64,000 bases of DNA from Bacillus sp. EAC. Its GTDB lineage: Bacteria > Bacillota > Bacilli > Bacillales > Bacillaceae_G. A model generated the notes under the pieces. It saw nothing but the letters and a program-made list of their open reading frames with translations, did not search any database and was not told the DNA's origin. Positions 1 to 64,000 of the stretch are shown piece after piece (within the stretch, counting starts at the first letter, position 1; the number at the start of each line of letters is the position of its first letter). Both the position numbers and the translations under genes were made by a program. Where the stretch lies: the NCBI RefSeq assembly GCF_002156875.1, contig NZ_NCSY01000006.1:248001-312000 (forward strand), given 5' to 3'.

Positions 1-97
1 TGACAGCAACTATCGTTAATAAGATATAAATTAAAGTAGTTAATAGCGCGCTACCAAAATTAAAGCCTTTTTTATTTGTTTGTATCTTAGTAGACAT
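1..97 (-). CDS. malG: Maltodextrin ABC transporter permease MalG (N-terminal part)
   Basis: Only the first 32 codons lie in the window; the gene runs off the left edge. It starts at ATG 97, one base after the malF stop, with the RBS GAGGAG inside the malF end, so the two are translationally coupled. The visible peptide has a short basic cytoplasmic N-terminus and then the start of a hydrophobic segment (LLTTLIYILLTIVAV), as in MalG-type inner-membrane permeases. It would form the second half of the maltose/maltodextrin import channel with MalF. The assignment rests mainly on position after malE-malF. Confidence 0.8.
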   Translation of the reverse strand, partial: MSTKIQTNKKGFNFGSALLTTLIYILLTIVAV

Positions 98-98
98 T

Positions 99-1511
99 TT
101 AGAACTCCTCCTCTTTAAATTGCTTTGTACGAGTAAAGTTCCAAGCAGAAATTGACCCAATTACTAGGAAGATTAAAATAGACATTACAGATGCCATGTT
201 GTACATACGGTTATCAAGCGTAAGTTTGTAAATCCAAGTAATTAATATATCAGTCGATCCAGCAAATTGATAATTTGGATTCGCTGGTCCACCTTCTGTT
301 AAGAAATAGATAACGTTGAAATTATTAAAGTTTGATGCAAATGACATAATCAATAATGGTGCTGTTGAAGCTAATACTAATGGGAATGTAATCTTCCAAA
401 ACTCTTGAGCTTTTGATGCCCCATCAATTTTAGCAGCTTCATAAATTTCTTTATCTAAGCTTGTCATTACGCCTGTCATTAATGCCATGAAATAAGGAAA
501 ACCTAACCACAAGTTAATAACTATGATTGTTGCACGAGCAATGTTTGGATGATGTGAATCTGTAAACCAACCAATCCGTTCATCTGTTAGCCCTATATTC
601 ACTAAGAATTGAGAGATTGGACCAAACTGTCCATTAAATAATGTTTTGAATACAAGTAATGAAATCATACTTGGTATTGCCCATGGTAAAATGTAAATCG
701 TACGCCAGAATTTTTTTCCTTTTACGCGACTACTATTTACAACGACAGCCATGAATAAGCCTCCGAAGAAACATGTAACCGTAGAAAGAATTGCCCAAAC
801 AAATGTCCAAACAAATACTCCAGTAAATGTATGAGTCCAAATTGGTAAACTAAATAAGTTGACAAAGTTTTCAAAACCTACCCAAGTTACTAGTTTAGTA
901 GGAGGTAAATGGAATTTATTATAGTCTGTGAATGCAATAAGTACACCAAAGATAATTGGCATTAACGAAATTAATGTAAGCATGACGATAGATGGAATTA
1001 AAACGATGAATTCGAACATCCCGTCCCATAAATCTCTAATGTATTCTCTTGAAGTTTGTATAGTTTGTGTTTCATTTAATTTTTTTCTTACTTTATACGC
1101 ATCTTTAATATTCCAATAATAGATTCCTATAAGGATAGAGATAAAGATTAATGCAATAATACCATTTATTAATAGTACAATAGAGTGATCGCCTTCAGTT
1201 AATCCTGTTATCCCCATCGTACGAGGTTGCGTTCCTAATGTCACTAATCCCCAAAAACCTTTTAAGAAAAATCCACCGTTTTCTCTTAAATAAAATCCTT
1301 CTGAAAGTGCATTATAATGTCCTGTAATCACTTCAATTGCAACAACTAGAATCTGAATTAAAAAGAAGAATAAACCTTTGATATACTGTTTATTTACTAC
1401 TTGTCCTAGTCCCCAAATAAATACAGAGAAAATGGCAGGTAGTGATGGGTTCATTTTCGATTTATTACTTGGTAAATTAGGCTCATGTCCAGTAACTTTT
1501 GCCGTTTCCAT
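99..1511 (-). CDS. malF: Maltodextrin ABC transporter permease MalF
   Basis: 470-residue polytopic membrane protein, the usual length for a Firmicute MalF. It has N-terminal hydrophobic segments, a long linker and then the conserved permease core. The EAA loop that contacts the ATPase is visible near the C-terminal third (EAAKIDGASKAQEFWKITFPL, shown here as its key residues E-A-A...D-G-A...F...P-L). It partners with MalG and the lipoprotein MalE to import maltodextrins. ATG 1511 follows a purine-rich GAGGGGGAGAG site. Gene order malE-malF-malG on the minus strand is the classical operon; no ATPase gene is present, so a shared MsmX-type ATPase is likely encoded elsewhere (inference). Confidence 0.93.
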   Translation of the reverse strand: METAKVTGHEPNLPSNKSKMNPSLPAIFSVFIWGLGQVVNKQYIKGLFFFLIQILVVAIEVITGHYNALSEGFYLRENGGFFLKGFWGLVTLGTQPRTMGITGLTEGDHSIVLLINGIIALIFISILIGIYYWNIKDAYKVRKKLNETQTIQTSREYIRDLWDGMFEFIVLIPSIVMLTLISLMPIIFGVLIAFTDYNKFHLPPTKLVTWVGFENFVNLFSLPIWTHTFTGVFVWTFVWAILSTVTCFFGGLFMAVVVNSSRVKGKKFWRTIYILPWAIPSMISLLVFKTLFNGQFGPISQFLVNIGLTDERIGWFTDSHHPNIARATIIVINLWLGFPYFMALMTGVMTSLDKEIYEAAKIDGASKAQEFWKITFPLVLASTAPLLIMSFASNFNNFNVIYFLTEGGPANPNYQFAGSTDILITWIYKLTLDNRMYNMASVMSILIFLVIGSISAWNFTRTKQFKEEEF

Positions 1512-1580
1512 TTCTTGCTCTCCCCCTCCCGTACCAAAAAATGGTACTACTATATGCTAAAACAATATCTTATTATCTAA

Positions 1581-1614
1581 AATTATGCAAACAACAGAAA
1601 CCGTTTGCATAATT
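1581..1614 (-). promoter_or_regulatory. 12-bp inverted repeat with embedded cre-like site between malE and malF
   Basis: AATTATGCAAAC and GTTTGCATAATT form a perfect 12-bp inverted repeat around a 10-base loop. Its right part also reads as a CcpA cre-like site on the minus strand (TGCAAACGGTTTCT, 1596-1609). It could be an RNA hairpin that differentiates malE from malF expression, or a LacI-family operator (CcpA/MalR). Confidence 0.5.
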
Positions 1615-1621
1615 AGTTGAT

Positions 1622-1657
1622 AATACAGCCTCTCACACTATATTGAGAGGCTGTATT
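1622..1657 (-). terminator. Strong hairpin directly after malE (attenuator or RNA-stabilising stem)
   Basis: A 14-bp perfect stem (AATACAGCCTCTCA with TGAGAGGCTGTATT) lies 11 bases after the malE stop. There is no U-run on the minus-strand side, so it is more likely a partial terminator or 3'-end stabiliser that keeps malE mRNA more abundant than malFG (inference from other binding-protein operons). Confidence 0.6.
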
Positions 1658-1667
1658 GATACTATAA

Positions 1668-3008
1668 TTATTTTTTTCCAGCTTGTAATGCGTTGTAATC
1701 GTCAACCGCTTTCTTTTGAGCTTGTTCAGGAGTCATTAAGCCATCCCAAACGTTTACGATCATATTTTTAGCAGGATCCCACCAGTTAGCCATTTCAGGA
1801 ATTGAAGGCATTGGTTTTGAGAATGCTGCTTGTGCTGCAACACCTTGTAGTAATACATCGTCGCTTAAGCCAGGTACTTCACTAGCATATTGTTCTTTAA
1901 GAGCTGGTAATTTGCCATTAGATTTGTAAAGTGCTTCTGCACCCTCTTTAGAACCTAAGAACATTGCGAAAATACGTGCTGCCGCAGGATGTTTAGAGTA
2001 AGAAGATACGTTAGCAATTTGGTTACCAGAGAAAGTAACTGGTTGTTGACCATTAATCATTGGTAATTTAGCAATTCCGAACTCAAATTTGTTTTTGTCA
2101 GCACCTTTTTGTACATCACCAATAGCCCAAGGACCAGTAATTAAGAAAGGTGTTTTACCTTTAGCAAATTCAAGAGTAGTTGTATCATTTGTAGCATCAG
2201 CAGAGTTTACATCCCAAATTGGACGAACTGCTTTTAAAGCTTCTAATCCAGCTTTTGCTTCTGGAGTATCGAATCCGATTTTGTCTGCATCATTTCCATC
2301 TTTACCAAATAAATCATAGCCATTAGCTGATAAGAAGAAATAACTTAAGTAAGAATTTCCAACTTCCCAACGAATTGTCCATTGGTTTTTCTTTTTGTTG
2401 TTATATGTTTTAGCTAATTCAGTAATTTGACTCCAATCTGTAGGAGCAGCATCTGAACCAGTTAATTGTTTTAATAATGTTTTGTTATAGAATAATGCTA
2501 CTGATTCTGTAGAAATAGGAACACCGTAAGCTTGATCGTCTTTCATTACTGTCCCAACTGAAGCATCTAAGAATCGATCTTTAATTTGATCAGTATATCT
2601 TCCCATTGGTCCGATAATTGCTGATTCTAAAGAAGCACCGATACCATCATGTGGTTGAACGAAAACGTCTGCACCTAATCCTGCTTCACCATCAAGTTCC
2701 ATTTTCGCACGAGTATCAACTGAACCAACTTTTTCATACTCGATTTTTACTTTTGGATACTTTGCATTGAACGCTTCTATGATAGCGTTTGCATAATCGT
2801 CATTATCTAACCATACTTTTAATGGAGCTTTACCATTTAATACATCGTCTTCCATTTTGTAACCATTTGCTTTTTCATCCCATGGAAGATCGTCTTTCTT
2901 TTTGTCCTTAGCAGTATTTGAAGCATCTTTTGATGATCCACAACCTGCTAATGCACCTAAACTTAAGCTTACCGTTGCAAATACAGCAAACATTGATTTT
3001 AGTTTCAC
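1668..3008 (-). CDS. malE: Maltodextrin-binding lipoprotein MalE
   Basis: 446-residue extracellular solute-binding protein of ABC importer family 1. The signal peptide begins with a basic stretch, followed by a hydrophobic core and the lipobox LAGC, so the mature protein is a lipoprotein on the outer face of the membrane. Start: GTG 3008 is chosen because AGGGGG sits 7 bases upstream; an in-frame ATG 45 bases further up lacks such a site. It captures maltodextrins for MalF-MalG. It is followed by a strong hairpin before malF, and preceded by two cre-like sites, consistent with carbon catabolite control. Sugar preference is inferred from neighbours. Confidence 0.92.
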   Translation of the reverse strand: MKLKSMFAVFATVSLSLGALAGCGSSKDASNTAKDKKKDDLPWDEKANGYKMEDDVLNGKAPLKVWLDNDDYANAIIEAFNAKYPKVKIEYEKVGSVDTRAKMELDGEAGLGADVFVQPHDGIGASLESAIIGPMGRYTDQIKDRFLDASVGTVMKDDQAYGVPISTESVALFYNKTLLKQLTGSDAAPTDWSQITELAKTYNNKKKNQWTIRWEVGNSYLSYFFLSANGYDLFGKDGNDADKIGFDTPEAKAGLEALKAVRPIWDVNSADATNDTTTLEFAKGKTPFLITGPWAIGDVQKGADKNKFEFGIAKLPMINGQQPVTFSGNQIANVSSYSKHPAAARIFAMFLGSKEGAEALYKSNGKLPALKEQYASEVPGLSDDVLLQGVAAQAAFSKPMPSIPEMANWWDPAKNMIVNVWDGLMTPEQAQKKAVDDYNALQAGKK

Positions 3009-3048
3009 TTTTTTTCCCCCTAATAGAGTTATCTTTTTCATAAAGTAT

Positions 3049-3062
3049 AGCAAACGCTTTCA
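3049..3062 (-). promoter_or_regulatory. cre-like operator upstream of malE
   Basis: Minus strand reads TGAAAGCGTTTGCT, one base off the CcpA cre consensus TGWAANCGNTNWCA. It lies about 40 bases before the malE start, so CcpA or a MalR-type LacI regulator bound here could block transcription. Confidence 0.65.
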
Positions 3063-3136
3063 CACTTTTATAATAATCTACTAAAATATGAAAGTCAAAC
3101 AAATTAGTATATTTTTATTTTTGTTTTAATTATGTA

Positions 3137-3150
3137 TATAAGCGCTTACA
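3137..3150 (-). promoter_or_regulatory. Second cre-like operator upstream of malE
   Basis: Minus strand reads TGTAAGCGCTTATA, with the central CG dyad and flanking A/T of cre sites. It lies about 130 bases before malE, a typical upstream position for CcpA/MalR control. Confidence 0.6.
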
Positions 3151-3280
3151 TTTCTGCTTTTTAGACACTCTTAAAACTCTTAAAATAAACTATATACCCG
3201 TTTTCAATAGAGCTTTTCCATATAAATATATTACCCAATTTTACTTAGAATTCCATTTTTAAAAATTATTTCTTTCGATA

Positions 3281-3320
3281 AAAAAACAGAAGAGAACTCT
3301 TACCGTTTCCCTTCTGTTTT
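3281..3320 (-). terminator. Terminator of the DUF1189 gene
   Basis: Minus strand reads AAAACAGAAG, an 18-base loop, then CTTCTG and seven T. It lies just after the stop of the 3329-4102 gene and upstream of the malE promoter region. Confidence 0.7.
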
Positions 3321-3328
3321 TATTGATA

Positions 3329-4102
3329 TTACGCTATTTTGTTGTATTTTCGATAGATGTAAAAACTAAATAATACAGTACCAAAATTAAATACAATATA
3401 GACAAATGCCATTGAGAATAATGTCCCTATTATAAATGCAAATATTGCTGGAACTGTTGCCGCATATGATAGAAATGAGAAGAATTGTCTATATGTCAAT
3501 TTTTTAGAATTTCCAATATTAAACAGTAGTGCCATTAAGGCAACAATTGCGATAAAAATTATATTCGTAAATATAGTTATTGGGTAGAATAATTGCATCG
3601 CCATTGCAACTGCTTGCATTTTGACACTTGATACTACTCCAATCATAATTTGATTATAATTTTTTTGCTTAAGTGCATCGATTAATTGATCATTGTATCC
3701 ACCATATAAATCAAAACCTACTATGCTTACATGCACATGTTCTTTGCCTAAAACAACCGTTGTTTTCTGTGCCTCTTTCATTTCATATTGATCGTTAGGA
3801 TCAAATACGATTTGTTGACTTTTACGCTCTATGGTTGTTAATTTTCCAGATGAACATGTTAAAGTATTATCTTTATAATTGCAATTTGGAACTTCCTTCT
3901 TCCATTCATTACTTTCGTAAAATGGTGAAAACACTCGTTCAGCTAATCTTTGAGAATCAGTTTGAATAATTTGAAAAACTAATGGAAACGCAATTAATGA
4001 TCCCACTAAAATACTTTGAATGAAAACAAAAATTAGTTTACTCTCTTTTGTTTCATATATATTTTTTAACCTAAATCGGTTATTAAAAAAACGTCGTAGC
4101 AA
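3329..4102 (-). CDS. DUF1189 membrane protein, MalA-like (maltodextrin utilisation)
   Basis: 257 residues. One membrane segment lies near residues 27-47, then an extracellular domain of about 110 residues with two cysteines (NCNY, TCSS), then three or four membrane segments at the C-terminus. This is the architecture of DUF1189, the family that includes streptococcal MalA, found beside maltodextrin operons but of unknown mechanism. Start is TTG 4102 preceded by GAGGAGGAGA. It lies between malE and the divergent GH13 enzyme, with its own terminator, which supports a role linked to maltodextrin use. Family recognition is by pattern only. Confidence 0.75.
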   Translation of the reverse strand: MLRRFFNNRFRLKNIYETKESKLIFVFIQSILVGSLIAFPLVFQIIQTDSQRLAERVFSPFYESNEWKKEVPNCNYKDNTLTCSSGKLTTIERKSQQIVFDPNDQYEMKEAQKTTVVLGKEHVHVSIVGFDLYGGYNDQLIDALKQKNYNQIMIGVVSSVKMQAVAMAMQLFYPITIFTNIIFIAIVALMALLFNIGNSKKLTYRQFFSFLSYAATVPAIFAFIIGTLFSMAFVYIVFNFGTVLFSFYIYRKYNKIA

Positions 4103-4212
4103 GTCTTCTCCTCCTCAAAACTATCTTTTCTTTTCATCTTTATGACATATTATACATTTATTAAGAGGTAAATAAAAATGAATATGTTGCCATATTTTAG
4201 AAATGAAAAGAA

Positions 4213-4262
4213 TTGACATTAACTGCGATTAATTATAATCTTTTTTTAAGCAAACGATTGTC
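4213..4262 (+). promoter_or_regulatory. Promoter and cre-like half site before the GH13 gene
   Basis: TTGACA (4213-4218) and TATAAT (4234-4239) are perfect hexamers but only 15 bases apart. GCAAACGATTG at 4251-4261 resembles a LacI-family half site over the expected start region, so maltose-responsive repression is plausible. Confidence 0.45.
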
Positions 4263-4273
4263 CAAATTGATGA

Positions 4274-6040
<1,767 letters not shown>

Positions 6041-6049
6041 AATAAAAAA

Positions 6050-6078
6050 GGGTGTCTTAATGCACAGACACCCTTTTT
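6050..6078 (+). terminator. Terminator of the GH13 gene
   Basis: GGGTGTCT, 8-base loop, AGACACCC and a T-run: a clean Rho-independent terminator 10 bases after the stop. Confidence 0.9.
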
Positions 6079-6103
6079 TATTGTGAAAAGGAAGGGAAGG
6101 AAT

Positions 6104-7504
6104 TTGGAACCCACAGAAAAGATACAACCACGTGAAAAACCGCTCTCCCTTTTGCATATAACTTGGCCAATATTTATTGAAATCTTATTATTCATGCTAA
6201 TGGGCAGTGTCGATACATTGATGCTTAGTAGGTATTCTGATCAAGCCGTTGCCGCAGTCGGAGTTGCTTCACAAGTAATGGGATTAGTAACATTATTATT
6301 CGGTTTTGTAACTGCAGGGACCTCAATATTAGTAGCCCAGTATTTAGGTGCGAAAGATGAACGCAAAGCTAAAGAAGTTTTTACAGTATCAATTTTAGCT
6401 AACTTTGGAATTGGTATTATGATTAGCGTTCTTCTTTATTTTTTCTCTCCCTATATATTAAAGTTGATGGGGTTAGATGCAGATTTAATTGTACGTGGAA
6501 ATTCATTTTTAAAAATCGTTGGTGTCTTTATGTTTATTCAGGCAATCATGATGACAATATCAGCCACGTTACGCAGCTATGGATTCACTAAAGATATGAT
6601 GAAAGTAACGATTTTAATGAATATTCTTAATGCGATTGGTAACTATTTTGTCATTTTTGGGCCATTTGGTTTACCTGTATTAGGTGAATCTGGTGTAGCC
6701 TGGTCTACTTCAACAGCAAGGATTATCTGTACAGTTATTATTATTTTTATTTTTATGAAACGCATTGGATTTATTTCGTTCAAAAAAGTTATTCAGTCTA
6801 AACCAATTGAACACATTAGAAATTTATTCAAAATTGGTATCCCTGCTGCTGGTGAAAATATCTCATATAATGCGTCACAAATTATCATTACAATTTTTAT
6901 CACAATGATTGGTACTGAGGCTTTAACGACAAAAGTATATGCTCAGAATATCATGATGTATATTTTCTTGTTTTCAGTCGCTATAGGTCAAGGTGAGCAA
7001 ATAATAATTGGTAGACTCGTTGGTGCTAGGGAATTAAGAACTGCTTATGATCATTGTATTCGAAGCTTAAAACTAGGAATATTAATTTCAACATCAATGG
7101 CTATCTTGGGTGCTCTTTTCGCCAAACCATTATTATCGATTTTTACAGACAATCAACACATCATTCACACAGGTAGTTTATTACTTATGTGCACAATAAT
7201 TCTTGAACCTGGTCGTGCATTTAACTTAATCGTAATCAGCTCTTTACGTGCTGCTGGTGACGTAAAGTTCCCTGTAATGATGGGTATTTTATCGATGTGG
7301 GGAGTTAGCATCCCAATCGCTTATATTTTAGGAATTCATTTCGAATTAGGTTTAGTCGGAGTATGGATTGGTTTTATTGCAGATGAATGGATTCGTGGAC
7401 TCCTGATGTTATGGAGATGGCGTTCTAGAAAATGGGAAAATGCATCTTTTGTTCAAGAGCGTTCTTTAAACGAGGAAAGCGGAAGCGCTACTATATCAAG
7501 CTAA
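6104..7504 (+). CDS. MATE family multidrug/sodium efflux protein
   Basis: 466 residues with about twelve hydrophobic segments in two similar halves. The first half carries SVDTLMLSRYSDQAVAAVG and the second IPAAGENISYNASQ, typical of NorM/DinF-type MATE exporters that expel organic cations or drugs using Na+ or H+ gradients. TTG 6104 is preferred because GGAAGGGAAGG lies just before it; an upstream GTG at 6083 abuts the preceding terminator. It stands alone and ends at a bidirectional terminator. Substrate unknown. Confidence 0.85.
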   Translation: MEPTEKIQPREKPLSLLHITWPIFIEILLFMLMGSVDTLMLSRYSDQAVAAVGVASQVMGLVTLLFGFVTAGTSILVAQYLGAKDERKAKEVFTVSILANFGIGIMISVLLYFFSPYILKLMGLDADLIVRGNSFLKIVGVFMFIQAIMMTISATLRSYGFTKDMMKVTILMNILNAIGNYFVIFGPFGLPVLGESGVAWSTSTARIICTVIIIFIFMKRIGFISFKKVIQSKPIEHIRNLFKIGIPAAGENISYNASQIIITIFITMIGTEALTTKVYAQNIMMYIFLFSVAIGQGEQIIIGRLVGARELRTAYDHCIRSLKLGILISTSMAILGALFAKPLLSIFTDNQHIIHTGSLLLMCTIILEPGRAFNLIVISSLRAAGDVKFPVMMGILSMWGVSIPIAYILGIHFELGLVGVWIGFIADEWIRGLLMLWRWRSRKWENASFVQERSLNEESGSATISS

Positions 7505-7526
7505 ATTAATCTGAATGATAAAAAAA

Positions 7527-7563
7527 GTAGAAATTGACACGATTGCTCAATTTCTACTTTTTT
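7527..7563. terminator. Bidirectional terminator between MATE and DUF1292 genes
   Basis: GTAGAAATTGA and TCAATTTCTAC pair perfectly, with A-run and T-run on either side, serving the convergent genes. Confidence 0.9.
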
Positions 7564-7574
7564 ATTGTTCATAA

Positions 7575-7844
7575 TTATGCTTCTTCTCTTAGCACTTCAT
7601 CGAATGCCTTTGAAACTTTTTCAAACTCTTCTTCAGTTTCAATATCAAAGAATTCTCCGTTTTCTTCTACTCTTAAAAAGAAAACATCAATATCTTCTTC
7701 GCTTTCTCGTTCAACTTCTTCAACTAATCCAACAGCTATGTATTCAATACCTTCAATTCCGATCGAACCTAATACTTCATAATCTTGCTCTTCATCATTC
7801 TCATAACTAAGTGTTAGAATTTCGCCTACTTCAATTTTTTCCAT
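7575..7844 (-). CDS. DUF1292 family acidic protein
   Basis: 89 residues, strongly acidic (E/D rich), beginning MEKIEVGEILTLSYENDEEQ. This matches small DUF1292 proteins (YrzB-like) of Firmicutes, soluble beta-rich proteins of unknown function. ATG 7844 is chosen because GAGAGGG stands upstream; the longer reading frame has no RBS. Single gene convergent with the MATE gene. Confidence 0.75.
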   Translation of the reverse strand: MEKIEVGEILTLSYENDEEQDYEVLGSIGIEGIEYIAVGLVEEVERESEEDIDVFFLRVEENGEFFDIETEEEFEKVSKAFDEVLREEA

Positions 7845-8101
7845 GGAAACAAACCCTCTCTTGTATGTAAATTCAACTTGCATAAAGTAAATCTAATCTT
7901 TATGTTCCCTTAGTGTATCAGATTGATGCGAAAATCTTAAATTTTTTTATGAAATAATTATGAAATGAGCATATTCCCACCAACTCAATAATATGATGAT
8001 AAAAACACCGAATCGTTTTGTAACTATCCAGTTAATTTAGTTGGACAAGCATTGAAATCTTCAAATATCAGATTTTTTCTATATTTAAGGGGGATCATTT
8101 A

Positions 8102-8410
8102 ATGTCAAATTTAGTTACTAGTCAAAAACAATCTTATTCGAATGGGTCTTCAAAATTCACTTCTTTCTTTAAAAGGTTTACGAATATGGAATTATATGAA
8201 GTTACTCCAACCCAAATTTTACATAACGAGCTACGCAACTTACAAAAACAGTTGGAGTTTAAAGAAATTAATTTCAGTCATGCAGAACCAGAATATATAG
8301 ATGTTGCGATTATGGAATTAGAAGCAGTTCGTGCAAAATATAGTATTACTGTTAGACACTTAAAAAAAATAACAGATGAAAATATTCTTAATCAAAAGCT
8401 GCTTTCGTAA
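8102..8410 (+). CDS. Small helical protein, DUF2508-like
   Basis: 102 residues with a Ser-rich N-terminus and then a predicted helical hairpin from about residue 36. The pattern ELRNLQKQLEF...EPEYIDVAIMELEAVRAKYSITVRHLKK recalls DUF2508/YaaL proteins, but the match is from memory and weak. GGGGGA lies 8 bases before ATG. No membrane segment. The function is unknown. Confidence 0.55.
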   Translation: MSNLVTSQKQSYSNGSSKFTSFFKRFTNMELYEVTPTQILHNELRNLQKQLEFKEINFSHAEPEYIDVAIMELEAVRAKYSITVRHLKKITDENILNQKLLS

Positions 8411-8432
8411 ACATCCTTAACACTTAAGTTGA

Positions 8433-8468
8433 GGATAGCGGTTTTCCACTTCAGTATTCTCGCTATCC
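8433..8468. repeat. Inverted repeat in a GC-rich intergenic patch
   Basis: GGATAGCG (8433-8440) pairs with CGCTATCC (8461-8468). The following 25 bases (CTGTCGCGGCCCGATCAGG) are much richer in G+C than surroundings. Lies between the DUF2508-like gene and its terminator; may be a repeat remnant. Confidence 0.4.
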
Positions 8469-8498
8469 CTGTCGCGGCCCGATCAGGACCCTCTTCAC

Positions 8499-8540
8499 AA
8501 AAAAGGAGACAAAAACTAATTCGTTTTGCCTCCTTTTTTT
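8499..8540. terminator. Bidirectional terminator
   Basis: AAAAAAGGAGACAAAA pairs with TTTTGCCTCCTTTTTT with one mismatch; serves the convergent genes on both sides. Confidence 0.8.
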
Positions 8541-8546
8541 ATTTCA

Positions 8547-9131
8547 TTATTTTCCTTTTTTTACTTTATAATCAATTTGACCTTCAATTTTAAATTTCTT
8601 ATTAACTTTTTTGCCATTTACAGTGGATTCAATATCAAATTCAGCATAACCATTCATAACATAATAACCAAAGGGTGGTTTGCCTTTTGCTATTTGTTTC
8701 ATAAAGTTAATATAAGTTTTTGTATCATCTGCACTATATACCACGCCACCATTGTATGAACCTTTTATAGGTTTTCTTTTAATTAAAATAGTTTTCACTA
8801 AAGGCATATTCATAAAGTATGGTATATCATAATTTCTGGTTTTTTCTTCTACATTAAAATAAAACGGCGATTCAGCATGACTGATTGTAATTTTGTTCAA
8901 TTTCCCGACATATTCTAATTCAGCGTGTATTTTTAAAGCTTCTCCCTCTTTATACTCTTTCTTGTCAGAGACCAGTCGATAAACAAAATCTCCGTCTCTT
9001 ACTTCTACATTTGTATTTTTCACTTTATACTGATCTAAAATTGAACTGTCTTTCTTTGTATCCTCTTTAGTAGTACAACTTGATAAAATAAAAACACAAA
9101 TTAAGCTTATAAAAATAAAATACTTTTTCAT
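8547..9131 (-). CDS. Lipoprotein of unknown function
   Basis: 194 residues. The signal peptide MKKYFIFISLICVFILSSC ends in a lipobox, so it should be lipid-anchored outside the membrane. The mature part has regularly spaced hydrophobic and charged strands (VYRLVSDKKEYKEGEALKIHAELEYVG), like an immunoglobulin-type beta domain. ATG 9131 follows GGAGG with 6-base spacing; the longer frame has no RBS. The family was not recognised. Confidence 0.75.
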   Translation of the reverse strand: MKKYFIFISLICVFILSSCTTKEDTKKDSSILDQYKVKNTNVEVRDGDFVYRLVSDKKEYKEGEALKIHAELEYVGKLNKITISHAESPFYFNVEEKTRNYDIPYFMNMPLVKTILIKRKPIKGSYNGGVVYSADDTKTYINFMKQIAKGKPPFGYYVMNGYAEFDIESTVNGKKVNKKFKIEGQIDYKVKKGK

Positions 9132-9249
9132 ACAATCCTCCACGTTACTCGTAGTTGTTTTCTTCACTTCACTTTTATCAGAAATTTAAATATTAACAAA
9201 ATTTAATTTTATCATAAATTTTCCAGTTCAAAAGGTGCTTTGAACCTAT

Positions 9250-9563
9250 CTATTTAATGTTGTTAAATAATAATGATAGTCTCAATGGAAAGACAACCAT
9301 ATAAGAAAATATGTAAATATAATAGTAGTTAACCACATCTTGATCTTTAATTGAGACCTCTTCTGGAATAGTAGGTTTATATACTACTAAAGCTGAAAAA
9401 ACACATAGAAATTTAACAAATAAATTGCTACAATTCCAATACCTACCCCTAAAAATAATAAGAATAACCTTTTTATTAACATCATTTTTTTACCGAAAAT
9501 AGACATCCACAAGCAAACTACACCTACAAGCATTAATAAGATTGAGAGTAAAATTATCACCAT
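9250..9563 (-). pseudogene. Small three-helix membrane protein with a one-base frameshift
   Basis: From ATG 9563 (GAGGGTG upstream) 58 codons read as a two-segment membrane protein, MVIILLSILLMLVGVVC onward, and stop at 9387. Adding one base to the T6 run (9396-9401) restores a frame continuing ALVVYKPTIPEEVSIKDQD and then a third hydrophobic segment, stopping at 9250; total about 104 residues. Either a real deletion in a homopolymer, a phase-variable tract or a sequencing error. The family is unknown. Confidence 0.6.
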
Positions 9564-9594
9564 TTTTACACCCTCATTCCTAATTTATGAATTT

Positions 9595-10092
9595 CTAGTC
9601 CTGCTCAGGTTCAACAAGGTCTGTATCAGGAGGATAGTAACCTAAATGACGAGCCATTGATACGATTTGTCCTTTATGATGAAACTCATGTGTTTCGGTA
9701 TGAGTTAAAAGCCAAAGGGGAGTTGTAATCCACGGTTCTTTTTGCCACTTCACCTGATTCGCAATATTTTCGAACCAGCGAGAATTGAATTCATCTAAGA
9801 AACGTTGTACTACTTCATCTACTAACTTAAATCTTTCTCTAACATTCTTTACATCTGAATGTTCGATTTCATAATCAGTAGCAAACTTAAAATCAGACTG
9901 CTTAAGAGCAAATCTTCCCAGCCACCCTAAGTAGCAATCAGCAACGTGTAGATGTGTCCTAATTATAGTCGTGTTCCCGAAGTTTGGAACCGTTTTGTGC
10001 AAATATAGCAAAGGAATCTCTTCTAAAAACAAAAATAACGCTTGTCTTGTGGAACTTATAAAACTATATTGCTGTTTTAACACATCTAGCAC
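9595..10092 (-). CDS. DinB family protein (YfiT-like metal-binding four-helix bundle)
   Basis: 165 residues, the usual length for DinB/YfiT. The metal-binding histidines of the family appear in HLHVADCY near residue 48 and in THTETHEFHHKGQ near residue 130. Such proteins are four-helix bundles; many are thiol-dependent (bacillithiol) transferases. Start is uncertain: GTG 10092 is the longest, but GGTGA spacing also fits GTG 10083. Monocistronic on the minus strand. Reaction unknown. Confidence 0.8.
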   Translation of the reverse strand: MLDVLKQQYSFISSTRQALFLFLEEIPLLYLHKTVPNFGNTTIIRTHLHVADCYLGWLGRFALKQSDFKFATDYEIEHSDVKNVRERFKLVDEVVQRFLDEFNSRWFENIANQVKWQKEPWITTPLWLLTHTETHEFHHKGQIVSMARHLGYYPPDTDLVEPEQD

Positions 10093-10253
10093 TCACCATC
10101 AGTCCTCTCTATATAAAAAAATTAAAACTAAGTTTATTACTATCAGTTAGAAGTAGGTTTTTTCAACTATGTCCCCTTTACTATATTTATTTCTTTAGTA
10201 TTTGAGTATGAAATTTTATTTTTCTTTTTGATAAAACTGCCAATTCGTCCAAT

Positions 10254-10278
10254 AAAAAACAGACTACTTATGTAGTCT
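10254..10278 (-). terminator. Orphan hairpin with U-run, part of the composite repeat
   Basis: AGACTAC, loop TTAT, GTAGTCT with an A6 run on its left makes a minus-strand terminator, but no minus-strand gene ends here. Left-flank sequence ACTGCCAATTCGTCCAATAAA matches other copies of the composite repeat. Confidence 0.6.
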
Positions 10279-10435
10279 ATCGCTGGTGTAAAAAGTGATT
10301 ATCTTTAATGATTATCCTTAAAGTATTTGTACGTGGATAGAACTTCCACCCCTCCTGATTATCACATTAATTATTAATAATTCTATTAAAAAGGGACGAA
10401 AACCTTTTTCTACTAAACTGGGAATAAGTTTAATT

Positions 10436-10457
10436 AAAAAAGACTGCCGAAGCAGCC
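10436..10457 (-). terminator. Terminator of the 10540-11103 acetyltransferase
   Basis: Minus strand reads GGCTGC, tetraloop TTCG, GCAGTC and T6. The nearly identical hairpin recurs at 11949-11971 and relatives occur at 23658 and 30316. Confidence 0.85.
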
Positions 10458-10469
10458 TTCAAGATCATT

Positions 10470-10489
10470 AACTAACGCATATGTTAGTT
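10470..10489. repeat. Dispersed 20-bp palindrome, copy 1
   Basis: AACTAACGCATATGTTAGTT, one position from the consensus AACTAACGCATGCGTTAGTT, set inside a longer imperfect inverted repeat (GATCAT...GATCATAA). Lies between a gene stop and its terminator. Confidence 0.85.
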
Positions 10490-10539
10490 GAAGATCATAA
10501 TTAAAAAATTTTTAATACTTAAGAAATTATTTAATCACG

Positions 10540-11103
10540 TCACAATTTAAGATAATCTTCTTGAAGAAGCCCATAGACAGCACAATCCTTGTAATGATTC
10601 TTGGCATTGCGAATCATATGCTTAATGGTTCCTTCTTGTTCCATTCCAACTTTACGCATAATCTTTCCAGAGGCTGGGTTGTCTGTATTATGTGCTGCTG
10701 ATATTTTGTGAATACTCATATATCTAAAGCCAAAATCAATGACAGCTCTCAATGCTTCCGTTCCATACCCCTTGTTCCACCATTTAAAACCGATTGAATA
10801 ACCTACTTCACAATTCTCAGTCATGCTATCAAAGTTGAAAAGATCAATAGCTCCAATCAATTCACCACTTAATTTCAGTTCTATACCCCAATAACAGAAT
10901 TCTTTTGTATCATACTTACTTACGATTTCTGTGACCCTCTCAATTGTTTCCGAGACAGACTTGTGAGCTCCTTTTATAAGATTATCCATTACCCGATCAT
11001 CTGATAGCCAATGATCAAATACACTTTGAGCATCTGTAATTTCAATTCTCCTTAGAACTAATCGCTCCGTTTCTATAATGGGTGTTCCAGAATAATTAAT
11101 CAT
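10540..11103 (-). CDS. GNAT N-acetyltransferase, RimJ/RimL type
   Basis: 187 residues. It opens with IIETERLVLRRIEITDAQSVFDHW, the usual RimJ/RimL start, followed by VGYSIGFKWWNKGYGTEALRAVIDFGF (acetyl-CoA binding loop region W-x-KGYGTEA) and NPASGKIMRKVGMEQEG. It transfers acetyl from acetyl-CoA to an unknown amine, such as a protein N-terminus or small molecule. AGGTGAG precedes ATG. Monocistronic, with palindrome copy 1 and a TTCG terminator downstream. Confidence 0.88.
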   Translation of the reverse strand: MINYSGTPIIETERLVLRRIEITDAQSVFDHWLSDDRVMDNLIKGAHKSVSETIERVTEIVSKYDTKEFCYWGIELKLSGELIGAIDLFNFDSMTENCEVGYSIGFKWWNKGYGTEALRAVIDFGFRYMSIHKISAAHNTDNPASGKIMRKVGMEQEGTIKHMIRNAKNHYKDCAVYGLLQEDYLKL

Positions 11104-11179
11104 TTTCTCACCTACATAACCAAATCATACCTTTTATTATTACTTTTCTTCACCTTACATAGAAACTCCTTCTACTCCT

Positions 11180-11225
11180 TTACTGCCAAATAGTGCAATA
11201 AAAAATAGACCACCTAAGCAGTCTA
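11180..11225 (-). terminator. Composite-repeat left flank plus terminator hairpin
   Basis: ACTGCCAAATAGTGCAATAAA (left flank) is followed by TAGACCAC, loop CTAA, GCAGTCTA. On the minus strand it is an 8-pair stem with wobble pairs and a T6 run, ending the 11307-11834 gene. This copy lacks the 20-bp palindrome. Confidence 0.75.
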
Positions 11226-11306
11226 TCGTTATTGGTAAATTTACTTGAAAATTGATTTTTAAAAGGACTAGACTTCTCTCTAGTTATCAAACAATTTTGT
11301 TCCAAC

Positions 11307-11834
11307 TTAATTTGTTATTAGTAAATAATAGAATTTAGCTGAAATTAACGATGAATTAAGATCAGCATATGTAACAAAACTTTTATATAAAGCAAATCCA
11401 CATAGTAAGACAATAAATATGAAAGATTCTTTAGGAAAATTTACTTTCTTTTTCTTCAAGATAATTAAAGTAATAAGAGTAATAAAAAAATATAGTATAC
11501 ATAATGTTAGTTTGATTTTTTGCATGCTAATGTTATCAACTTCACTTCGAAACCTTTCTAAATCCCTAACATTCTCTTTACTTTCTCTTATAGATGAAAT
11601 AGAGTCTTTATGTCCAACTTTCCATTTAAAGGGTATTTGTTCTAAATTAACTGAGTATTGGTAGTCTCCTGCTTTGTGCTCAATGGTCATCTCTGAACTT
11701 TTATTTGCGATAAAATTAATTGCAACAAGAAACATAAGGAAAAATACAAATAATACAATGAGAAGATTTAGTATAAACTTTCTTACATCTATTTCTCCTT
11801 GGTTTTGAAGTCGACCTTCATTTTTTCCAATCAT
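11307..11834 (-). CDS. Membrane protein of unknown function
   Basis: 175 residues. A first membrane segment near residues 20-42 is followed by an extracytoplasmic region of about 60 residues (charged, likely helical) and two further membrane segments near 107-126 and 136-155. GGGAG stands 8 bases before ATG 11834. No family recognised. Codon use and G+C match the surroundings. It lies in a run of short minus-strand genes, each with its own repeat-derived terminator. Confidence 0.65.
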   Translation of the reverse strand: MIGKNEGRLQNQGEIDVRKFILNLLIVLFVFFLMFLVAINFIANKSSEMTIEHKAGDYQYSVNLEQIPFKWKVGHKDSISSIRESKENVRDLERFRSEVDNISMQKIKLTLCILYFFITLITLIILKKKKVNFPKESFIFIVLLCGFALYKSFVTYADLNSSLISAKFYYLLITN

Positions 11835-11948
11835 TTTGCTACTCCCTTTGTTATTTAAAGTAATTTATATCTTTATCTCATCTTATAATCTATTTAATTC
11901 GTTGATTATTCGAATATACCTTTTCTTTATTAAGATGCTCATTAGTGG

Positions 11949-11971
11949 AAAAAGGACTGCCGAAGCAGCCC
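11949..11971 (-). terminator. Terminator of the 12082-12387 gene
   Basis: Minus strand reads GGGCTGC, TTCG, GCAGTCC and T5; almost the same hairpin as at 10436. Confidence 0.85.
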
Positions 11972-12081
11972 ATGATTATTGAACAAAACCAAGCATAATT
12001 TCAATAAGGAATTATTAATTAAGTCTTTTTACTTTTTATAAACTAGAAGATATTTATCCAAACAAATGTTAGCAAAGAAAA

Positions 12082-12387
12082 TTAAAATTGAGCTAAAATA
12101 CTAAAAATCAGAATAAATAAGTAAAAAATCCCCAAAAACATTACGATTCCAACAAAATAGTTATATCGTTTTTTATTCGGATTAAAATAGACTTGTAAGT
12201 CTGTGATTGGCTTTTCTTCCGTTTTAAAATTAATAAAAAATTGATTACGAATGAACCCTATGAGCGCAAAGATTAAACCCATTAACCCAAAAGTACTAAG
12301 ACTTATTTTATGCGTTATTCTTAAATAAATGGCTACCAACGCTAATATTGGTAGCATTCCAATGAATAAATTTTGTTTTATTTTCAC
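12082..12387 (-). CDS. Small membrane protein of unknown function
   Basis: 101 residues with three hydrophobic segments (about 8-24, 32-52 and 78-100) and a short basic loop between the second and third. GTG 12387 follows AGGAG at 6-base spacing. No family recognised. Confidence 0.65.
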   Translation of the reverse strand: MKIKQNLFIGMLPILALVAIYLRITHKISLSTFGLMGLIFALIGFIRNQFFINFKTEEKPITDLQVYFNPNKKRYNYFVGIVMFLGIFYLFILIFSILAQF

Positions 12388-12539
12388 TTGTATCTCCTAA
12401 TTTTTTATATCGTTTAGTTATAATTATATCAACGTAGCAAGTATTTGTAATATGATATTCAAAATATCTATATTCAACTAATTTACCCTATAGCAAAATA
12501 AAGGAAGATCGAATAATGATCATCCTCTATTTGTTGTTC

Positions 12540-12559
12540 AACTAACACATGCATTAGTT
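12540..12559. repeat. Dispersed 20-bp palindrome, copy 2
   Basis: AACTAACACATGCATTAGTT. To its left, AGGAAGATC and GATCATCCT form the accompanying hairpin (about 12502-12525). No gene ends at this copy. Confidence 0.85.
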
Positions 12560-12650
12560 AAATTAATATTTTCACCTTATAGTTGGTAAATGATTAACAC
12601 ACAGTGCTATCTTCGTTTTTTCAAGTTCCAAGAATAAAAAATTTTCGAGT

Positions 12651-12760
12651 CCATTTCTCCTTGAAAACCTTGTTATTTCAACGTTTTTTCAACTTGGACA
12701 TTTTTTGTCCATAGGGTGTGTAAAGTCCCTGGAGAAATGGTGAAACGAACGTGGTATAGT
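12651..12760 (+). promoter_or_regulatory. Promoter region of the SR1P-like locus with nested inverted repeats
   Basis: CCATTTCTCC (12651-12660) and GGAGAAATGG (12731-12740) are perfect inverted arms 70 bases apart. Between them lies a GGACA/TGTCC hairpin (12696-12710). TGGTATAGT at 12752-12760 fits an extended -10 element. The arms suggest either operator sites or an RNA/DNA structure controlling the promoter. Confidence 0.5.
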
Positions 12761-12780
12761 GGGCTTAGGAGGTGTTTCTA

Positions 12781-12906
12781 ATGCAAATTTTAATCTGTAA
12801 AGAATGCGAAGAAACCATTGAGTACGCGGAGTATAAAAAAATTGTGAAAATCTATTCAACATGCGAAACCTGCAAAAACGAAGCAGCTACTTCACCTGCC
12901 AAATAA
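12781..12906 (+). CDS. SR1P-like GapA-binding peptide
   Basis: 41-residue peptide too short for routine gene calling. It starts at ATG with AGGAGGTG 6 bases upstream. It begins MQILICKECEETIEYAE and continues with KIVKIYSTCETC; this spacing of ICxxC, E-x-I-x-Y and Y-x-TC-x-x-C matches B. subtilis SR1P (which has IVCQDC, AIHYFEDEK and VLYGTC), a peptide that binds GapA and promotes RNase J1 activity. In B. subtilis it is encoded by the dual-function RNA SR1. Here too the ORF is followed by about 100 noncoding bases and a terminator. Paired cysteines suggest metal binding. Identity is by pattern recall. Confidence 0.7.
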   Translation: MQILICKECEETIEYAEYKKIVKIYSTCETCKNEAATSPAK

Positions 12907-12935
12907 CATACACACTAAAAAACACGCCAATTTTA

Positions 12936-13043
12936 TTATCAAGACCTTAATATAAAAGACTTAATTCCTAAGGGTTTTAACAAAATATCCATAAATATTA
13001 TGTTGGAAAATGAAAAAAGGATCTTCCATTGAAGATCTTTTTT
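12936..13043 (+). ncRNA. Noncoding 3' module of the SR1P-like RNA
   Basis: After the peptide stop, a conserved stretch (ATCAAGACCTTAAT ... TGTTG) contains an AT hairpin AACAAAATAT/ATATTATGTT and ends in the terminator GGATCTTC/GAAGATC with T6. A sequence similar at roughly three quarters of positions (by eye), with compensating changes in both stems, occurs at 41102-41205 behind an unrelated small ORF. Confidence 0.6.
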
Positions 13044-13054
13044 GATTTTTATTG

Positions 13055-13074
13055 AACTAACGCATGCGTTAGTT
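13055..13074. repeat. Dispersed 20-bp palindrome, copy 3 (perfect)
   Basis: AACTAACGCATGCGTTAGTT, a perfect palindrome 11 bases beyond the SR1P-like terminator. Confidence 0.9.
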
Positions 13075-13283
13075 TAATTGAAACTTAGCTCATTTTGATT
13101 AATTAAATATAAATTCAGGAAGGTCTTCATGTTCCTAATTGTATTCTAAAAGGCATTCTTTGAGTGTGGGGTGTTGAGAAAGTATCTTGCTGATAAAATG
13201 AGACTTATCTTTTTATTCAGCTACTTAAGCCATTTTGTGGGAATAATAAACTCTATCATCAATAAAAAAAGAATTTCGAATAA

Positions 13284-13319
13284 GAAAAACATAGGGAGAT
13301 TTTAGTCTTCCTATGTTTT
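13284..13319 (-). terminator. Terminator of the 13328-13477 gene
   Basis: AAAACATAGG and CCTATGTTTT pair around AGACTAAAATCT, with T-run on the minus strand, 8 bases after the stop. Confidence 0.85.
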
Positions 13320-13327
13320 CATTCATA

Positions 13328-13477
13328 TTATTTATCTGTTTGTTTTTGCTTCTTTTTCAAATACTCTGCACGCATTTTTTCAAGTTGCTGCTTTTTATCT
13401 AATTTGGCAGGCGTCTGTTTTTCATGAAACTTTGACACAGCTACCTGGCTTTTGTAATCCAATTGATATTTACCCAC
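13328..13477 (-). CDS. Small basic protein of unknown function
   Basis: 49 residues, rich in Lys and Gln, all helix-forming from about residue 20 (AKLDKKQQLEKMRAEYLKKKQ). GTG 13477 has AGGTGAT 5 bases upstream, and a strong terminator follows the stop, so it is very likely a real gene despite its size. No membrane segment or known family; high charge suggests nucleic-acid or protein binding (inference). Confidence 0.65.
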   Translation of the reverse strand: MGKYQLDYKSQVAVSKFHEKQTPAKLDKKQQLEKMRAEYLKKKQKQTDK

Positions 13478-13631
13478 TTTGATCACCTACTTTTCTTTTC
13501 TTTAAAGAGAATCTATTCAACAAATATAATATACCTTATTTTACTAAAGTAAACCTTATTACTTTATTAGTGTACTGCTAACCTTGCATATATCAGTAAA
13601 AACATTAAAAACTTAGTAAAATAGTTCATAG

Positions 13632-13822
13632 TCAAATGGTATCCATTTCATTGCTATAATCAAAATAAAATGCCTTGATACTCTGCATAAGCCTCAATAA
13701 TTCTATTTCTTGTTTGTTCAGCCCACTTCTAAAGGTCCAATTGTTCGGTAAATAAGGTTTAAAATATTAAAAAAATCTAAGTCTACTCCATCTTTTAGAT
13801 GGTTCTTAAAGCTAATAACCAT
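13632..13822 (-). pseudogene. Degenerate gene fragment with a frameshift
   Basis: From ATG 13822, 34 codons read MVISFKNHLKDGVDLDFF onward to a stop, and a one-base shift continues as LNKQEIELLRLMQSIKAF to a stop at 13632. Both parts look like protein by composition, and upstream frames carry further stops. There is no RBS. Likely the remnant of a roughly 65-residue or larger gene of unknown family. Confidence 0.4.
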
Positions 13823-14000
13823 TACGTTCTAGATGATTTCAAAATTAGGATTCTGAGGGGAAATATTGTTTATTTTGCAAAGTCTTTTTACTACATGTTT
13901 AAAAAAATCTACATTCCATCCCCAATACTTTTCTACAAAAAATCACACCTTGTTATTAACTTTTCTAATTATATCTATTTTAATCCAAATATTAACTTAT

Positions 14001-14079
14001 TCAACTAAACTTCCATTTAGTGCATAAAAAAAGACCACCTAATCAGTCGATCGTTGATTAACTAACGCATGCGTTAGTT
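14001..14079. repeat. Full-length composite repeat with perfect palindrome (copy 4)
   Basis: Left flank TCAACTAAACTTCCATTTAG then TGCATAAAAAAAGAC, hairpin GACCACCTAATCAGTC, spacer and AACTAACGCATGCGTTAGTT at 14060-14079. It points toward the minus strand although no minus-strand gene ends here, so it is an orphan copy 110 bases before the next gene. Confidence 0.8.
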
Positions 14080-14091
14080 GTATAAGGAAAG

Positions 14092-14145
14092 TTTCATTTC
14101 AACTTTATCTCATCTTCATTTCATCTTTACATAGTCTGGTTATCC
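14092..14145 (+). promoter_or_regulatory. Four 11-bp-spaced direct repeats and extended -10
   Basis: TTTCAT (14092), CTTTAT (14103), CTTCAT (14114) and CTTTAC (14125) are spaced by exactly 11 bp, followed by TAGTCTGGTTATCC. This is the layout of an OmpR/PhoP-type response-regulator site. The same motif occurs at 33609-33640, before another secreted-protein gene next to a two-component system. Confidence 0.6.
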
Positions 14146-14188
14146 TTGTGCTGTAACACCCAATATAACTATGAAAAGAGGTTTTAAA

Positions 14189-14719
14189 ATGGTAAAGCAT
14201 AAAACAAAATTATTCACTGTACTTGGAATCTCAACAGCATTATTAGTAGGAGCTGGCACTACATACGCTGCTCAAAAAGAAAAAAACGAGTCAGTAAAAA
14301 CTGTACAATCTAATCAAAATAAACAAGTAAAAACAACAGTAAAAGCACCAAGCGCTAAAGAAATTCAATCGGTATTAAAAGGTCAACCTACACCTTCAAA
14401 TATTAAAGTGGAAGGCTTTTTTTCTACACAAGGTCAACCTGATTATACTGCAGATTATTTTTTAAACGATGAAAAATTATTTTCTATATTAAAAATAAAC
14501 GCACAAGAATTAAAACAAGAATTAGCGACAGGAAAGACTGTAGTTGAGATTGCAGCTTCTAAAAATGTTTCTAAACAACAAGTAATTGATGCCATTGCAC
14601 AAACACAGGCACAAATTCAGGTTGGTAATAATGACGATCAACTGGAGCAAATGAAAAAAAATATTGAACCAAAAGTAGTACACATCATCGAGCATAAAAC
14701 TGAAACTCCATGGAAGTAA
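14189..14719 (+). CDS. Secreted protein of unknown function
   Basis: 176 residues with a signal peptide MVKHKTKLFTVLGISTALLV...TYAAQ, cleaved near residue 28. The mature part has a Lys/Gln-rich linker and then LKINAQELKQELATGKTVVEIAASKNVSKQQVIDAI, a helix-turn segment resembling the repeated 'ELKQALATGKSIAEIA' motif seen in secreted DUF2680-like proteins. ATG 14189 is chosen since AGAGG lies 7 bases upstream; ATG 14171 has none. Upstream repeats suggest control by a two-component system. It ends in a strong terminator. Confidence 0.75.
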   Translation: MVKHKTKLFTVLGISTALLVGAGTTYAAQKEKNESVKTVQSNQNKQVKTTVKAPSAKEIQSVLKGQPTPSNIKVEGFFSTQGQPDYTADYFLNDEKLFSILKINAQELKQELATGKTVVEIAASKNVSKQQVIDAIAQTQAQIQVGNNDDQLEQMKKNIEPKVVHIIEHKTETPWK

Positions 14720-14763
14720 TAAATTAACTAGTAATAACGTTCGTTCTCCCCATGCCTTATAAT

Positions 14764-14801
14764 AAAAGAACCCTATTCTTCTAAAGAACAGGGTTCTTTT
14801 A
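14764..14801 (+). terminator. Terminator of the secreted-protein gene
   Basis: AAAGAACCCT and AGGGTTCTTT pair around ATTCTTCTAAAGAAC with T-run. Confidence 0.9.
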
Positions 14802-14830
14802 CTTTTATCTACTTTATTATCCCTTTTCTA

Positions 14831-15037
14831 ATGCAAAGTACAATAAATATGATTTCTTATATTGTTGGTGCTTTAGTAACAATCGTAGGTGCTATTATTT
14901 TGAATCTATATTTTAAGAATTCCTTAGAATTGACTAAGAATAACAAACAAACTTGGTCAATTTTTATATCACATTTAATCTTAATTCCATTAACTATTTT
15001 TATGTATTACTGGGTTACATGGAACTTTTTTAATTAA
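14831..15037 (+). CDS. Small two-helix membrane protein
   Basis: 68 residues with two hydrophobic segments (about 7-27 and 42-64). No good RBS precedes ATG 14831 or the alternative ATG 14849, so expression is uncertain, but composition is typical of real membrane proteins here. It lies just after the secreted-protein terminator and convergent with the RCC1 gene. Confidence 0.45.
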   Translation: MQSTINMISYIVGALVTIVGAIILNLYFKNSLELTKNNKQTWSIFISHLILIPLTIFMYYWVTWNFFN

Positions 15038-15127
15038 TGAAAATCCTAAAGGATAGGGAAAATTCTCTATTCTTGGCTCTTAATCTCTTTCGTTCAGATA
15101 ATTTTCAATATCCTTATTATCCGAAAA

Positions 15128-16024
15128 CTAATTGCCAACCAGTTGAATGTCGCGCCATTCAATTACATCGCATTGACCATATTCATTATCCCCTACAGCA
15201 ACTACGGTTCCGTCAGATTTAAGGCCGAGAGTATGAGCGCAACCTGCAGCAATCGCCACAATATTACGCCAACCGCTTACATTACACTGGCCATGCTTAT
15301 TCCACCCCACAGCAACCACGGTTCCGTCAGATTTAAGGCCGATGGTATGATTACTACCTGCCGCAATCGATACAATATCACACCAGCCACTCAAATCGCA
15401 TTGGCCAACCTTGTTTTGCCCCACAGCGACCGCTGTACCGTTCGATTTAAGTCCAACAGTATGAAGATACCCCGCCTCAATCAATACTATGTCGTGCCAG
15501 TCGCTGACGTTGCATTGGCGATACCTATTATTCCCCACAGCCGTCACCGTTCCGTCCAATTTAAGCCCGATGGTATGCCAGTCACCTGAGGCGACCGACA
15601 CAATGTCACGCCAGCTGTTTAAATTGCATTCACCTTCATTGTCTTGGCCGACAGCAACTACCGTACCATCCGATTTAAGACCAATGGTACGACGCCATCC
15701 CGCTGCAACTGCTACAATATCGCCCCAGCTACTGACATTACACTGGCCATGCTTATTCCAACCCACAGCAACCACAGTACCGTCGGATTTAAGACCGATA
15801 GTATGAGCATTACCTGTGTTCATCGCCATATGAACATTCCCGGCAGCAACCGATACAATATCGCTCCAGCCGCTTACATCACATTGTCCATATTTATTAT
15901 CTCCCACAGCCGTCACCGTTCCGTTAGATTTAAGACCAATTGTATGACGACGACCCGTAGCTATGGTATCTTTTGGCCACCGTTTCACCTTTAATGCCAC
16001 TACTTTAGGTGAAATAAAATCCAT
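15128..16024 (-). CDS. RCC1-repeat beta-propeller protein
   Basis: 298 residues made almost entirely of seven repeats of about 41 residues, each with H-T-I-G-L-K-S-D/N-G-T-V-x-A-V-G, then x-N-x-x-G-Q-C and W-x-D-I-V-x-x-A-A-G. Seven blades fit a closed RCC1-type propeller. The first blade carries an insertion (HMAMNTGNA). No signal peptide or membrane segment. AGGAGG stands 7 bases before ATG 16024. The gene is far richer in G+C than neighbours (30 of 60 bases at 15301-15360), pointing to recent acquisition. RCC1-like proteins bind partner proteins; the function in bacilli is unknown. Confidence 0.88.
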   Translation of the reverse strand: MDFISPKVVALKVKRWPKDTIATGRRHTIGLKSNGTVTAVGDNKYGQCDVSGWSDIVSVAAGNVHMAMNTGNAHTIGLKSDGTVVAVGWNKHGQCNVSSWGDIVAVAAGWRRTIGLKSDGTVVAVGQDNEGECNLNSWRDIVSVASGDWHTIGLKLDGTVTAVGNNRYRQCNVSDWHDIVLIEAGYLHTVGLKSNGTAVAVGQNKVGQCDLSGWCDIVSIAAGSNHTIGLKSDGTVVAVGWNKHGQCNVSGWRNIVAIAAGCAHTLGLKSDGTVVAVGDNEYGQCDVIEWRDIQLVGN

Positions 16025-16141
16025 GTTTTCCTCCTGTAAAAAAAGACTTATTTTATTATTGTATCACTTTTGCTTGATAGACTAACCTGTCATTTAGCGC
16101 AATAATAACATTCGACTATCACTACCGATTAAGCTGTTCAT

Positions 16142-16158
16142 TTAAGCATGCGTTAGTT
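16142..16158. repeat. Dispersed palindrome, copy 5 (left arm degenerate)
   Basis: TTAAGCATGCGTTAGTT keeps the right arm. A left flank of the composite repeat (CTGTCATTTAGCGCAATAA) lies about 55 bases to the left. Confidence 0.7.
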
Positions 16159-16438
16159 CAATAACAGCATCAAGAATATAGTGTAAAATATTACCAAATA
16201 GGCCGATTGCACTTTTTTAATATTTCTAAATAAGATATATTATCCTGTTATTCCTGGTGGTTCTGGCAAACAAATACCTGAGAAATCTCTCTTATCTTTT
16301 GATAATTGAGATTTTTTGTAGTAACTACAATTACAGTCTTATATTTTTTTAAAATTATGGATCTGTTACAGCAAAACGTCGCTATTTTGAATTTAAAAAT
16401 AGGACCGTCAGTTTAGACAATCCTATCACGCTCTTATG
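16159..16438. other. Intergenic region without a recognisable gene
   Basis: AT-rich. A short plus-strand frame (IPGGSGKQIPEKSLLSFDN then stop, about 16240-16310) looks protein-like but has no start or upstream continuation. Nothing else is supported. Confidence 0.4.
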
Positions 16439-16458
16439 AACTAACTCATGCCTTAGTT
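16439..16458. repeat. Dispersed palindrome, copy 6
   Basis: AACTAACTCATGCCTTAGTT, 15 bases after the stop of the truncated dehydrogenase gene. Confidence 0.8.
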
Positions 16459-16472
16459 CAATAAAGGTTAAC

Positions 16473-16956
16473 TCAATAGCTTGTTAAACATACTTTCCCC
16501 TTAATTATTTTAGAAGACTCAACAACTTCAACAGCCTTTTTTATATCCGATAAGTCAAAGATTGCATCTACTTTCATCAAACGTAATTTTTTATCATCGA
16601 TGAGCCGGATCAAATAATCAAAGGATTTTTGCCATTTAATTGGTGTAACATTATTATTCCAATTTCGCAAATGGAACAAGTTAGCATTAACCATTGCTTT
16701 ATTTACAATATCTGACCAGTTAACTTTGATCCCTGATAATAGACCAATAGTTAAAAAATTTCCTTTAGGGCGCACACAAAAAGCTAACTCGTTTCCAGAA
16801 GTGCCCCCAATCGAATCAATTGCAGCATCCGCCCCAGCTCCATTTGTTAATTCCAATAACTTCATGGTTCTTAGGTGGTTCTATACTTTTATATTCAACA
16901 TTAATTACATTTTTAGGACTACCGAACTCGTAGAATTTAAGACATTTCGCTTCCAA
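16473..16956 (-). pseudogene. Medium-chain alcohol dehydrogenase/quinone oxidoreductase with large internal deletion
   Basis: TTG 16956, with GAGGAG upstream, opens a typical MDR N-terminus (EAKCLKFYEFGSPKNVINVE...PPKNHEV). About 33 codons in, the frame breaks and a different frame continues with the MDR nucleotide-binding C-terminal part (ELTNGAGADAAIDSIGG ... GKVCLTSY). Full-length relatives are about 330 residues, so around 150 central residues, including the catalytic zinc/substrate domain, are missing. A 130-codon ORF from ATG 16865 remains open but would lack the fold core. Clearly broken. Confidence 0.8.
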
Positions 16957-17067
16957 TTTAAAATTCTCCTCGATATAAATCAGTTTGATATAATTAAATC
17001 ATTTTCAACTCTACCGCCTGTTAATTCAATAAATAAATGCCGCATAAAGCGACTTGTGATATTATTC

Positions 17068-17087
17068 AACTAACACATGCGATAGTT
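17068..17087. repeat. Dispersed palindrome, copy 7
   Basis: AACTAACACATGCGATAGTT, upstream of the His-rich peptide gene. Confidence 0.8.
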
Positions 17088-17229
17088 AAATTGTATTTAT
17101 TTTTTTTGCTCATTCTAAATTGTTACCTATTATAAAAATGCACGAAAAATGTTGTATTAAACTTGATGTAGATAATCGTTTCTATATGATATATTTGAAG
17201 TAAGAAAAAATGAAAGGAGTGAATTCTTA

Positions 17230-17439
17230 ATGAGTCATAACGCAAAGGCACAGCATCTTCACAAACAGTTTAATTCACTTCACAAAAAACATAATCAAAG
17301 CGTAATAGATTTTCATAAGCATCACGCTGCTCAAATAGCAAATTGTGAAAATGGAAATAGTTTATTAGCAAAATGGGAACGTTTTGTTTATAACAATGGT
17401 CTTAAGTTCATCAAATCAGTAAAAAATACATTCCACTAA
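17230..17439 (+). CDS. Histidine-rich small protein
   Basis: 69 residues with nine histidines, eight of them in the first 32 residues (HLH, LHKKH, FHKHH). A cysteine (NCENG) and a basic amphipathic C-terminus (YNNGLKFIKSVKNTF) follow. AAAGGAG lies 9 bases before ATG and a terminator follows, so it is a real gene. His clustering suggests metal binding (inference); no known family. Confidence 0.7.
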   Translation: MSHNAKAQHLHKQFNSLHKKHNQSVIDFHKHHAAQIANCENGNSLLAKWERFVYNNGLKFIKSVKNTFH

Positions 17440-17440
17440 A

Positions 17441-17468
17441 GGACTGTTCCGGCAGTCTTATTTTTTTT
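17441..17468 (+). terminator. Terminator of the His-rich protein gene
   Basis: GACTG, TTCCGG, CAGTC followed by TTATTTTTTTT, starting 2 bases after the stop. Confidence 0.75.
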
Positions 17469-17540
17469 ACAATTATTCTATATCCTCTTCTGTTTGAATC
17501 TAGTCACTATTCCACTAAACCACCATATAGTTGAAAGAAG

Positions 17541-17589
17541 CTGAATTATCAGCTCCCAAGTGTTATTGAACTAACGCATGCGTTAGTTG
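17541..17589. repeat. Hairpin plus perfect palindrome (copy 8)
   Basis: AGCTGA/TCAGCT hairpin (17541-17556) and AACTAACGCATGCGTTAGTT at 17570-17589, directly after the stop of the 17598-17783 gene. Confidence 0.85.
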
Positions 17590-17597
17590 CATAACAC

Positions 17598-17783
17598 TCA
17601 GTAATTTTTATACTTATTCTTTACGGGAAATACCTTCAGATATGTGATGAGAATTACTATTAAAAGTACTACTATTAAAAAAATTTCTACTGGTGGATTA
17701 GGATAAATATATTCCGAGATCCAATCAAAAAAATGATATTCAAAATAAACCATTGCTAAGAATGCAAAAATCCTTATTATCAA
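17598..17783 (-). CDS. Small two-helix membrane protein
   Basis: 61 residues with hydrophobic segments near 4-18 and 32-50 and a basic C-terminus. TTG 17783 follows AGAGGT at 8-base spacing. The composite-repeat palindrome sits 8 bases after the stop. No family recognised. Confidence 0.55.
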   Translation of the reverse strand: MIIRIFAFLAMVYFEYHFFDWISEYIYPNPPVEIFLIVVLLIVILITYLKVFPVKNKYKNY

Positions 17784-17834
17784 TGAAATAGACCTCTATT
17801 CTTTAAATCTTTAGATTTTATTATAACAATTCCT

Positions 17835-17915
17835 TATTCCACTATACTGTCATTTTGTGCATAAAAAAAGACCGACCTTGTGTTGATTGTTGTTCAACTA
17901 ACGCATGCGTTAGAT
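17835..17915. repeat. Full-length composite repeat (palindrome copy 9)
   Basis: Left flank TTCCACTATACTGTCATTTT, then TGCATAAAAAAAGAC, degenerate hairpin and AACTAACGCATGCGTTAGAT at 17896-17915. Confidence 0.8.
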
Positions 17916-17941
17916 ACATAAATACGGTTATCGGCAAAAAA

Positions 17942-18001
17942 AAAAAGACTCTTCAATTGAAGAGCTTTTTTATTGCTATATAACTAAGGCATGCGTTAGT
18001 T
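17942..18001 (-). repeat. Terminator hairpin plus palindrome (copy 10)
   Basis: CTCTTCAATTGAAGAG with A-run and T-run (about 17938-17972) and AACTAAGGCATGCGTTAGTT at 17982-18001. On the minus strand it follows the VOC gene at 18102, in tandem with the composite copy at 17835-17915. Confidence 0.8.
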
Positions 18002-18101
18002 TACTAGGGGTAACGCGACATTTTGTCAGAGTTATACGTTAACCTTATTTTGTTACAGAAAGCAATATTCAACTCAAAACATATACTTTTGGATACCCTC
18101 A

Positions 18102-18527
18102 CTATTGAGCTGACTGTGTTGAAACCTGCCATGTAACACCAAATTTATCTATTACTTGTCCGTATAAAGGACTCCAAAAAGTTTCGTGTAATGATATGAT
18201 CACTTTACCTCCATCTTGTAATTTACCAAATACTTCTTTCGTTGTTTCAACGTCATTAATTAAAATAGCTAAGGTGGTTTGATCTCCAATTTGATAGGGT
18301 AGACCAGAAAATGTGTCAGAAATCATTAAATCTGTTGAACCAACTTTGAGATGTGCATGTAAGATACGATTTTTTTCTTCATCAGATAAATTTGTATTTT
18401 CTTCACCAGGCATGTCGCCAAATCTTTGAAGAATAAGGGTCTTTGTATTGAATGCATGTTCATAAAATGAAACAGCTTCCTGTCCATTTCCATTCAATAT
18501 TAAATAAGGATTGATACCTAAAATCAT
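18102..18527 (-). CDS. PhnB-like VOC family protein
   Basis: 141 residues. INPYLILNGNGQEAVSFYEHAFNTKTL at the start and HAHLKVGSTDLMISDT and WSPLYGQVIDKFGVTWQVS later match the PhnB/YjdN (3-demethylubiquinone methyltransferase-like) branch of the vicinal oxygen chelate superfamily. These form paired beta-alpha-beta-beta-beta modules; the physiological role is unknown. ATG 18527 has AGAGGTG 7 bases upstream, better placed than GTG 18536. Confidence 0.85.
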   Translation of the reverse strand: MILGINPYLILNGNGQEAVSFYEHAFNTKTLILQRFGDMPGEENTNLSDEEKNRILHAHLKVGSTDLMISDTFSGLPYQIGDQTTLAILINDVETTKEVFGKLQDGGKVIISLHETFWSPLYGQVIDKFGVTWQVSTQSAQ

Positions 18528-18745
18528 AAGAAACACCTCTTTTTAAAATTTTGATCTAATCTCTTCATCTTCTTATCTCTTAATGTTAATCTGCTTTAGC
18601 TTTACAGGTTCGTAACGATTAAGTTACCATTTCTTTAGAGTTTCTACATTAAGTCCTTTATTCCTTCAATTCTAAATGTGGGTTATTTTAGCCTTGATTT
18701 AATAGTATTAATTAGTTCATTAAAGGTAAAAAACATCTTAAATTA

Positions 18746-19006
18746 TTATAAATAATGATTAAAAGGTAAGAAAATCAATAACAAAATAGTTACAATTTGT
18801 ATTATGATCGGCTTCCAATTTTTATTTTTGTATAAATCTATAAAACTTCTTACTGTTACAAAAGAGAAAAAGCCACACACTGCCACCCCTAATATTGGCG
18901 ATATAAATAAAGTTAAAATATCGATGAAAAGTCTTTGAATAAACTCAAATACTATAACGGATATGCTTCTGATAATTGATAAGAATAATAATTTATTTTT
19001 CTTCAT
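18746..19006 (-). CDS. Small membrane protein of unknown function
   Basis: 86 residues with two or three hydrophobic segments and the loop FIDLYKNKNWKP. The RBS (AAGGTTGAT) is weak. No family recognised. Confidence 0.5.
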   Translation of the reverse strand: MKKNKLLFLSIIRSISVIVFEFIQRLFIDILTLFISPILGVAVCGFFSFVTVRSFIDLYKNKNWKPIIIQIVTILLLIFLPFNHYL

Positions 19007-19333
19007 CTTTCATTTTATCAACCTTAAAGTTTTGTAATATTGATAATTCGTTCTAATGGATAAATTTACCATTTAATAAATATTTCTCTTTAATAACTAA
19101 AAATCCCTTTTTAATCAAAAATCCTTATTGAACTATCTTGCCATTTTATTCAATAAGAAAGGGTCGTTCAGGCAATATAAAAACCACCAACGCTATAATA
19201 AAAGCACTAGTGGTCAACTAAATTGTTATTAGAATATTACATCAAGTAAAGAACTTTTCCACACAAAATATTTAATAAAACTTCAATTTACAAAATCTAC
19301 AACTTTTCACTTTAAAAAAGGGCCTCGATCCGA
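19007..19333. other. Intergenic region with a composite-repeat left flank
   Basis: TTATTGAACTATCTTGCCATTTTATTCAATAAGAAA at about 19127-19162 matches the repeat left flank, in an isolated copy without the palindrome. ACCAC/GTGGT arms near 19186-19214 may form a weak hairpin. No gene seen. Confidence 0.5.
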
Positions 19334-20662
19334 TTATGAACTTATTTCATAAGTAGATTGATAGTACTTACTTCTATTCTTTACTGAAAGTATAATAGTC
19401 AAGCATGGTAGTAACCATAAAAAGATTGCATACGGTAAATAGGAGTGTAGATGCATATTGATGACAGTACTACTCATTATTGCAAGTACATTCCATGGAA
19501 TCATTGCTGGGAATAATAATGTTGTATCCCCCATCAATCTAGCTAATTCCTCATTACTATATTTATTTGACCAATGATTGACAAAAGAACGCCCAGTAAG
19601 AATAATCGGCATTGTTTGATTACCTGCAATTACACAAATAATTAAAGTTGCACCGATTGTTTTCAACGAATCTGATAACATCGAAGTGGACGTTTTAAGC
19701 CACCTATCCAATAATGGTTGTATAATATTTAACTCTTCCAGCAATGCATTGTATACGCCTGCTATTGCAATGAACAATAATAAACTATACATATGCATTA
19801 GCCCGCCGCCTAGTCCTTCAATTCCTTTCCAAAATGAATTTATTATTTCAGAAAGTGATATACCATTATAAATAGCTATTAAACTCCCAGATAGAATACT
19901 AACTAAGTAGGATAAGATGATATTTAATCTGAATAAAACAAGTGCAACTAATAAGATCGGTGGGATGAATTGAATAAATGATATGGCAATTTGGTTATCA
20001 TTTTGTTTATGAATAGTTGAAATCATACTTCCAAAATGTACGTCCATAATACTGAAAAAAAGGATTGTCACTATGACCGCAGTGATTGACGTTATAAGCA
20101 TTGCTTTTCCTTGCTTTTTAACTGTTGTTTCAACGATACTGGCTAATAACTGGTGAGCACTTGAAAATGGAGAAGTTCGATCGCCTACAAAAGCACCAGA
20201 AATAACTGCTCCTGCTGTTACTTCAACCGGCAAATGTAATAATAGTGCAGTACTTATTAAAGGTACTCCTAACGCACTTAAAGTTCCAATCGAAGATCCT
20301 AATATCATTGAAAAAACCATAGTTGTAAAAAAACAAAAAACAAAGAAATGATGTGGATTTATAGCATTTAACGTTATTTGCACCATCGAAGTGATCGTTC
20401 CTGACAAATACCAAGAAGGTAATAAAAAGCTAATTAAAAATAAGATAAATAGTACGATTCGAACTTTACCAATCCCTTTATATCCTAATTTCAACATATT
20501 TGATAAAGTATATCCTTTTCTTAAACTTAGAATGATTAAATAAATTAGCCCTGGTAAAATCCCAAATACTAGCGATATGTGGAATACAACGGAACTAATA
20601 ATTCCAGACAAAGTAACTATAATTAAGAAACTTGCCTGTTTTACCGAATATTGATCCATCAT
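19334..20662 (-). CDS. NhaC-type Na+/H+ antiporter family protein
   Basis: 442 residues with about eleven hydrophobic segments. Motifs LGSSIGTLSALGVPL, GAVISGAFVGDRTSPFSSA (cation-binding D-R-x-S/T-P-x-S region) and IAGNQTMPIILTGRSF mark the NhaC branch of ion transporters, which exchange Na+ (or malate and lactate in MleN) for protons. ATG 20662 has AGAAGGA upstream; the longer TTG frame overlaps it. Monocistronic. The substrate cannot be decided from sequence. Confidence 0.85.
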   Translation of the reverse strand: MMDQYSVKQASFLIIVTLSGIISSVVFHISLVFGILPGLIYLIILSLRKGYTLSNMLKLGYKGIGKVRIVLFILFLISFLLPSWYLSGTITSMVQITLNAINPHHFFVFCFFTTMVFSMILGSSIGTLSALGVPLISTALLLHLPVEVTAGAVISGAFVGDRTSPFSSAHQLLASIVETTVKKQGKAMLITSITAVIVTILFFSIMDVHFGSMISTIHKQNDNQIAISFIQFIPPILLVALVLFRLNIILSYLVSILSGSLIAIYNGISLSEIINSFWKGIEGLGGGLMHMYSLLLFIAIAGVYNALLEELNIIQPLLDRWLKTSTSMLSDSLKTIGATLIICVIAGNQTMPIILTGRSFVNHWSNKYSNEELARLMGDTTLLFPAMIPWNVLAIMSSTVINMHLHSYLPYAIFLWLLPCLTIILSVKNRSKYYQSTYEISS

Positions 20663-20828
20663 TTTTCCTTCTTTCAACTATTTTCACACTTAAAAAATGT
20701 ATGTTTGTCATTCATTAATTATAATGACATATGAACAATAATGTAAGTTTTATAAACATATTTTTAATTTGGTTCTAGTAACATTTGTTGATATTAAAGA
20801 TAGAGATTCCTAGATTCCCACACTATGC

Positions 20829-20891
20829 TGCTCGCTTTCCGGGAGATGGGCGTTTAGCATCCTCGGTGCATTCGCTTGCGGTCTCGAATCC
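20829..20891. repeat. Degenerate GC-rich Bacillaceae dispersed repeat
   Basis: CTGCTCGCTTTCCGGGAGA, GCATCCTCGGTGCATTCGCT and TGCGGTCTCGA form a GC-rich island in AT-rich DNA. The blocks CTCGCTTTCCG, CCTCGG and TGCGGTCTC recall a dispersed repeat common in Bacillaceae intergenic regions (recalled, not searched). Confidence 0.5.
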
Positions 20892-20962
20892 CTATCAAGA
20901 ACCACACTAATATAGCATTTTAAAGGAGCATCCATAACACTCCTATAAAATAATTTTTTTCT

Positions 20963-22603
20963 TTAAGTAATAGAATGACTCCTTAATAGATTTAATTCTT
21001 CCTCAATTCTCTTCACATCAATTCGTTCAAATAGTGGCTTCACCTGACTGATTTGCTTGGTAGATAGAACGAATTCCTTCCTTTCGTGTACATCTATTTT
21101 TAACAATTCCTTTATTTGATTAGATGCGAACGGAAGAAATGGATTTAATATTTGCGCTAAATTTGCAATGATGTGAACACAACTCACCATACTATTATTA
21201 CATGCTTCTTTATCTTCCGTTATTTGATTCCATGGCTGTTCTTCATCAAAGTATTTATTAGCATAACGAATAAACTCGAATATTTCCTCTAAAGCATTTT
21301 TAAAATTCGTGTTTTCTATTTGATTCCCAACTAAGTCATATAGATCATGAACTTTATTCTTAATTGACGAATGGATCGTACCCTCGGGTATAGTTCCTTC
21401 ATAGTATTTTTCAATAAACTTTAATGTCCGATTAACAAAATTTCCAAATGCACCTAATAGTTCGCTGTTATGACTGTATATGAATTCTCTCCATGAAAAA
21501 TCAGTATCTCGATTTTCTGGCGCATTTATTGTTAGAAAATATCTTATCGAATCAGGATGATACTTTTCTAAAATATCCGGTATCCATACAGCCCAGTTTT
21601 TACTAGTAGATAATTTCTTTTTCTCTAGTGTTAGATATTCATTCGAGACTATATGTGTAGGAAGTCCCTTTTTCCTAAGACCTATTAAAATAGATGGCCA
21701 TATAATTGAATGGAAGGGAATATTATCCTTACCATGGATATAATATGATTTTGTTTCTTCATTCCAGAATATAGAATCGTCTTGAATTGTCTCGATCCCC
21801 CATTGTTTACTTGCAGAATAATAACCCGATACTGCTTCAATCCAAACATAAATCTTTTTTTCTTCATAGCCTTTTACAGGTACAGATACACCATTTGGTA
21901 AGTCTCTTGATACTGCTCGATCATGAAGACCTTCTTTCAAATAACGCTCGGTTAATTGTATTGCATTCGTTCGCCAAGTTGCATTGTTTTTAGCGAATTC
22001 TACATAGTTTTCAAGTTCATTTTGTAATTTACTTAACGAAAAATAAAAATGCTCAGTCCTCTTTACGATAGGAGAATGTCCACATAGTTTACACTTTTTA
22101 TTTATTAAATCTAGTGGATCTAAAATCGTTGAACAGTTGTCACATTGGTCCCCGCGTGCATGTTGCCCGCAATTAGGACAAATCCCTTCAACATATCGAT
22201 TTGGAAGAAATTGTGCACATTCTTCACAATAGGTTTGTTCAACCTCTTTTTTATAAATCAGTCCTGATTCAAGAAGTTGTATGAATATTTCTTGAACTGT
22301 TTTATGGTGATGGTGTGAATCTGTACGTGTATAAAAGTCATAAGTAAATCCTAGCCTTTTAAAATTTTCGTTAAATTCTTGGTGATAACGATCGGCAATT
22401 TCCTTAATTGATACGTTTTCTTGTTTTGCTCTAATAGCAATGGGGGTACCATTGCAATCACTTCCAGAAACATACAGAACATTTTCACCTTTTAAACGGT
22501 AATAGCGAGCTAGAATATCACCTGGTAAAAGTGCTGCGATATGTCCTAAATGTAACGAACCATTCGCGTAAGGCCAAGCCCCTCCAATAAAAATATTCAT
22601 CAT
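20963..22603 (-). CDS. metG: Methionyl-tRNA synthetase, second type (short form)
   Basis: 546 residues. Class I synthetase signatures are present: HLGH near residue 18 and KLSTS for the KMSKS loop. Two zinc knuckles occur (CEEC...CPNC and CDNC...CKLC), as in the four-cysteine MetRS type, and the anticodon-binding helical domain follows. It lacks the C-terminal tRNA-binding OB domain of B. subtilis MetS (about 664 residues). Preceded by a methionine T-box. Bacilli such as B. cereus have a second MetRS of this kind, linked to tolerance of MetRS inhibitors (recalled). AGGAGG precedes ATG 22603. Confidence 0.93.
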
Positions 22604-22631
22604 CTTATCCTCCTAAATTATTGATAAATAC

Positions 22632-22892
22632 AAAAAACCTCGCCCTTATCTAAATAGATAAGGACGAGGTTACTATTTTCTCGTGGTACCACCTTAATTC
22701 ACAAAGTACTTACGTACATTTGTCTTTGCAAGTACGGAGCTAAAAATCACTCTTATACTGTGACTTTGATAACAAGTGTCAACTCTTGTCGTAGCCTACT
22801 TGTATGGAATCATACGTTCAGTACGAAGCTCAGAGGCCATTGTTCAATTGAGTATTTATGCTTCTTTTCAGCTACCGAAGCTCTCTGAACTA
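22632..22892 (-). promoter_or_regulatory. T-box riboswitch (methionine) upstream of metG
   Basis: The minus strand carries the T-box core AAGGTGGTACCACG (around 22682-22695), followed by a terminator stem AACCTCGTCCTTATC/GATAAGGGCGAGGTT with T-run (22632-22671). Stem I, with AGTTCAGAGAGC, begins near 22890, and an AUG specifier triplet is at 22838-22840. Uncharged tRNA-Met should bind and allow transcription of metG. Confidence 0.92.
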
Positions 22893-23102
22893 AATATCTT
22901 CAATTTACTTTTCCTCTTCAATGCCTGTATTAAATTATTAAAAAGATTATAAGGTAAATTAACTTAAAAATCAAACTACTTTCCAAAGTATAATATGATT
23001 AATTATATATATATTCCACAACCTAAAATATTCGATTACTAAAAATAAAAATTTATTCTAATAAAAGCCTGACAATATAAACCTTACTATATTATTTATT
23101 TC

Positions 23103-23435
23103 CTAGGCATTTCCATAATATTTAGCCGTATAGAAAAAACCTTTTTTTCGTACGATGTAATTTGAGTAAAATGAATCAGTCGTTTTTTCTTTTGGGGCTT
23201 TTGTGAGCGTGTAACATGTAGCATTTTCTTTATTTAAGTAATCTTTATCCACTCGATTATGCCACTCATCCTTAGTAATTTTTGACGAAACAGCAATAAT
23301 TGGATGCCCATTAAAAAGTACATGTGTCCTTAAAGCTAGAGACGGAGAAAGATGTAAACAAAAGAATAATACGATTGGGATTATGATTACAGGACCTATA
23401 ATTATAAATATTTCATTCCACTTGGTTTGACGCAA
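23103..23435 (-). CDS. Single-pass membrane protein of unknown function
   Basis: 110 residues with one N-terminal membrane segment (about 9-28) and an extracytoplasmic domain of about 80 residues. TTG 23435 follows GAGGTG with 6-base spacing. No family recognised. Confidence 0.6.
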   Translation of the reverse strand: MRQTKWNEIFIIIGPVIIIPIVLFFCLHLSPSLALRTHVLFNGHPIIAVSSKITKDEWHNRVDKDYLNKENATCYTLTKAPKEKTTDSFYSNYIVRKKGFFYTAKYYGNA

Positions 23436-23657
23436 TTTAACACCTCATTCGAGTATTTATGTTTCTTCCAATATATTCTATATTCCATTACAAAATCCTT
23501 TTCTCATCCTCATAACTTAGTTCGCTTCCCGTATGGCTTGAAGTATACCTCTTAAGCGCAAACACACGTGTACTCACCTTCTGCTCCAATTAGCTTCTTT
23601 TACAGTGATTTTCTGTAGATAAACCTTTTTCAAACTAAAATCCTTTAGAAAAATGCA

Positions 23658-23682
23658 TAAAAAAAGACTGTCAAAGCAGCCT
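23658..23682 (-). terminator. Repeat-derived terminator of the 23706-23975 gene
   Basis: Minus strand reads GGCTG, CTTTGA, CAGTC and T7. The left side TGCATAAAAAAAGAC is identical to the junction in the composite repeats at 14021 and 17851. Confidence 0.8.
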
Positions 23683-23705
23683 TAAATACGAATTTATTAT
23701 TAAAA

Positions 23706-23975
23706 TTAATCTTTACAATCTAATATTCTGCTAGCGAGTAGTCTTGAATCAAACCATTTAATGTCAAGTCGCCCTACAATTAGTTTATAGAAGATGAGAA
23801 ATTCAAAAAGAATACAAATTACTAAAACAATCCATCCTTTGTGTGGACTAGTTTCAATGATTGGTTTAAATATTTTATCTGCATAATAAAAATTATAACT
23901 TAGCAATAAACCAAGTACGGAATATTTAATTATCCCCAAAATTAGAGAAAGTAAAAACAAGTTAAATCTTTTCAT
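23706..23975 (-). CDS. Small membrane protein of unknown function
   Basis: 89 residues with two hydrophobic segments (about 6-27 and 47-66) separated by a short loop (KIFKPIIETSPHKGW). AGAGGG stands 9 bases before ATG. Own terminator. No family recognised. Confidence 0.6.
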   Translation of the reverse strand: MKRFNLFLLSLILGIIKYSVLGLLLSYNFYYADKIFKPIIETSPHKGWIVLVICILFEFLIFYKLIVGRLDIKWFDSRLLASRILDCKD

Positions 23976-24002
23976 GTTGTGTTTTCCCTCTATATCTACT
24001 AA

Positions 24003-24395
24003 TCATTTCTTTTTCTTTAATTTTTTCTCTTCTGCTTTTCGTATATCTTCACTCACTCTAAATTTTACAATTTCTTTTATTAAATCATATGGTAATGGTT
24101 TTCCGATTGGAAATTGTACAGAACCTTTCGCACCCTTATATGCAGATAATTCATTTTTAAAGTTTGCAATTCCACTAGCACCTGGATAAAATCCGATATG
24201 ATTTTTATAGGCAGCGAAATGAACCAAGTTTTTGTGTAAAGCAAAAGCAGGCATTTGGTAACTGATTTTTTCAACAGCTTCAGGTACCGTCTCTTTTATA
24301 ACGTTTCTTAACGTGTTTAGTATTTCTTGAACTTCCTGAGGAAATTGAACTATATATTCATCAATTGAATTAAATGTTGTTTTATTTGCTTCCAT
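24003..24395 (-). CDS. DUF1801 / frataxin-like iron chaperone (YdhG-like)
   Basis: 130 residues. FNSIDEYIVQFPQEVQEILNTLRNVI, then EKISYQMPAF, NHIGFYPG and SVQFPIGKPLPYDLIKEIVKFRV are the conserved blocks of DUF1801. The B. subtilis member YdhG (Fra) acts as a frataxin-like iron donor for Fe-S and haem synthesis. The C-terminus is a poly-Lys tail (EEKKLKKKK). AAAGGAG precedes ATG. Function is inferred from family. Confidence 0.8.
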   Translation of the reverse strand: MEANKTTFNSIDEYIVQFPQEVQEILNTLRNVIKETVPEAVEKISYQMPAFALHKNLVHFAAYKNHIGFYPGASGIANFKNELSAYKGAKGSVQFPIGKPLPYDLIKEIVKFRVSEDIRKAEEKKLKKKK

Positions 24396-24482
24396 AATTA
24401 CTCCTTTTCGGATAATTGTTTCCTTACAGTCGTTGCCATATACTTATTTGATGCTATTTTTTATACTATACCTCTTCCAAAT

Positions 24483-24641
24483 TTAAGACTTTAAACTACC
24501 TTTACTTCTTCTCACCAAATAGATAATAGATGTAATAAGTATAACGAGTGACAATGGAATAGTATATAAATCATTAATTGGCGTAAGAATACCTGTCCAA
24601 AAAATAATCATCGCTAATAATATCAGTCCAAATACAAGCAC
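24483..24641 (-). CDS. Small two-helix membrane protein, coupled to the racemase gene
   Basis: 52 residues: VLVFGLILLAMIIFWTG then a second hydrophobic segment and RRSKGSLKS. GTG 24641 lies 7 bases after AGGAGG, which overlaps the end of the upstream racemase gene; ATG 24647 would be too close to the RBS. The 11-base gap to the racemase stop suggests translational coupling. No family recognised. Confidence 0.6.
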   Translation of the reverse strand: MLVFGLILLAMIIFWTGILTPINDLYTIPLSLVILITSIIYLVRRSKGSLKS

Positions 24642-24652
24642 TTTCATTCCTC

Positions 24653-25366
24653 CTACTTCAACAAACTTTTATTATTTTTCAAAGCAAAATTAACTGCACT
24701 TTCAGCATGAATTCTAGTAGTATCGTAAAGTGGAATCGTGCAGTTGTCTTGTGAAATTAGAAGTGTAATTTCCGTACAACCAAGAATAACGGCCTCTGCA
24801 CCTTGTTGTATTAGTCGATTAATGATCTTTAAATAGGACTGCCTAGATTCTTCATTTATGACACCAAGACAAAGTTCTTCATAAATGATATCATGGACAA
24901 CTTTTCGGTCTTCTTTATTCGGAGCGATAACATCAAGTCCAAAATTCCCAACTAGTCTACCTTTATAAAAATCTTGCTCCATTGTAAATACAGTTCCTAA
25001 TAAAGCAACTTTTTTTATCCCATTTTGTACTATTAAATTTGCCGTTGCATCTGCTATGTGGAGTAAAGGAATCGAAATAGATTTCTCAACTTCTTTTGCC
25101 ATTTTATGCATCGTATTTGTACAAATAATAATAAAATCCGCTCCAGCTACTTCAAGTTTTTGTGCAATATCTATCATAATATTTGTGGCTTCTTCCCATT
25201 TCCCTTCATATTGAAGCCTCTTAATTTCTTCAAAATCTACGGAATACATCAAACTCTTTGCAGAATGATGCCCACCAAGCTTATCTTTTACGCATTGATT
25301 GATGATCTGATAATATTGCAAAGATGATTCCCAGCTCATCCCGCCGATAAGACCGATAGTTTTCAT
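24653..25366 (-). CDS. Aspartate/glutamate racemase family protein
   Basis: 237 residues, the usual length. MKTIGLIGGMSWESSLQYYQIIN is the classical start of aspartate racemases. Both catalytic cysteines are present, in IICTNTMH (near residue 83) and LGCTEI (near 193). It interconverts L- and D-Asp or Glu without cofactor, for wall or biofilm D-amino acids. ATG 25366 with AAAGGGG upstream gives the canonical N-terminus; the longer frame adds unsupported residues. Confidence 0.9.
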   Translation of the reverse strand: MKTIGLIGGMSWESSLQYYQIINQCVKDKLGGHHSAKSLMYSVDFEEIKRLQYEGKWEEATNIMIDIAQKLEVAGADFIIICTNTMHKMAKEVEKSISIPLLHIADATANLIVQNGIKKVALLGTVFTMEQDFYKGRLVGNFGLDVIAPNKEDRKVVHDIIYEELCLGVINEESRQSYLKIINRLIQQGAEAVILGCTEITLLISQDNCTIPLYDTTRIHAESAVNFALKNNKSLLK

Positions 25367-25471
25367 GACACATGCCCCTTTATCTATTCTACTAATTATC
25401 GAAAAGCCATTATATAAAACTCTTAAATACAAGTTTCATTTAATTTAGTTCTAAAGAATTAAATTTCTACT

Positions 25472-25927
25472 TTATAATTCCATTGTCATAAATACACTAT
25501 TTGGATCCTCTTTATACTCCGAAAATGGCTGACAATATTGAAATCCAAAACTGGCGTATAGTTTTCTAGCTGGTGCAAACGCATCCATTGATCCCGTTTC
25601 CAAACTCAATCTCTTGTAGCCACGTTGCTTTGCTACTTCAACTAAATGCTGTAAAATTCGCTTCGCAACACCTTTTCTTAAATGAACTGAAGAAGTTCGC
25701 ATTGATTTTACTTCCCCATGTTGAGAATCAAGCTGCTTGAGTGCTCCACAACCAAGTAATTCCCCCTGTTCCCATGCACTCCAAAATGTAATTTCTGGCT
25801 TTTTCAATCCCTCAAGATTGAGAGCATGTATACTTTCAGGCGGTGAATTCTGTGTCATGCCTTGGAGATGTTCACCTATTAATCTACCAACTTCACTTCC
25901 AGTTAAATCATCTATTTTAATTTGCAT
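25472..25927 (-). CDS. GNAT N-acetyltransferase
   Basis: 151 residues. HLRKGVAKRILQHLVEVAKQRG is motif A, the acetyl-CoA pyrophosphate loop, followed by LSLETGSMDAFAPARKLYASFGFQYCQPF. This resembles the small PhnO/YbhS-like acetyltransferases of bacilli; the acceptor is unknown. ATG 25927 gives the usual MQIKIDDL start; the upstream in-frame ATG adds MGACLS only. Confidence 0.85.
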   Translation of the reverse strand: MQIKIDDLTGSEVGRLIGEHLQGMTQNSPPESIHALNLEGLKKPEITFWSAWEQGELLGCGALKQLDSQHGEVKSMRTSSVHLRKGVAKRILQHLVEVAKQRGYKRLSLETGSMDAFAPARKLYASFGFQYCQPFSEYKEDPNSVFMTMEL

Positions 25928-26025
25928 GGAAAGACATGCCCCCATTCACCTTATTTCTTATTTTTAAAGATACAATAAACGATAAAAGTACACAATCTTA
26001 AAACGGTAACTAGTTACTGCTCCAT

Positions 26026-26244
26026 TTAAAAAGAGTCTTGATTAGTAGGTTTATCAAGTTCTTCATACTGTATTTCATGTTTAGTTTCTATAATTGGAGC
26101 GATATCTTCTGTTTTGATATTGTTCTCAGCATTCATTTGATCAAAAGGTACATCGCGATTAGAATGAGTGACATTCTTTTTAAAAAGTTGATAAACAAGT
26201 AGAATACCGATTACTATCGCAAATACACTAGCAAAATAGTTCAT
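26026..26244 (-). CDS. Small membrane-anchored protein
   Basis: 72 residues: one N-terminal membrane segment (3-19) and an acidic, probably disordered cytoplasmic tail. AGGAG stands 10 bases before ATG. No family recognised. Confidence 0.6.
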   Translation of the reverse strand: MNYFASVFAIVIGILLVYQLFKKNVTHSNRDVPFDQMNAENNIKTEDIAPIIETKHEIQYEELDKPTNQDSF

Positions 26245-26442
26245 CTAATCATCACTCCTATTTCAAACTGTTATTTTGTAACTATCAAGTTATTTTTCTA
26301 GAAGGGTTGGTTGGAATACTCAGCCTACGAATTTTATAAGTTCGACGTAATTACTTGTCTTCCTCTTTGTTTAAATATATCTTACATTCAATTTCTATAC
26401 TTTTTCTATTTTATTAACAATGAGACTTATGAATAAAATAAG

Positions 26443-26490
26443 AAAAAGGATGATCCAGTAATCATCCTTTTTTTGAACTAATGTAAGTTT
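26443..26490 (-). terminator. Terminator of the cystine symporter gene with a degenerate palindrome
   Basis: AAAAAGGATGAT, loop CCAGTA, ATCATCCTTTTTTT, followed by GAACTAATGTAAGTTT, a decayed form of the 20-bp palindrome, in the same relative order as elsewhere. Confidence 0.8.
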
Positions 26491-26503
26491 AAATCTCTTT
26501 AAT

Positions 26504-27886
26504 TTATGCTTCTACAACATTTTGCTGCTGATATACCTCGTTTTCGAATTCTCCTGTGGCTTTACTTGTTAGGATGCCAGATGTCATTGCTCCACTAACA
26601 TTTAGAGCTGTACGCCCCATGTCAATTAGAGGTTCAACTGAGATTAGTAGCCCAACGATTGCAATTGGTAAATTCATGACTGATAGTACAATAAGCGCCG
26701 CAAATGTTGCTCCTCCGCCGACACCAGCTACACCGAATGAACTGATTGCTACTATTAAAATTAGAGAAATAATAAATGATGGACTTGTAGGATCAACACC
26801 AGCTGTTGGTGCAACCATTACAGCTAACATTGCTGGATAAATACCAGCACATCCATTTTGACCTATTGAAAGTCCAAAGGAACCTGCAAAGTTTGCAATC
26901 CCTTCTGAAACACCAAAATCCTTTGTTTGTGTCTTAATTGTCATTGGCAGTGTTCCAGCACTTGTACGTGATGTAAAGGCAAAAGTTAATGTAGGAAATG
27001 CTTTTTTCACATATCTTACAGGGCTTAATTTTGCAAAAGATAACAATAATAAATGAACAATAAACATCAAAATTAAAGCCACGTAAGAAGCTATTACAAA
27101 CTTACCTAATTTCACGATTGCATCATAATCACTAGTAGCTGCAACTTTTGTAATGATAGCTAAAATTCCATAAGGTGTTAAGCGAAGAATTAACGTTACT
27201 ACTCGCATCGTAATAGTGTATAAAGTATCAATTATTTTGGCAAAAAATTCCGCATACTCTGGTTCTTTTCGTTTTACTCCAAGGTAGGCAATTCCCACAA
27301 ACGCTGCAAAAATTACAACTGCAATAGTAGATGTTGCACGCGCACCAGTTAAATCTAAAAATGGATTACTTGGAATTAACTCAAGGATTTGTTTTGGGAT
27401 TGTCATACTTTCTACAGTACCAACACGCCCCTGTAATTCTGTGATTCTAGCAGTCTCTGCAACTCCAGCTGTTAGCTTTACACCGTCAAGTCCAAAACCT
27501 AATGCGGAGCCAATTCCAATTGCTGCTGAAATAGCAGTCGTTCCTAGCAGAATTCCGATGACAAGGAAACTAATTTTCCCGATGTTTTTAGTTAACTTTA
27601 ATTTAGTAAACGCTCCGACAATTGAAATGAACACCAGTGGCATGACGACCATTTGTAATAGTTTTACATATCCACTGCCAACAATGCTAAACCAATCAAT
27701 TGATCCGACAGTAACTTCATGCTCAGTTCCATAAATTAAATGAATAATATAACCGAAAATAATACCTAAACCTAGACCTGCGAATACACGTTTTGAAAAA
27801 GATACTTGCTTCTTTTGCATTAAATACAAACCAAACATAAGCAATAATAAAACCGCGACATTTACGCAAATAAGAAATGTATTCAT
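26504..27886 (-). CDS. tcyP: L-cystine:cation symporter TcyP (DAACS family)
   Basis: 460 residues. It has the dicarboxylate/amino acid:cation symporter fold, with FTSRTSAGTLPMTIKTQTKDFGV (serine-rich re-entrant loop), GQNGCAGIYPAMLAVMVAPTAGVDP and the IDMGRTALNVSGAM substrate-binding segment. Length and sequence match TcyP (YhcL), which imports L-cystine. ATG 27886 has AAAGGGAGG upstream. A short dyad (ATTCCTA...TAGGAAT) lies at 27939-27961 in the promoter region, possibly a sulfur-regulator site. Confidence 0.88.
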   Translation of the reverse strand: MNTFLICVNVAVLLLLMFGLYLMQKKQVSFSKRVFAGLGLGIIFGYIIHLIYGTEHEVTVGSIDWFSIVGSGYVKLLQMVVMPLVFISIVGAFTKLKLTKNIGKISFLVIGILLGTTAISAAIGIGSALGFGLDGVKLTAGVAETARITELQGRVGTVESMTIPKQILELIPSNPFLDLTGARATSTIAVVIFAAFVGIAYLGVKRKEPEYAEFFAKIIDTLYTITMRVVTLILRLTPYGILAIITKVAATSDYDAIVKLGKFVIASYVALILMFIVHLLLLSFAKLSPVRYVKKAFPTLTFAFTSRTSAGTLPMTIKTQTKDFGVSEGIANFAGSFGLSIGQNGCAGIYPAMLAVMVAPTAGVDPTSPSFIISLILIVAISSFGVAGVGGGATFAALIVLSVMNLPIAIVGLLISVEPLIDMGRTALNVSGAMTSGILTSKATGEFENEVYQQQNVVEA

Positions 27887-27938
27887 TCTTTTCCTCCCTT
27901 TCGTCTATTAATCTATTTTACGAAATTCTAATACAAGT

Positions 27939-27961
27939 ATTCCTATAAATCAAGTAGGAAT
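27939..27961 (-). promoter_or_regulatory. Dyad upstream of tcyP, possible CymR-like site
   Basis: ATTCCTA and TAGGAAT are inverted arms separated by 9 bases. CymR sites in bacilli end in ATNGGAATT; spacing differs here, so the link is tentative. Confidence 0.3.
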
Positions 27962-28222
27962 TAAAATATTTTTTTACTATTCTTACTTTTATGATTATTG
28001 TAAGATGTTTAAATTTAGTAGAGAAAAATTGAATAATTCCTAACAACTTGGATGGTTTTGTTAAATGTACAAAAAATGTACTCGAAAAATGGATTATAAG
28101 ACATTTTTACGATATAATTTAATAATTCAGAATTAATTATCTAACAATAGAGTCTATCTCGAAATTTTGGAAAGGCTTTCTATTATTATCTAATTTATAT
28201 TTTTATACGAGGAGTGATTGTT

Positions 28223-29002
28223 TTGGAACTAAACGATGTTATACACGGGCACAAATCTATACGAGAATATGAGAATAAGGAAGTAAGTCAAGAACTGTTG
28301 GATCAAATATTAGAAGCGGGCATACGTGCCTCTTCAAGTGGTAATATGCAATCTTATTCCATTATTGTCACAAGAGACAAAGAACTTAAGAAAAAATTAT
28401 ATTCTGCACATATGGATCAATCTATGGTTATTGATGCACCAATACTTTTAACTTTTTGTGCGGATTTTAATAGAATGAGAAAATGGCTTGAACTCAATGA
28501 TGCACCTGTCCATTTTGATAACTTCATGAGCTTTATGATCGGTACCATTGATGCAACTTTGGTATCACAAAACTGTGCATTGGCAGCAGAGAATGCTGGA
28601 TTGGGCATTTGCTATATGGGCTCTACGCTTGCAAATTGTGATCAAATTGGTGAACTCCTTAACTTACCACCCAATGTCGTACCGGTTGTAGGTTATTCAT
28701 TAGGTTATCCAAAAGAAAGTCCTTCCCTACGCGATCGCCTTCCACTGAATGGCCTAGTTCATTATGACCAGTATGAAGATTATTCGGATGAAGAAATTCT
28801 TGAAATTTACAAAGATAGAAATGAAAAGGGATGGAATCGCTATATGGACGTTCCTAAGCTTAAAGAAATGACTGAGAAATTAGGATTAGAGAATCTTGCT
28901 CAAATCTATTCTATTGCCAAGTATACGAAAGAATCTCATCATCAATTTTCACAAACTGTTCTAAATTACTTAGAGAGACAAAATTACATGAATAATGAAT
29001 GA
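28223..29002 (+). CDS. NfrA/NfsA-type NADPH-dependent nitroreductase (flavoprotein)
   Basis: 259 residues. HGHKSIREYENKEVSQELLDQILEAGIRASSSGNMQ is the FMN-binding N-terminus of the nitro/flavin reductase family, and GLGICYMGS and VVGYSLGYP complete the core. C-terminal HYDQY and KGWNRYMDVP fit the longer NfsA/FRP group. Reduces quinones, nitroaromatics or flavins using NAD(P)H. TTG 28223 is preferred (GAGGAG 9 bases upstream); GTG 28214 overlaps the RBS. Divergent from tcyP. Confidence 0.87.
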   Translation: MELNDVIHGHKSIREYENKEVSQELLDQILEAGIRASSSGNMQSYSIIVTRDKELKKKLYSAHMDQSMVIDAPILLTFCADFNRMRKWLELNDAPVHFDNFMSFMIGTIDATLVSQNCALAAENAGLGICYMGSTLANCDQIGELLNLPPNVVPVVGYSLGYPKESPSLRDRLPLNGLVHYDQYEDYSDEEILEIYKDRNEKGWNRYMDVPKLKEMTEKLGLENLAQIYSIAKYTKESHHQFSQTVLNYLERQNYMNNE

Positions 29003-29096
29003 TTACCTATAAAAGAATCGTAAAGGGTTAATAGAAAGTACAAATTAATTAACCAAACTATTTAAGATAAATATATAATCTACAAGTTACCTACAT

Positions 29097-29145
29097 AAAA
29101 AGCCTGTATCTCTGATTAATCGCTAATCATAGATACAGGCTTTTT
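29097..29145. terminator. Bidirectional terminator after the nitroreductase gene
   Basis: AAAAAGCCTGTATCT pairs with AGATACAGGCTTTTT around a 19-base loop; also serves the minus-strand gene at 29265. Confidence 0.85.
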
Positions 29146-29159
29146 AATATGCCTTATTA

Positions 29160-29179
29160 AACTAACGCATGCGATAGTT
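29160..29179. repeat. Dispersed palindrome, copy 11
   Basis: AACTAACGCATGCGATAGTT, one position off perfect; to the right of the terminator as in the other copies. Confidence 0.85.
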
Positions 29180-29264
29180 TAATAAATTAATAATAAAACA
29201 TACGAAATGCGGTATTAATGATGATAACTGAAATTGATATATGGTGTCATTTATTCGATTCAAG

Positions 29265-30002
29265 TTAAATTTCTTTTTGGATAAAGTTATTAATTGCATA
29301 GATTAAAAGCATAATAGCTGTTGCAATCGTAAGAACCAGTAGATTATAGATTGGGTTAATAGTTAGCCCTAAGACATGATATTTTGTCCCCCAGCTATAG
29401 AATGTTTCTAATGGAGTACCTGGTTCTGGTATAACACTGTAGAAATAAAATGAAGGCACACCATGACTGATGAAGATGTTATTGATGACGATTGTAATTA
29501 AAAAATAAACTGCTAAAATTCCAAAACATTTAAAAAAATCCTTGAAATTAAATTTTGGTCTGTAGATAAATATCAAGTATAAGGAACTTATTACGATAAA
29601 CACATGTAATACCACATAACAAATCGCACTCACTTCAAATAAACTTGTGTAATTGACTAAAGGATCAGCGAAAACTAATGAAATATAGCCAGCAGGCAAT
29701 GATAATGTAATAGCAATCAATGATAGATGTTTGTTTCTGGTAAAAATCGCTCCGGGTACGATCAACCATGCGGATAAATGGCAAAGTTGCAATGGAATTA
29801 AATCGGACACGGCATTGCCCTTATAGAAATTATAAATATTCCTAATGACTATAAATAAAATTAAAATAACAGCCATGATCTTGCCAACTAAATCTTGTTT
29901 TTTAAAATTTTTTCTACTCATCACTTTGATAATGAGATAACTCATAATAACCGGAGAAATCATTAAGATGTAATGTGGCCAAGTATACATTTCAAAATGC
30001 AT
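29265..30002 (-). CDS. YwaF / TMEM164-like membrane protein (TIGR02206 type)
   Basis: 245 residues with about seven hydrophobic segments. The conserved LIPLQLCHLSAWL segment near residue 70 and the late H-V-L-G-L-T-I-N-P motif place it with YwaF/TIGR02206 proteins, polytopic proteins related to eukaryotic TMEM164, an acyltransferase-like family. It is divergent from a second family member at 30488, which shares the PLQL core. No RBS stronger than AAAGGGG is visible. The role in bacilli is unknown. Confidence 0.7.
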   Translation of the reverse strand: MHFEMYTWPHYILMISPVIMSYLIIKVMSRKNFKKQDLVGKIMAVILILFIVIRNIYNFYKGNAVSDLIPLQLCHLSAWLIVPGAIFTRNKHLSLIAITLSLPAGYISLVFADPLVNYTSLFEVSAICYVVLHVFIVISSLYLIFIYRPKFNFKDFFKCFGILAVYFLITIVINNIFISHGVPSFYFYSVIPEPGTPLETFYSWGTKYHVLGLTINPIYNLLVLTIATAIMLLIYAINNFIQKEI

Positions 30003-30487
30003 AACCTATCCCCTTTCTCCCCTATGGTAGAGCTACTTTCTCAGGAACAAAGTCTGAGCTTCATTAGTTTCTGTAGAAAAATTCAATTATGATACCTTTC
30101 TCCCATTTGGAAAACAAGCTCACCACTATTGTGAAGATACTCGTTTTTGTTAAAAACTATTTCGATCACTAATAGTTTATTTATTCTATTAGCATATTTA
30201 TGTCAATATTCTAGTTAAACCTTTGCTGGAGCGAAAGTCTCAGATGCAATTACCTATGGTAATTATTAAATGGATAAGGCATTCTTGCGATTGAGTACAG
30301 ATTTCAAAATAAAAAATGGACTACCGAAGTAGTCCATCAAAAAAAAGATCGTCGAAGACCGTTCATCCATTTGGACCTGAGGTCGCTGTTTTGCCAAATG
30401 AAACGTTTACTTCCTGTATAGAACTGGCAGATTTTGCCCCAAACTAAGAATACTCGCTTATAAAATCAATTCAGGTAATGGGGTAGC
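30003..30487. other. Intergenic region between divergent YwaF paralogs
   Basis: About 480 bases. It contains two successive minus-strand terminator-like hairpins (see 30311-30360) that follow no gene. Promoters for both flanking genes must lie here but none is convincing. Confidence 0.5.
30311..30360 (-). terminator. Two tandem orphan TTCG hairpins
   Basis: ATGGACTAC, CGAA, GTAGTCCAT with A6 on the left (30311-30337), then A8 and GATCGTCGAAGACC. On the minus strand both read as TTCG-type terminators, yet no minus-strand gene lies upstream. Sequence relates to composite-repeat hairpins. Confidence 0.55.
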
Positions 30488-31216
30488 ATGTTGCAAACAT
30501 ATTTTCAATTCCACTCAAAATTGGGTCCGTTTCGCCTCTTTTCAGGGGAGCACCTATTAACGATCGGTATTATTTTGATTCTTTGTGCTCTTCTATTTGT
30601 CTTTAGAAAGCAGTTTCAGGAGCAGGGGAAAGAGAAACTTTTTCGTTTCTCTTTAGCATTTCTCTTATTGGCTTCTGAGTCTTTTTATCATCTATGGCTT
30701 GCATATGAGAATGCTTGGTCGCTTAAAAATGCTTTACCACTTCAACTTAGTGATATTGCTGTAATTTTGGCAATTGTGATGCTAATGACGAATAGCTACA
30801 GAGTGTTTCAATTTATGTATTTTGCTGGTTTAGGAAGTTCCATTCAAGCCATCCTTACACCTGATCTTGGCCAGTTTTCGTTTCCGCATTTTCGATATAT
30901 CGAGTTTTTTGTTTCGCATGGAGGAGTGGTGCTTGGCTGTTTGTTTATGGTCGTGGCCTGTAAATATCGACCGACCATTCCTTCCATGTGGGTGAGCATT
31001 CTCATTGTTAACCTTTATGCAGCTTGTATATTTTTCCTTAATAAGTCGTTGAGCGCAAACTACCTGTACATCATGAGAAAGCCGGAAAATGCTTCTTTAT
31101 TAGATTATCTGGGACCATGGCCATGGTATCTTTTCTCGGTGGAATTGGTGATGATTGTAAGCTTTTACCTTCTGTACAGTCCGTTTTGGCTAAAACGGAA
31201 AATAGAAAGAAAGTAA
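30488..31216 (+). CDS. YwaF family membrane protein (TIGR02206)
   Basis: 242 residues with about seven hydrophobic segments. The family core LKNALPLQLSDIAVIL lies near residue 83 and FRYIEFFVSHGGVVLG near 140, typical of YwaF. G+C is higher than in neighbours (26 of 60 bases at 31081-31140), so it may have a separate origin from its divergent paralog. GGGGTAGC precedes ATG 30488. Function unknown. Confidence 0.75.
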   Translation: MLQTYFQFHSKLGPFRLFSGEHLLTIGIILILCALLFVFRKQFQEQGKEKLFRFSLAFLLLASESFYHLWLAYENAWSLKNALPLQLSDIAVILAIVMLMTNSYRVFQFMYFAGLGSSIQAILTPDLGQFSFPHFRYIEFFVSHGGVVLGCLFMVVACKYRPTIPSMWVSILIVNLYAACIFFLNKSLSANYLYIMRKPENASLLDYLGPWPWYLFSVELVMIVSFYLLYSPFWLKRKIERK

Positions 31217-31372
31217 TCGAAGTTCATTCCGTTTGAACTAAGAAGCTTTAAGGGGAAGGAGTCAATAAGATTTAGTCCATCTATTCTAACCTATTATTAA
31301 TATTCCATTACTACTAAAATCTCGTTTTCTTATTGAACCATAACTGCCATTAGTTGAGTACGAAACACAAAC

Positions 31373-31411
31373 AAAATACACACGACAGGTTACCTCCGTC
31401 GTGTGTATTTT
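31373..31411. terminator. Bidirectional terminator after the histidine kinase gene
   Basis: AAAATACACACGAC and GTCGTGTGTATTTT pair perfectly around AGGTTACCTCC. Confidence 0.9.
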
Positions 31412-31444
31412 ACTTATTAATCATTATCCTCAATCACAATATAA

Positions 31445-32818
31445 TCAATCATGTTTTTTCTCTTCTACTTGTGGAGGAGATAATGGGAAGATAATCTGAA
31501 TAGTAGTTCCTGTTCCTAGTCTACTAGATGCGTTAATTTGTCCACCATGTGCTTCCACAATCCATGCAGCAATGGATAAACCAAGCCCTACTCCTCCATG
31601 TAATCTAGATCTCCCTTTATCTACTCTATAAAATCTTTCAAATATTAAAGGCGCTTCCTCTTGAGGGATTCCGATTCCTGTGTCAGATACACTAATGTAC
31701 ATATCACAAGCCTTTTTTCTTATCTCGAGATGGATTTCCCCTCCGGATTTACTATATTTGAGCGCATTATCAAGCAAGATGTATAATAGCTGTTTTAACC
31801 TTTCTTCATCTCCATAAAACATGCAGTCACTATCTTCTAAATCAATTTCACTAGAAAGGTAAATTTGTTGCTGGTCCGCTAATAACTGGAATGATTCTAA
31901 TGTAGTTTCGACCATTTTTTTCAAGTCAAAACACCTCTGGTCAATCTCCAATCGCCCTGAATCACTGCGAGCAAGTGTCAGTAATCCTTCCATCATTCGG
32001 GTCATTCTTATTAGTTCCTTTTTCATATCCGCAAGTACTTTTTGATGAAATGGAGGTAACTTCGTTTGCTCTTCTTCTAGAATCTCAACAGATGCATGTA
32101 AAATACTTAATGGGGTACGAAGTTCATGCGAAGCATCCGCCACAAAATCTTGCTGGCGTTTATATGAACGTTTAATTGGAATCATTGCTCTCCCTGAAAA
32201 CCAATACCCTATTCCAATCGAAAATACGAGGACCAGAACAGCTATACATGCAAGAATCCATCTCATTTGCTGCAGTAAATTTACATTGTCCGTTGTTTCC
32301 ATGCCTGTAAAAAGTACAGAGCCATCCAGAAATTTGATAGGTATTCTATACATTTGTATTGCTCGTTTCTTTTGATATTGTACCGTAATAAGTGAAGCTG
32401 AATCGTCTTTTTGTAATGAAGACGTGATAGAAGATTTCATGTATGAAAAAAAGTCCGAATCTTGTAATGAATGAAGCTGAATCTTCCCATCTGAAGTCAT
32501 TAAAATAAAAAATTGATTATACGGTACAAAATCGTAATAAACATATGTTTCATTATACTGGTTTATCAATCCCTTTTGCCGCTGTTCTTCAATCAAAAAT
32601 CTTCTTTTCGGGTTTGCTAATTCATCAGCAGGAGAAACAATCTTCCAGCGTGTTAAAAGCAACTTACTTGTAAGGTTGAGTTGATTTTCTACACTTTGAG
32701 ATAAGGATTTAGAAAGTATAATGTAAAATAGCAATACCATCAAGGTGAGGATGAATCCAATAAGTGCACTGTACATGATTACAAGATTCCTTCTAGTGGT
32801 TCTAAACACGGTGTTCAT
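31445..32818 (-). CDS. Sensor histidine kinase (OmpR-class partner)
   Basis: 457 residues. One membrane segment near residue 15-37, an extracellular sensor domain of about 145 residues and a second membrane segment near 188-206 precede the kinase. The H-box DASHELRTPLSIL has phospho-acceptor H231. N (DNALKYSKSGG), G1 (DTGIGIP) and G2 (GGVGLGLSIA) boxes are complete. It overlaps the regulator gene by 17 bases, so they are co-translated. Start is uncertain: ATG 32818 is close to AAGGAG, and GTG 32809 has better spacing. Signal unknown. Confidence 0.92.
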   Translation of the reverse strand: MNTVFRTTRRNLVIMYSALIGFILTLMVLLFYIILSKSLSQSVENQLNLTSKLLLTRWKIVSPADELANPKRRFLIEEQRQKGLINQYNETYVYYDFVPYNQFFILMTSDGKIQLHSLQDSDFFSYMKSSITSSLQKDDSASLITVQYQKKRAIQMYRIPIKFLDGSVLFTGMETTDNVNLLQQMRWILACIAVLVLVFSIGIGYWFSGRAMIPIKRSYKRQQDFVADASHELRTPLSILHASVEILEEEQTKLPPFHQKVLADMKKELIRMTRMMEGLLTLARSDSGRLEIDQRCFDLKKMVETTLESFQLLADQQQIYLSSEIDLEDSDCMFYGDEERLKQLLYILLDNALKYSKSGGEIHLEIRKKACDMYISVSDTGIGIPQEEAPLIFERFYRVDKGRSRLHGGVGLGLSIAAWIVEAHGGQINASSRLGTGTTIQIIFPLSPPQVEEKKHD

Positions 32819-33491
32819 TCTCCTTCGCCCGAATACTGTATCCAATCCCTCGATAACTATGGATATATTTTTCAGAAATGACCTCGTCCAATTTTTTCCG
32901 AATAAGCTTAATCGTCGCGTCCACTGTATTAGGAGTTACTTCTGCCGTTCCCCATACACCGCTAATAATCTGTTCTCGAGTTAAAATTTGTCCAGCATGC
33001 CTCATCAGATATGCAAGAAGCTGAAATTCCCTGCGTCTCAAATAGATTTCTTCACCTCGGATTGAAAGTGTATGGGCACTCATATTTAGGATTAATTCCC
33101 CCACCTTAAGGCTGTCATTACTCCAGCTTGTACCTTTTCGTCTGCCAAGTGCTTCAATTCTAGCGATTAATTCTTCAAAAGAAAAAGGCTTTATGACATA
33201 ATCATCTGCACCATATTTAAGACCAGCCACTCGGTCTGAAACTGCATCTCTTGCCGTTAGCATAAGAATGGGAGTATAATCATGTTGTTTTCGTAACAAT
33301 TGGCATAGTTCAATACCTGTTCCATCTGGTAACATCCAGTCGAATACATAAACATCATGATTTCCAAGGGCTATATAAGAATTTGCCTCATCCACGTTTG
33401 TGACCCAATCTACCTCGTGAAATGCTTTTTTTAATTTATATTGTATTAATGGACCCAATGTCTCATCATCTTCAACAAGTAAAATATTCAT
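32802..33491 (-). CDS. OmpR/PhoB-family response regulator
   Basis: 229 residues. The receiver domain has acidic pair E7/D8/D9, phospho-acceptor D51 and the LTARD and KPF motifs. The C-terminal winged-helix carries LRRREFQLLAYLMRHAGQILTREQ and RGIGY. AGGAG lies 9 bases before ATG 33491. It is divergent from a secreted-protein gene; TTTCAT repeats at 11-bp spacing flank both promoters, consistent with autoregulation and direct control of the neighbour (inference). Confidence 0.93.
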   Translation of the reverse strand: MNILLVEDDETLGPLIQYKLKKAFHEVDWVTNVDEANSYIALGNHDVYVFDWMLPDGTGIELCQLLRKQHDYTPILMLTARDAVSDRVAGLKYGADDYVIKPFSFEELIARIEALGRRKGTSWSNDSLKVGELILNMSAHTLSIRGEEIYLRRREFQLLAYLMRHAGQILTREQIISGVWGTAEVTPNTVDATIKLIRKKLDEVISEKYIHSYRGIGYSIRAKENEHRV

Positions 33492-33577
33492 TTTGAAATA
33501 ACTCCTAAGTAATTAAATAATAAAATAATACACTAACAGTCTATCTATTCTATCTTATTTTATTATGACCTCTCAAA

Positions 33578-33594
33578 ATGAAATGAGCATGAAA
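33578..33594 (-). promoter_or_regulatory. Direct repeats facing the two-component genes
   Basis: ATGAAATGAGCATGAAA on the plus strand is TTTCAT-N5-TTTCAT on the minus strand, 11-bp period, pointing toward the response-regulator gene. Confidence 0.6.
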
Positions 33595-33608
33595 TTTCTA
33601 AATTAAAA

Positions 33609-33640
33609 TTTCATGATAGTTTCATACAGTTTGGTTATTC
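33609..33640 (+). promoter_or_regulatory. Direct repeats and extended -10 before the secreted-protein gene
   Basis: TTTCAT at 33609 and 33620 (11-bp period), followed by CAGTTTGGTTATTC. The whole block aligns with 14114-14145 in front of the other secreted-protein gene. Confidence 0.6.
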
Positions 33641-33697
33641 TATTTTTGCAACCAATATTAATTGGTATGTGAATAACGTGATATAGGAGGAATTATC

Positions 33698-34420
33698 TTG
33701 AAAGTTAAATCATCATTACTTGTACCAGCCATTACGCTTGCTTTAATTGGTACTGCTTCAACAGCAGTGGCAACTATTGACAAGGGGAAAGTGGATAAGG
33801 TACAGCATGAGCAAGTTGGTTTTAAAAAGTCAGATGATATCGATGAATTGGTAAATCAAGCTTTAAAGTACGCTTCTCCATCTGTGAAAGAGGAATATCA
33901 AAACAATTTGAATAGTATTCGTTCCCTGAAAGAGGAGTTAGGTAAGAAAATGGAATCGCAACAAATTGGAGAGAAAAAAATAAAGAACGAAGCAGAAATG
34001 ATTGCAATTAAGGAAAAGGTAAAGGCAGGTAAGCTTTCTAAAGCTAAAGCGAAGGAACAACTTATAAAGATTCAAGGCGGAAAAGAGACAGGACAACATA
34101 AGGAAGCTGTCAGTATCGATACTTCCAACGTCAATAAAGATCAATTGAAAGAAATAGAAGACAATATAAAATCAGGAAAGCTTACAAAAGAGCAGGCCTT
34201 AATAGAATTCGAGAAGCTTCCAGGTATAAAAATAGTTAAAATAAACAAAGAGGAAATAAAAAACGCAAAAGAAGCGGAACAAACTGATTTAGAACAACAA
34301 CTTCAAGAAGCAATTAACAAGAAGGATCAGAAAACCATTGAAGCGATTATTACAAAGTTCAATACGAAAATGAAATATGTAATAGAAGAAATGAAACTAT
34401 CTCTCAACGGAAAACAATAG
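33698..34420 (+). CDS. Secreted helical protein divergent from the two-component system
   Basis: 240 residues. Signal peptide MKVKSSLLVPAITLALIGTA, cleaved near AVA-T. The mature part is Lys/Glu-rich and helical with twice-repeated short motifs KVKAGKLSKAKAKEQLIKI and NIKSGKLTKEQALIEFEKL, i.e. two SHOCT-like helical hairpins. TTG 33698 follows AGGAGG at 8 bases. Its promoter shares direct repeats with the regulator gene, so it is probably the main target of that system. Likely extracellular or wall-associated; no known enzyme motif. Confidence 0.75.
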   Translation: MKVKSSLLVPAITLALIGTASTAVATIDKGKVDKVQHEQVGFKKSDDIDELVNQALKYASPSVKEEYQNNLNSIRSLKEELGKKMESQQIGEKKIKNEAEMIAIKEKVKAGKLSKAKAKEQLIKIQGGKETGQHKEAVSIDTSNVNKDQLKEIEDNIKSGKLTKEQALIEFEKLPGIKIVKINKEEIKNAKEAEQTDLEQQLQEAINKKDQKTIEAIITKFNTKMKYVIEEMKLSLNGKQ

Positions 34421-34895
34421 AAAATTATATGATGCTTTTCTCAATAAAAAAGGCTTACTAAAAATGTGGACTTACCCTAGTCGAGTCAATAAATAAAAGA
34501 GTCTTTATTAAGTAGCCATAGTCCTCTGCCAAATAGTGAACTAGGGGCTGATCATCATTCAGCTCCTAAGTTTTTCTTCAACCATCGCATGAGTTAGTTT
34601 TTAAGGACTTATTAGATAGCCCCTTTGTATGACTCAAGTTCAGATTCAACTTTTTTCGATTTATTTTTTGCGAACTCAATAATCATACATGAGTTTCTTT
34701 TCTGTGACTGCCAATTCTTAAACCTACCGATTTTGCTGCACTAATCGTTATGCAATCCACCTTTCAAAAAAATTAGGTAATGTCTATATGAATTTAACCT
34801 CTTATAAATATTCACTTTTAAACTAAGTATACGTTTTATCATACAATATTTTCATTTATGATTAATTTATCAAACTCTACTTTCATTTTACTCCA
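34421..34895. other. Intergenic region with repeat remnants
   Basis: No gene seen. It contains a composite-repeat left flank (CTCTGCCAAATAGTGAACTA, about 34519-34538), a GGGCTGA/TCAGCTCC hairpin and palindrome copy 12. The rest is AT-rich without features. Confidence 0.5.
34549..34599. repeat. Hairpin plus palindrome (copy 12)
   Basis: AGGGGCTGA/TCAGCTCCT hairpin (34549-34568) and AACCATCGCATGAGTTAGTT at 34580-34599; left-to-right order as in other copies. Confidence 0.75.
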
Positions 34896-34952
34896 ATAAA
34901 AAAGAGCCACGCAAATGTGACTCATTATCTACAACTAATGCATTCTTTAGTT
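34896..34952 (-). repeat. Terminator plus palindrome (copy 13)
   Basis: GAGTCAC, ATTTGC, GTGGCTC and T6 on the minus strand end the YvlB-like operon; AACTAATGCATTCTTTAGTT is at 34933-34952. Confidence 0.8.
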
Positions 34953-34978
34953 GCATTAGAAATCAATTCGATATCCAT

Positions 34979-35266
34979 TTATAACCTTACAACGACTTCT
35001 GCCCCATCCTTATCTTTCACTTCAACGATAGTTAATCCACGATATCGTTTGATTTCTTTCAATAAATGCCTAATTTCTTTACGTTCAATAGACATGGGAA
35101 TAAACGACTTTGCATTTTCATCTACGTTCTTCTGAATAAACGTACTGTTTACAAATTTCCATAGTAAAGGTGAAGATGCAATCCAGCCACCGGCATGTAT
35201 AAGGGTATACGGTAAAGAAACCGTGAATTCCGTCTTGCCTTTAAGTTTCACTTTTACTTTTAACAT
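34979..35266 (-). CDS. Last gene of the DUF2089 operon, unknown function
   Basis: 95 residues, no signal or membrane segment. LKVKVKLKGKTEFTVSLPYTLIHAGG resembles the second half of the preceding YvlB-like protein (KVNVNLPLRLIKVAL), so the two probably share a beta-rich domain. ATG 35266 is used; GTG 35275 overlaps the upstream stop. Overlap or near-overlap shows co-translation with the 35272 gene. Confidence 0.65.
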   Translation of the reverse strand: MLKVKVKLKGKTEFTVSLPYTLIHAGGWIASSPLLWKFVNSTFIQKNVDENAKSFIPMSIERKEIRHLLKEIKRYRGLTIVEVKDKDGAEVVVRL

Positions 35267-35271
35267 GGCGA

Positions 35272-35667
35272 TCACTCAATGACGACAGAGACTTTTTCGC
35301 CATTGTTACTTTCGACATCGACAATTTGACCTGACAATTCACTTTCAATTGCTTGTAAAATCAAGTCTACGTCAAGAACGTCAATATCTTTTACGTACTT
35401 AGCGGATTCAGGTATTGCTGTAGCTATGTTAAGACCTGTCTTTAACGCAACTTTGATTAGTCTTAATGGTAAGTTTACGTTTACTTTATCGCCTTCTTCT
35501 GACAAAACGCGAATCTTTAACATTTTATCCAAGTAGTTCGAGCTTTTAATCGTAGATGAATTCGAGTCTTTTTCCTTTAATGCTTGAATTAGTTCACTAG
35601 CCTCGTCAGGAGCAAGCTTTCCTTCTTGAACCATTGTAAGTACCTTCGAAATTTCTTCTTTCATCAT
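35272..35667 (-). CDS. YvlB/SHOCT-like domain protein
   Basis: 131 residues. N-terminal EEISKVLTMVQEGKLAPDEASELIQAL is a SHOCT-like helical hairpin as in B. subtilis YvlB and LiaX-type proteins. The second part has KMLKIRVLSEEGDKVNVNLPLRLIKVAL, a beta strand motif shared with the downstream gene. AAGGGGGAA precedes ATG 35667. It lies second in a three-gene operon behind a DUF2089 regulator-like protein. Such proteins are tied to cell-envelope stress; the role here is inferred. Confidence 0.75.
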   Translation of the reverse strand: MMKEEISKVLTMVQEGKLAPDEASELIQALKEKDSNSSTIKSSNYLDKMLKIRVLSEEGDKVNVNLPLRLIKVALKTGLNIATAIPESAKYVKDIDVLDVDLILQAIESELSGQIVDVESNNGEKVSVVIE

Positions 35668-35679
35668 CCAGTTCCCCCT

Positions 35680-36042
35680 TTAATTTCTCTTTATTATTTT
35701 TAAAGCTTCATCAGGAGAGATTTCTCCTTTTTCAAGCATTTCAATTACTTTCTTATCATCTACATCGCTTTTCTTCTCGGTGAACCCAAGTGCAGAAACA
35801 ATTTCGTTTAACTTCCCACGTACAGTTGGGTAGGAAACCCCCAATTCTTTTTCAACCTCTTTTATATTTCCGCGGTTTTTAAGGAAGATTTCGATAAAAA
35901 ATAGCTGTTCTTGACCAAGGGTTGCAAACTTGGATAGTTCAAATTCATTTTCAATAGTTGTATGACAATGAGTACACTGTAACTTTGTAATCTTTAACAC
36001 TTCGGTGCAAACAGGGCAATTTGTGATTACTTGGTAAGCCAT
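35680..36042 (-). CDS. DUF2089 family zinc-ribbon/HTH protein
   Basis: 120 residues. A zinc ribbon CPVC...CTHC (residues 9-28) is followed by an HTH-like domain LFFIEIFLKNRGNIKEVEKELGVSYPTVRGKLNEIV, and then a SHOCT-like tail EMLEKGEISPDEALKIIK. This is the DUF2089 layout, thought to be a transcription regulator. AGAAGGAGA precedes ATG 36042. First gene of the operon with YvlB-like proteins, which it probably controls. Confidence 0.82.
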   Translation of the reverse strand: MAYQVITNCPVCTEVLKITKLQCTHCHTTIENEFELSKFATLGQEQLFFIEIFLKNRGNIKEVEKELGVSYPTVRGKLNEIVSALGFTEKKSDVDDKKVIEMLEKGEISPDEALKIIKRN

Positions 36043-36202
36043 ATCCTTCTCCTTTCTTAATATTATAAATATTATAATACACATATTTAATAAAATAAAT
36101 AATTTTAATTGATTTTATTAATATAAAAATCAAAATAATTAATAAGCCTTAAAGTATTACTTAGAAAATGAGGCACTATACTATTCTTCCAAATACCTCA
36201 AT

Positions 36203-36256
36203 AAAAAAAGCTGCAATTAAGCAGCTTTTGATCTTCAATTAACGCACGCGTTAGGT
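36203..36256 (-). repeat. Terminator-like hairpin plus palindrome (copy 14)
   Basis: AAAAAAAGCTGC, AATTAA, GCAGCTTTT (36203-36229) and the degenerate palindrome AATTAACGCACGCGTTAGGT (36237-36256). Confidence 0.75.
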
Positions 36257-36301
36257 ACACGTAACCTGCACTGTTCGTAAAAGAAAAAGAAATTGAGTAT
36301 G

Positions 36302-36334
36302 AAAAAAGGAATTTCAAAAGTGAAATTCCTTTTT
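36302..36334 (-). terminator. Terminator of the ATP-grasp gene
   Basis: AAAAAAGGAATTTCA pairs with TGAAATTCCTTTTT. Confidence 0.85.
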
Positions 36335-36376
36335 AATTAATAACTTTTGTACCTTTTGATTCGTTACTTCACCAAA

Positions 36377-37333
36377 TTAAGCCCTAGTTGTTTTTTTGTA
36401 TTTCTCTTCTAATGTCTTCTTTAAATACAAAGCTAATTCTAGCATTCCGTATTTTCCAGCTTTTGCTTCTGCATCAGAATTATAGTTTGTATTTGTATTG
36501 ATATCATAAGTAAAAATTTCACCTTCAGCATTTCTAATAAATTCGATTCCAGCAACGTGAATATCATTTCTAGCTAGAACCTCTTTATATTTTTCTAAAA
36601 TTTCATCCTCAAATCCTTCAATGATTTGGAACTTAGGCTTCTCTTCTACTTCTTCTCCAACCGGACAGAATAGATCGCCAATTTGACAAACGTCCGCTGG
36701 GCATAGTTCAAAACCCTCGGAAGTATCAACTTTAACGGCATAAACAAAGTTTCCTCCTACAAACTCACAACGAGTTATGTAACTTTCAGGAGATTGAATG
36801 TATTCTTGTAAAAGGGTAATGCCATCAACTGGTTCTTCGAAAGTGGGTCCTTCAACGTACGTTTTTAAAGCTTCTAAACTATGGAATAATTGAACACCTA
36901 GGCCTTTACCGGCACGATTATGCTTCGTAATAAAAGACTGCCCTGCAAATGATTCGGCTGCTTTAAGAATATTTTGTTTACCAACCGCTGCAATCGTTTT
37001 TGGAGTCTTAACACCATACTTGTTTAGCTCTAAGTATTGTAAAACCTTACTAACTTCTAGCTTTAAAGCGCCAGTTCCATTTAACACGGTACGTCTATAT
37101 GCTTCAAGCCAAGCTAATACTTGCCCAGTAAATTCTGCTGCAAAACGATGATCACGTGTATGTGAAGATGCACTCATCCGACTATAGAAGATTCCTTCTG
37201 GTGGTTCTGACGATAAATCTAATGTTCCTTCGTCTAAATGCCATTCTTCATAAGAAACACCAAGTTCCTCTAATCTTTTTGTTAAATGGACTGTCCACTC
37301 ACTATTTTCATGTATTACATATACTTTGCTCAT
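36377..37333 (-). CDS. RimK-like ATP-grasp ligase
   Basis: 318 residues. It has a RimK-like pre-ATP-grasp domain (residues 1-95) and an ATP-grasp domain with SFITKHNRAGKGLGVQLF (ATP-binding loop), VDGITLLQEYI and AGIEFIRNAEGEIFTYDINTNTNYN (Mg2+-binding D/N residues). Such enzymes join a carboxylate to an amine via acyl phosphate. No peptide substrate or partner gene lies nearby. AAAGGGG precedes ATG 37333 by 8 bases. Substrate unknown. Confidence 0.85.
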   Translation of the reverse strand: MSKVYVIHENSEWTVHLTKRLEELGVSYEEWHLDEGTLDLSSEPPEGIFYSRMSASSHTRDHRFAAEFTGQVLAWLEAYRRTVLNGTGALKLEVSKVLQYLELNKYGVKTPKTIAAVGKQNILKAAESFAGQSFITKHNRAGKGLGVQLFHSLEALKTYVEGPTFEEPVDGITLLQEYIQSPESYITRCEFVGGNFVYAVKVDTSEGFELCPADVCQIGDLFCPVGEEVEEKPKFQIIEGFEDEILEKYKEVLARNDIHVAGIEFIRNAEGEIFTYDINTNTNYNSDAEAKAGKYGMLELALYLKKTLEEKYKKTTRA

Positions 37334-37384
37334 TTTCATGACCCCTTTCTAGCTATTGATTATCTATTCTTTTTTAATAAAACT

Positions 37385-37625
37385 CTATTTTTTATCATTC
37401 CAGTAAATTTCACAGAATACTTCTTTTTCCCTATCATTAAACTCACACTCTCTTATTTTACCATGAAACTCACCAGATTTATTTACTGAAAGAATTTCAC
37501 ATATGGTTCCATAGTGGTTATATGGGAATTTCTTCATTTTCAATTTGTTCTAAAATCCAAGGACCATCTCCTTTTTTATAAGTATCATAATATACTCTAC
37601 CTTCCTCAATGAGATTCCGGACCAT
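37385..37625 (-). pseudogene. Truncated, frameshifted gene remnant
   Basis: From ATG 37625: MVRNLIEEGRVYYDTYKKGD, then GPWILEQIENEE. One base too many near 37529 breaks the frame, and removing it continues FPYNHYGTICEILSVNK...EIYWNDKK to a stop at 37385; total 79 residues. There is no RBS, and the 5' end abuts the repeat junction TGCATAAAAAAAGAC, as if the gene was cut by the repeat. Confidence 0.55.
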
Positions 37626-37635
37626 ATCAATGCAT

Positions 37636-37665
37636 AAAAAAAGACGCCCCAATGGGCGTTAGTCT
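37636..37665 (-). terminator. Terminator of the 37668-37937 gene
   Basis: Minus strand: CGCCC, ATT, GGGGCG within AGAC/GTCT and T7; left side is the TGCATAAAAAAAGAC junction of the composite repeat. Confidence 0.75.
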
Positions 37666-37667
37666 GT

Positions 37668-37937
37668 TTAAAATTCCTTTAGTAAGAACGCTGCAATAAT
37701 CCCTAAAAAAGAAATAGTAGAAATGACAATTACACTTAAAATAAGTGAGACCCATTTCCCTATTCCTTTACTTCTAAAATTCCTGATACTAAATATTGAA
37801 GCCAAAAACGGAGATACAATCATTGCAATTACAAGAAACGCCCCAAAAGGTCCAAATGATATATTAGTAATAAGTCCAAAAAGTATCAGAGAAATCGCTA
37901 TAAATATGTATGGTGCATATGATGTTCCTTTAGACAA
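37668..37937 (-). CDS. Small membrane protein of unknown function
   Basis: 89 residues with three hydrophobic segments separated by short basic loops (RNFRSKGIGKW). TTG 37937 lies 7 bases after GGAGGTG; upstream starts overlap the RBS. It resembles DUF4190-like small membrane proteins only in general shape. Confidence 0.6.
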   Translation of the reverse strand: MSKGTSYAPYIFIAISLILFGLITNISFGPFGAFLVIAMIVSPFLASIFSIRNFRSKGIGKWVSLILSVIVISTISFLGIIAAFLLKEF

Positions 37938-38217
37938 AAAAAACACCTCCAATCTCTATACGAAATAATATGCTAATAATTGGAAATGTTTTCTATTATA
38001 ACATTAAATGTACCTAATTCAGTTTACTACTTTTTCAAATACTATAGGAACGCTTGATGTGATACCAAATAATGAAAATAACAATTATAAAAATTTTAGT
38101 ATTTTTCAGCGAAATTCATTAGAGGCTCTGATTTCCAAACGCTGGTACCCGTTGAAGAACCGGCAATTTCTTTTGATTAATTCCAATGATATTTTATCTT
38201 TGGAATGTACAATATTA

Positions 38218-38787
38218 TTACTTCCCATTCAAATGATAGATCAGTTGAACAACGCCAGAGGAGAACGTTCTTGTATTAACTATTTTTAAATTTAACCTCT
38301 TCTTTATATCAATAAACAGCGGTTTTCCTTCTCCCAATATAACAGGGTGAACAGATAATCTAAATTCATCAACAAGCCCTAAATTGATAAATGATGTAAT
38401 AAGACTTGCTCCGCCATATAGCCAAATGTCTTTACCCGGCTTATTCTTTAATTTATTTATTTCTTCAATAATATTATCATTTATGAATATTGCTTTATTA
38501 TTAGTCCCTTTTTGCGTTCTGGAAAACACATATTTTTCTTTACTATGAACTAAATCCCAAATTACTTTATCATTATCTGTTTCTCCAATTTCCGGAGTAT
38601 AATGTCCCCATAAATCGTAGCTTTTTCTACCATATAAAATAATATCAATTTGATTTAAGAAATTTACAAACCCCATCTCAGAGTCCATGATGCACCAGTC
38701 AACTTCTCCATTTTCCCCTTCAATAAAACCATCTAAAGTAACCGCTAAATCTAAAATTATTCGTCTTGGTCTTACATTATTGGACAT
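38218..38787 (-). CDS. Dihydrofolate reductase/RibD-C family protein (YyaP-like)
   Basis: 189 residues. RRIILDLAVTLDGFIEGENGEVDW is the typical N-terminus of RibD C-terminal-domain proteins, and WLYGGASLITSFINLGLVDEFRLSVHPVILGEGKPLF is the NADPH-binding/dimer region. Similar to B. subtilis YyaP/YwjB. Reductase substrate unknown. ATG 38787 has AGGGAGGA 6 bases upstream. Single gene. Confidence 0.85.
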   Translation of the reverse strand: MSNNVRPRRIILDLAVTLDGFIEGENGEVDWCIMDSEMGFVNFLNQIDIILYGRKSYDLWGHYTPEIGETDNDKVIWDLVHSKEKYVFSRTQKGTNNKAIFINDNIIEEINKLKNKPGKDIWLYGGASLITSFINLGLVDEFRLSVHPVILGEGKPLFIDIKKRLNLKIVNTRTFSSGVVQLIYHLNGK

Positions 38788-38900
38788 AGTCATTCCTCCC
38801 TATAAAAATTTAGATAGACTTTTTTATCCTAGTTCAACTCATGTCCTAGACAGTTTAACTCCAATATATCATGAACTATATTGATAGTAACAACAAACTG

Positions 38901-38935
38901 AAAAGCATCCAAACTTGTTTATTTGGATGCTTTTT
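38901..38935. terminator. Terminator hairpin
   Basis: AAAAGCATCCAAA and TTTGGATGCTTTT; ends the 38977 gene on the minus strand. Confidence 0.85.
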
Positions 38936-38976
38936 GTCTACTATAAACGAACACTATAAGATTTCGATATGAGTAA

Positions 38977-39420
38977 TTATTTTTCAGTTGCTTTATTTCC
39001 CATTGCTATAGAAATTCTATTCCAACTGTTAATTTGATTTATTAGAATAACAAGATCCACATATTCTTTTTCGCTAAAGTGTTTACGAATACGATTAAAT
39101 AATTCATCAGACACACCTTTATTTGGAATCAATGTTACACTTTCAGTTAACTCTAATGCTGCTTTTTCTGCATCTGTGTAAAATGTGCAATCATTCCAAG
39201 CACTAATACAATATAAACGTTGTTCCGTTTCACCCATTTTTCTAGCTTCAGATGTATGCATGTTAAGGCAATATGCACAACCATTTATTTGAGATGCACG
39301 AATTTTTATAAGTTCACGTATTTTAGGGTCTATATTTGTAGTTTTTGTATACTTTTCCATTTCCATCATTATTTTAATTGCTTCTGGTGCTTTATTTGAA
39401 TAATCAACTCGTTGTTCCAA
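38977..39420 (-). CDS. Carboxymuconolactone decarboxylase family protein (AhpD-like)
   Basis: 147 residues. The redox motif NGCAYCLNMH near residue 50 and RELIKIRASQ before it define AhpD-type peroxidase-like proteins of this family. They act as thiol-dependent peroxide or radical scavengers; many are co-regulated with Rrf2 factors. TTG 39420 follows AGGAGG with good spacing. Divergent from the Rrf2 gene at 39654, which likely regulates it. Confidence 0.85.
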   Translation of the reverse strand: MEQRVDYSNKAPEAIKIMMEMEKYTKTTNIDPKIRELIKIRASQINGCAYCLNMHTSEARKMGETEQRLYCISAWNDCTFYTDAEKAALELTESVTLIPNKGVSDELFNRIRKHFSEKEYVDLVILINQINSWNRISIAMGNKATEK

Positions 39421-39653
39421 TTAAATTACCTCCTAAAAAAATTTATTCAAAATTAATTGAATTAAAGATAGTACTTCCACTTAATTGACGACAAACTAAA
39501 TCGTCGATTAACAATATCTATAATAAGTTATTTATTTTATTATGTCAAACCACTTTTAACTATTAATTGATTCCAAATGTCCATGTTTGACAAAGAATTA
39601 AAACATTACTAAGATTAATTTAAATAATCTTTTTTTATGAAGAAGGTGTTTTA

Positions 39654-40145
39654 ATGCAGTATAGCGTTGGGGTTGAGTATGCACTTCACTGCCTCGTCTA
39701 TTTAATTGATAACCCTGAAGATTCTCCTATTGGAATAAAAGAGCTATCCTTCTTTCAAGGCGTTTCAGATACATATCTCTCAAAGATTTTTAGTAAATTA
39801 TCTAAGGCTGGAATTGTAAGTTCAGTTCCTGGGGTTAAGGGGGGCTTTAAACTTTCTAAATCCCCAGAAGAAATTTCTTTTTGGGATGTAGTTCAAGCAG
39901 TTGAAGGTTCCAAACCCATATTTCAATGTAAAAATATTAAAGATAATGGTTATTTATTTAGAGAAAAAGGCTGCACTCCAAGTACCTCTTGCACTATTAA
40001 TTTAGTTATGCTCTCTGCAGAAGAAAAAATGCATGATTACTTACGTAGTAAAACTCTTTCATGGTTAAACAAAGAGTTAGGGAGTGTCTTACCTAAACAA
40101 ATACGTGAAGATACTCGGAAATATTTTTCGAAGAGTGAGATTTAA
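39654..40145 (+). CDS. Rrf2 family transcription regulator
   Basis: 163 residues. N-terminal winged helix: YSVGVEYALHCLVYLID, KELSFFQGVSDTYLSKIFSKLSKAGIV and GVKGGFKLSKSPEEISFWDVVQAVEG. Three cysteines (FQC...KGC...TSC, spacing C-X14-C-X5-C) lie where IscR/NsrR ligate an Fe-S cluster, with an enlarged first loop. AAGGTG precedes ATG. Probably a redox or nitrosative sensor controlling the divergent AhpD-like gene. Confidence 0.9.
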   Translation: MQYSVGVEYALHCLVYLIDNPEDSPIGIKELSFFQGVSDTYLSKIFSKLSKAGIVSSVPGVKGGFKLSKSPEEISFWDVVQAVEGSKPIFQCKNIKDNGYLFREKGCTPSTSCTINLVMLSAEEKMHDYLRSKTLSWLNKELGSVLPKQIREDTRKYFSKSEI

Positions 40146-40199
40146 AAAAACTTCTCATTTAATTCCTAAATTAAAAGGAATTAAATGAGAAGTTTTTTT
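40144..40199 (+). terminator. Terminator of the Rrf2 gene
   Basis: A very long perfect stem of about 22 bp (from ACTTCTCATTTAATTCC to its complement) with A and T runs; starts at the stop codon. Confidence 0.9.
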
Positions 40200-40286
40200 G
40201 TTCATTTGAACTTTAATTTACCTAAAAGTAACTGCACCCCTAAGCAGAGGATGCACATCACTGATGGAAGTTTCTCTATATTTCAT

Positions 40287-40580
40287 TTAAACAATAAGTT
40301 CATAATATCTTCCAATTAGCTGTGTATCATCATCTATTTTTCTTCGAGAAGGGAAAAATTTAATTTTTCAAGAATTTTCCATGACCCAATATTCTCAACT
40401 GCTGAACTTGCAATGATTTTTTGAGGGTTTAATTTTTCTACCCATATTCAAGAACTGACTTAGCAGCTTCAAACGCATAACCATTTCCCCATGTATCTTC
40501 CCTAAAATGATATAAAAGTTCAAAAATATTCGCATCATTTGTTTTTTGAAACGCATGCTTTAGTAAAGCAAAGTTTATTC
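40287..40580 (-). pseudogene. Broken GNAT acetyltransferase
   Basis: Minus-strand pieces in different frames: NDANIFELLYHFREDTWGNGYAFEAAKSVLEYG, then KIIASSAVENIGSWKILEKLNF, then DDDTQLIGRYYEL. These are the ordered motif A and C-terminal blocks of a RimJ/RimL acetyltransferase with at least two frameshifts, and the N-terminal half is not recognisable. Confidence 0.65.
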
Positions 40581-40599
40581 TCCATTTAATTTTTTCATC

Positions 40600-40820
40600 T
40601 CATTTTCTAAGTAATTAATTTTGTTTTCTTTGTTTGATCAATTACAGCACTAATAATTCGTGGAGTAACAAAAACCAAATTTCTCAATTTCCCTCTCAAA
40701 ATGTTTTGAATTGTCATTTCGCACACCAAGTGCACCATAGAAAACAGTATGTTGTGTGGCAGAAACAAGAAAAAGAACGACTACTTGGTTGATTGAAAAT
40801 CCGTTTGTCGCAAAACAGTA
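40600..40820. other. Region upstream of the small coiled-coil gene
   Basis: No gene seen. A direct repeat AAACAGTATGT occurs at about 40739 and 40815; the second lies in the promoter of the following gene. Confidence 0.4.
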
Positions 40821-40835
40821 TGTGGTATGCTAATC
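40820..40835 (+). promoter_or_regulatory. Promoter of the small coiled-coil peptide locus
   Basis: GTATGTGGTATGCT resembles the extended -10 of the SR1P-like locus (CGTGGTATAGT). The -35 is weak (TTTGTC). Confidence 0.4.
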
Positions 40836-40863
40836 TAATAGAAAAACCAGTCAAGGAGTGGAA

Positions 40864-41061
40864 ATGATGAAAGCCACATCAACTGTTCAACTTGAACAAT
40901 CCATCGGAAAGTTACGAAAAGTGACTGACGAACTCAACAAGCGAATTAAAGAAACTTCATCCGAAAAAGTAGCAAATGAAACCATCCAACTCAAAGAAGA
41001 ACTGAAAACCATCGCAGAAACGCTTTTACAAATCCAGAAGCGAGAAAACGAAGTAACATAA
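40864..41061 (+). CDS. Small coiled-coil protein
   Basis: 65 residues (64 if the second ATG is used), all helical with heptad-like spacing (LEQSIGKLRKVTDELNKRIKE and LKEELKTIAETLLQIQK). No membrane segment and no cysteine. AGGAG stands 5-8 bases before the twin ATGs. The RNA continues about 110 bases beyond the stop into a structured module shared with the SR1P-like locus. No known family. Confidence 0.65.
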   Translation: MMKATSTVQLEQSIGKLRKVTDELNKRIKETSSEKVANETIQLKEELKTIAETLLQIQKRENEVT

Positions 41062-41101
41062 TGAAACGAAAATGGTACTGACAAAAAATGGAATCAACAT
41101 T

Positions 41102-41205
41102 TTATCATGACCTTAATTAAAAAACTTAATTTCTAATGGCTTTAATAAAGTATTAATGAATATTTTGTTGAGAAAAAAAGGGTCTTCAAAGAAGACCCTT
41201 TTTTT
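41102..41205 (+). ncRNA. Shared 3' RNA module, second copy
   Basis: ATCATGACCTTAATT ... TTGTTG aligns with 12936-13010. An 11-pair hairpin AATAAAGTATT/AATATTTTGTT corresponds to AACAAAATAT/ATATTATGTT in the other copy, and the terminator GGGTCTTC/GAAGACCC corresponds to GGATCTTC/GAAGATC, with compensatory base-pair changes. Confidence 0.6.
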
Positions 41206-41378
41206 CATATTAAAGATTCGCTCCCGATTGCGGAAGATTAAGATAATGATTATAATTGCTGCCTTTAGCTAGTTGAACATACCCCTTAGCTTAAGTACAT
41301 TTCTTCTCTTATTTGTACTTTAAAATTAATTTCAACTGGAAGTAAAAAGCCACCTAAAAAGTTAAAAGTTTTTTTAAG

Positions 41379-42752
41379 CTATGGAGTATTTGTTTCGGGT
41401 TTCTCTTTTGTTATGAACAGTATACCTGGCAGTAAAATAACGGATACAACGATTAAAATGATGTTCATCCAATTTTGGTTGGTATCATTGACTCCAGTTG
41501 CAAATATTACACCAAAAACGCTGGAAGCAAGGATATTACCTATGTATCTCGATGTCATAAATAGACCCGAAGCCGTTCCACTTTCTGATACAGAAACAAA
41601 TGAATAGAGCAGCGTTTGTAAACTTATATTTAAAATACCATTACTCAACCCGATGGTCGATAACACGATAAATATCCAGTAAAGAGGAGAGTTATGGTTG
41701 ATTGTCCTTAATAGGACACCACCAACTACTCCTATAATTACCCCTGTTAATAAAGGGATCCTATATCCTGACTTTTCTATCCAACGCGTCGCTAGTGGTG
41801 TAATAATAATGGCAAATATGGAAATAGAGATCATAATGATACCCGTTTGTTTGGAGCTAAGCATTAATACAGATTGTAAATAAATCGGCATTGAAAGTAG
41901 CAAAGCAAAAAAGATCACTGTTGCAAAAATATATTGAACATACACTAATGAAATGTTTAAATTTTTCTTTAAGAAAATAACATCGATAAAAGGTTCTGCT
42001 TTCTTTTTTTCGAAGAAATAAAATAAAAAAGTTAACACTAAAGGACCCAATAACGCCAATAAATTTAAACCACTTTCAAGAGTTTGAAAAAAATACATCC
42101 AAAAAGAGATTAATAAACTGAACAATATAATCCCAATTCCATCCCACTTGAATGTTTTGTTTGTACTCTTTTTTTCTTCATTCGGAATAAATAGGACAGC
42201 CAAAATAGCAGAAATAATGATAATCGGAAAATTAACATAAAAGATGACATGCCATCCGCCCTGCTGAATTAACAGCCCACTAATTGTCGGCCCAAATGCT
42301 GCCGAGGTGGTAGCAAATACCGATAGTGTACCGATTACTCTGTTTTGATTTTTTTCAATATATGAACGAACAATTCCGATTCCAGCAGGATATAGAGCGG
42401 ATGTACCGATTGCTTGTATCATTCTCATTCCGAGTAGAAAGGGCATATTCGGCGATAATGGAGCGGTAAATGAAGAAATACTTACCAATAGTAGTCCAAA
42501 CAGGAAGATTTTTTTCCTTCCATAATAATCACTAAATTTACCAATAAGGGGTAAGAAAATTGCACTTACTATAAAATAGGATGCAATTAACCAAGTAATA
42601 TCTTTTGAAGAAAGCAAAAACTCATTTTTTATCTCTGGCAATGCAACCGTAATCATCGTTGTATTTAATGGGTTTAATATTACTCCTAACGCGATAGCAA
42701 CGATTAGAAAATTATGATTTTTAACTAAAGCAACATTTTTTGTTACATACAT
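41379..42752 (-). CDS. MFS multidrug exporter (DHA2/TetL-like)
   Basis: 457 residues with about 14 hydrophobic segments. NTTMITVALPEI in segment 1, then GKFSDYYGRKKIFLFG (motif A) and GTSALYPAGIGIVRSYI (motif B/C region) match the DHA2 drug:H+ antiporters. ATG 42752 is chosen: AAGAGGAG stands 10 bases upstream and gives the normal family length. An 82-codon in-frame upstream extension to 42998 has no RBS. Drug specificity unknown. Confidence 0.87.
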   Translation of the reverse strand: MYVTKNVALVKNHNFLIVAIALGVILNPLNTTMITVALPEIKNEFLLSSKDITWLIASYFIVSAIFLPLIGKFSDYYGRKKIFLFGLLLVSISSFTAPLSPNMPFLLGMRMIQAIGTSALYPAGIGIVRSYIEKNQNRVIGTLSVFATTSAAFGPTISGLLIQQGGWHVIFYVNFPIIIISAILAVLFIPNEEKKSTNKTFKWDGIGIILFSLLISFWMYFFQTLESGLNLLALLGPLVLTFLFYFFEKKKAEPFIDVIFLKKNLNISLVYVQYIFATVIFFALLLSMPIYLQSVLMLSSKQTGIIMISISIFAIIITPLATRWIEKSGYRIPLLTGVIIGVVGGVLLRTINHNSPLYWIFIVLSTIGLSNGILNISLQTLLYSFVSVSESGTASGLFMTSRYIGNILASSVFGVIFATGVNDTNQNWMNIILIVVSVILLPGILFITKEKPETNTP

Positions 42753-43143
42753 GAATCGCAATCTCCTCTTAAAAGAATAGTTACCCAAAACACTTCTTTT
42801 TTCCAAATTTTCATTGATTTCTCTAAATCTTTTAAGTAAGTATATTCCATTCATAGATATGAGATATCCATGGATAGTAAAACTTCTCCTTAAGTAAAAA
42901 GAATTGGTGATTAAAAAAAGAATCCCTTCTACAAAAAAGAACGCCCCTATATATTTCATATAAAATGCCCCAATTAACAATTGAACTTTAGTGTTCATCT
43001 AATTATATCAATTGAGTACGTACCTGTAACTTGGGGTAATTTGGCCTTTTTACATAGAATTACTCTAATTATTCTTATTGAACTACACTGCCCTTTAGCT
43101 TAAGTGCATCCCTTCACATTCTTTATAAAAGTTGAACTACTAT

Positions 43144-43178
43144 AAAAAAACAGACCTAATCATATACGATTTGGTCTG
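43144..43178 (-). terminator. Terminator of the purine permease gene
   Basis: CAGACC, 16-base loop, GGTCTG and T7 on the minus strand. Confidence 0.75.
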
Positions 43179-43256
43179 TGAATTAGCATATTTTTGTTAT
43201 GTTTCTACTAAAAATCTGATCTACTTAGAAAAGTAGAATGTTCCTTTTTTAAAACA

Positions 43257-44555
43257 TTAATGTGCAAAAAATACTAATTGAATTAAGAAGAGAATAGCAA
43301 ATAAATAAACTAGCGGATGTACTTCATTAAATTTACGTTTTACGATTTTCATAATTGGATATGAGATGAAGCCTAATGCGATACCATTCGCAATACTTGA
43401 TGTAAGTGGCATACTCACGATCACTAAAAATGCCGGAAATGCTTCTTCAAAATCATCCCATTTAATTTCGGAAATACTCTTGATCATAAAACAACCAACA
43501 ATAATTAAGCTTGGAGCAGTTATTGCGGCTACATCTGATACTGAACCAATTAATGGGCTAAAAAATGCAGCAATAATAAATAGACAAACAACTGTCAATG
43601 AAGTTAAACCAGTTTTTCCACCTGCACCAACCCCGGCAGAAGATTCAACGGTCGCTGCAGTTGGACTTGTTCCTAACATTGCACCGACAATTGTTCCTAT
43701 TGAGTCAGCTGAAAATGCGCTACCACCTTTTTCTAGTTTTCCATTTTTTAAAAGGCCTGCTTGTTTTACGATTGCAAGTAATGCACCTGTTGTATCAAAT
43801 AACATAACAAGTAAAAATGAAAAAATCACACTATAAAGTCCGTACTCAATAATATCCTTTATCGAATCGATTGGATTATATACTAATACACCTTCTGGTA
43901 AATGTGGCATAGCAACAAAACCATTTGAAAAGTTTAATTGTCCTGTAAAATAAGCAATTAAACCTGTAACGATCATTCCAAGGAATAACGCTCCATTTAT
44001 ATTTAATGCCATAAAAATAATTGTAACTAGAATCCCAATAAGAGTAAGTGCTACTTTCGGTGAAGTGAAATCGCCTATTGTCACTAGATTGGTAGGATGA
44101 TCTGCTACAATGCCTGATAGTCGTAAACCAATAAACGTAATAAATAATCCTATCCCGGCAGCAATTGCGTGTTTTAAATTGGTAGGAATAGCTTGTATTA
44201 ATTTTGTACGAAATGAGGTTAATGATAATAATAAAAATAAAAGTCCAGTAATAAATACAGCAGAAAATCCTACAGAATAAGGAAGGTTATGACCTCCAAT
44301 TACAGAGTAAGTAAAATACGCATTTAATCCCATAGCTGGTGCAATAACGATTGGATAATTTGCTATTAATGACATTGTAAGTGTTCCTATAATTGTTGCT
44401 AGAATAGTAGCTAAGAAAGCTTGATTAAATGGTACCCCTGCATCCTTTAAAATCATTGGATTAACAATGATGATATAGGCTAACGTTAAAAATGTAGTAA
44501 ATCCAGCTAACACTTCAATTTTAACTGAAGTATTTCGCTCTTTAAGTTGAAACAT
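43257..44555 (-). CDS. Guanine/hypoxanthine permease (NCS2, PbuG/PbuO-like)
   Basis: 432 residues with 12-14 hydrophobic segments. LAGFTTFLTLAYIIIVNPMIL, APAMGLNAYFTYSV and LLVMLFDTTGALLAI (substrate segment) and GTSPTAATVESSAGVGAGGKTGL are hallmarks of the AzgA/PbuG branch of NCS2 purine:H+ symporters. A guanine riboswitch in the leader confirms the link to purine supply. GAAAGGAAA precedes ATG. PbuG versus PbuO cannot be told apart here. Confidence 0.92.
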   Translation of the reverse strand: MFQLKERNTSVKIEVLAGFTTFLTLAYIIIVNPMILKDAGVPFNQAFLATILATIIGTLTMSLIANYPIVIAPAMGLNAYFTYSVIGGHNLPYSVGFSAVFITGLLFLLLSLTSFRTKLIQAIPTNLKHAIAAGIGLFITFIGLRLSGIVADHPTNLVTIGDFTSPKVALTLIGILVTIIFMALNINGALFLGMIVTGLIAYFTGQLNFSNGFVAMPHLPEGVLVYNPIDSIKDIIEYGLYSVIFSFLLVMLFDTTGALLAIVKQAGLLKNGKLEKGGSAFSADSIGTIVGAMLGTSPTAATVESSAGVGAGGKTGLTSLTVVCLFIIAAFFSPLIGSVSDVAAITAPSLIIVGCFMIKSISEIKWDDFEEAFPAFLVIVSMPLTSSIANGIALGFISYPIMKIVKRKFNEVHPLVYLFAILFLIQLVFFAH

Positions 44556-44588
44556 ACGATGATTTCCTTTCTTTTTCTTATTGTAAAA

Positions 44589-44735
44589 TAAAAAAACTGC
44601 CAGCTTTTACAGAGAAAAAGCTGACAGTTATACAATGTATAGCTAACAAAAAATTAGTGCTTTTTCTCATAGTCCAGCAATTTACGGGTGCCAGGTAGAA
44701 ACTCTTGAACCATATCTCCAAGTTTATATGAGAAT
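44589..44735 (-). promoter_or_regulatory. Purine (guanine-type) riboswitch with terminator
   Basis: The aptamer, at 44666-44732 on the minus strand, has P1 CTCATAT/CTATGAG, the conserved J2/3 GTTTCTACC, and ACTATG in J3/1 with C at the specificity position (C74 equivalent), meaning guanine/hypoxanthine. The expression platform is the terminator AACTGTCAGCTTTT/AAAAGCTGGCAGTT with T-run at 44589-44629. Guanine should turn the permease off. Confidence 0.93.
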
Positions 44736-44847
44736 ATATTAATATAGTTTCTCTATCATACGACCCTGTCATAATTCTGTCAATAAAAACTAACTGAAAA
44801 AGCGTATAGATTTAAAAACAAACCATACATAGGTATGATCACATAGC

Positions 44848-45495
44848 TTAAATGTCTTTATTTTTTCTAATTTTAGGACTTAAAATAATCCATTCTACAA
44901 TCATTATATTTAATAGTAAACCTACCCAGATATTAACATTTAGTACTTCCTCAACCATTTGCTCTCTCCCACCAGGTAAATTGAATCCATTCAATAACGC
45001 ATATATTAAAAGTAGGATTGGAACGATCACTCTTCCGCTGACAGCTACTAAAGTAATACCAAAACTTCGAATCATCCATTTTCTATGTTCACTCATATTT
45101 CTTTTTAATGCAGATTTATACCCTTTCCAACAAGTAAAAAGCCATATAAATGATAAGGCAATAAACGAAGTCGCTTTTGCAAAATTTTCAATATAAATAA
45201 TTACAGCGAAGGCAAGCAATCCACTTAAGAAAACACTTATAACATATAATCTACCTAGCAGACGGTGAATTCTAGGTTTTTTCTCTCTAATTCGGCTATT
45301 AAATTGAAAAAAGCCTGATATTAAAGCAATACAAGCAAATATGATATGAGCGACTAAAGCTGGAAATTGTAAATTGTTCGAATTAATCACTATTCGACTA
45401 TTATTTGGATTAAACGATAAATATGGTGCTAAGAAAGGAACCATTACTCCTATTGATACAATGATTAGTAGCCACCAACTCTTCTTAGAATTCAT
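44848..45495 (-). CDS. DUF2306 membrane protein
   Basis: 215 residues with six or seven hydrophobic segments. Paired motifs KPRIHRLLGRLYV and MSEHRKWMIRSFGIT, with conserved histidines, mark DUF2306 proteins, possibly haem-binding by analogy with cytochrome b561-like folds. CGGAGGA precedes ATG. No functional partner nearby. Confidence 0.8.
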   Translation of the reverse strand: MNSKKSWWLLIIVSIGVMVPFLAPYLSFNPNNSRIVINSNNLQFPALVAHIIFACIALISGFFQFNSRIREKKPRIHRLLGRLYVISVFLSGLLAFAVIIYIENFAKATSFIALSFIWLFTCWKGYKSALKRNMSEHRKWMIRSFGITLVAVSGRVIVPILLLIYALLNGFNLPGGREQMVEEVLNVNIWVGLLLNIMIVEWIILSPKIRKNKDI

Positions 45496-45866
45496 TTAAA
45501 TATCCTCCGAGATCTTATAAGATACAGCCATCTTACCAAAGTAATATGAACGGAAGTTGAACAAAACCTAATGACTGAATAAGTTCTTTACTGCCCAATT
45601 TAATATCAGATAAAGAAGATGATTGGTGTGGGAGTTGTGGAAGGTTGAAGTCTTCAAACGCGATTGAGCTTAAAGGTTCAGCCCATCCTACAGAAAAGCG
45701 AGTACACTACAGTCAAAACCCACCAATAATTTCCTTTTTAAATACTAACAAAGTTTACGATTACAGCCAAAATACTCAATATTTACTTGAGCATATTTGA
45801 TGTTCCCCTCTCCCTAATACATAATTTTTGATAGGCGTAACATCCTATTTTACAGGAGGTGCTAAT
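45496..45866. other. Intergenic region without a recognisable gene
   Basis: About 370 bases. TTCTTTACTGCCCAATTTAA near 45590 may be a faint repeat left flank. Nothing else is supported. Confidence 0.4.
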
Positions 45867-46073
45867 ATGTCTGAACCATTACAACCAGGAAATAAAAAAC
45901 TTCCTGATTTCCATGAATTAGATGATCGAATTATTGCTGAACATGGTACAACCGGTCCTTCATTAGTTATAAAAACGAATTTGGACCCTAAAGATTCAAC
46001 CGCTGATAATCCATATTATCAACAAAATGGTAAAACTCCCAAAAAGCCATTTCAAAACTATTTTGAGGAGTAA
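45867..46073 (+). CDS. Small polar protein of unknown function
   Basis: 68 residues, Pro/Asn/Lys-rich, without membrane segment (SEPLQPGNKKLPDFHELDDR...PKKPFQNYFEE). ACAGGAGGTGCTAAT gives ATG 45867 an ideal RBS, and a strong terminator follows. Likely a sporulation-type or structural small protein (guess). Confidence 0.65.
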   Translation: MSEPLQPGNKKLPDFHELDDRIIAEHGTTGPSLVIKTNLDPKDSTADNPYYQQNGKTPKKPFQNYFEE

Positions 46074-46085
46074 ATCATAAGCAAA

Positions 46086-46120
46086 CAAGAGCCAGTTAAA
46101 ACGTACTGGCTCTTGTTTTA
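46086..46120 (+). terminator. Terminator
   Basis: CAAGAGCCAGT and ACTGGCTCTTG with T-run, after the small polar protein gene. Confidence 0.9.
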
Positions 46121-46246
46121 CTTTTTCGATAAAACACATTTCATTGAATCAGATAAAACTCAAAGTACATACTAAGAAATATATGGGAATTTATATACGA
46201 GTTATATTTAACTTAAACTTTTCAAAAAAGTAGGAGGAGTATCAAC

Positions 46247-47920
46247 TTGAGTCCAACAAAAAGTATGCTTTCAGTTTTCGCTTTAGGCGGGGTAAATGAA
46301 ATCGGAAAAAATATGTATGCAATACAATACTCAAAAGAAATTCTTTTAATCGATTGTGGATCAAAGTTTCCAGATGAAAGTTTGTTAGGCATTGATTTGA
46401 TAATTCCTGATATTACCTACTTACTAGAAAATAAAGAAAAGATAAAAGGTTTACTTGTAACTCATGGTCATGAAGATCATATTGGTGGTATCCCTTATCT
46501 GTTAAAACAATTGAATATACCTGTCTATGCATCTCGCTTAACACTTGGTTTAATTGAAATAAAATTAAAAGAGCATGGGCTCCTACGGGATACTGAGTTA
46601 ATTATGATAAACTCGGATTCAAATCTTCAATTTGAAAATTTAAGCGTAACATTTTTTAAAACAAATCATAGTATTCCAGATTGTTTAGGAATCGTCTTTC
46701 AAACTCCTGAAGGAACTGTTGTCCATACCGGAGACTTTAAATTCGATCTTACACCTGTAAATAATCAGTACCCAGATATACATAAAATGGCTGCAATAGG
46801 AAGTAGTGGCGTTTTATTATTACTTTCTGAAAGTACAAATGCTGAACGTCCAGGATCCACACCATCTGAACATATGGTTGGAGAACATATTGAAGAAGCA
46901 TTTATGAAGGCATCTCGAAAAATTATTATTTCGACATTCGCCTCAAATGTACACCGTGTTCAACAAATCGTTGATGCCTCATTGAAAACAAATAGAAAAC
47001 TAGCACTACTAGGTAGAAGTATGCATAATGTTGTAAATGTCGCTTTGGAACAAGGGTATTTAACCATTCCAGAAGGCATGTTAATCGATTTAGAAGAAAT
47101 TAATAACATTGCTCCAGAATTAGTAACAATTTTATGTACAGGTAGTCAAGGTGAACCACTTGCAGCACTCTCTCGTTTAGCTAGCTCAAGTTTTAGAGGA
47201 GTTGAAATACTCCCAGATGATACGGTCATTTTTGCCGCCTCTCCTATCCCAGGGAATGAGCGAAATGTAACCCGAATAATTGATAATCTTTACAATCTCG
47301 GAGCGAAAGTTATTTATGGATCCGGAAGTTCAACAGGTATGCATGTATCTGGACATGCCTATCAAGAAGAGCTTAAATTAATGCTTACCTTAATGAAACC
47401 TAAGTATTTTATCCCGATTCATGGAGAACTCCGTATGCTACACCATCACCGCTCACTTGCAGAGTCTGTTGGAGTAGAAAATGAAAACACCTTTATTATT
47501 AAAAATGGGGATGTAGTTGATGTGAGAGATTCAGTAGCAGTACAAACTCGTAGGATTCCTGCTGGTAATATATATGTAGATGGTATGGGCGTTGGTGATG
47601 TCGGAAACATCGTCCTAAGAGATCGGAAACAACTGTCTGAGGATGGGATGCTCGTAATTGTCATTACAATCAATAAATCAGAACGAAAGATTATTTCTGG
47701 TCCAGATACAATATCTCGTGGATTTGTTTACGCCAGAGATTCAGAGTCTCTTCTAAAAGAAGTAAATAACTTAGCTATCTCATCAATAAATGATTTATTA
47801 GATGCAAATAAACTTCAATGGAGCGTAATGAAACAAAATATAAAAAAATCAGTGAGCCAACATTTATTTATGAAGACGAAAAGAAAACCGATGATCCTGC
47901 CAATCATCATTGAATTGTAA
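46247..47920 (+). CDS. Ribonuclease J paralog
   Basis: 557 residues, the full RNase J length. The metallo-beta-lactamase motif THGHEDHIGG (near residue 77), then HTGDFKFD, the beta-CASP core (STFASNVHRVQQI, LGRSMHN, CTGSQGEP, PIHGE) and the C-terminal dimer domain ending RKPMILPIIIEL are all present. Close in layout to RNase J1; likely a third J-type enzyme beside rnjA and rnjB rather than rnjA itself (inference: isolated locus, divergent residues). TTG start after AGGAGGAG. Acts as 5'-exo/endoribonuclease in mRNA turnover. Confidence 0.9.
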   Translation: MSPTKSMLSVFALGGVNEIGKNMYAIQYSKEILLIDCGSKFPDESLLGIDLIIPDITYLLENKEKIKGLLVTHGHEDHIGGIPYLLKQLNIPVYASRLTLGLIEIKLKEHGLLRDTELIMINSDSNLQFENLSVTFFKTNHSIPDCLGIVFQTPEGTVVHTGDFKFDLTPVNNQYPDIHKMAAIGSSGVLLLLSESTNAERPGSTPSEHMVGEHIEEAFMKASRKIIISTFASNVHRVQQIVDASLKTNRKLALLGRSMHNVVNVALEQGYLTIPEGMLIDLEEINNIAPELVTILCTGSQGEPLAALSRLASSSFRGVEILPDDTVIFAASPIPGNERNVTRIIDNLYNLGAKVIYGSGSSTGMHVSGHAYQEELKLMLTLMKPKYFIPIHGELRMLHHHRSLAESVGVENENTFIIKNGDVVDVRDSVAVQTRRIPAGNIYVDGMGVGDVGNIVLRDRKQLSEDGMLVIVITINKSERKIISGPDTISRGFVYARDSESLLKEVNNLAISSINDLLDANKLQWSVMKQNIKKSVSQHLFMKTKRKPMILPIIIEL

Positions 47921-47923
47921 AAT

Positions 47924-47963
47924 AAAAAACTCCCTTAGCATCCGCTGCAAAAAGGGAGTTTTT
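47924..47963. terminator. Bidirectional terminator between RNase J and NHEJ genes
   Basis: AAAAACTCCCTT and AAGGGAGTTTTT around a 15-base loop. Confidence 0.85.
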
Positions 47964-47976
47964 ATGTTCTCGAAAA

Positions 47977-49230
47977 TCATTTGTTTGTTTCTTTAATTTT
48001 TGCGATAACTTCTAGCAAAGTTGGATTCTCTTGTTCAAAATAGTCATTCATAGGACAAGTACTAGTTAAGAGACGTTCGAGAACAAATGGAATTGTAAAA
48101 GTTTCTATTTTTAAATCATCTGTTATCTCATCCCAAAAAAGTGGAGTTGCTACTGTAGCCTCTTCTTTTCCTCTTGCTGAGTATGGACATATAATCGTCT
48201 TCCTTCTTGCATGTTGAACATAATCGATATATAATCTCTTACCGCGATTCTTTTTAAACCGTTCAATCGTAAAATCGTTTGGAAATTTTTCGATTAAATA
48301 ATTTGAGATAAAAGATGTAAAAATTCTCGTATCATCATAAGTTAAAGTATTTTGTTTGATAGGTAAATGAATTTGAATTCCTTTACTACCCGAAACTTTT
48401 GGGTAGCCCTTTATATTAAATGAATCAAAAATTAATCTCATTTCTTTTGCTGCTTTAATTGCTAAAGGAAATGCTTCTCTATCTGGTGGATCCAAATCAA
48501 ATACTATTTCATTTGGTAGTTCACTTTCATACGTCTGAAATGGTATATGGAACTCAATAGCTAATTGATTCCCTAGCCAAAGTAATGTGGATACATCATT
48601 ACAAACAATATAATGGTTCTCATCCTGCTCGACAGATTTTATAAAGCTTGGTGCATAATCCGGGCAATTTTTTTGGAAAAATGATTCACCTGGAACGCCA
48701 TGTGGAAAGCGAATAGTCGTTAATAATTTATTTTTTAGAAAAGGCAGCATAAATGATGAAATTTGCGCTAAGTACGAAAGATAACCTTCTTTATGAATTA
48801 AAGGATTTTTCCATATTAATTTTTCAAGGCTTGTATAAGTTAACTCTTCTTGAACAGGTGTGTTTTCTAAAATTAGACCATCCCAAGTGCATTCTTCCCA
48901 ATATAGTTGGAATTGAAATGATAGAAATCCTGTATTAACTAATTGATGATCATTTATCCCTTTAAATTCAAGCTCAACACATATACCAGGATCAACTAAA
49001 ATGGTATCATTCTCTATTGTTTTCCCATTTTCTTTGATCGCTTTGATCAATATGTCTTTTTCATTTTCTTCAAGTCCTTTTGAAAAACCCCCTATTTTCA
49101 CAATCTCATTTCGCTTTTTAATTCCTACTAGAAAATTCCCTGCTTTTGTATTGAATCCTAAGATAAAGAAAAAACCTTTATAGTTCCTACTATTTTTAAA
49201 CGGGTAATTTAAAAATTGATTTTGTTTCAT
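47977..49230 (-). CDS. LigD-type NHEJ polymerase with an extra ligase-like OB domain
   Basis: 417 residues. The C-terminal 280 residues are a LigD polymerase/primase domain: catalytic FDLDPPDREAF, SGSKGIQIHLPI, and IDYVQHARRKTIICPYSARGKEEATVATPLFWDEI. The first 130 residues (GFFFILGFNTKAGNFLVGI...GGFSKGL...VDPGICVELEF...) look like the OB fold that normally ends an ATP-dependent DNA ligase. It adds or removes nucleotides at broken ends with Ku and ligase. It starts 12 bases after the ligase stop, with GAAGGA upstream. Confidence 0.88.
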   Translation of the reverse strand: MKQNQFLNYPFKNSRNYKGFFFILGFNTKAGNFLVGIKKRNEIVKIGGFSKGLEENEKDILIKAIKENGKTIENDTILVDPGICVELEFKGINDHQLVNTGFLSFQFQLYWEECTWDGLILENTPVQEELTYTSLEKLIWKNPLIHKEGYLSYLAQISSFMLPFLKNKLLTTIRFPHGVPGESFFQKNCPDYAPSFIKSVEQDENHYIVCNDVSTLLWLGNQLAIEFHIPFQTYESELPNEIVFDLDPPDREAFPLAIKAAKEMRLIFDSFNIKGYPKVSGSKGIQIHLPIKQNTLTYDDTRIFTSFISNYLIEKFPNDFTIERFKKNRGKRLYIDYVQHARRKTIICPYSARGKEEATVATPLFWDEITDDLKIETFTIPFVLERLLTSTCPMNDYFEQENPTLLEVIAKIKETNK

Positions 49231-49242
49231 ATATGTTTTCCT

Positions 49243-50187
49243 TCAATCCGTTAGCTTGCATGATTTAGGATCATTGTCCACAAATGCCTGAATACTTGGT
49301 TGTCTTAAGGAATGCCCCTCAGTCCATTCGATAAATTGAACCTTTACGGTTAGTATTGGTTGAATCCATTGTATTTCTTTTATTCTTTTTGGTTGATTCG
49401 CAAAAGGATTCTTATCCATCTTAATTTGGTCAACCGCTTTTGTGAGGTCTTTCCATTCAGCATTTGTTAATCTGCCAGTACCAACATGCCCAATGAACCA
49501 GAACTGATCTTCCTGATCATAAAGTCCAATTAAAATTGAATTGACGATACCTGACCGATAAGTAACTCCTCCAATAACAGCAATGATATCCTTATAATTT
49601 TTAATTTTTTGCCAATCAGCATTTTTTCCGTTTATGGAGTATCTGCTATTTAAATTTTTACAAATTATCCCCTCTAAGTCATGTTGTTTAGCAACTTCAA
49701 ATAAAGTACTACCATCAGTATTAATTGGAACGATTTGAATTTGTTCATTCGGTTCTATTACCCTTGTTAAGATTTCAAGTCTTTCCCTTAGTGTTAAATG
49801 ATTAATCCAATCACCATTATAAAAAATGATATCAAAAATCATATAAAAAATAGGGACAGCTTCAATCATTTGTTCCACTCGATCGATTCGTCTAATTCCA
49901 TCCCTACGCATAACTTCGTGAAAGGAAGGATTCCCATTTCTGTCTAAAGCAATCACTTCACCGTCCAAAATGATTGAATTAGCTGATGTAAATGATTTGA
50001 TATTAGTCAGCTCAGGAAAAATATGAGTACGCTCATTCAGCTTCCTATTAAATAATTTTGTTTCGATGCCATTATAGTAAGTAAGGATTCTAACTCCATC
50101 CCATTTTATTTGTGATATCCAATCAGGACCTTTAGGAATTTGATTAGATGCAATCGGTTCAAATGGAAAAATTGGATTAAGCTCCAT
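49243..50187 (-). CDS. ATP-dependent DNA ligase (LigD ligase module)
   Basis: 314 residues. Nucleotidyl-transferase motif I is IKWDGVR (adenylated Lys near residue 28). Motifs III-IV (DGEVIALDRNGNP, EGIICK) and a C-terminal OB fold (WFIGHVGTGRLTNAEW, VKVQFIEWTEGHSLRQPS) follow. B. subtilis LigD (YkoU) fuses ligase and polymerase, but here they are separate ORFs. AGGAGG precedes ATG 50187. Part of the Ku-ligase-polymerase operon for non-homologous end joining. Confidence 0.9.
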   Translation of the reverse strand: MELNPIFPFEPIASNQIPKGPDWISQIKWDGVRILTYYNGIETKLFNRKLNERTHIFPELTNIKSFTSANSIILDGEVIALDRNGNPSFHEVMRRDGIRRIDRVEQMIEAVPIFYMIFDIIFYNGDWINHLTLRERLEILTRVIEPNEQIQIVPINTDGSTLFEVAKQHDLEGIICKNLNSRYSINGKNADWQKIKNYKDIIAVIGGVTYRSGIVNSILIGLYDQEDQFWFIGHVGTGRLTNAEWKDLTKAVDQIKMDKNPFANQPKRIKEIQWIQPILTVKVQFIEWTEGHSLRQPSIQAFVDNDPKSCKLTD

Positions 50188-50222
50188 CTTGACCTCCTAA
50201 ACAATCGAGTTCAACTTTGAAT

Positions 50223-51053
50223 TTAACTAGTTGCTTTTTTAGTTGCTCTTGGCTTTTTCGATGGTGTAGCTTGCCCCTTCGTTCGATCAATACTTGCTTG
50301 AAGTGCAGACATAAGATCAACCACATTTTTTTGTTCTGCAGGCTGTTCCTGTTCAGTAGCAACAAATTCATTTGTATTTACTTTTTGAGTAATTAATTGT
50401 TCTAAAGCAGTTCGGTACGTATCTGTATAGTTTTCAGGATTAAATGCTGTTGTTAGTTGCTCTACTAACATCATACCTGCTTGTAATTCACGTTCTGATA
50501 AACCGGCTTTTTCTGGTACACCACCTGGAATCCCTTCAATCGCTCTTATTTCGTCTGGAAAATGTAAAGTTTCAAGAATGATTGCATTTTTATATGGTCG
50601 AATGGCAGATAAATGTTGTTTACTTCTAATCGTTATTTTAGCAAGCCCAATCTTTTTACTTTTCTTTAATATTTCCGAAAGCAAAGCATATGCCTTAGTT
50701 CCTCCAGAATCTGGGCCAATATAATAGGTTTTATCGAAATACACTGGATCGATTTCGGAAAGCTTTACGAAATCAATAATTGAAACAGTTTTCAATTCGA
50801 ATTCCTCTTTTAATTTATTTATTTCTTCTTCCGTAATTTCAACAACTCTACCATTCGGAGTTTCAAAAACTTTTATGATTTCCTCCGGTGTAACATCGTC
50901 ATCACAGCTAGCAACTTTTTTATATGAAATTGGTGTTTTACAATCTTTATGATATTGTCTAAACTTCAAATCCTTATCCTCAACAGCAGAAAATAATTTC
51001 ACTGGAATTGTAACTAATCCCATACTAATCGTACCTTTCCAAACGGTATGCAT
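50223..51053 (-). CDS. ku: Ku DNA end-binding protein
   Basis: 276 residues. MHTVWKGTISMGLVTIPVKLFSAVE is the classical bacterial Ku start, with LSEIDPVYFDKTYYIGPD and the LMSALQASI motif near the C-terminus, plus a Lys-rich tail (TPSKKPRATKKATS) that binds DNA or LigD. It forms a homodimeric ring on double-strand ends and recruits the ligase and polymerase encoded downstream. AAAGGATG precedes ATG 51053. Confidence 0.95.
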   Translation of the reverse strand: MHTVWKGTISMGLVTIPVKLFSAVEDKDLKFRQYHKDCKTPISYKKVASCDDDVTPEEIIKVFETPNGRVVEITEEEINKLKEEFELKTVSIIDFVKLSEIDPVYFDKTYYIGPDSGGTKAYALLSEILKKSKKIGLAKITIRSKQHLSAIRPYKNAIILETLHFPDEIRAIEGIPGGVPEKAGLSERELQAGMMLVEQLTTAFNPENYTDTYRTALEQLITQKVNTNEFVATEQEQPAEQKNVVDLMSALQASIDRTKGQATPSKKPRATKKATS

Positions 51054-51164
51054 TAAGTCACATCCTTTCCATTTTTTATTTAGCTTTTGTTAAAAGACTT
51101 CTATTAATTCAATTCTCATTTTAATAATGTGCATGTGTATATTGATTAATATTTAACTCTAAAA

Positions 51165-51202
51165 TAAAAAACTCCTTTACTTAACTAAAAGTAATGGAGT
51201 TT
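51165..51202 (-). terminator. Terminator of the 51258-52451 gene
   Basis: AAACTCCTTTACTT and AAGTAATGGAGTTT around AACTAA. Confidence 0.8.
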
Positions 51203-51257
51203 AATTTTAAAATATAAATTCAAAATATCTCTTACATACTAGGGTTTTCAATTATAC

Positions 51258-52451
51258 CTATTTTTCGTTCGTCCTAATGAATTTAACGGTTAGAAAAATA
51301 CCGATTATTCCTAAACCCATCGAAAGATACATCATATTATTATCTGGACCTTTCATTAAAAATGCAAATAACGGTGGTCCTAATGCAACTCCAAAAAATC
51401 GAAGAGAACTATAAAGTGACGTAATTGTTCCTCTTTCCTCTTTTTCGATACCTTCTGTAACTAAAGCATCTAAACTTGGCAAAGAGAGTCCAATCCCAAT
51501 GCCACTTAATAATAAAGTAGCAATGATGGGTACAATACTCTTTATAAAAATTGGTATAACGAACGAAATACTTATGAATACAAAACCTATAACTATACAC
51601 TTCTTCATCGTACTTTTTTGGTCACCAATTTTTTTACCCGTTAAATATGAAGTAAGTGATAAAGCTGCTAATGGAATAGCCAAAACAAATCCTTTCCAAA
51701 TTCCGTATATATCGTAACGCTTTTCTAATATCGTCGAAAGATAAAAGAGCATGCCAAATAAAATAAACATAATGATTGTTCCAAGAATAAAAATTGTAAA
51801 AAGCCAGGTACCTTTTTCGTAAAATATTTTCCGTATCGATTTAAGAAATTTTTTAAAAGATTTGATTTCCTTCTTCTGCTTTGGTGGTTTAACGAAAATT
51901 AAAATAAGTAGTATGGCAATCGCACATAAAATCGGAATTGAAAAAAATGGTAGAAACCAAATAATAGATGCGAGTATAGAACCAAGTATCGGACTTAACA
52001 CTTTACCAAATGTATTAGAAGTTTCGACCAGTCCTAATCCACAGCTCACTTCTTTTTCATCTTTAAACATGTCCCCAACACATGGAATCACAACTGGCAT
52101 TGCTCCTGCTGAACCTACTCCTTGAATAATTCTTCCGAGAATGATCCATGTATAGGGATTTTCTAACTTCCAAGAAGCCCAGCCTGTAACAAACCCTCCA
52201 ATCCCCGCGATAATCAAACTAGGAATAATCACTTTTTTTCTACCCCATTTATCAGACAAATAACCTGCAATCGGAATTAGAAGGATTGCAACAATAGAAT
52301 AAACCGTAATAATCATTGAAACTTTAAAATCAGAAATTGCTAGTTTTTTTTCAATAGTTGGTAGGACGGGAATAAGCATAGAATTCCCTAAGGTCATAAC
52401 CAAAGGAACTGTAGATAATGCCCATAAACTCCATTTTTGTTTTGTATCCAT
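51258..52451 (-). CDS. MFS exporter, YmfD-like
   Basis: 397 residues with 12 hydrophobic segments. LGNSMLIPVLPTIEKKLAIS, GYLSDKWGRKKVIIPS (motif A) and RIIQGVGSAGAMPVVIP fit DHA1 exporters; B. subtilis YmfD, a bacillibactin exporter, has the same layout. ATG 52451 is used since GGAGGGA precedes it; ATG 52463 lies in that RBS. No siderophore genes are nearby, so the substrate is unknown. Confidence 0.82.
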   Translation of the reverse strand: MDTKQKWSLWALSTVPLVMTLGNSMLIPVLPTIEKKLAISDFKVSMIITVYSIVAILLIPIAGYLSDKWGRKKVIIPSLIIAGIGGFVTGWASWKLENPYTWIILGRIIQGVGSAGAMPVVIPCVGDMFKDEKEVSCGLGLVETSNTFGKVLSPILGSILASIIWFLPFFSIPILCAIAILLILIFVKPPKQKKEIKSFKKFLKSIRKIFYEKGTWLFTIFILGTIIMFILFGMLFYLSTILEKRYDIYGIWKGFVLAIPLAALSLTSYLTGKKIGDQKSTMKKCIVIGFVFISISFVIPIFIKSIVPIIATLLLSGIGIGLSLPSLDALVTEGIEKEERGTITSLYSSLRFFGVALGPPLFAFLMKGPDNNMMYLSMGLGIIGIFLTVKFIRTNEK

Positions 52452-52655
52452 TATTCCCTCCATGTCCTACGTCCCTCAAATTTTTCAATATCATTACTTT
52501 ACCCAATGGCTTGTCTTGTACTGATGTTATTTAAAGGTAATTAGTCATTTAGCATTATGTAGATATCAGATGGAATTACGCATTTTTTTTAATAGCAAGG
52601 GTAAACTTTGAAAGGAAATGGTTGGAATTAATGAAGATAAAAGGGGTAATGAGTA

Positions 52656-53144
52656 TTGGCAAGTAATTCAAAAGAACAAACAATTACAAACAATTCAAGT
52701 CGTAATTTATGGTCAGGAATCTTATTCGGACTCGGTTTAATTGCATTTATTGATGAGACGGTTTTTCATCAACTTCTACATTGGCATCATTTTTATGATA
52801 AATCCACTACAGGTCTTGGTCTTATTTCTGATGGCTTACTTCACGCATTTAGTTGGTTTGCGACGATCGCGTCATTATTTATGCTTGCCAATCTTCGCCG
52901 AAACAAAGTTTTTTGGATTGAAAGATGGTGCGGAGGATTATTCCTAGGCGCAGGATTGTTTCAATTGTACGACGGTACAATCCAACATAAATTAATGCGA
53001 CTTCATCAAATTCGTTATAAAGTAGACATTTTACCTTATGACTTAACATGGAATATTACAGCAGCAGTAATTGTTTTATGCGGATTTCTACTTATCATGA
53101 GGACCCGGAATAAAAAAATAGGAACCCCTCGAAATGAAGTTTGA
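52656..53144 (+). CDS. DUF2243 membrane protein
   Basis: 162 residues, four hydrophobic segments. GFIDETVFHQLLHWHHFYD-like block (here FIDETVFHQLLHWHHFYDK) and DGTIQHKLMRLHQIRY carry the conserved histidines of DUF2243. TTG start with AAAGGGG upstream. It overlaps the CtaG gene by 11 bases; this pair recurs in bacteria and is tied to copper or haem-copper oxidase handling (inference). Confidence 0.85.
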   Translation: MASNSKEQTITNNSSRNLWSGILFGLGLIAFIDETVFHQLLHWHHFYDKSTTGLGLISDGLLHAFSWFATIASLFMLANLRRNKVFWIERWCGGLFLGAGLFQLYDGTIQHKLMRLHQIRYKVDILPYDLTWNITAAVIVLCGFLLIMRTRNKKIGTPRNEV

Positions 53145-53919
53145 ACATCTTCTTCATTTAAGTACGACTCCATTTAGCATTATTTTTTTACTATTCATCT
53201 TAGTTTTTTTGTTTTTCTATATATATTTCGCAAAAAAAGCACGCAACCAATATAAAAAATGGCCAATCTATCGTTATTATTGCTGGATAATAGGACTTGT
53301 TTGTATAACTGTATCAATAATTGGTCCTATAGCGAAACTTGCCCATCATCACTTTGTATTTCACATGATTACACATTTATTACTTGGCATGCTTGCCCCT
53401 CTCATGTTAGTACTTGCAGCGCCAATGACTCTTTTATTAAGGACACTAAATGTTTATTATGCTCGACGTTTATCTCGTTTTATTAGAAGTCCTTTCATTA
53501 AATTGGTAAGTAATCCATCCATTGCATCTTTGCTTAATATAGTTGGACTATGGTTTTTATATACTACATCATTATATAGTGCAACTCACCAAAACGGTGT
53601 TTTGCATATAATCGTACATATCCATCTATTTTTAGCTGGGTATTTCTTTACGATTTCAATGATATATATTGAACCGACTCCTCATCCATATAGTTTTCAC
53701 TTTAGATCCATCATATTGATACTATCATTAGCCGGTCACGAAATCCTTTCAAAGTATATCTACGCTCATCCTCCTGATTCGGTTTCCTTTCTAGACGGAA
53801 GAATTGGTGGAGAGCTAATGTATTATGGTGGCGATGTAATTGAAGTAATGATTATCTTTATACTTTGTTTTCAATGGTATAAAGCTTCTCAATCTCGAAA
53901 ATACGATGCATTAATATAA
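53134..53919 (+). CDS. ctaG: Cytochrome c oxidase assembly protein, CtaG/caa3 type
   Basis: 261 residues with seven hydrophobic segments. Histidine motifs AHHHFVFHMITHLLLGMLAPL and HIHLFLAGYFF and the GGDVIE ending fit caa3_CtaG proteins of bacilli, needed for caa3 oxidase assembly in B. subtilis. Translationally coupled to the DUF2243 gene. Followed by a broken WGxxGxxG-like gene. Confidence 0.88.
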   Translation: MKFEHLLHLSTTPFSIIFLLFILVFLFFYIYFAKKARNQYKKWPIYRYYCWIIGLVCITVSIIGPIAKLAHHHFVFHMITHLLLGMLAPLMLVLAAPMTLLLRTLNVYYARRLSRFIRSPFIKLVSNPSIASLLNIVGLWFLYTTSLYSATHQNGVLHIIVHIHLFLAGYFFTISMIYIEPTPHPYSFHFRSIILILSLAGHEILSKYIYAHPPDSVSFLDGRIGGELMYYGGDVIEVMIIFILCFQWYKASQSRKYDALI

Positions 53920-53969
53920 AGCTTTAAAAACAACCATGGTCTTATTTGGCATAAATAGATCCCCTTGTT

Positions 53970-54442
53970 ATGCACAAAGGAATAGTGCATAACGAAGGAG
54001 GGTTCAAAACGAACAAATTTTATCTTACATTATGCACACTATCACTATCATTTGTAGTTTCAACGAGTATCTTTGCAGCAATTTTTGATTCTATGCCAAT
54101 CGGGCCAAGTTACAAAAGTAATAATAAACATGGTCATAATACTCACGACTATAATGTTTATGATCCTAACCATGAGACAAACGATCGTTATAATATCTTG
54201 ACGAACACAAATAATGACTTATTTAACATACAAATGTTAACCAAATAAAAAGTAATAACGTAAATTATAACAAGCTGAATAATCATTATTCGAATGATAG
54301 TAATTACTATCATAAAAACGCAACCCTAACTCCTGATGCAAATCCAGTTATCACGAATAACGATGATGTCCACTATGGATGTTTGGGATTATTTGGATTA
54401 GCAGGTTTACTAGGGTTACGTAAAAGAGAAAGAGTCGATTGA
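53970..54442 (+). pseudogene. WGxxGxxG-type surface protein gene with lost start and frameshift
   Basis: AAGGAGGG (53995-54002) is followed 6 bases later by ACG where an ATG is expected, then NKFYLTLCTLSLSFVVSTSIFAA, a signal peptide, and an Asn/His-rich region. The frame stops at 54248. A shifted frame continues Asn-rich, then YGCLGLFGLAGLLGLRKRER and a stop at 54442. This ending matches WGxxGxxG-CTERM-like tails. At least two lesions; an ATG at 53970 could allow readthrough of the first. Confidence 0.6.
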
Positions 54443-54444
54443 GT

Positions 54445-54484
54445 AAAAAAACCTTATTGGTTTTATAATCAATAAGGTTTTTTT
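54445..54484 (+). terminator. Terminator
   Basis: AAAAAAACCTTATTG and CAATAAGGTTTTTTT; retained after the broken gene. Confidence 0.9.
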
Positions 54485-54496
54485 ATTGGCCATATT

Positions 54497-54871
54497 TTAA
54501 ATCTGAACTTCATCTTTATTCCGAATCATTATTTTATATGAACTAATTTTATGTTCTAGCATTTTATTCGTGTCTTCAAGTATCTTTAATTGGTTTTCAA
54601 TAGAACTTTTATGAACTTCCAATAGTTTTAATCGATCTAATGCTGTATGTTCGCCTTCAGTGAACAAGTGTGCATATTCTTTTATTTTAGTGATTGGCAT
54701 TTGCGTCTCTTTTAATTTTAAAACAAATCTTAGCCATTGGAGGTGGGATTCAGTATATTTTCTTTCTCCATTTTCATTCCGATCTGGAAGAATGATATTC
54801 TCCTTTTCATAGTAACGTAATGTATGTGTACTAATTCCTAATACTTGTGCTACTTCACCAATTGAATACAT
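54497..54871 (-). CDS. MerR family regulator
   Basis: 124 residues. MYSIGEVAQVLGISTHTLRYYEKENIILPDRNENGERKYTE is the MerR winged helix, followed by a dimerisation coiled coil. There is no metal-binding cysteine tail, so an organic or stress ligand is likely. GGAGG stands 5 bases before ATG 54871. Divergent from the SDR gene, whose promoter has the MerR signature. Confidence 0.92.
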   Translation of the reverse strand: MYSIGEVAQVLGISTHTLRYYEKENIILPDRNENGERKYTESHLQWLRFVLKLKETQMPITKIKEYAHLFTEGEHTALDRLKLLEVHKSSIENQLKILEDTNKMLEHKISSYKIMIRNKDEVQI

Positions 54872-54918
54872 AAAAACCTCCATCTTTAACTAATGCTATT
54901 CAAGTGTAAAAAATAGAT

Positions 54919-54949
54919 TTGACTTAGAGTTTACTCTAACCAGTATAAT
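54919..54949 (+). promoter_or_regulatory. MerR-type promoter with 19-bp spacer
   Basis: TTGACT (54919-54924) and TATAAT (54944-54949) are separated by exactly 19 bases that contain the dyad TTAGAGTTTACTCTAA. A long spacer with central dyad is the hallmark of MerR-activated promoters. Confidence 0.88.
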
Positions 54950-55013
54950 AAATCCATACTAGTTAGACAATCAATTTCAGCTTAAATAAATCAAAATAGT
55001 AGGAGGAAATGTA

Positions 55014-55781
55014 ATGAAAAAATATACAGTTATTACGGGTGCAAGTTCAGGAATTGGATATGAAACAGCCCTTGCTTTTGCTGCCCGTGGTAAAAACTTA
55101 GTCATCGTCGCACGTAGAACTGAGGAGTTAGAAAAACTTAAATCAGAAATCGCAAAAGTAAATTCCGAATTAGATGTAATTATAAAAACTGTTGATTTAT
55201 CTAATACGAAAAATGCATTTGCATTATATGAAGAATTAAAGGAATACCAAATTGAGACTTGGATTAATAATGCAGGGTTCGGAAATTTCGCATCAATTGG
55301 TGAACAAAATTTAACAAAAATCGAAACAATGCTTAATTTAAATATTGAAGCTTTAACAATTTTAACTTCTCTTTTTGTACGTGACTATTCTGCAGTTGAA
55401 GGAACACAAATCATTAATGTTTCTTCAGGTGGTGGTTATACAATTATTGGAGATGCAGTAACTTACTGTGCTACAAAGTTCTATGTAAGTGCATTTACTG
55501 AAGGACTTGCACATGAATTAAAAGAAAAAGGTGCAAAAATGCAAGCTAAAGTTCTAGCTCCAGCAGCTACAGAAACTGAATTTGCAAGAGTATCCTACGA
55601 CTTAGAAGAAAATCTTAAATTTGAAGGTGTTCTTCCAAAATACCATACAGCTAAAGAAATGGCAGGATTTATGCTTGATCTATACGATAGTGAAAAGGTA
55701 GTTGGAAAAGTTGATGGACTTACTTATGAGTTTCATTTAATAGATCCAATTTATCCTTATGCTGTAAGAATGAGAAGTTAA
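55014..55781 (+). CDS. Short-chain dehydrogenase/reductase
   Basis: 255 residues. TGASSGIG (NADPH-binding), NNAGFG, S...YxxxK catalytic set (VSSGGG, YCATK) are present. C-terminal region resembles DltE/YqjQ-type SDRs. Reduces or oxidises an unknown carbonyl. GGAGGAA precedes ATG. Activated by the divergent MerR regulator by inference from the promoter. Confidence 0.9.
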   Translation: MKKYTVITGASSGIGYETALAFAARGKNLVIVARRTEELEKLKSEIAKVNSELDVIIKTVDLSNTKNAFALYEELKEYQIETWINNAGFGNFASIGEQNLTKIETMLNLNIEALTILTSLFVRDYSAVEGTQIINVSSGGGYTIIGDAVTYCATKFYVSAFTEGLAHELKEKGAKMQAKVLAPAATETEFARVSYDLEENLKFEGVLPKYHTAKEMAGFMLDLYDSEKVVGKVDGLTYEFHLIDPIYPYAVRMRS

Positions 55782-55794
55782 TTAATATTTATTT

Positions 55795-55829
55795 AAAAAG
55801 CTCAGGAAACTTTCTTCCCTGAGCTTTTT
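55795..55829 (+). terminator. Terminator of the SDR gene
   Basis: AAAAAGCTCAGG and CCTGAGCTTTTT. Confidence 0.9.
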
Positions 55830-55906
55830 ATAGTAAAAACTAATTTTTTTAGTTCCAAAAAGTAAACATTAATGTGTCGTATCTGCTTCATTCAGTTGTT
55901 CCTTAC

Positions 55907-55941
55907 AAAAAAACCGTTTATGTTTTATCATAAACGGTTTT
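55907..55941 (-). terminator. Terminator of murC
   Basis: AAAACCGTTTATG, TTTTAT, CATAAACGGTTTT. Confidence 0.9.
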
Positions 55942-55947
55942 ACTAAC

Positions 55948-57240
55948 TTATAGCTTTTCGTAAGCTGCCTGATATTTCTGAATATCACCAGCGCCCATAA
56001 AAATTAACACACTATTTTTATGCTTTTGTAACGCTTTAATATTGTCGTCTGTTAATAGTTCAGCACCTTTAATCTTGCAAGATAGGTCCTCAATTGTTAA
56101 AGTGCCCTTTTCTTCTCTTGCAGACCCAAAGATATCACATAAATAGACCTTATCCGCTTTTTCCAATGTTCCCGCAAATTCCGCTAAAAACTTGCTTGTA
56201 CGGGTAAATGTATGTGGTTGGAATACAGCTACAATTTCTCTATCTGGATATTTCTGACGCGCTGCTTGAATCGTTGCTTGGATCTCAGTAGGATGATGAG
56301 CATAATCATCGATCAGTACTTGATCACCAAATCTTTTTTCACTAAAGCGACGTTTTACTCCACCATAAGATAGTAATCTCTCTTTGATGATGTCTACTTC
56401 TATTTCTTCATAATGACATAATGCAATGACAGCTAAAGCATTTAAAATGCTATGGTCTCCATAACCTGTAATATCGAATGTCGCATAATAAGTGTTACGT
56501 ACGAACACATCAAATGTTGTACCATTTGTATGCTTTTCAATGTTACGAGCTTGGAAATCATTATCCTCATTAAATCCATAATACATTACAGGCACTTTTG
56601 CATAAATTCGTTGAAGATGTTCATCATCTCCACATGCTATGATACCTTTTTTAACCTGATCAGCCATTTGTTGAAATGCATCGAATACATCATCAACGCT
56701 CTTATAATAATCAGGATGATCAAAATCAATGTTCGTCATAATGCAATAATCTGGATAGTAAGAAAGGAAATGACGGCGATATTCACAAGCTTCAAACACA
56801 AAATATTGACTATTTTTTTCACCTTTACCAGTACCATCACCAATTAAGAATGAAGTCGGACGTGCACCAGATACAACATGTGCAAGTAAACCTGTCGTTG
56901 AAGTTTTACCATGTGCTCCCGTAATTGCTACGCTTGTATACTTATTCATAAATTCACCTAAGAATTTATGATAACGAGCCATTGGAATCCCTTTTTCAAT
57001 AGCAGCAGCGATTTCTTCATGAGTGTCAGGAAAAGCATTGCCAGCTATGACAAATTGACCTTCTTTTATATTTTCTTTATCAAAAGGTAAAATAGTAATA
57101 TTTTTTTTACGTAATTCATTTTCAGTGAAAAAGTGCTTCTCATGATCTGAACCTTGAACGTTAAAACCAGAGTCATGTAAAATCTGTGCTAAAGCACTCA
57201 TTCCAGTACCTTTAATTCCTACAAAATGGTAAACTGTCAT
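55948..57240 (-). CDS. murC: UDP-N-acetylmuramate-L-alanine ligase MurC
   Basis: 430 residues, the Bacillus length. [16 protein letters not shown] (UDP-binding), [12 protein letters not shown] (P-loop near 108), [10 protein letters not shown], and [10 protein letters not shown] are MurC/Mur ligase hallmarks. Adds L-Ala to UDP-MurNAc in peptidoglycan synthesis, using ATP. ATG 57240 has GGAGG upstream. Lies downstream of sftA and nicotinate phosphoribosyltransferase, with its own terminator. Confidence 0.96.
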
Positions 57241-57538
57241 ATTAAAAGAACCTCCAAAATCGATCACTAATACAACGGCCTATCTCTTAGACAGTATATG
57301 TGTGAATAAAAGAAATGGCATCAATAATTTTGAAATTGATGCATTATTACGTTGCCGAGTCTAGTTATTTTTTAATGATAACTACCTTATATTTTTACGC
57401 AAATAGTATTATATCACTTAAAGTGAAGTAGGACTATTTATTTTAAGATGTCCTAAAAGGGAATAATTGGCAATTCAGACAAATTAATTAGAATTGCCAA
57501 TGTTAAAATACTATGAAACTGATATTAAAAACATCGAA

Positions 57539-58654
57539 TTATAATTTAGGGTGCATCTCTACTTTTTCTAAGCGAGGATTCTCACGTAATTTACGCCCTA
57601 CTTTAGCTTGCGGTTGACCATTTAACTCTACATTATCTCCAGTAAAGCCTATGTTAACCTTTAACAAGCTTCCCCCAACGCCATATAAATCTACAGGTAC
57701 ACCTTGTTTTTCAAACGCTAAGATTCTTTCTACTGTAAAGCCTCCACTAACTACTATTTGTACATGATTATAGCCTTCTTTATCGAGTGCCTCACGTAAC
57801 GCAAAAATTAATGGTGGGTTTACTCCCCTAGGATCAAAAGTACCTAGTAGTTCAGGATTGCCAATAAAGTATTGATCAATCATTGTTTTAGACGTGTCAA
57901 CACGGACAGCCTTCAATTTATGTCCAAATTCACGAGCAACCTTTAATGCATCACTTATTGCATCATTATTATAATCAACTAAAACAATTAAATCATCTTT
58001 TGGATAGACAGTTGTATATGCTCTAGCAGCTTCTACAACGTCTCCATTATACATTTGAATTAATGCGTGAGGCATCGTTCCCATACCTTCATTGCCCCAC
58101 CACTCATTCATCGCATGTGTTGCTTGTGCGGTTGCACCACCAATAAATGCTGCATATCCATCACCGGCTTGCGTAGTAAAATGATCATCTCGATCCCCCA
58201 TAAAAATAACAGGTTTTTTAACCCCCGCCGATTTGGCCGAATGCTTTACATTGTACACATTTGTGGCTACCGAAGTACGTCTTGCTAAAATTCCATCGAT
58301 AATTCCCTCAAGAAAACCAAAATCTGCATATTTACCAGTTACCGTTAATACGGTCTCAAATGGTTCAATTTTATCGCCATCTTTTAATGAGTGAATAATA
58401 AGCTTTTCTGGATTGTCTGCGAATGTTTGAAGGATTGCAATTGCTTCGTCTGTACCGCAAAGTACTGCATTTTCTCTTTGAAAGAATTGCATTGTTACTT
58501 CTGTATCTGGCTTTTGTTTTCTAATTATTTCTCTCGTTTTTAAAAAGTAAACGGCTGAAAACCAGCCTTCACCGATACGATCATCAAATTTGAACGTTTG
58601 ATTCGTTAAACGGCTAATTTTACCTTGTAATTTTAAATCTAATTCTTTTTCCAT
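57539..58654 (-). CDS. Nicotinate phosphoribosyltransferase
   Basis: 371 residues, a shorter form than B. subtilis PncB. EVTMQFFQREN, RRTSVATNVYNVKHSA, HFTTQAGDGYAAFIGGATAQATHAMNEWWG and VVSGGFTVERI correspond to the NAPRTase core with its phosphoribosyl-binding loops. It makes nicotinate mononucleotide from nicotinate and PRPP for NAD salvage. AGGTGAAG precedes ATG 58654. It sits between sftA and murC. Confidence 0.87.
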   Translation of the reverse strand: MEKELDLKLQGKISRLTNQTFKFDDRIGEGWFSAVYFLKTREIIRKQKPDTEVTMQFFQRENAVLCGTDEAIAILQTFADNPEKLIIHSLKDGDKIEPFETVLTVTGKYADFGFLEGIIDGILARRTSVATNVYNVKHSAKSAGVKKPVIFMGDRDDHFTTQAGDGYAAFIGGATAQATHAMNEWWGNEGMGTMPHALIQMYNGDVVEAARAYTTVYPKDDLIVLVDYNNDAISDALKVAREFGHKLKAVRVDTSKTMIDQYFIGNPELLGTFDPRGVNPPLIFALREALDKEGYNHVQIVVSGGFTVERILAFEKQGVPVDLYGVGGSLLKVNIGFTGDNVELNGQPQAKVGRKLRENPRLEKVEMHPKL

Positions 58655-58747
58655 GAATCTTCACCTGCTGATAGTATCGTTCTATTTTTCTAGTATTAGT
58701 CAAAAATACTTTAACATTCGCTACTTACTTTTGAATTGTTTCAAGTT

Positions 58748-61700
58748 TCAAGTTTCCTCTGAACGAAACTCCTCTAAAGTAACGAGTATATCTCGTGGCT
58801 TACTTCCATTCTGATTTGATACTATTCCGTGATCATACATTAAATCGACTAATCTAGCTGCACGGTTATATCCAATTCTAAAACGTCTTTGAAGCATCGA
58901 AACGGATGCGCCTTTTTGGTCAATGACAAATTCTACAGCTTCACCGAAAAGCTCATCGTCAACATCATGTGCATCTGCTTTTGCAACTAGTTCTTCTTGA
59001 TTAAATAAATAATTTGGTTTTTGTTGATCTTTTACAATTTCGACTACTTGTTCGATTTCATCATCAGAAACAAAAACGCCTTGTAAACGAACTGCTTGAG
59101 ATTTTCCATTATCTAAGAATAACATATCTCCTCGTCCAAGTAACTTTTCTGCTCCCCCGATATCAATAATTGTTCTTGAATCAACCTGAGAAGATACAGT
59201 AAATGCAATTCGAGTTGGAATGTTTGACTTAATTATCCCCGTAATAACGTCAACAGATGGACGTTGGGTAGCAACTAGTAAATGGATACCACACGCTCTT
59301 GCCTTTTGTGCAATTCGGCAAATGTATGTTTCCACATCTCCAGGTGAAACCATCATTAAATCCGCTAACTCATCAATAATAATAACTAAGTAAGGTAGTT
59401 CATCATTAAACGCACCCTTTTTTCGAGCTAAATCATTGTATCGTTTAATATCTCTTGCCCCTGCATGAGCAAATAAATCATAACGTCGATCCATCTCATC
59501 ACATGCCCATTTTAACGCTGCTGTTGCTGCGCGAGCATCAGTTATTACTGGTGAAAGAAGATGTGGTATATGATTATATGGTGCTAGCTCTACCATTTTT
59601 GGATCAATTAAAATTAATTTCACTTCATGGGGTTTAGCTTTGTACAAAATACTAACTAAGATTGAATTGATACAAACACTTTTTCCTGAACCAGTTGCCC
59701 CAGCAATTAAACCATGCGGCATTTTTGCAATATCTGCATATACAGGCTCTCCACCTATATCAAGGCCTAATGCTACTGTTAAAGGTGAGTCACTTTGAAG
59801 GAATTTCTCTTTACTCACTAACTCTCTTAAATACACTGGCTTACTTTCACGATTTGGTACTTCAATACCAATGGCACTTCTTCCAGGAATCGGTGCTTCA
59901 ATCCGAATATCTCTAGCTGCTAAGCTTAATTTAATATCATCTTGTAAATTCGTTATTTTATTTACCTTTACGCCAGGATCAGGCTGAACCTCAAACCGAG
60001 TAACAGTTGGACCTTGTGTTGCAGCTATTACTCTCGCTCCAACATTGAAGTTGTGTAAAGTTTCTTGTAATAATTCTTTTTGTGACTCAACCCAATCTCC
60101 ATCATTAAATTGTTCGAAAGGAGGCTCATTCAATAAATCTAAACCAGGCAATTCATAAAGAACTGGTGGCATAACTGGAATTTCCGGTTCTACAATAGGA
60201 GCTACTTTTTCAAGTGTTGTTTGGTTCGAATTAGTTAATTCAGTGTTAGAAGTATCTTCAACAAACTCACTCTTTTCTTGAACTTCCTGTATAATCGTAG
60301 ATTCTATTTGAATCGTTTCATTAATTGGATGGAAAATATGTTCAACTTTCTCATCTTCAATTTCAACAACATGATTTACTGAATCAGTTGGATTATTAAC
60401 TTCTTCGATTGTAACTAATTCGTTTGATGGATTTTCATTCATAAACGCTTCTGATACTTGTACTGTTTCCTTAGTAGGTGCATCAAGTTCATCAATACGC
60501 TCCTCAATTACTGGAGTTTCGTTTACCTTTTCAACTGTTACAGCTGTTTCATTTTGCAATTGACGTAGCTGCCTCATAATATTAGCTTTTCTAGCCGCCT
60601 CAACATCACTTCTTAACATCATTACATTAAAAGGAAAATGACGCTTTTTCTCTCTTTTAACTTCTTCCTTTTGTTCGGTCGCTTCGATTACTTCATCAGT
60701 CTGAATAGTTTTTTCATCTGAATGAACATGAGCACTAATTGAATTTGATTCTTCTATTGAAGGTACTACTTCTTCAATTGTTGTTTGATCACTTAGGGAT
60801 ACTTCGTTCTCAACTTCTGGTTTCTCACTTACAAATACTCCGTTCTCAACTTCTGATTGCTCACTTACCAATACTTCGCTTTCAACTTCTGATTGTTCAC
60901 TTACGGATACTTCGCTCTCAACTTCTGATTGTTCACTTACGAATATTTCGTTTTCAACTTCCGGTTGTTCACTTACGAATACTTCGCTTTCAACTTCTAA
61001 TTGTTCACTAACGAATAATTCGCTTTCAACTTCTGATTGTCCACTAACAAATACTTCTTCTTTAACTTCTTCAATTTCAACAAATTCTTGTACATCATTG
61101 ACAAACTCATCAATCTCTTCTTTTTCTTCTGTTTGAATAGGTTCGTTACTGCTTTCTGCTTCTTGAACTAAGTTTTCTTCAAGCCTTTTTTCTTGTAATT
61201 GATCAGATTCAATATGAACAGTGATATCTGGTTGTTCAATTGAAATTTCTTTTTCTACAATGTTTTCATTTTCAGTTTTAATTGGAAGTTCATTCACTTC
61301 ATTTGTTACTTCAACAACTATTTCTTCTGTAAGAATTTCCTGACTTAACTTTTCTTGTGATAGTATGTCTAGATTATTTATTTCATCTTGTTGATCTTCT
61401 AGTTCATTCGCTGTAACATTCTGATTTTCATTAACCTGGTGAACTTGATTAGTCATTTCTACAGTTTCTTCAAGCTTATTCGTCTGATTAAAAGCTTCAA
61501 TTTCAACAACACTTTCAGCTGAACCGTTTAAATTCGAGTTACTAGTAAACTGATTTTCATATGAAGCAGTATTTGTTTCTTCATTTTCATTTGAAACTTC
61601 GTTATGGTCATCTTGATTAGTATTTACAGGTTTTTGGTACCCGTAAATAGGCGAAATATATTCGCTTGGTCGAAAAGGTGTTTTGCGTTTTGGACGAAAG

Positions 61701-62119
61701 ACGATATCTACTTTTTCTTCTTTTTCTTGAACAGGTGGTTCTACTTGCTCAGTAATATAAGATACATTCTCTTTTTCATAAGTATATAATGCCTCTTTAT
61801 TCGAATAATGAGTTCTATCATTGTACGTAGGCTCGATTTCATCTTTTTTAAGTCGAGTAATCGTTTGTTGTTGATTTTGCCAGAAGTCATAATTTTTCGG
61901 CTGGTGAAATACTGGTTCAACCTCTTGTTCTTCTTGTTTTATTGGTATATCATCATCTAATTCAAGTGGAAACCTGAAGTTTGGACGTTCATATTCATTG
62001 TTCTTTTTTTCGATAGAGTGTGATGTAAATACTCTAGCCTCAGATGGTGTCTCGTCAATCTCTTCTTCAATCTCATTAAGGCTATTTCCCCTAAATAGGC
62101 TCTTTAACCATTTTTTCAT
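58748..62119 (-). CDS. sftA: DNA translocase SftA (FtsK/SpoIIIE family)
   Basis: 1123 residues. No membrane segments, as in soluble SftA of B. subtilis (about 950 residues). A long acidic disordered N-terminal part (about residues 20-660) is followed by the motor: Walker A GATGSGKS, Walker B IIIDELADLMM and ATQRPS, and a C-terminal winged gamma domain (VSMLQRRFRIGYNRAARLVDLM) that reads SRS/KOPS-like sites. It moves chromosome termini away from the division septum. The N-terminal part has eight 12-residue repeats. ATG 62119 is chosen; GTG 62128 is an alternative. Confidence 0.93.
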   Translation of the reverse strand: MKKWLKSLFRGNSLNEIEEEIDETPSEARVFTSHSIEKKNNEYERPNFRFPLELDDDIPIKQEEQEVEPVFHQPKNYDFWQNQQQTITRLKKDEIEPTYNDRTHYSNKEALYTYEKENVSYITEQVEPPVQEKEEKVDIVFRPKRKTPFRPSEYISPIYGYQKPVNTNQDDHNEVSNENEETNTASYENQFTSNSNLNGSAESVVEIEAFNQTNKLEETVEMTNQVHQVNENQNVTANELEDQQDEINNLDILSQEKLSQEILTEEIVVEVTNEVNELPIKTENENIVEKEISIEQPDITVHIESDQLQEKRLEENLVQEAESSNEPIQTEEKEEIDEFVNDVQEFVEIEEVKEEVFVSGQSEVESELFVSEQLEVESEVFVSEQPEVENEIFVSEQSEVESEVSVSEQSEVESEVLVSEQSEVENGVFVSEKPEVENEVSLSDQTTIEEVVPSIEESNSISAHVHSDEKTIQTDEVIEATEQKEEVKREKKRHFPFNVMMLRSDVEAARKANIMRQLRQLQNETAVTVEKVNETPVIEERIDELDAPTKETVQVSEAFMNENPSNELVTIEEVNNPTDSVNHVVEIEDEKVEHIFHPINETIQIESTIIQEVQEKSEFVEDTSNTELTNSNQTTLEKVAPIVEPEIPVMPPVLYELPGLDLLNEPPFEQFNDGDWVESQKELLQETLHNFNVGARVIAATQGPTVTRFEVQPDPGVKVNKITNLQDDIKLSLAARDIRIEAPIPGRSAIGIEVPNRESKPVYLRELVSKEKFLQSDSPLTVALGLDIGGEPVYADIAKMPHGLIAGATGSGKSVCINSILVSILYKAKPHEVKLILIDPKMVELAPYNHIPHLLSPVITDARAATAALKWACDEMDRRYDLFAHAGARDIKRYNDLARKKGAFNDELPYLVIIIDELADLMMVSPGDVETYICRIAQKARACGIHLLVATQRPSVDVITGIIKSNIPTRIAFTVSSQVDSRTIIDIGGAEKLLGRGDMLFLDNGKSQAVRLQGVFVSDDEIEQVVEIVKDQQKPNYLFNQEELVAKADAHDVDDELFGEAVEFVIDQKGASVSMLQRRFRIGYNRAARLVDLMYDHGIVSNQNGSKPRDILVTLEEFRSEET
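60771..61058 (-). repeat. Eight 36-bp tandem repeats inside sftA
   Basis: Encodes eight variants of EVFVSEQSEVES. Copies differ by a few residues each (e.g. GVFVSEKPEVEN, ELFVSEQLEVES). Acidic, disordered. Confidence 0.85.
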
Positions 62120-62656
62120 TTTTCTCACTCTCTCTATTTCAATTCATATCTTCTATTTTACCATGTGACATAGTGACAAAAAACACAATATTATTACAAA
62201 TTACGCTATGACTAATATATTTTTATTGCAATCTTTTAATTTAATAAAATGGTTGTAATTTTTTTATCGTAAGTTGATTAAAAATGTTATATATTTTTTC
62301 CAATTTTCATTCTAATTTTGTTGCTATTTTAAAAGAAAATTAGTTGATTTCCACTCCAGGATAAATGCTACACACTCCATCTTTAACTGCAATTTTTCTC
62401 GTATGAAAACCTTATTCAAAACAAAAAACTTTTAAAGAAGAAAACAAAAAAAAGAGCTGACACAGTCAGCCCATAAATTTTACTAATATTACACTGTTGA
62501 TGTTCATTTGATTCCTATTTCTAAAAACAACTTAATATAAAATTGACTTGTTTATGCATGCATTACATATCCACCTTTTCGTCAAAATGAAACTGAATCA
62601 AAAATTTAGTTTTTATACAAACTAAGCTATATTTGATATCCAAAAAGGAGAATCTT
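62120..62656. other. Intergenic region between sftA and gpmA
   Basis: Over 500 bases and very AT-rich. The only clear feature is an orphan minus-strand terminator (62446-62471). No gene seen. Confidence 0.5.
62446..62471 (-). terminator. Orphan antisense terminator upstream of gpmA
   Basis: Minus strand: GCTGAC, TGT, GTCAGC, TC and T8. No minus-strand gene ends here; it may stop an antisense RNA from the gpmA side. Confidence 0.65.
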
Positions 62657-63448
62657 ATGATTAAGCTCGTTCTTATACGCCACGGCGAAAGCCTATGGAA
62701 TGTTGAAAATCGTTTTACTGGATGGACCGATGTGGATTTATCGAAGAGAGGATTAACTGAGGCAAGAGAAGCTGGTATTATTTTAAGAAAGAACGGATAT
62801 ACATTTGATCTTGCATATACATCTTATTTAAAAAGAGCAATTCGTACTTTATGGATTATTTTGCACGAAATAGATTTCATGTGGGTACCAGTTTACAAAA
62901 CTTGGAGATTGAATGAACGTCACTACGGTTCGCTGCAGGGACTAGACAAAGAAGAGACTGCGAAACAATACGGTGAAGAACAAGTACAGACTTGGAGAAG
63001 ATCTATGGATGTACGACCTCCTTCATTGGAGACAAATGATCCCAGATATGAAATAAATGAACCTCGCTATAAAGACTTAAAGGATAACGAATTTCCTCTT
63101 ACAGAAAGTCTTGAGGATACAGAAAAGCGTGTAATGACATATTGGAACGAGTCAATTGAACCTGCATTGAGAAACAATCAAAAAGTGATTATCTCCGCGC
63201 ACGGTAATACTTTAAGAGCGATCGTCCATTATCTAGACCAAGTTTCCGCTGACGGAATAGCCTCTTTAAATATACCGACAAGTATACCTTTAGTGTATGA
63301 ATTGGATGACAATTTAAAGCCGATAAGACATTACTATTTAAGTTTAGATGGGGAAGTTCCTTCAGGAGTAATTCCAAAGCATATTCCTCCCGAACTACTC
63401 GACAATGAAGGGAACAGTGATCCTCATATTAGTCCTCAGGAGGAATAA
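62657..63448 (+). CDS. gpmA: 2,3-bisphosphoglycerate-dependent phosphoglycerate mutase
   Basis: 263 residues. LIRHGES (phospho-His), [23 protein letters not shown] and SAHGNTLRA are the dPGM signature set. Interconverts 3- and 2-phosphoglycerate. Bacilli normally rely on the Mn-dependent GpmI; a dPGM is an extra. ATG 62657 follows AAAGGAGAA. C-terminal tail ([20 protein letters not shown]) is longer than in E. coli GpmA. Confidence 0.93.
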
Positions 63449-63499
63449 TAATCATCTATACATGTAGATGTTAAAAAGGAAAATCACTTTGATTTCCTC

Positions 63500-63531
63500 A
63501 GGCTGTCGAAAAAGTCGACAGCCTTTCTTTT
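63500..63531 (+). terminator. Terminator of gpmA
   Basis: AGGCTGTCGA, AAAAG, TCGACAGCCT, TTCTTTT. Confidence 0.9.
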
Positions 63532-63658
63532 ATTGATTAATTTCGTATACTTTGTTTCTATTTATAAAAGTGATCTTATTTGTTTGCTTCATAAAATTTA
63601 TTCTCGTGAATTTGAAAACATATACCCACTCAATACTACTCATACAAGCTAAGCTAGT

Positions 63659-64000
63659 TTACTGAAATAAATTAACATCTAAGCGATATGAATGCTCTTT
63701 ATTTAATATTTTACCTAAATAAATACCACTTGCCGCTGCTTGTGATAATGAATGAGTAACTCCTGAACAGTCTCCTATTACAAATAGACCTTGAATACTA
63801 GTTTCGAAATTTGTATTCGATTCTATAATTGGAGAGTAAAACTTTCCATCAATCCCATATAGTAGCGTATCTTCATCTATCTCTTCTTCAATAAACATCT
63901 CTAATTGATTTAAAAACCCTTGTACGATCTGAAGATATAAAGCTGGAACGTCATTAATCAGTTCACCAAATTCAGCTTCTAAACTAGGTTTTACACGATT
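63659..64000 (-). CDS. FAD-dependent dehydrogenase, C-terminal part
   Basis: The gene runs off the right edge; the last 113 codons are visible. The open frame continues upstream of ATG 63898 (NRVKPSLEAEFGELINDVPALY...). GLFVIGDCSGVTHSLSQAAASGIYLGKIL is the C-terminal FAD-binding motif of COG2509-type FAD-dependent dehydrogenases. Function unknown. Confidence 0.7.
   Translation of the reverse strand, partial: NRVKPSLEAEFGELINDVPALYLQIVQGFLNQLEMFIEEEIDEDTLLYGIDGKFYSPIIESNTNFETSIQGLFVIGDCSGVTHSLSQAAASGIYLGKILNKEHSYRLDVNLFQ

Follow-up and report, generated by a model that had tools for sequence, protein, structure and literature searches.

Why should two genes with unrelated products end in the same sequence, and does the shared end do anything beyond stopping transcription? 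The question is raised by two small loci that lie 28 kb apart on the same strand of the window (the whole 64,000-nucleotide stretch of Bacillus sp. EAC DNA that was analysed). One, termed here the coil gene, encodes a 64-aa helical peptide; the other, sr2, encodes a second paralogue of SR1P. The original prediction took both for members of a modular family of dual-function RNAs, in which one regulatory tail is joined to different peptides. The parts of the two loci are:

40823..40831, + strand: predicted extended -10 promoter element TGGTATGCT of the coil gene, present in all 12 coil loci read
40853..40858, + strand: Shine-Dalgarno sequence of the coil gene, AAGGAG in 11 of 12 coil loci and TAGGAG in that of genome G012
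40867..41061, + strand: ORF for the 64-aa helical (coiled-coil-like) peptide, including the stop codon; found in 12 of 13 genus genomes
41062..41088, + strand: the coil gene's own short 3'UTR, ending GACAAAAAA (blastn to the locus of genome G006; comparison by eye)
41089..41179, + strand: putatively acquired tail with its A-tract, absent from the other 11 coil loci read; left boundary drawn by eye
41109..41115, + strand: conserved box GACCTTA (alignment A3, 11 tails: mean pairwise identity 0.90)
41141..41153, + strand: conserved box TTTAAYAAARTAT, 5' arm of the AT hairpin (A3 columns 53-66, 0.88)
41141..41172, + strand: AT-rich hairpin, coil copy (MFE fold; structure not conserved)
41180..41205, + strand: intrinsic terminator with core GGGTCTTC-AAA-GAAGACCC, then a T run (MFE fold)
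12781..12906, + strand: sr2, second SR1P paralogue, 41 aa (PF13790, 32.7 bits; cut-off 26)
12936..13013, + strand: homologous sr2 tail, the likely source type (alignment to the coil tail; strong sr2-tail matches in the genus)
13014..13043, + strand: intrinsic terminator of sr2 (terminator scan)

Two unrelated genes with homologous tails

The proposed pairing of 41102-41205 with 12936-13043 is borne out by local alignment, which recovers the same stretches: 41102-41203 aligns to 12936-13043 with a score of 95, versus 21.0 +/- 3.1 (maximum 43) for 2,000 dinucleotide shuffles. The score falls to 78 when the terminators are left out, versus 19.5 +/- 3.1 (maximum 36) for dinucleotide shuffles, and when the window is scanned in 150-base steps on both strands, a score above 31 is found nowhere outside the coil and sr2 loci. 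Thus, the objection that the alignment might simply reflect AT content is answered. The coil tail also scores above all 500 shuffles when it is aligned to each of 10 other tails.

The ORFs upstream of the tails are, as had been claimed, present and unrelated. The ORF at 12781-12906 contains an SR1P domain, and the one at 40867-41061 matches no family; its 64-aa peptide falls below every Pfam and NCBIfam cut-off and has no PF13790 match at E <= 1. Kinship of this peptide to YgaB was considered and rejected (15.6 bits, below the cut-off of 27, and one among ten weak matches). Compared with 11 orthologues, the coil ORF has a pS of 0.29-0.49 and a pN of 0.05-0.09, and the gene appears to be an ordinary small protein-coding gene. 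The peptide is present in 12 of the 149 genomes searched, all of them from the window's genus, Gottfriedia (12 of its 13 genomes, G004 being the miss), and the six named peptide-encoding loci belong to Gottfriedia or Bacillus isolates.

To judge from the sequence, the coil ORF and the tail most likely form one transcript that is closed by the intrinsic terminator. The promoter scan of the coil locus finds no promoter on the + strand within the tail. A simple promoter scan makes no call at the extended -10 element (40823..40831), and a consensus terminator scan makes none at 41180..41205, where the stem in the MFE fold spans 41172-41206. A promoter-like site is present in the sr2 tail (12977-13004, + strand); the number of such sites is not above that in shuffles. 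The word TGGTAT, which had been proposed as a promoter feature shared by the two loci, does occur, but it is a generic extended -10 sequence and is found in 2 of the 9 aligned sr2 loci. Directly 3' of the coil terminator, at 41210-41241, lies an imperfect palindrome, TTAAAGATTCGCTCCCGATTGCGGAAGATTAA, whose 20-base core occurs once in the window.

A domain search detects SR1P matches in 129 of 149 genomes. Most Gottfriedia genomes carry two kinds, the canonical SR1P and sr2; among the matches listed, the latter has 13 copies, spread over 11 of the 13 genus genomes. The canonical gene of this genome (G000:C1) scores 47.7 bits and has a different upstream and 3' region; sr2 scores 31.3 bits in the same search. 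In another genus of the family, three tandem SR1P domain matches lie in one 170-aa open frame (G018:C104:29097-29549).

Distribution of the tail and its junction with the coil gene

The tail was searched for with R1, a sequence-only model of 11 rows (the tails of the coil gene, of nine sr2 copies, and of a third gene, in G002), which also make up alignment A2. Alignment A3, again of 11 tails, adds the third gene of G001 and leaves out sr2 of G010. R1 was trained on rows that it finds again; E-values for those rows are not independent, whereas the shuffle tests are. With 150 of more than 10,000 first-look candidates scored per genome, R1 gives strong matches in 9 of the 13 genus genomes, and in each of the nine one match lies 3' of sr2. 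The remaining strong matches are behind the coil gene of this genome and, in G002, behind an unrelated gene. No further strong copies are present among the candidates scored in the 13 genomes, and a high-copy mobile repeat was rejected on these counts (2 strong copies here, at most 2 in any of the 13). Judged by its position, the tail is the 3'UTR of sr2. In four other sr2 copies, two in G011 and two in G012, the tail is by eye cut or lost, and these copies are absent from R1, A2, and A3.

Weaker matches add one locus. Of 12 genus matches below 20 bits, 11 were examined: G001:C12 follows the third gene, and the other ten were rejected, having no such gene context and lying mostly inside coding sequence. 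Outside the genus, ten R1 matches of 18-22 bits occur in nine genomes at E <= 0.01 (149 searched); judged without locus context, they are taken as noise level. In 397 genomes of the order, the tail is found at E <= 1e-4 in 9, all from the window's genus (1 of 135 genera), by a search with strict filters in which weak matches can drop out. A plasmid origin of the tail was rejected, with no plasmid match to the coil tail at E <= 0.01 or to sr2 at E <= 0.001. A phage search yields a single weak match, to an unannotated record, that covers 30% of the tail (E 9e-3). Searches of open-licence papers bring up no description of the tail.

Among the 12 coil loci read, only this genome has the tail, and the locus of G006 represents the empty site. 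There, the 3'UTR TAATGAAAC...GACAAAAAA is followed at once by the terminator GGATCTTAG..., whereas in this genome about 90 nt of tail and then a further A-tract lie between the matching start and the terminator GGGTCTTC-AAA-GAAGACCC. The blastn similarity to the G006 locus covers 40821-41088 and ends there, and the similarity to sr2 begins at 41102. The coil orthologues are conserved to about the stop codon and have unrelated 3'UTRs beyond it, the pattern of a species-specific 3'UTR formed by rearrangement.

These observations suggest that the coil gene probably gained, in this lineage, a 3'UTR copied from a different gene. The donor type would be the 3'UTR of the genus-specific sr2; the tail gives a strong match behind that gene in 9 of 13 genus genomes, and the coil tail is nearest to that of sr2 in its own genome (85%, versus 73-84% for nine others compared). 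In a tree of the tails, the coil gene, this genome's sr2, and the third gene are grouped; however, the support is weak (75/80) and leaves donor and direction unproven. Either an insertion of about 90 nt or an exchange that included the terminator would have taken place at the A-tract preceding the coil gene's terminator, probably through recombination between short A-tract/terminator repeats.

The tail could instead be older, an ancestral part of the coil gene that was lost in most species, kept here, and left as a remnant in G011. The coil 3'UTR of G011 does contain, before its terminator, a short stretch that resembles the AT hairpin of the sr2 tails of this genome and of G006, with 2 of 1,000 shuffles as good against each of these two tails. 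However, the match is short, the two are drawn from 55 comparisons, and, with the coil tail as the partner, 977 of 1,000 shuffles do as well; an ancestral tail is highly improbable.

The reading in which a 3'UTR was copied onto the coil gene also draws on the third gene, which encodes an unrelated 165-aa protein that passes no family cut-off. Of 60 genomes, 8 carry this gene, at 9 places in all, and its downstream sequence was examined at 8 of these places (all but G004). The tail lies behind the ORF in two sister species, G002 and, in a more diverged form, G001. The 3'UTRs of G009b, G008, and G005 have no clear similarity to the tail (at best, 13 of 500 shuffles are as high), and by eye the full tail is not seen in G003, G009a, or G006. 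Against the window's sr2 tail, the third-gene tails score 58 (G002) and 46 (G001), and against the coil tail 49 and 32, respectively; in all four comparisons, none of 500 shuffles is as high (maximum 32 for both comparisons with sr2). They are closer to the window's sr2 tail than to the sr2 tails of their own genomes: for the G001 tail, 26 of 500 shuffles are as high against its own genome's sr2 and 116 of 500 against sr2 of G006, and for the G002 tail, 14 of 500 against sr2 of G006. Simple within-genome copying therefore does not explain the third-gene tails, a point that weighs against the copying scenario in its plainest form. With the coil gene and the third gene both carrying the tail of sr2, unrelated genes seem to exchange their ends.

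Conserved boxes, structure, and possible function

Within the tail, conservation is concentrated in two boxes. In A3, mean pairwise identity is 0.90 for GACCTTA and 0.88 for TTTAACAAAATAT; it drops to 0.53 for the spacer between them and to 0.54 and 0.15 for the other spacer and loop segments, and the 3' arm, the predicted partner of the second box, has 0.64. The lower conservation of the 3' arm and the spacers is taken to favour a sequence-read element over a hairpin. Any role beyond ending the transcript would most likely be that of a 3'UTR acting not via the hairpin but via the two boxes, with an RNA-binding protein or a pairing RNA as the possible reader.

Both 3' regions of the window do fold (z -5.9 for coil, z -2.3 for sr2). 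However, RNAalifold detects no consensus pair over 11 tails, and when the sr2-tail structure is mapped on the 11 tails, 71.0% of cells are paired, versus 72.5% in shuffled ones. Slid by 1-3 columns, the mapped structure pairs less well (38-68%), as expected of one derived from a single row. One pair with two-sided change is found in the 11 tails, compared with 3.2 in shuffles, a count that is lowered by the terminator part of the alignment, which is out of register. The compensating changes reported for the AT hairpin and the terminator stem are not confirmed: one terminator pair differs on both sides between the two window sequences, the AT hairpin has no such pair in 11 tails, and neither pairing nor covariation over the whole structure is above shuffles. 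A conserved hairpin was rejected as a family feature, given the lack of an RNAalifold consensus pair and of covariation above shuffles. In an Rfam search, the window holds a T-box and a purine riboswitch alone, neither at the coil tail; the best local match there scores 33.4 bits against a cut-off of 70. The T-box leader (22657-22930) and the riboswitch (44650-44751) are both on the - strand, the latter upstream of a permease gene (43257-44555).

How much of the box conservation reflects function depends on how sr2 itself evolves. Across nine sr2 loci, identity per 20-nt step is 0.88-1.00 in the ORF, 0.85-0.97 in the 120 nt upstream, 0.67-0.78 in the 3' region to the terminator, and 0.25-0.55 in the following 160 nt. 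Compared with this genome, species having sr2 show a pS of 0.17-0.30 for sr2 and 0.52-0.60 for argR. This low synonymous divergence hints at RNA-level constraint on the ORF or at horizontal spread; the conservation of sr2 fits an RNA under constraint as well as a moving gene of younger common origin. Since sr2 diverges so slowly, the conservation of the boxes may come partly from recent common origin, which tempers the case for a copied 3'UTR that acts through them. Among eight 20-kb loci and one 10-kb locus compared, the window shares neighbours with the G011 peptide locus only (three ORFs); the loci of other species share neighbours in pairs (7 for the G012/G011 peptide loci, 17 for the G003/G001 sr2 loci). 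With slow sr2 divergence fitting either cause, and with this comparison of neighbours, conservation of the tail alone is therefore no proof of function.

The 120 nt upstream of sr2 (12661-12780), which have no Rfam match at the gathering score, contain inverted repeats GGAC..GTCC and AGGG..CCCT before an extended -10 and are likely to form an operator or structured leader. The gene is also flanked by a palindrome, AACTAACGCATGCGTTAGTT, which has 13 copies in the window with up to 3 mismatches (shuffle mean 0; for example at 12540, 13055, 14060, and 16439-18001) and, when up to 2 mismatches are allowed, 63 sites genome-wide (control 0). The same palindrome also lies on the 3' side of the third gene's tail in G002.

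A chance duplication of a terminator-bearing 3' segment, with termination as its only function, is another reading. Such a neutral copy is unlikely, though far from negligible: when gaps are left out of account, 9-20% of positions separate this genome's sr2 tail from the other eight in the alignment, which is at or slightly below the synonymous divergence of sr2 (17-30%); 4 of 13 sr2 copies have by eye a cut or lost tail, and 3 of 5 tested third-gene 3'UTRs have no clear similarity. Against a neutral copy stand the uneven conservation (0.88-0.90 in the boxes, 0.15-0.54 in the spacers and loop) and the recurrence of the segment at three unrelated genes with no other strong genomic copies among the candidates scored.

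The modular family of the original prediction goes furthest in the other direction, making the tail a trans-acting base-pairing domain that, placed on different ORFs, would connect several signals to one regulon. What stands is the joining of one 3' module to three ORFs (an SR1P paralogue, a helical peptide, and a 165-aa protein), together with the conservation of the two boxes as sequence and the unusual nucleotide-level conservation of sr2, in the ORF and in the 120 nt before it. What is not supported is a set of stable dual-function RNAs: 11 of the 12 coil loci read are without the tail (G011 has its weak hairpin-like match), covariation does not exceed that of shuffles, and the genus genomes show no additional strong copies among the candidates scored. 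The comparison with B. subtilis, in which ahrC and kinA are pairing partners of SR1 and the peptide SR1P binds GapA, whose binding to RNase J1 it promotes (PMC8501984), is also partial. Like SR1, sr2 encodes a PF13790 peptide and has a noncoding 3' part closed by a terminator. However, the coil RNA encodes no SR1P, and sr2 is the second paralogue, the stronger homologue lying on another contig with another 3' end. In a crude test in one species (40 nt upstream plus 120 nt of the ahrC ORF), the duplex energies of the tails with ahrC are no better than shuffled, 23 of 40 mononucleotide shuffles being at least as good for coil and 25 of 40 for sr2; for the 3' region of the canonical SR1P gene, 7 of 40 are as good. 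RNase J and GAPDH had been named as suspects, but no link to the tail was found, and the B. subtilis interactions described in PMC8501984 belong to the SR1P peptide. A family of dual-function RNAs is, on balance, very doubtful.

A proposed exchange of gene ends

Species-specific bacterial 3'UTRs are already known; to our knowledge, the source of a new one is seldom visible. Orthologous Staphylococcus genes, for example, differ in their 3'UTRs by rearrangement (Menendez-Gil et al. 2020, cited in the review PMC7821165). The coil gene resembles such cases, as the review outlines them, in that conservation is lost just past the stop codon and a species-specific 3'UTR arises by rearrangement; it differs in that its 3'UTR leads back to the end of an unrelated gene and recurs at a third. 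Sibling sRNAs, as treated in PMC4211561, are likewise related copies of an RNA segment in one genome, but coil and sr2 share the 3' segment alone, their ORFs being unrelated.

Here, the donor type (sr2), the recipient (the coil gene), the empty site (G006), and a second recipient (the 165-aa gene) are all visible; thus, 3'UTR exchange and its effect on expression become directly testable by tail swaps. Shared post-transcriptional control through the tail is possible. A bolder form of the idea, in which a mobile 3'UTR module of about 90 nt moves between unrelated genes through recombination at their terminators and places them under a common two-box post-transcriptional control, is speculative and rather unlikely. 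If true, it would be a bacterial counterpart of 3'UTR exchange, with a regulon built from the mRNA end.
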